From NCBI GenBank assembly GCA_012515365.1, contig JAAYYM010000221.1, positions 1 to 6,972 on the forward strand: a DNA stretch of 6,972 bases, written 5' to 3'. Source of the stretch: Clostridia bacterium. GTDB taxonomy: Bacteria > Bacillota_A > Clostridia > Lachnospirales > Lachnospiraceae. Shown here one piece after another: positions 1 to 6,972 of this stretch. A program made the position numbers and the translations under genes. The notes below the pieces were generated by a model. That model was not told the DNA's origin and ran no database searches. It saw only the letters and a program-made list of their open reading frames with translations. Every line of letters begins with the position of its first letter. Within the stretch, counting starts at the first letter, position 1.

Positions 1-38
1 AAAACACCAACTAATGTCTTCTTTACTAAATTCTTCAT
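1..38 (-). CDS. 5' end of a gene running off the window (12 codons)
   Basis: The first 12 codons of a minus-strand gene are visible, starting with the ATG at 38-36 and reading MKNLVKKTLVGV before the window ends. The start is well supported: AAGGAGGG (47-54) sits 8 nt upstream, and two candidate promoters lie further upstream. The lysine-rich start turning hydrophobic resembles the n-region and early h-region of a signal peptide or a first membrane segment, but twelve residues cannot settle this. The product is unknown. The 185-nt gap after rpsR, with its own promoters, suggests it is a separate transcription unit. Confidence 0.7.
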   Translation of the reverse strand, partial: MKNLVKKTLVGV

Positions 39-73
39 TGTAGAATCCCTCCTTAAAATGTAGATGTAGTTGT

Positions 74-102
74 ATTTTAATACATAATCCATTAAAAAGC
101 AA
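74..102 (-). promoter_or_regulatory. Candidate proximal promoter of the gene starting at 38
   Basis: On the minus strand a -35-like TTGCTT (97-102) and a -10-like TAAAAT (74-79, 5 of 6 matches to TATAAT) are separated by exactly 17 bp. The predicted transcript starts near 67, giving a leader of about 29 nt that contains the ribosome binding site at 47-54. The -35 box matches the consensus at only three positions, so activity may depend on a regulator bound to the palindrome just upstream. Confidence 0.45.
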
Positions 103-104
103 CA

Positions 105-149
105 AATTTGTACCAAATTGTACTAAAATTCATTTAATTTAGTGTACTA
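105..149. repeat. Candidate operator: palindrome plus three TGTACYA repeats
   Basis: A perfect 6+3+6 inverted repeat, AATTTG-TAC-CAAATT, lies at 105-119, directly upstream of the proximal -35 box. The heptamer TGTACCA/TGTACTA occurs on the plus strand at 109-115, 119-125 and 143-149. The first two are exactly 10 bp apart, one helical turn, and the flanking decamers (107-116 and 117-126) agree at 8 of 10 positions. The third is part of GTGTA-C-TACAC (142-152), a perfect 5-bp inverted repeat covering the distal promoter's -10 box. This looks like a repressor or activator site, but AT-rich DNA makes chance palindromes fairly common and I recognise no regulator. Confidence 0.35.
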
Positions 150-197
150 CACCAATAGTTTTTTGTAAATTCTTTTTTGATATTTTTTTTATTTTTG
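141..197 (-). promoter_or_regulatory. Candidate distal promoter with A-rich UP-like element
   Basis: On the minus strand TTTACA (164-169, 5 of 6 matches to the -35 consensus) and TACACT (141-146, 4 of 6 matches to the -10 consensus) are separated by 17 bp. Immediately upstream of the -35 box, 170-197 is almost pure A with a few T on the coding strand, as in UP elements that bind the RNA polymerase alpha subunit. The predicted start near 134 gives a leader of about 96 nt before the gene at 38. Confidence 0.5.
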
Positions 198-223
198 TCC
201 CCTTAATCTAGGGATAATAAACA

Positions 224-493
224 TTAATCTACTGTATATGGCATAAGTGCTACGTGACGTGCTCTCTTAATTGCTACAGTTAACGCTCTCTGGTGCTTTG
301 CACAGTTTCCTGTGATTCTTCTTGGAAGGATTTTACCACGCTCAGAAATGTATCTTTTCAGCTTGTTAACATCCTTGTAATCAATTGTATTGTCTTTTCC
401 GCAGAAAACACATACTTTTTTTCTTCTACGCATGCCGCCGCGTCTTCTCATTGGAGAATCTGCTTTGTCACCTGATGGTTTATTATAAGCCAT
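224..493 (-). CDS. rpsR: 30S ribosomal protein S18 (zinc-binding C+ type)
   Basis: S18 is a small-subunit protein that pairs with S6 on the 16S rRNA platform. The 89-aa product has the family core: the IDYKD segment near residue 37, [14 protein letters not shown] near 46-59, and RITG. It ends in [14 protein letters not shown], the expected C-terminus. Cys28 and Cys31 (CVFC) with Cys64 and His67 (NCAKH) form the metal-ligand set of C+ S18 paralogs, which many bacteria have lost. The N-terminal tail is very basic ([12 protein letters not shown]). The start is fixed by AGGAGGT (501-507), 7 nt before the ATG. It is the last gene of the rpsF-ssb-rpsR cluster. No U-tract terminator follows. Confidence 0.97.
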
Positions 494-503
494 TTTATTT
501 ACC

Positions 504-533
504 TCCTGTTTGGAATTCCTGCATCACACAGGA
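504..533 (-). promoter_or_regulatory. Two mutually exclusive hairpins at the rpsR ribosome binding site
   Basis: In the transcript between ssb and rpsR, the segment TCCTGT (528-533) can pair in two ways. It can pair over five bases with CAGGA (517-521, 7-nt loop), leaving the rpsR Shine-Dalgarno sequence free. Or it can pair over six bases with ACAGGA (504-509), which overlaps the Shine-Dalgarno sequence AGGAGGT. The choice could tune S18 translation. Both stems are short, so this is only a candidate. Confidence 0.3.
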
Positions 534-543
534 TCAATTCGTA

Positions 544-981
544 CTAATTAAATGGCAACTCTTCATCAATTCCGTCCGGAATATTCATGAATCCGTCACC
601 TGCCGGTGAAATTGCTTCCGGTCTTGATACCGGTGCAAATCCGCCTTCACTGGCTGCTGCTTTGCTTTCTGCAAATTCATGCTCTTCAACAACCACTTCT
701 GTGGTATAAACCTTGACTCCGTCTTTGTTTGTGTAGCTACCTGTCTGGATTCGTCCGACTACTAAGATCTTAGTTCCTTTTCTCAGAAACTTCTCTGCAA
801 ATTCTGCTGTTCTTCCAAAAGCAACACAGTTGATAAAATCTGCTGTCTGCTCGTCACCGTCTCTTTTAAATCTACGATCAACAGCTAATGAATATCTTGC
901 AATTGCAGTCTGTGACTCTCCGCTGGAATATCTCACTTCTGGGTCTCTTGTTAATCTTCCCATTAAGACTACTTTATTCAT
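544..981 (-). CDS. ssb: Single-stranded DNA-binding protein
   Basis: This protein coats single-stranded DNA during replication and repair and recruits partner proteins through its acidic tail. The 145-aa product starts NKVVLMGRLTRDPEVRY, then DRRF, TADFINCVAFG and GRIQTGSYTNKDG, which is the OB-fold (about residues 1-108). A flexible Ala/Gly/Pro linker follows (about 109-134), then the tail IDEELPFN. The tail matches the usual acidic-PF tip except that an Asn follows the normally terminal Phe. The gene starts 19 nt after rpsF. Its Shine-Dalgarno sequence is weak (at best GAGAG at 988-992), so translation may be coupled to rpsF. Placement between rpsF and rpsR is the classical Firmicutes arrangement. 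Confidence 0.97.
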   Translation of the reverse strand: MNKVVLMGRLTRDPEVRYSSGESQTAIARYSLAVDRRFKRDGDEQTADFINCVAFGRTAEFAEKFLRKGTKILVVGRIQTGSYTNKDGVKVYTTEVVVEEHEFAESKAAASEGGFAPVSRPEAISPAGDGFMNIPDGIDEELPFN

Positions 982-983
982 AC

Positions 984-1001
984 CTATCTCTCACTTTCCA
1001 T
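984..1001 (-). other. Five-codon mini-ORF linking rpsF to ssb
   Basis: The rpsF stop codon is part of TAATG, so an ATG (1001-999) overlaps it by one base. That ATG opens a short frame, MESER, which ends at TAG (986-984), two bases before the ssb ATG. A ribosome finishing rpsF could re-initiate here and be delivered to the poorly marked ssb start. It may also be chance, since no peptide function is expected at this length. Confidence 0.2.
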
Positions 1002-1288
1002 TATGCCTCTTGCTTAACGCATAAATATCTGATGACATTCTCCATAATGCGAACTCGATTTTCGATCTCTACCGGAGCTGTTGCTTCAGCGTCGAACTGA
1101 ATAAAGTAATAATAACCTTCTTTCATCTTCTGAATTTCGTAAGCAAGTCTTTTCTTACCCCATTCGTCGACATTGGTTATTGTACCGCCAAAACGAGTGA
1201 TATAGGTCTTCACTTTTTCAATAGCAGCGGCTCTTTCTTCGTCTTCGATTTTTGCATTAAGAACAATGGCTAATTCATATTTGTTCAT
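1001..1288 (-). CDS. rpsF: 30S ribosomal protein S6
   Basis: S6 binds S18 and joins the 30S platform. The 95-aa product has the S6 landmarks: an N-terminal strand MNKYELAIVLNA, a middle DEWGKKRLAYEIQKMKEGYY, and a C-terminal IENRVRIMENVIRYLCVK. Length is normal for the family. The reading frame is open for 22 more codons upstream, but AGGAGGT (1296-1302) lies 7 nt before the ATG at 1288-1286 and the upstream residues do not resemble S6, so this start is preferred. It is the first gene of rpsF-ssb-rpsR and has its own candidate promoter and leader hairpin in the 132-nt gap after DUF951. Confidence 0.97.
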   Translation of the reverse strand: MNKYELAIVLNAKIEDEERAAAIEKVKTYITRFGGTITNVDEWGKKRLAYEIQKMKEGYYYFIQFDAEATAPVEIENRVRIMENVIRYLCVKQEA

Positions 1289-1308
1289 GCTAGTTACCTC
1301 CTTATGGT

Positions 1309-1333
1309 CTCTGGCCCTTCCACGAAAGAAGAG
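1309..1333 (-). promoter_or_regulatory. rpsF leader hairpin, candidate S6:S18 autoregulatory site
   Basis: In the rpsF leader, CTCT pairs with AGAG at the base and CTTTC pairs with GAAGG (one G-U pair) around a GTG loop. A single U on one side and GCC on the other stay unpaired between the two stems. The element ends 6 nt before the Shine-Dalgarno sequence (1296-1302). In several bacteria the S6:S18 complex represses its own mRNA by binding an rpsF-leader stem with a C-rich trinucleotide bulge. The position and the lopsided internal loop fit that idea, but I could not confirm the conserved nucleotides. Confidence 0.35.
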
Positions 1334-1344
1334 CAAGGAAATTG

Positions 1345-1391
1345 AATATATCACGAATTAATATGTTAGCATATTTTTCTAAGTTACACAA
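1345..1391 (-). promoter_or_regulatory. Candidate promoter(s) of rpsF-ssb-rpsR
   Basis: Two overlapping candidates lie in the gap between DUF951 and rpsF. One has TTGTGT (1386-1391), a 17-bp spacer and an extended -10, TGC-TAACAT (1363-1371). The other is an extended -10, TGA-TATATT (1345-1353, 5 of 6 matches in the hexamer), without a good -35 box; its start near 1338 would place the leader hairpin almost at the 5' end of the mRNA. Either would let the ribosomal cluster be transcribed independently. No terminator separates it from DUF951, so read-through is also likely. Confidence 0.45.
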
Positions 1392-1420
1392 GTGTTTTTG
1401 TTTTTTATTTCACTTAATTT

Positions 1421-1600
1421 TCACTTTTCTTTGATTTCTTTCGTATTTTTCTCAACCAGCTTCCTTGCAAGCATGATCTGATGACCGCATCCGGTACATT
1501 TCAGTCGAAAATCCGCTCCGACCCTCAGTACTTCCCATTCATAGCTTCCACATGGATGTTTCTTTTTCAGTCTGATGACATCACCAATTTTATATTCCAT
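1421..1600 (-). CDS. DUF951 family small protein
   Basis: This 59-aa protein matches the DUF951 family of Firmicutes, whose function is unknown. Family landmarks are visible: a GDVIRLKKKHPCGSYEWEV segment near residues 6-24, then RVGADFRLKC and CGH. Cys17 in HPCG together with Cys35 and Cys38 (CTGC) suggests a small metal-binding or zinc-ribbon-like fold, which is inference. Two ATGs occur six bases apart. I chose the second because AAGGAAG (1609-1615) lies 8 nt before it but only 2 nt before the first (1606). The gene lies 22 nt after the sirtuin and upstream of rpsF. DUF951 genes are known near rpsF in other Firmicutes (B. subtilis yyzM is an example), so this link appears old. Confidence 0.9.
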   Translation of the reverse strand: MEYKIGDVIRLKKKHPCGSYEWEVLRVGADFRLKCTGCGHQIMLARKLVEKNTKEIKEK

Positions 1601-1608
1601 AGACATTA

Positions 1609-1615
1609 CTTCCTT
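1609..1615 (-). promoter_or_regulatory. Ribosome binding site deciding the DUF951 start
   Basis: The minus-strand sequence AAGGAAG is 8 nt from the ATG at 1600-1598 but only 2 nt from the ATG at 1606-1604. The normal 5-9 nt spacing favours the downstream start. Confidence 0.65.
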
Positions 1616-1622
1616 ATATTAT

Positions 1623-2345
1623 TCATCTTACTATAATTTGATCCAGAATCACACCAATACTTCCCTGTATCAAAAGATCCGCTTTTTGATCCAAAGGCGT
1701 AGCACCCTTATTAATCAACACCAGTTTCTCACCACGATAGTAATTAATCAGTCCTGCCGCAGGATATACTGCTAACGATGTTCCGCCCACGATCAGAATA
1801 TCAGCTTCTTCTATCTTTCTGATGGCTGCGCTCATAACCTTCTGATCAAGACCTTCTTCATAAAGTACCACATCCGGTTTGATAATCCCGCCACATTCGC
1901 AGCGCGGAACGTCGGTTGACTGCGCTATGTAGGAAAGCGGATATGATTTTGAGCACGCCTGACAATAATTTCTATGTGTCGATCCATGTAATTCATATAC
2001 GCATTGACTTGATGCAGCCTGATGAAGTCCATCAATATTTTGTGTAATGACTGCCTTCAGTTTTCCCCTTTTCTCTAATTCAGCCAGTTTTTTATGTGCT
2101 GCATTTGGTTTTACATCCTCACAGATCATTTTATCTCTGTAAAAACGGTAGAATTCCTTTGGTTTTTGCACGAAAAACGTATGACTCAGGATAGTCTCAG
2201 GCGGATAATCATAGGTTTGGTTATACAAGCCATCTACACTTCTAAAGTCAGGAATTCCACTTTCTGTCGAAACACCTGCTCCACCAAAGAATACAATGTT
2301 ATCACTCTCATCAATCCATTTTTGCAGCACTTCTGTTTCTTTCAT
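1623..2345 (-). CDS. cobB: Sirtuin: NAD-dependent protein deacylase (SIR2 family)
   Basis: Sirtuins remove acetyl or other acyl groups from lysines, using NAD+ and releasing nicotinamide and O-acyl-ADP-ribose. The 240-aa protein has the full motif set: GAGVSTESGIPDFR (22-35) for NAD binding, TQNIDGLH (101-108), the catalytic His120 in LHG, four zinc cysteines (Cys128, Cys131, Cys149, Cys151), GIIKPDVVLYEE (153-164), GGTSL for the NAD pocket, and LINK near the C-terminus. It is a short, cytosolic, class III-like bacterial form with no added domain. The frame is open for 60 more codons upstream, but these overlap the previous gene and look non-native. The ATG at 2345 has a purine-rich Shine-Dalgarno stretch (GGAAGG, 2352-2357). 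It sits 37 nt after the EAL gene and 22 nt before DUF951, so it is probably cotranscribed. It should be active; its substrates are unknown. Confidence 0.96.
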   Translation of the reverse strand: MKETEVLQKWIDESDNIVFFGGAGVSTESGIPDFRSVDGLYNQTYDYPPETILSHTFFVQKPKEFYRFYRDKMICEDVKPNAAHKKLAELEKRGKLKAVITQNIDGLHQAASSQCVYELHGSTHRNYCQACSKSYPLSYIAQSTDVPRCECGGIIKPDVVLYEEGLDQKVMSAAIRKIEEADILIVGGTSLAVYPAAGLINYYRGEKLVLINKGATPLDQKADLLIQGSIGVILDQIIVR

Positions 2346-2382
2346 TTTAAACCTTCCCTTCTCCTTTATTTTGCGTTGTGGC

Positions 2383-4311
2383 TCACATGAGCAGCGCAGG
2401 TAAAGTAAATGTTTCCAGATATTCCGTAAATGCAGCTCTTGGTATGGGTTTTGAGAAAAAATATCCCTGAAAATAATCGCAGTCCAGTTCCAGAAGACGC
2501 ATAATATGCTCTTCGTTCTCCACACCCTCCATAATAATCTTCATGCCGCCATCACGAACTGATGCAAAAATCCATTTCAGTACAATATATGCCTTTTCAT
2601 TTTGCATAGAAGTCCATAAGATGCTTTTATCAATCTTAATATACTTAAACGGAAGCCCATAAGTACCTTCCATACTCGAGTATCCGGTTCCGTAATCATC
2701 CATGGAAAATGTAAATCCATCCTCAGTAAGTCTGTTCATCATATAACCAAGACGTTCTCTTGATATGCCTGTAGCCGTTTCCGTAATCTCTAAATTGATG
2801 CATTTAGGAGAAATCTGATATCGGCTGACTGTCTCAAACAGTATATCCGCAAAATCATGCTGCATACATTCTACAACAGACAAATTGACCTCCACATACT
2901 CAATTCCTCTTTCCTTAAAGCCTGCTTCCTTATAGTCACGACATACTGTTTCAAACACAAATTTACCTATATCAAGTATATAGCCCTCTTTTTCTGCTAA
3001 CGGTATAAAGATTTCCGGTGAAATAAATCCTAATTTTTCATCCTTTAAACGAATCAGAGCTTCTGCAGAAATAATTCTTTTCCTTTCTACAGAATAAATT
3101 GGCTGGTAATAAACCTCGAAGGTCTGTTTCTCTAATGCATTGCGAATAGCTGACCTGATCTCGTAATTCCGGTTTCTGGCATCGAAATTCAGATCCGAAG
3201 TGAAAAAGACTTTGCTCTGCGTATTAACGGTTTCCACGTAATCAAGTACGTCTATGATCTGTTCAATCGTCTCTGCCTCATCCGGGCACAAAATACAGAT
3301 TGTCTTGATACGGAAAGGTTCTGTGGTTTGATTTTCATCAAAGGAATTTGCAAATCGTTCTTCAATCGCATTTGCAATCTGTTCAATCGCTTCCTTGCTC
3401 ATGTCCGGAAGCTTAATACTGATTTTTTGATCCTTGAGTCTTCCCACAATCGCCTTGCGGTGAACCGTCTTCAAATAATTGGTCACGCCTTTCAAAAGAA
3501 TCTCCATTTTATCAACGCCAAGACTTCTGCTTAAAAATGAATAATTGCAGATATCGATCGTAACTACCCAAAAACGCTGTCGCGTATATAAATCTATTAA
3601 CATGCAGTCACAAAATGCTTCATAAGAAAATGCACCGGTGGAATGATCTAGTATTTCATCAATATTCTGAACACTATACAGCAAAAGAGTCAGGCTGACT
3701 GACATGGTAAAAATCTGAATCAGGTAGCCTTGAAACAGGATTTGCATCAGCACACCAACGCCTACGACCGGTAAGAATGAATATAAGGCCAGACGTTTTT
3801 CAAATGAAATCGTATTTCCATATCTTCTCAGTAAAAGTGCACCAACCATAAAATAGTAAAGGACAACGATGTAAAGTATAAAAAACAAAGGACCATGGCT
3901 ATATTGCCCCATTTCATCAATCTTGAACATAAGTCCGCTCCAAGGTGTAGTAAACAGCAGGGTTACTACTACTGAAATTGGAATCATAACCATATAAATG
4001 AACAGGAGAGGTATTTTTCGTCCCACATTTGTCAGCATAATGATATATATTGCAAAGATCGGAGTCGCAATATTCTGAAAAAGTAAATATAGTAGATTGA
4101 CTAGATAAAGAAGCCATATTGGTACTAATTCGCATTGTTCAATCATGAGTGCGCTTATAATATCAAATATAGCAGAAAACAGACAGACCCAGGCAAGTGC
4201 TGCAAATGCATTGTTGTATGCATAGGGGGAGCGTTTCTTTGTATAAAACAGCAGCAATACAGCGATAAATACAATAACAGCTGCTACGTCAAAACTGATT
4301 TCATATGTCAT
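2383..4311 (-). CDS. Membrane-anchored c-di-GMP phosphodiesterase (7TM, degenerate GGDEF, active-type EAL)
   Basis: The 642-aa protein has about seven hydrophobic spans (roughly residues 8-24, 37-56, 65-93, 101-121, 141-161, 175-194, 198-214). A GGDEF-like domain follows (about 222-375), whose signature position reads KDQKI (293-297), so cyclase activity is not expected. The EAL domain is at about 385-632. EAL domains hydrolyse c-di-GMP to pGpG using two metals. All expected catalytic residues are present: Gln403, Glu417 in EAL, Asn476, Glu508, the Asp538-Asp539 pair in DDYGTGYSS, Lys559, Glu595 and Glu598 in EGVE, and Gln615. The start is well marked by AGGAGG (4318-4323), 6 nt upstream. It follows its inactive paralog by 33 nt and precedes the sirtuin by 37 nt. 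The membrane part probably senses an unknown ligand or membrane state. Confidence 0.92.
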   Translation of the reverse strand: MTYEISFDVAAVIVFIAVLLLFYTKKRSPYAYNNAFAALAWVCLFSAIFDIISALMIEQCELVPIWLLYLVNLLYLLFQNIATPIFAIYIIMLTNVGRKIPLLFIYMVMIPISVVVTLLFTTPWSGLMFKIDEMGQYSHGPLFFILYIVVLYYFMVGALLLRRYGNTISFEKRLALYSFLPVVGVGVLMQILFQGYLIQIFTMSVSLTLLLYSVQNIDEILDHSTGAFSYEAFCDCMLIDLYTRQRFWVVTIDICNYSFLSRSLGVDKMEILLKGVTNYLKTVHRKAIVGRLKDQKISIKLPDMSKEAIEQIANAIEERFANSFDENQTTEPFRIKTICILCPDEAETIEQIIDVLDYVETVNTQSKVFFTSDLNFDARNRNYEIRSAIRNALEKQTFEVYYQPIYSVERKRIISAEALIRLKDEKLGFISPEIFIPLAEKEGYILDIGKFVFETVCRDYKEAGFKERGIEYVEVNLSVVECMQHDFADILFETVSRYQISPKCINLEITETATGISRERLGYMMNRLTEDGFTFSMDDYGTGYSSMEGTYGLPFKYIKIDKSILWTSMQNEKAYIVLKWIFASVRDGGMKIIMEGVENEEHIMRLLELDCDYFQGYFFSKPIPRAAFTEYLETFTLPALLM

Positions 4312-4344
4312 AATGCTCCTCCTTTCTATCTGATTATGCTCTGC

Positions 4345-6228
4345 TTAAAAGTCAACATTAATGCTAGGTATGACATTACCTTTTATATAAGAGCAGCCCA
4401 TTTCCATTGCCAGTCTTTTGGCCTGATCGGTATCTGCACCACTGATTACGATATCAATCTGCAATTCATTCAGCATGTCAATACTGTTTTTCAAAACCTT
4501 CCTTGCACGTTCATCTACCAGTGCCGTCGCAAATACATCCTTTGTGATTTCAATCCGTGAAAACGGAAGCTCATATACATAGGAAATATTAGAATAACCG
4601 GTTCCATAATTACCAAGCGAAAACGTCACACCTGCATCAACCATCACATCCATCATATGTTTAAGCTCTGCCTGCGATTCCATGGCTTCATCTTCAAGAA
4701 TCCGTAGAATAACTGCTCCTGGTCTGATATGATATTCCTTAAGAATCCACTTCACTTCATTCAGAAATTCTCTCTGCATGCACACAAAAACCGACACATT
4801 GATTTCTGCAAATTGAATTTGATGTTTCGCAGCAGCCTCTGTTGTCAATAGTGAACATGCCTTTCTGAACAGATAAATTCCAACCCTGAAAGCCAGCTGT
4901 GGATCAGCAAGGACAAGCTCTGATTCTTCCGAAAGTAAATAGGTCTTGTCCTCTGACAGAATCTTTAAATCAATCTCTACGCCCTCTATTCGATCATTTC
5001 GAACAGAATAAATCCCCTGATTATAATCTTCAAACTTAGAATATTCTATGGCATCCTGTATCTTCTGTTCTAACTCTGCTCTTGCTTTTCTTTGTGAAAT
5101 ATTTAATGAAAATACAGTCATCCTCTTATTTGTATGATGCTCTGCGCTGATATACTCAAATAAATCCAAGACCTCTTCCACATTTGCCGCATCCTCCGGA
5201 AGATTAATACGACAGATATGAACCGACATCATCATTGTTGTCCCATTCACTGTAAAAGGCTGATCAAAGCGCGCCTCAATCAAATCCATGAAATGCAGAA
5301 TATCCTCTTCTGTCTTGTTATGCAAAACAGCACTGAACCCTGCTTCAGTAGTATGATAAATAACTGCGTCCTTTTCAAGTGAATTTAAAAATTGACCAAG
5401 TGCTGTAAGAATCCATGTACATTGCTTGACTCCAATGCTCTTTTTCAAAAAATCAAAATCATCAAGCTCTATGATCACCATTGCAAACGGTTCTACCGAC
5501 ATATAGTCCAGTTTCATCATAGATACAAAGGTTTTCTTATTATATACATTTAGATTTGTATCGATTTCAAGAAATGGATTTTGAATGGTAAAGAACACAA
5601 TATACAGACAGATCACCATTGCAAAGCTCTGTGTGAGCTCCCCTGGGAAAGTCATCTGAATGGTCATTCCCAATGTTGAAATGCATGTTATGATCACGAT
5701 CACAATTCTATTTTCAAGAGAAATATAATGTTTGATTTTCCAAAGAAAGCATGCAGCAATCATAAGATAGGAGATGGCAATCAGTACTGCTGCCATCTGT
5801 CCATTGCCACGTATGTAAGTACCATCGTCGCTATAGTAAAATATAAGATGTGTATAGTAAGTCGTGCAAACCAGCACGGTTTCCAGAAGCATAGGAATCA
5901 AAATAATAAAACGTTTACTAAGCTCAAGACTCGTCCACGTCTTTGTATAGCCATAGACATAAACCAAAACGAGCATAGCTTCTCCTACCTGTACAATATA
6001 GCATAGGCCTGAAGTCATATATTTAATCCAGTTTGGAATCGCAGCTCCGGCATTAATTGCAGTAGCATCCAGAATGTCACAGGTCGTACAGATAACTGCA
6101 CCTATAATCAGCGCAACAAAAAGACGATTCTGATAACTCGGAATCCTCTTTTTCATTCCATACAATAAAAGAATCAGGACCAACAGCACAACAGCTGCTA
6201 TATCATAACATATATTGTACGTTACCAT
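4345..6228 (-). CDS. Pseudo-phosphodiesterase paralog (7TM, degenerate GGDEF, inactive EAL)
   Basis: The 627-aa protein is a diverged sister of the downstream gene. The N-termini align (TYxIxxD-AAV, KKRxP), each has about seven membrane spans (here roughly 8-23, 35-53, 70-93, 106-124, 144-164, 173-192, 199-215), and the domain order is the same. The GGDEF site reads TEAGF (294-298), although the upstream LDDF segment (255-258) survives. In the EAL region (about 390-627), Gln404, Glu418 and Asn477 remain. The other catalytic positions have changed: Glu to Arg509, Asp-Asp to Gly539-Asn540, Lys to Glu560, Glu to Ser596, Glu to Asp599, Gln to Lys616. The EAL triplet reads EID. The fold motif YGTGYSN is kept. 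The C-terminus is about 15 residues shorter, lacking the final helix. The frame is intact, so this is a selected pseudoenzyme rather than a decaying gene. Start: AAAGGAGT (6233-6240), overlapping the MaoC stop. Confidence 0.9.
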   Translation of the reverse strand: MVTYNICYDIAAVVLLVLILLLYGMKKRIPSYQNRLFVALIIGAVICTTCDILDATAINAGAAIPNWIKYMTSGLCYIVQVGEAMLVLVYVYGYTKTWTSLELSKRFIILIPMLLETVLVCTTYYTHLIFYYSDDGTYIRGNGQMAAVLIAISYLMIAACFLWKIKHYISLENRIVIVIITCISTLGMTIQMTFPGELTQSFAMVICLYIVFFTIQNPFLEIDTNLNVYNKKTFVSMMKLDYMSVEPFAMVIIELDDFDFLKKSIGVKQCTWILTALGQFLNSLEKDAVIYHTTEAGFSAVLHNKTEEDILHFMDLIEARFDQPFTVNGTTMMMSVHICRINLPEDAANVEEVLDLFEYISAEHHTNKRMTVFSLNISQRKARAELEQKIQDAIEYSKFEDYNQGIYSVRNDRIEGVEIDLKILSEDKTYLLSEESELVLADPQLAFRVGIYLFRKACSLLTTEAAAKHQIQFAEINVSVFVCMQREFLNEVKWILKEYHIRPGAVILRILEDEAMESQAELKHMMDVMVDAGVTFSLGNYGTGYSNISYVYELPFSRIEITKDVFATALVDERARKVLKNSIDMLNELQIDIVISGADTDQAKRLAMEMGCSYIKGNVIPSINVDF

Positions 6229-6238
6229 ATGTACTCCT

Positions 6239-6652
6239 TTAAATAAGTCCGATCTGCATTTCTGCTTTAGATACTTTCTGACCAGCCTGATTAGTAATAA
6301 AAGCCTTTACGGTAATCATTTGAAAGGTATCGTTTTTTTCTATCACTTCTCCTGTCACACTCAACTCATCACCGATCAACACAGGTTTCAAAAATTTAGT
6401 TTGAATTTTATGGATCAGACTTTTCTCACCCGGCAGCCATACTCCAGCCAGCGTAGAATAATAAGAAGCTGTAAGCATGCCATATACCACACATCCTGAA
6501 TATCCTTTTTGCTTTGCATAATCCGGATCACAATGCAACGGATTGCAGTCTCCCGTAATTGCTAAAAAGGCCTTTTGATCTTCACTCGTCACTTTGACAT
6601 GAAAAGTTTCTTTTTGTCCGATTTTGATCTCTTCAAATGTATATTGCTTCAT
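6239..6652 (-). CDS. MaoC-family (hot-dog) enoyl hydratase/dehydratase
   Basis: This is a 137-aa single-domain hot-dog protein. Residues 33-42 (TGDCNPLHCD) match the hydratase-2 motif G-D-x-N-P-x-H-x-D, with Asp35 and His40 as the catalytic pair that adds or removes water at (R)-3-hydroxyacyl/enoyl thioesters. The size matches short PhaJ/MaoC-type enzymes. Its neighbour is an acyl carrier protein 10 nt upstream, so the substrate is probably ACP-bound rather than CoA-bound; that is inference. The start is set by AAGGAGT, whose first bases are the ACP stop codon, and its own stop lies in the next gene's Shine-Dalgarno sequence. Likely pathways are fatty-acyl, polyketide-like or surface-glycan acyl modification; the missing upstream genes would decide. 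The enzyme class is secure, the pathway is not. Confidence 0.93.
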   Translation of the reverse strand: MKQYTFEEIKIGQKETFHVKVTSEDQKAFLAITGDCNPLHCDPDYAKQKGYSGCVVYGMLTASYYSTLAGVWLPGEKSLIHKIQTKFLKPVLIGDELSVTGEVIEKNDTFQMITVKAFITNQAGQKVSKAEMQIGLI

Positions 6653-6662
6653 TGGATACTCC

Positions 6663-6908
6663 TTAAGCTGACATTTTTCTCATGATCAGATCGATCATTT
6701 CTCCGACGTTCTCAAGTTTATTAACTTCTTTAATATCAAACTTCATAGAAAATTCTTTTTCCATTGCTACGATCAGGCTGATATGTTCTAGAGAATCCCA
6801 ATCCTCAATATCTTCTGAATTCGTTTCATTTTCTATGATTAAATCTTCGTCATCGAATACATCCCTAAAGATTTCCTGCACTTTATTCATCACTGCTTCT
6901 CTGGTCAT
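6663..6908 (-). CDS. Acyl carrier protein
   Basis: This is an 81-aa acidic helical protein with the phosphopantetheine site WDSLEH. Ser39 would carry the prosthetic arm that holds acyl intermediates as thioesters. The rest fits a carrier protein: an amphipathic first helix (VMNKVQEIFRDVF), an acidic loop (about 19-38), helix 2 after the serine (LEHISLIVAMEKEF), and a closing helix at the C-terminus. Trp37 before DSL, and DSLE rather than DSLD, are more typical of carriers dedicated to a side pathway, such as glycan or secondary acyl clusters, than of the fatty-acid AcpP. Upstream in-frame ATGs at 6929 and 6917 exist, but AAAGGAA (6917-6923) is 8 nt from the ATG at 6908. It is coupled to MaoC. 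Its synthetase or ligase partner is not in the window. Confidence 0.93.
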   Translation of the reverse strand: MTREAVMNKVQEIFRDVFDDEDLIIENETNSEDIEDWDSLEHISLIVAMEKEFSMKFDIKEVNKLENVGEMIDLIMRKMSA

Positions 6909-6916
6909 TTTATACA

Positions 6917-6923
6917 TTCCTTT
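6917..6923 (-). promoter_or_regulatory. Ribosome binding site deciding the ACP start
   Basis: AAAGGAA on the minus strand is 8 nt before the ATG at 6908-6906. The in-frame ATGs at 6929 and 6917 lie before or on this site and lack a purine-rich sequence at the right distance, so they are unlikely starts. Confidence 0.6.
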
Positions 6924-6972
6924 ATTCAATCTGTCTTATTTTCTATATTTCTAAATAAAAATTTCAAAAAAC

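Follow-up and report, generated by a model that had tools for sequence, protein, structure and literature searches.

Why would a bacterium keep a phosphodiesterase domain whose catalytic residues are almost all gone, next to an intact paralogue? This question is raised by a 6,972-nucleotide stretch of a Clostridia bacterium contig (JAAYYM010000221.1), here called the window, in which adjacent genes encode the two proteins that we designate A and B (Table 1). Each consists of a membrane part, a GGDEF-like domain that lacks the signature and an EAL domain; aligned over 617 residues, with two gap positions, A and B share 27% identity. The best-known inactive EAL proteins, LapD, FimX, YcgF and YdiV, are c-di-GMP receptors or binders of unrelated proteins, and YdiV is an EAL protein that acts by protein binding. 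A sequence-only reading of A had put forward both kinds of role, a c-di-GMP receptor of the LapD or FimX type or, as an alternative, protein binding independent of ligand.

Table 1. Features of the window and of protein A; coordinates are window positions, and the literature cited is represented by excerpts.
Feature	Coordinates	Strand	Remarks
Protein A	4345..6228	minus	627 aa; a 7TM-like membrane part precedes a GGDEF-like domain lacking the GGDEF motif and an EAL pseudo-phosphodiesterase domain
A membrane part, residues 1-218	5575..6228	minus	PF16927 HisKA_7TM match 24.7 bits, below cut-off 28.6
A degenerate GGDEF-like domain, residues 227-354	5167..5550	minus	PF00990 22.2 bits, below cut-off 23.8
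A EAL barrel, residues 385-625	4354..5076	minus	Catalytic positions replaced: 7/9
A beta5-alpha5 loop and helix alpha5 (compound-helix segment), residues 541-556	4561..4608	minus	Top-conserved 16-residue window of A EAL
A loop, alpha5, beta6, alpha6 (classic EAL dimer face), residues 541-590	4459..4608	minus	Interface as excerpted from PMC5301497
A Arg509 at metal-binding Glu position	4702..4704	minus	Arg/Lys in 9/9 family members
A Glu560 at catalytic Lys position	4549..4551	minus	Glu in 8/9, Gln in P0009
Protein B	2383..4311	minus	642 aa, architecture as A, catalytic EAL positions intact 9/9
MaoC-like protein	6239..6652	minus	Ends 10 bp ahead of A; absent beside A in L001
Acyl-carrier-protein-like protein	6663..6929	minus	PF00550 23.4 bits, cut-off 20.8
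Sirtuin-like gene	1623-2345	minus	Start probably 2345; 37 bp past B stop

The genes of the window form a run on the minus strand in the order acyl-carrier-like, MaoC-like, A, B and a gene whose product we take, from its sequence, to be sirtuin-like. The gap from the MaoC-like gene to A is 10 bp and that from the A stop to B is 33 bp, and A and B are each preceded by a clear ribosome-binding site, B having its own. The short gaps and the ribosome-binding sites suggest that A and B are probably co-transcribed in the window, where the MaoC-like gene is probably an operon partner of A and the sirtuin-like gene may be the last of the run. Predicted promoters and terminators were no more numerous than in shuffles and hence were not used, and Rfam gave no match at gathering thresholds. 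With the acyl-carrier-like and MaoC-like genes immediately ahead of A in the same orientation, this genome may link c-di-GMP signalling with a lipid or acyl pathway. As read from the sequences, the GGDEF signature is missing from A and from B, so neither should make c-di-GMP; the GGDEF-like domain of B exceeds the Pfam cut-off (30.6 vs 23.8) and may be retained for regulation.

The EAL domain of A has lost its catalytic residues and kept its fold. It matches PF00563 with 110.6 bits over residues 388-620 (cut-off 31.3; B scores 199.9 bits), and the predicted structure is an intact EAL barrel spanning about residues 385-625, as expected from the earlier proposal that the fold is preserved. Mean pLDDT is only 69 in the loop block 541-550, and structural matches of the model include LapD and FimX. 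The interval 4345..5046, on which attention had been centred, covers residues 395-627 and the stop, and the folded domain begins about 10 residues earlier. Out of nine catalytic and metal-binding residues of active phosphodiesterases, B has all nine and A has two, E418 and N477 (E417 and N476 in B). The other seven are replaced (B to A: E508 to R509, D538-D539 to G539-N540, K559 to E560, E595 to S596, E598 to D599 and Q615 to K616), and Arg421 of the EALxR motif in B is Lys422 in A; our alignment to B bears out every replacement and residue number listed in the sequence-only reading. Still present are Y541, G542, T543, G544, Y545, S546 and N547, which follow the lost Asp pair of DDYG, and N477, as had been noted, and to these we add E512, the second Glu of LEITE. 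A Glu of this type steadies loop 6 in active EAL enzymes. The loop-6 Glu is also named in the excerpted text of a paper on BvgR (PMC11537037). With its metal and ligand residues gone, and unconserved in its relatives as described below, the domain should have no capacity for hydrolysis and probably does not bind c-di-GMP in the normal way.

To place A among its relatives, we scored 7995 candidates in a protein search. Nine are close: P0001 (73% identical), the seven proteins P0003-P0009 (41-43%) and the fragment P0002, whose 440 aa are identical to the window. The eight full-length relatives are all 621-627 aa, and the tenth match, P0010, is an EAL protein with 23% identity and canonical residues at the compared positions. 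A profile search with the nine A sequences (7995 candidates scored, E <= 1e-70) added no further member. A scan of genome contigs yielded one A ortholog, at locus L001 of genome G001, and two Pseudomonadales loci at 20% identity; the G001 ortholog is 41% identical to A and aligns over its whole length in a single frame without stops. In a quick tree of 58 proteins, the A family forms one clade (SH-aLRT 100%), as do the B orthologs (likewise 100%), and the stem branch of the A family is long, at 1.26 changes per column. With 40% support at the forks around the family, the tree does not group A firmly with B, and we do not claim that A is a duplicate of B. A belongs to a distinct, rare family in what, judging by the names attached to some B relatives, is probably a Lachnospiraceae lineage.

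Broad loss is common to this whole clade. All nine members (A and its eight full-length relatives) keep only two or three of the nine catalytic positions, and the set of losses varies. P0001 retains the same two as A, whereas the seven distant members retain the first Asp of DDYG and have lost the Asn. To that first Asp, P0003-P0007 add E418, P0008 adds E418 and the second Asp, and P0009 adds E418 and the final Glu of EGVE, so that E418 is present in 9/9. Repetition of the broad loss in eight full-length relatives, together with the open frame of the G001 ortholog, indicates that the losses in A are not a sequencing fault; with these relatives at full length and in one clade, decay is unlikely too.

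We compared where conservation lies in each family across a deep split, which separates A and P0001 from P0003-P0009 (two vs seven) and B and P0012 from P0013-P0023 (two vs eleven). In A, cross-split identity is 43% in the EAL domain, 48% in the membrane part, 31% in the GGDEF-like domain, 22% at the nine core positions and 79% in residues 541-556; the corresponding values in B are 69%, 50%, 40%, 100% and 61%, and since the seven sequences on one side of the A split are close kin, this is one deep comparison and not many. The EAL domain of A is thus about as conserved as its membrane part, in keeping with the earlier claim that selection maintains a non-catalytic role. The membrane parts of A and B are equally constrained and the EAL domains differ (43% vs 69%), so constraint on much of the A barrel is relaxed, with 541-556 as the exception. 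Outside residues 541-590, cross-split EAL identity is 0.39 in A and 0.69 in B, and residues 590-599 of A are 23% identical.

The segment 541-556, which was picked after the alignment had been viewed, ranks first by identity among the 225 16-residue windows of the A EAL domain; by the A-minus-B difference it ranks fifth, and 542-557 ranks first. When the alpha5 and alpha6 set (541-556 plus 562-590) was moved around the domain, its identity was reached by 1/239 circular shifts in A and by 172/239 in B, and its A-minus-B difference by 6/239 shifts. Counts of invariant columns give a weak contrast in A (20/50 vs 46/191, p = 0.03), and the counts in B are 28/50 vs 84/191 (p = 0.15). Three further stretches, 390-399, 450-459 and about 489-505, are also conserved more in A than in B, so the dimer face is not the sole constrained part.

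The retained segment has a defined role in EAL enzymes. As described in excerpts from PMC5301497 and PMC3989770, the classic EAL dimer forms through alpha5 and alpha6, two short helices join across the protomers into a compound helix, and dimerisation moves the DDFGTG loop into the active site. According to excerpts from PMC5301497, it is this alpha5/alpha6 dimerisation that renders EAL enzymes competent, and the enzymes are controlled through it. In BlrP1 the compound helix is centred on Tyr308, Arg316 contacts the other protomer, and mutation of these residues lowers activity about 9- and 5-fold, respectively (PMC3989770, excerpted). By their spacing from Asp302 and Lys323 in that excerpt, the equivalents in A are Tyr545 and Glu553, neither of which varies among A family members; with Glu553 in place of the BlrP1 Arg, that contact would not be identical. 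The same source, in excerpt, describes degenerate compound helices as frequent in inactive EAL subfamilies, which makes their retention in A unusual. Loss of catalysis combined with retention of most of the compound-helix element thus sets A apart. Degenerate EAL domains were already known; what is new here is the retained compound-helix segment, the tandem with an intact paralogue and the distinct, rare family.

The second feature that goes beyond the earlier proposal, after the identity of the kept part of A as the EAL dimerisation surface, is that an intact phosphodiesterase of the same architecture recurs as its neighbour. At L001, the B ortholog (10876-12783) comes 25 bp after the A ortholog (8985-10850) and has the same direction, so A is directly upstream of B at both loci read, and no gene but B recurs beside A. 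The flanking genes differ. Upstream of A in L001 are an intact-GGDEF protein (7029-8480) and a small membrane protein, and downstream of B are genes that we presume from their sequences to be MarR-like and ATPase-like. The 7029-8480 product reads as a probable diguanylate cyclase, which would place a probable maker and a breaker of c-di-GMP next to the pseudoenzyme. Equal longest-contig sizes for the A/B protein pairs P0003/P0017 (20887) and P0001/P0024 (191140) suggest, by that equality alone, that these pairs may be linked as well. P0024, listed with 374 aa against 642 aa for P0012, begins within the B frame; its short length is possibly due to a frameshift or a gene-calling fault.

We tentatively favor a model, one that we would not quite call probable, in which A is a membrane-anchored pseudo-phosphodiesterase that pairs with the EAL domain of B through the dimer face and acts as its regulator. 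The relaxed pocket and the held dimer face argue against a conserved c-di-GMP receptor and for protein binding through that face, and B, which has the same build, lies beside A at both loci and has an intact EAL domain, is the obvious partner. We infer the heterodimer from sequence, as we do the loss of c-di-GMP binding and the co-transcription with B. Under this model, A would retain the loop-6/alpha5/alpha6 face by which EAL domains dimerise, and would pair through it with the intact EAL domain of its neighbor of the same 7TM, degenerate GGDEF and EAL build. A seated on the dimer face of B would then set the state of loop 6 in B, and hence raise or lower its activity, and a signal sensed by both membrane parts would be passed on to B. 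Against this pairing, the face would be conserved just as well if A formed a homodimer or bound its own linker helix as LapD does; the conservation signal comes from one deep split with few sequences, and direct linkage was read at two loci.

We also consider possible, with more doubt, the stronger version that A and B form an obligate pseudoenzyme-enzyme pair, the dead A serving as the second half of the B EAL dimer and switching B on or off by membrane-sensed input. If true, such an arrangement would parallel kinase/pseudokinase pairs among EAL proteins, with the dead partner selected for its dimer face alone. A conserved tandem of dead and intact proteins, with the dimer face kept and the pocket freed, would show that the dimer partner itself can be a regulator, and the persistence of degenerate EAL proteins in genomes becomes a problem that is directly testable with two co-expressed proteins. 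Our literature search, which mostly covered papers outside subscription journals, found no EAL pseudoenzyme/enzyme pair.

A related explanation, which we hold to be unlikely although it survives best among the alternatives, is that A works as YdiV and YcgF do, binding some protein other than B without need of a ligand, as a homodimer or monomer and through its retained EAL surface, and that B is an ordinary phosphodiesterase and a chance neighbor. An unconserved pocket under a conserved surface would be expected here too, and YcgF/BluF sets the precedent, having lost c-di-GMP turnover and binding and become an anti-repressor (PMC3989770, in excerpt). However, B is the one gene that recurs next to A at the two loci read, and the membrane and GGDEF-like parts that A shares with B favor like-with-like pairing. 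Unlike YcgF/BluF and YdiV, A is also a membrane protein, still has the compound-helix segment and stands in tandem with an intact phosphodiesterase. Of the two roles first suggested for A, ligand-independent protein binding is in general the better fit, given the varying ligand positions and the kept dimer surface.

The other suggestion, a c-di-GMP receptor of the LapD or FimX type whose degenerate EAL domain relays the ligand through the membrane part, found no support, and we judge it improbable. The broad layout is shared, a membrane part with degenerate GGDEF and EAL domains; E418 is present in 9/9 members and Q404, the Gln of QPI, in 2/9; and LapD and FimX are among the structural matches. 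However, the pocket and ligand positions are lost in A and differ between orthologs: the Arg of EALxR is replaced by Lys or, in 7/9, by Cys or Ser, Arg takes the place of the QPI Gln in 7/9, Asn477 is Gly in 7/9, and residues 590-599 have the low identity given above. LapD itself binds c-di-GMP with a loop 6 that lacks the active consensus, as excerpted from PMC3032553, the reverse of A, in which the ligand positions are unconserved and most of loop 6 and alpha5 is kept. LapD has a HAMP domain, whereas A has a 7TM-like part and lies beside an intact paralogue, and the NCBIfam LapD equivalog model (NF045673) gives A 27.3 bits against a cut-off of 1020. The FimX EAL domain likewise binds c-di-GMP, and in Xanthomonas a PilZ protein through it (PMC3989770, excerpted), in contrast to the unconserved ligand positions of A.

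That the pocket has been rebuilt for another small ligand, with the basic residue at 509 and the acidic one at 560 as parts of it, is no more probable than a receptor role. The earlier proposal of a remade rather than emptied metal pocket stands at these two positions, where charge is maintained (Arg or Lys in 9/9; Glu in 8/9), and fails elsewhere, since positions 596, 599 and 616 vary within the family and the two subclades have different residues at most other pocket positions. Arg509 and Glu560 may instead be a buried pair steadying the emptied barrel, which would explain their retention equally well. Least likely, and in our view very improbable, is that A is a decaying duplicate without function: the long stem, the rarity and the lower EAL conservation relative to B are consistent with decay, but the eight full-length relatives, the clear ribosome-binding site and the cross-split identities of segment 541-556 and the membrane part speak against it.

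In its losses A resembles BvgR, a class III EAL protein that lacks 12/13 catalytic residues, and differs from it in loop 6, which is degenerate in BvgR (PMC11537037, excerpted), whereas A keeps Y-G-x-G-Y-S/T-N and E512. As cited in the same excerpt, class III combines absent catalytic residues with a degenerate loop 6. A fits the class on catalysis, with 7/9 residues absent, and not clearly on loop 6, where the DD pair is lost and the remainder, with alpha5, is retained and highly conserved. The fold, the loop-6 glycines and tyrosine and the alpha5/alpha6 face are common to A and active EAL proteins (MorA, MucR, BlrP1 and the neighbor B), from which A differs at the replaced catalytic positions.

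Finally, we compared 154 proteins at twelve positions: A, B, 130 listed search matches and 22 genome loci, including some rows that repeat one gene (P0002 with A, P0011 with B, L018 with P0007 and L014 with P0019). Outside the A family (A, P0001-P0009 and L018), only two proteins depart from the canonical residues, by a single residue each, P0099 at the IKID Asp and L017 with Asn to Asp, in a set that leans to intact proteins since 120 of its rows are the best 120 of 694 relatives of intact B. G001 has 15 EAL domains; 13 are canonical at all twelve positions, the A ortholog is the only broadly degenerate one and one further domain has Asn to Asp. The genus of G001 holds G001 alone. Searches with the A alignment, scoring at most three candidates per genome in samples drawn from larger groups, placed an A ortholog in G001 only, both among 397 genomes of its family (1177 bits) and among 392 of its order. 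The next listed family-search matches (306-363 bits) are the B protein of G001 and seven other proteins that are intact at the compared positions. In the G001 protein L017, Asp takes the place of the metal-binding Asn, and the other eleven positions are canonical.
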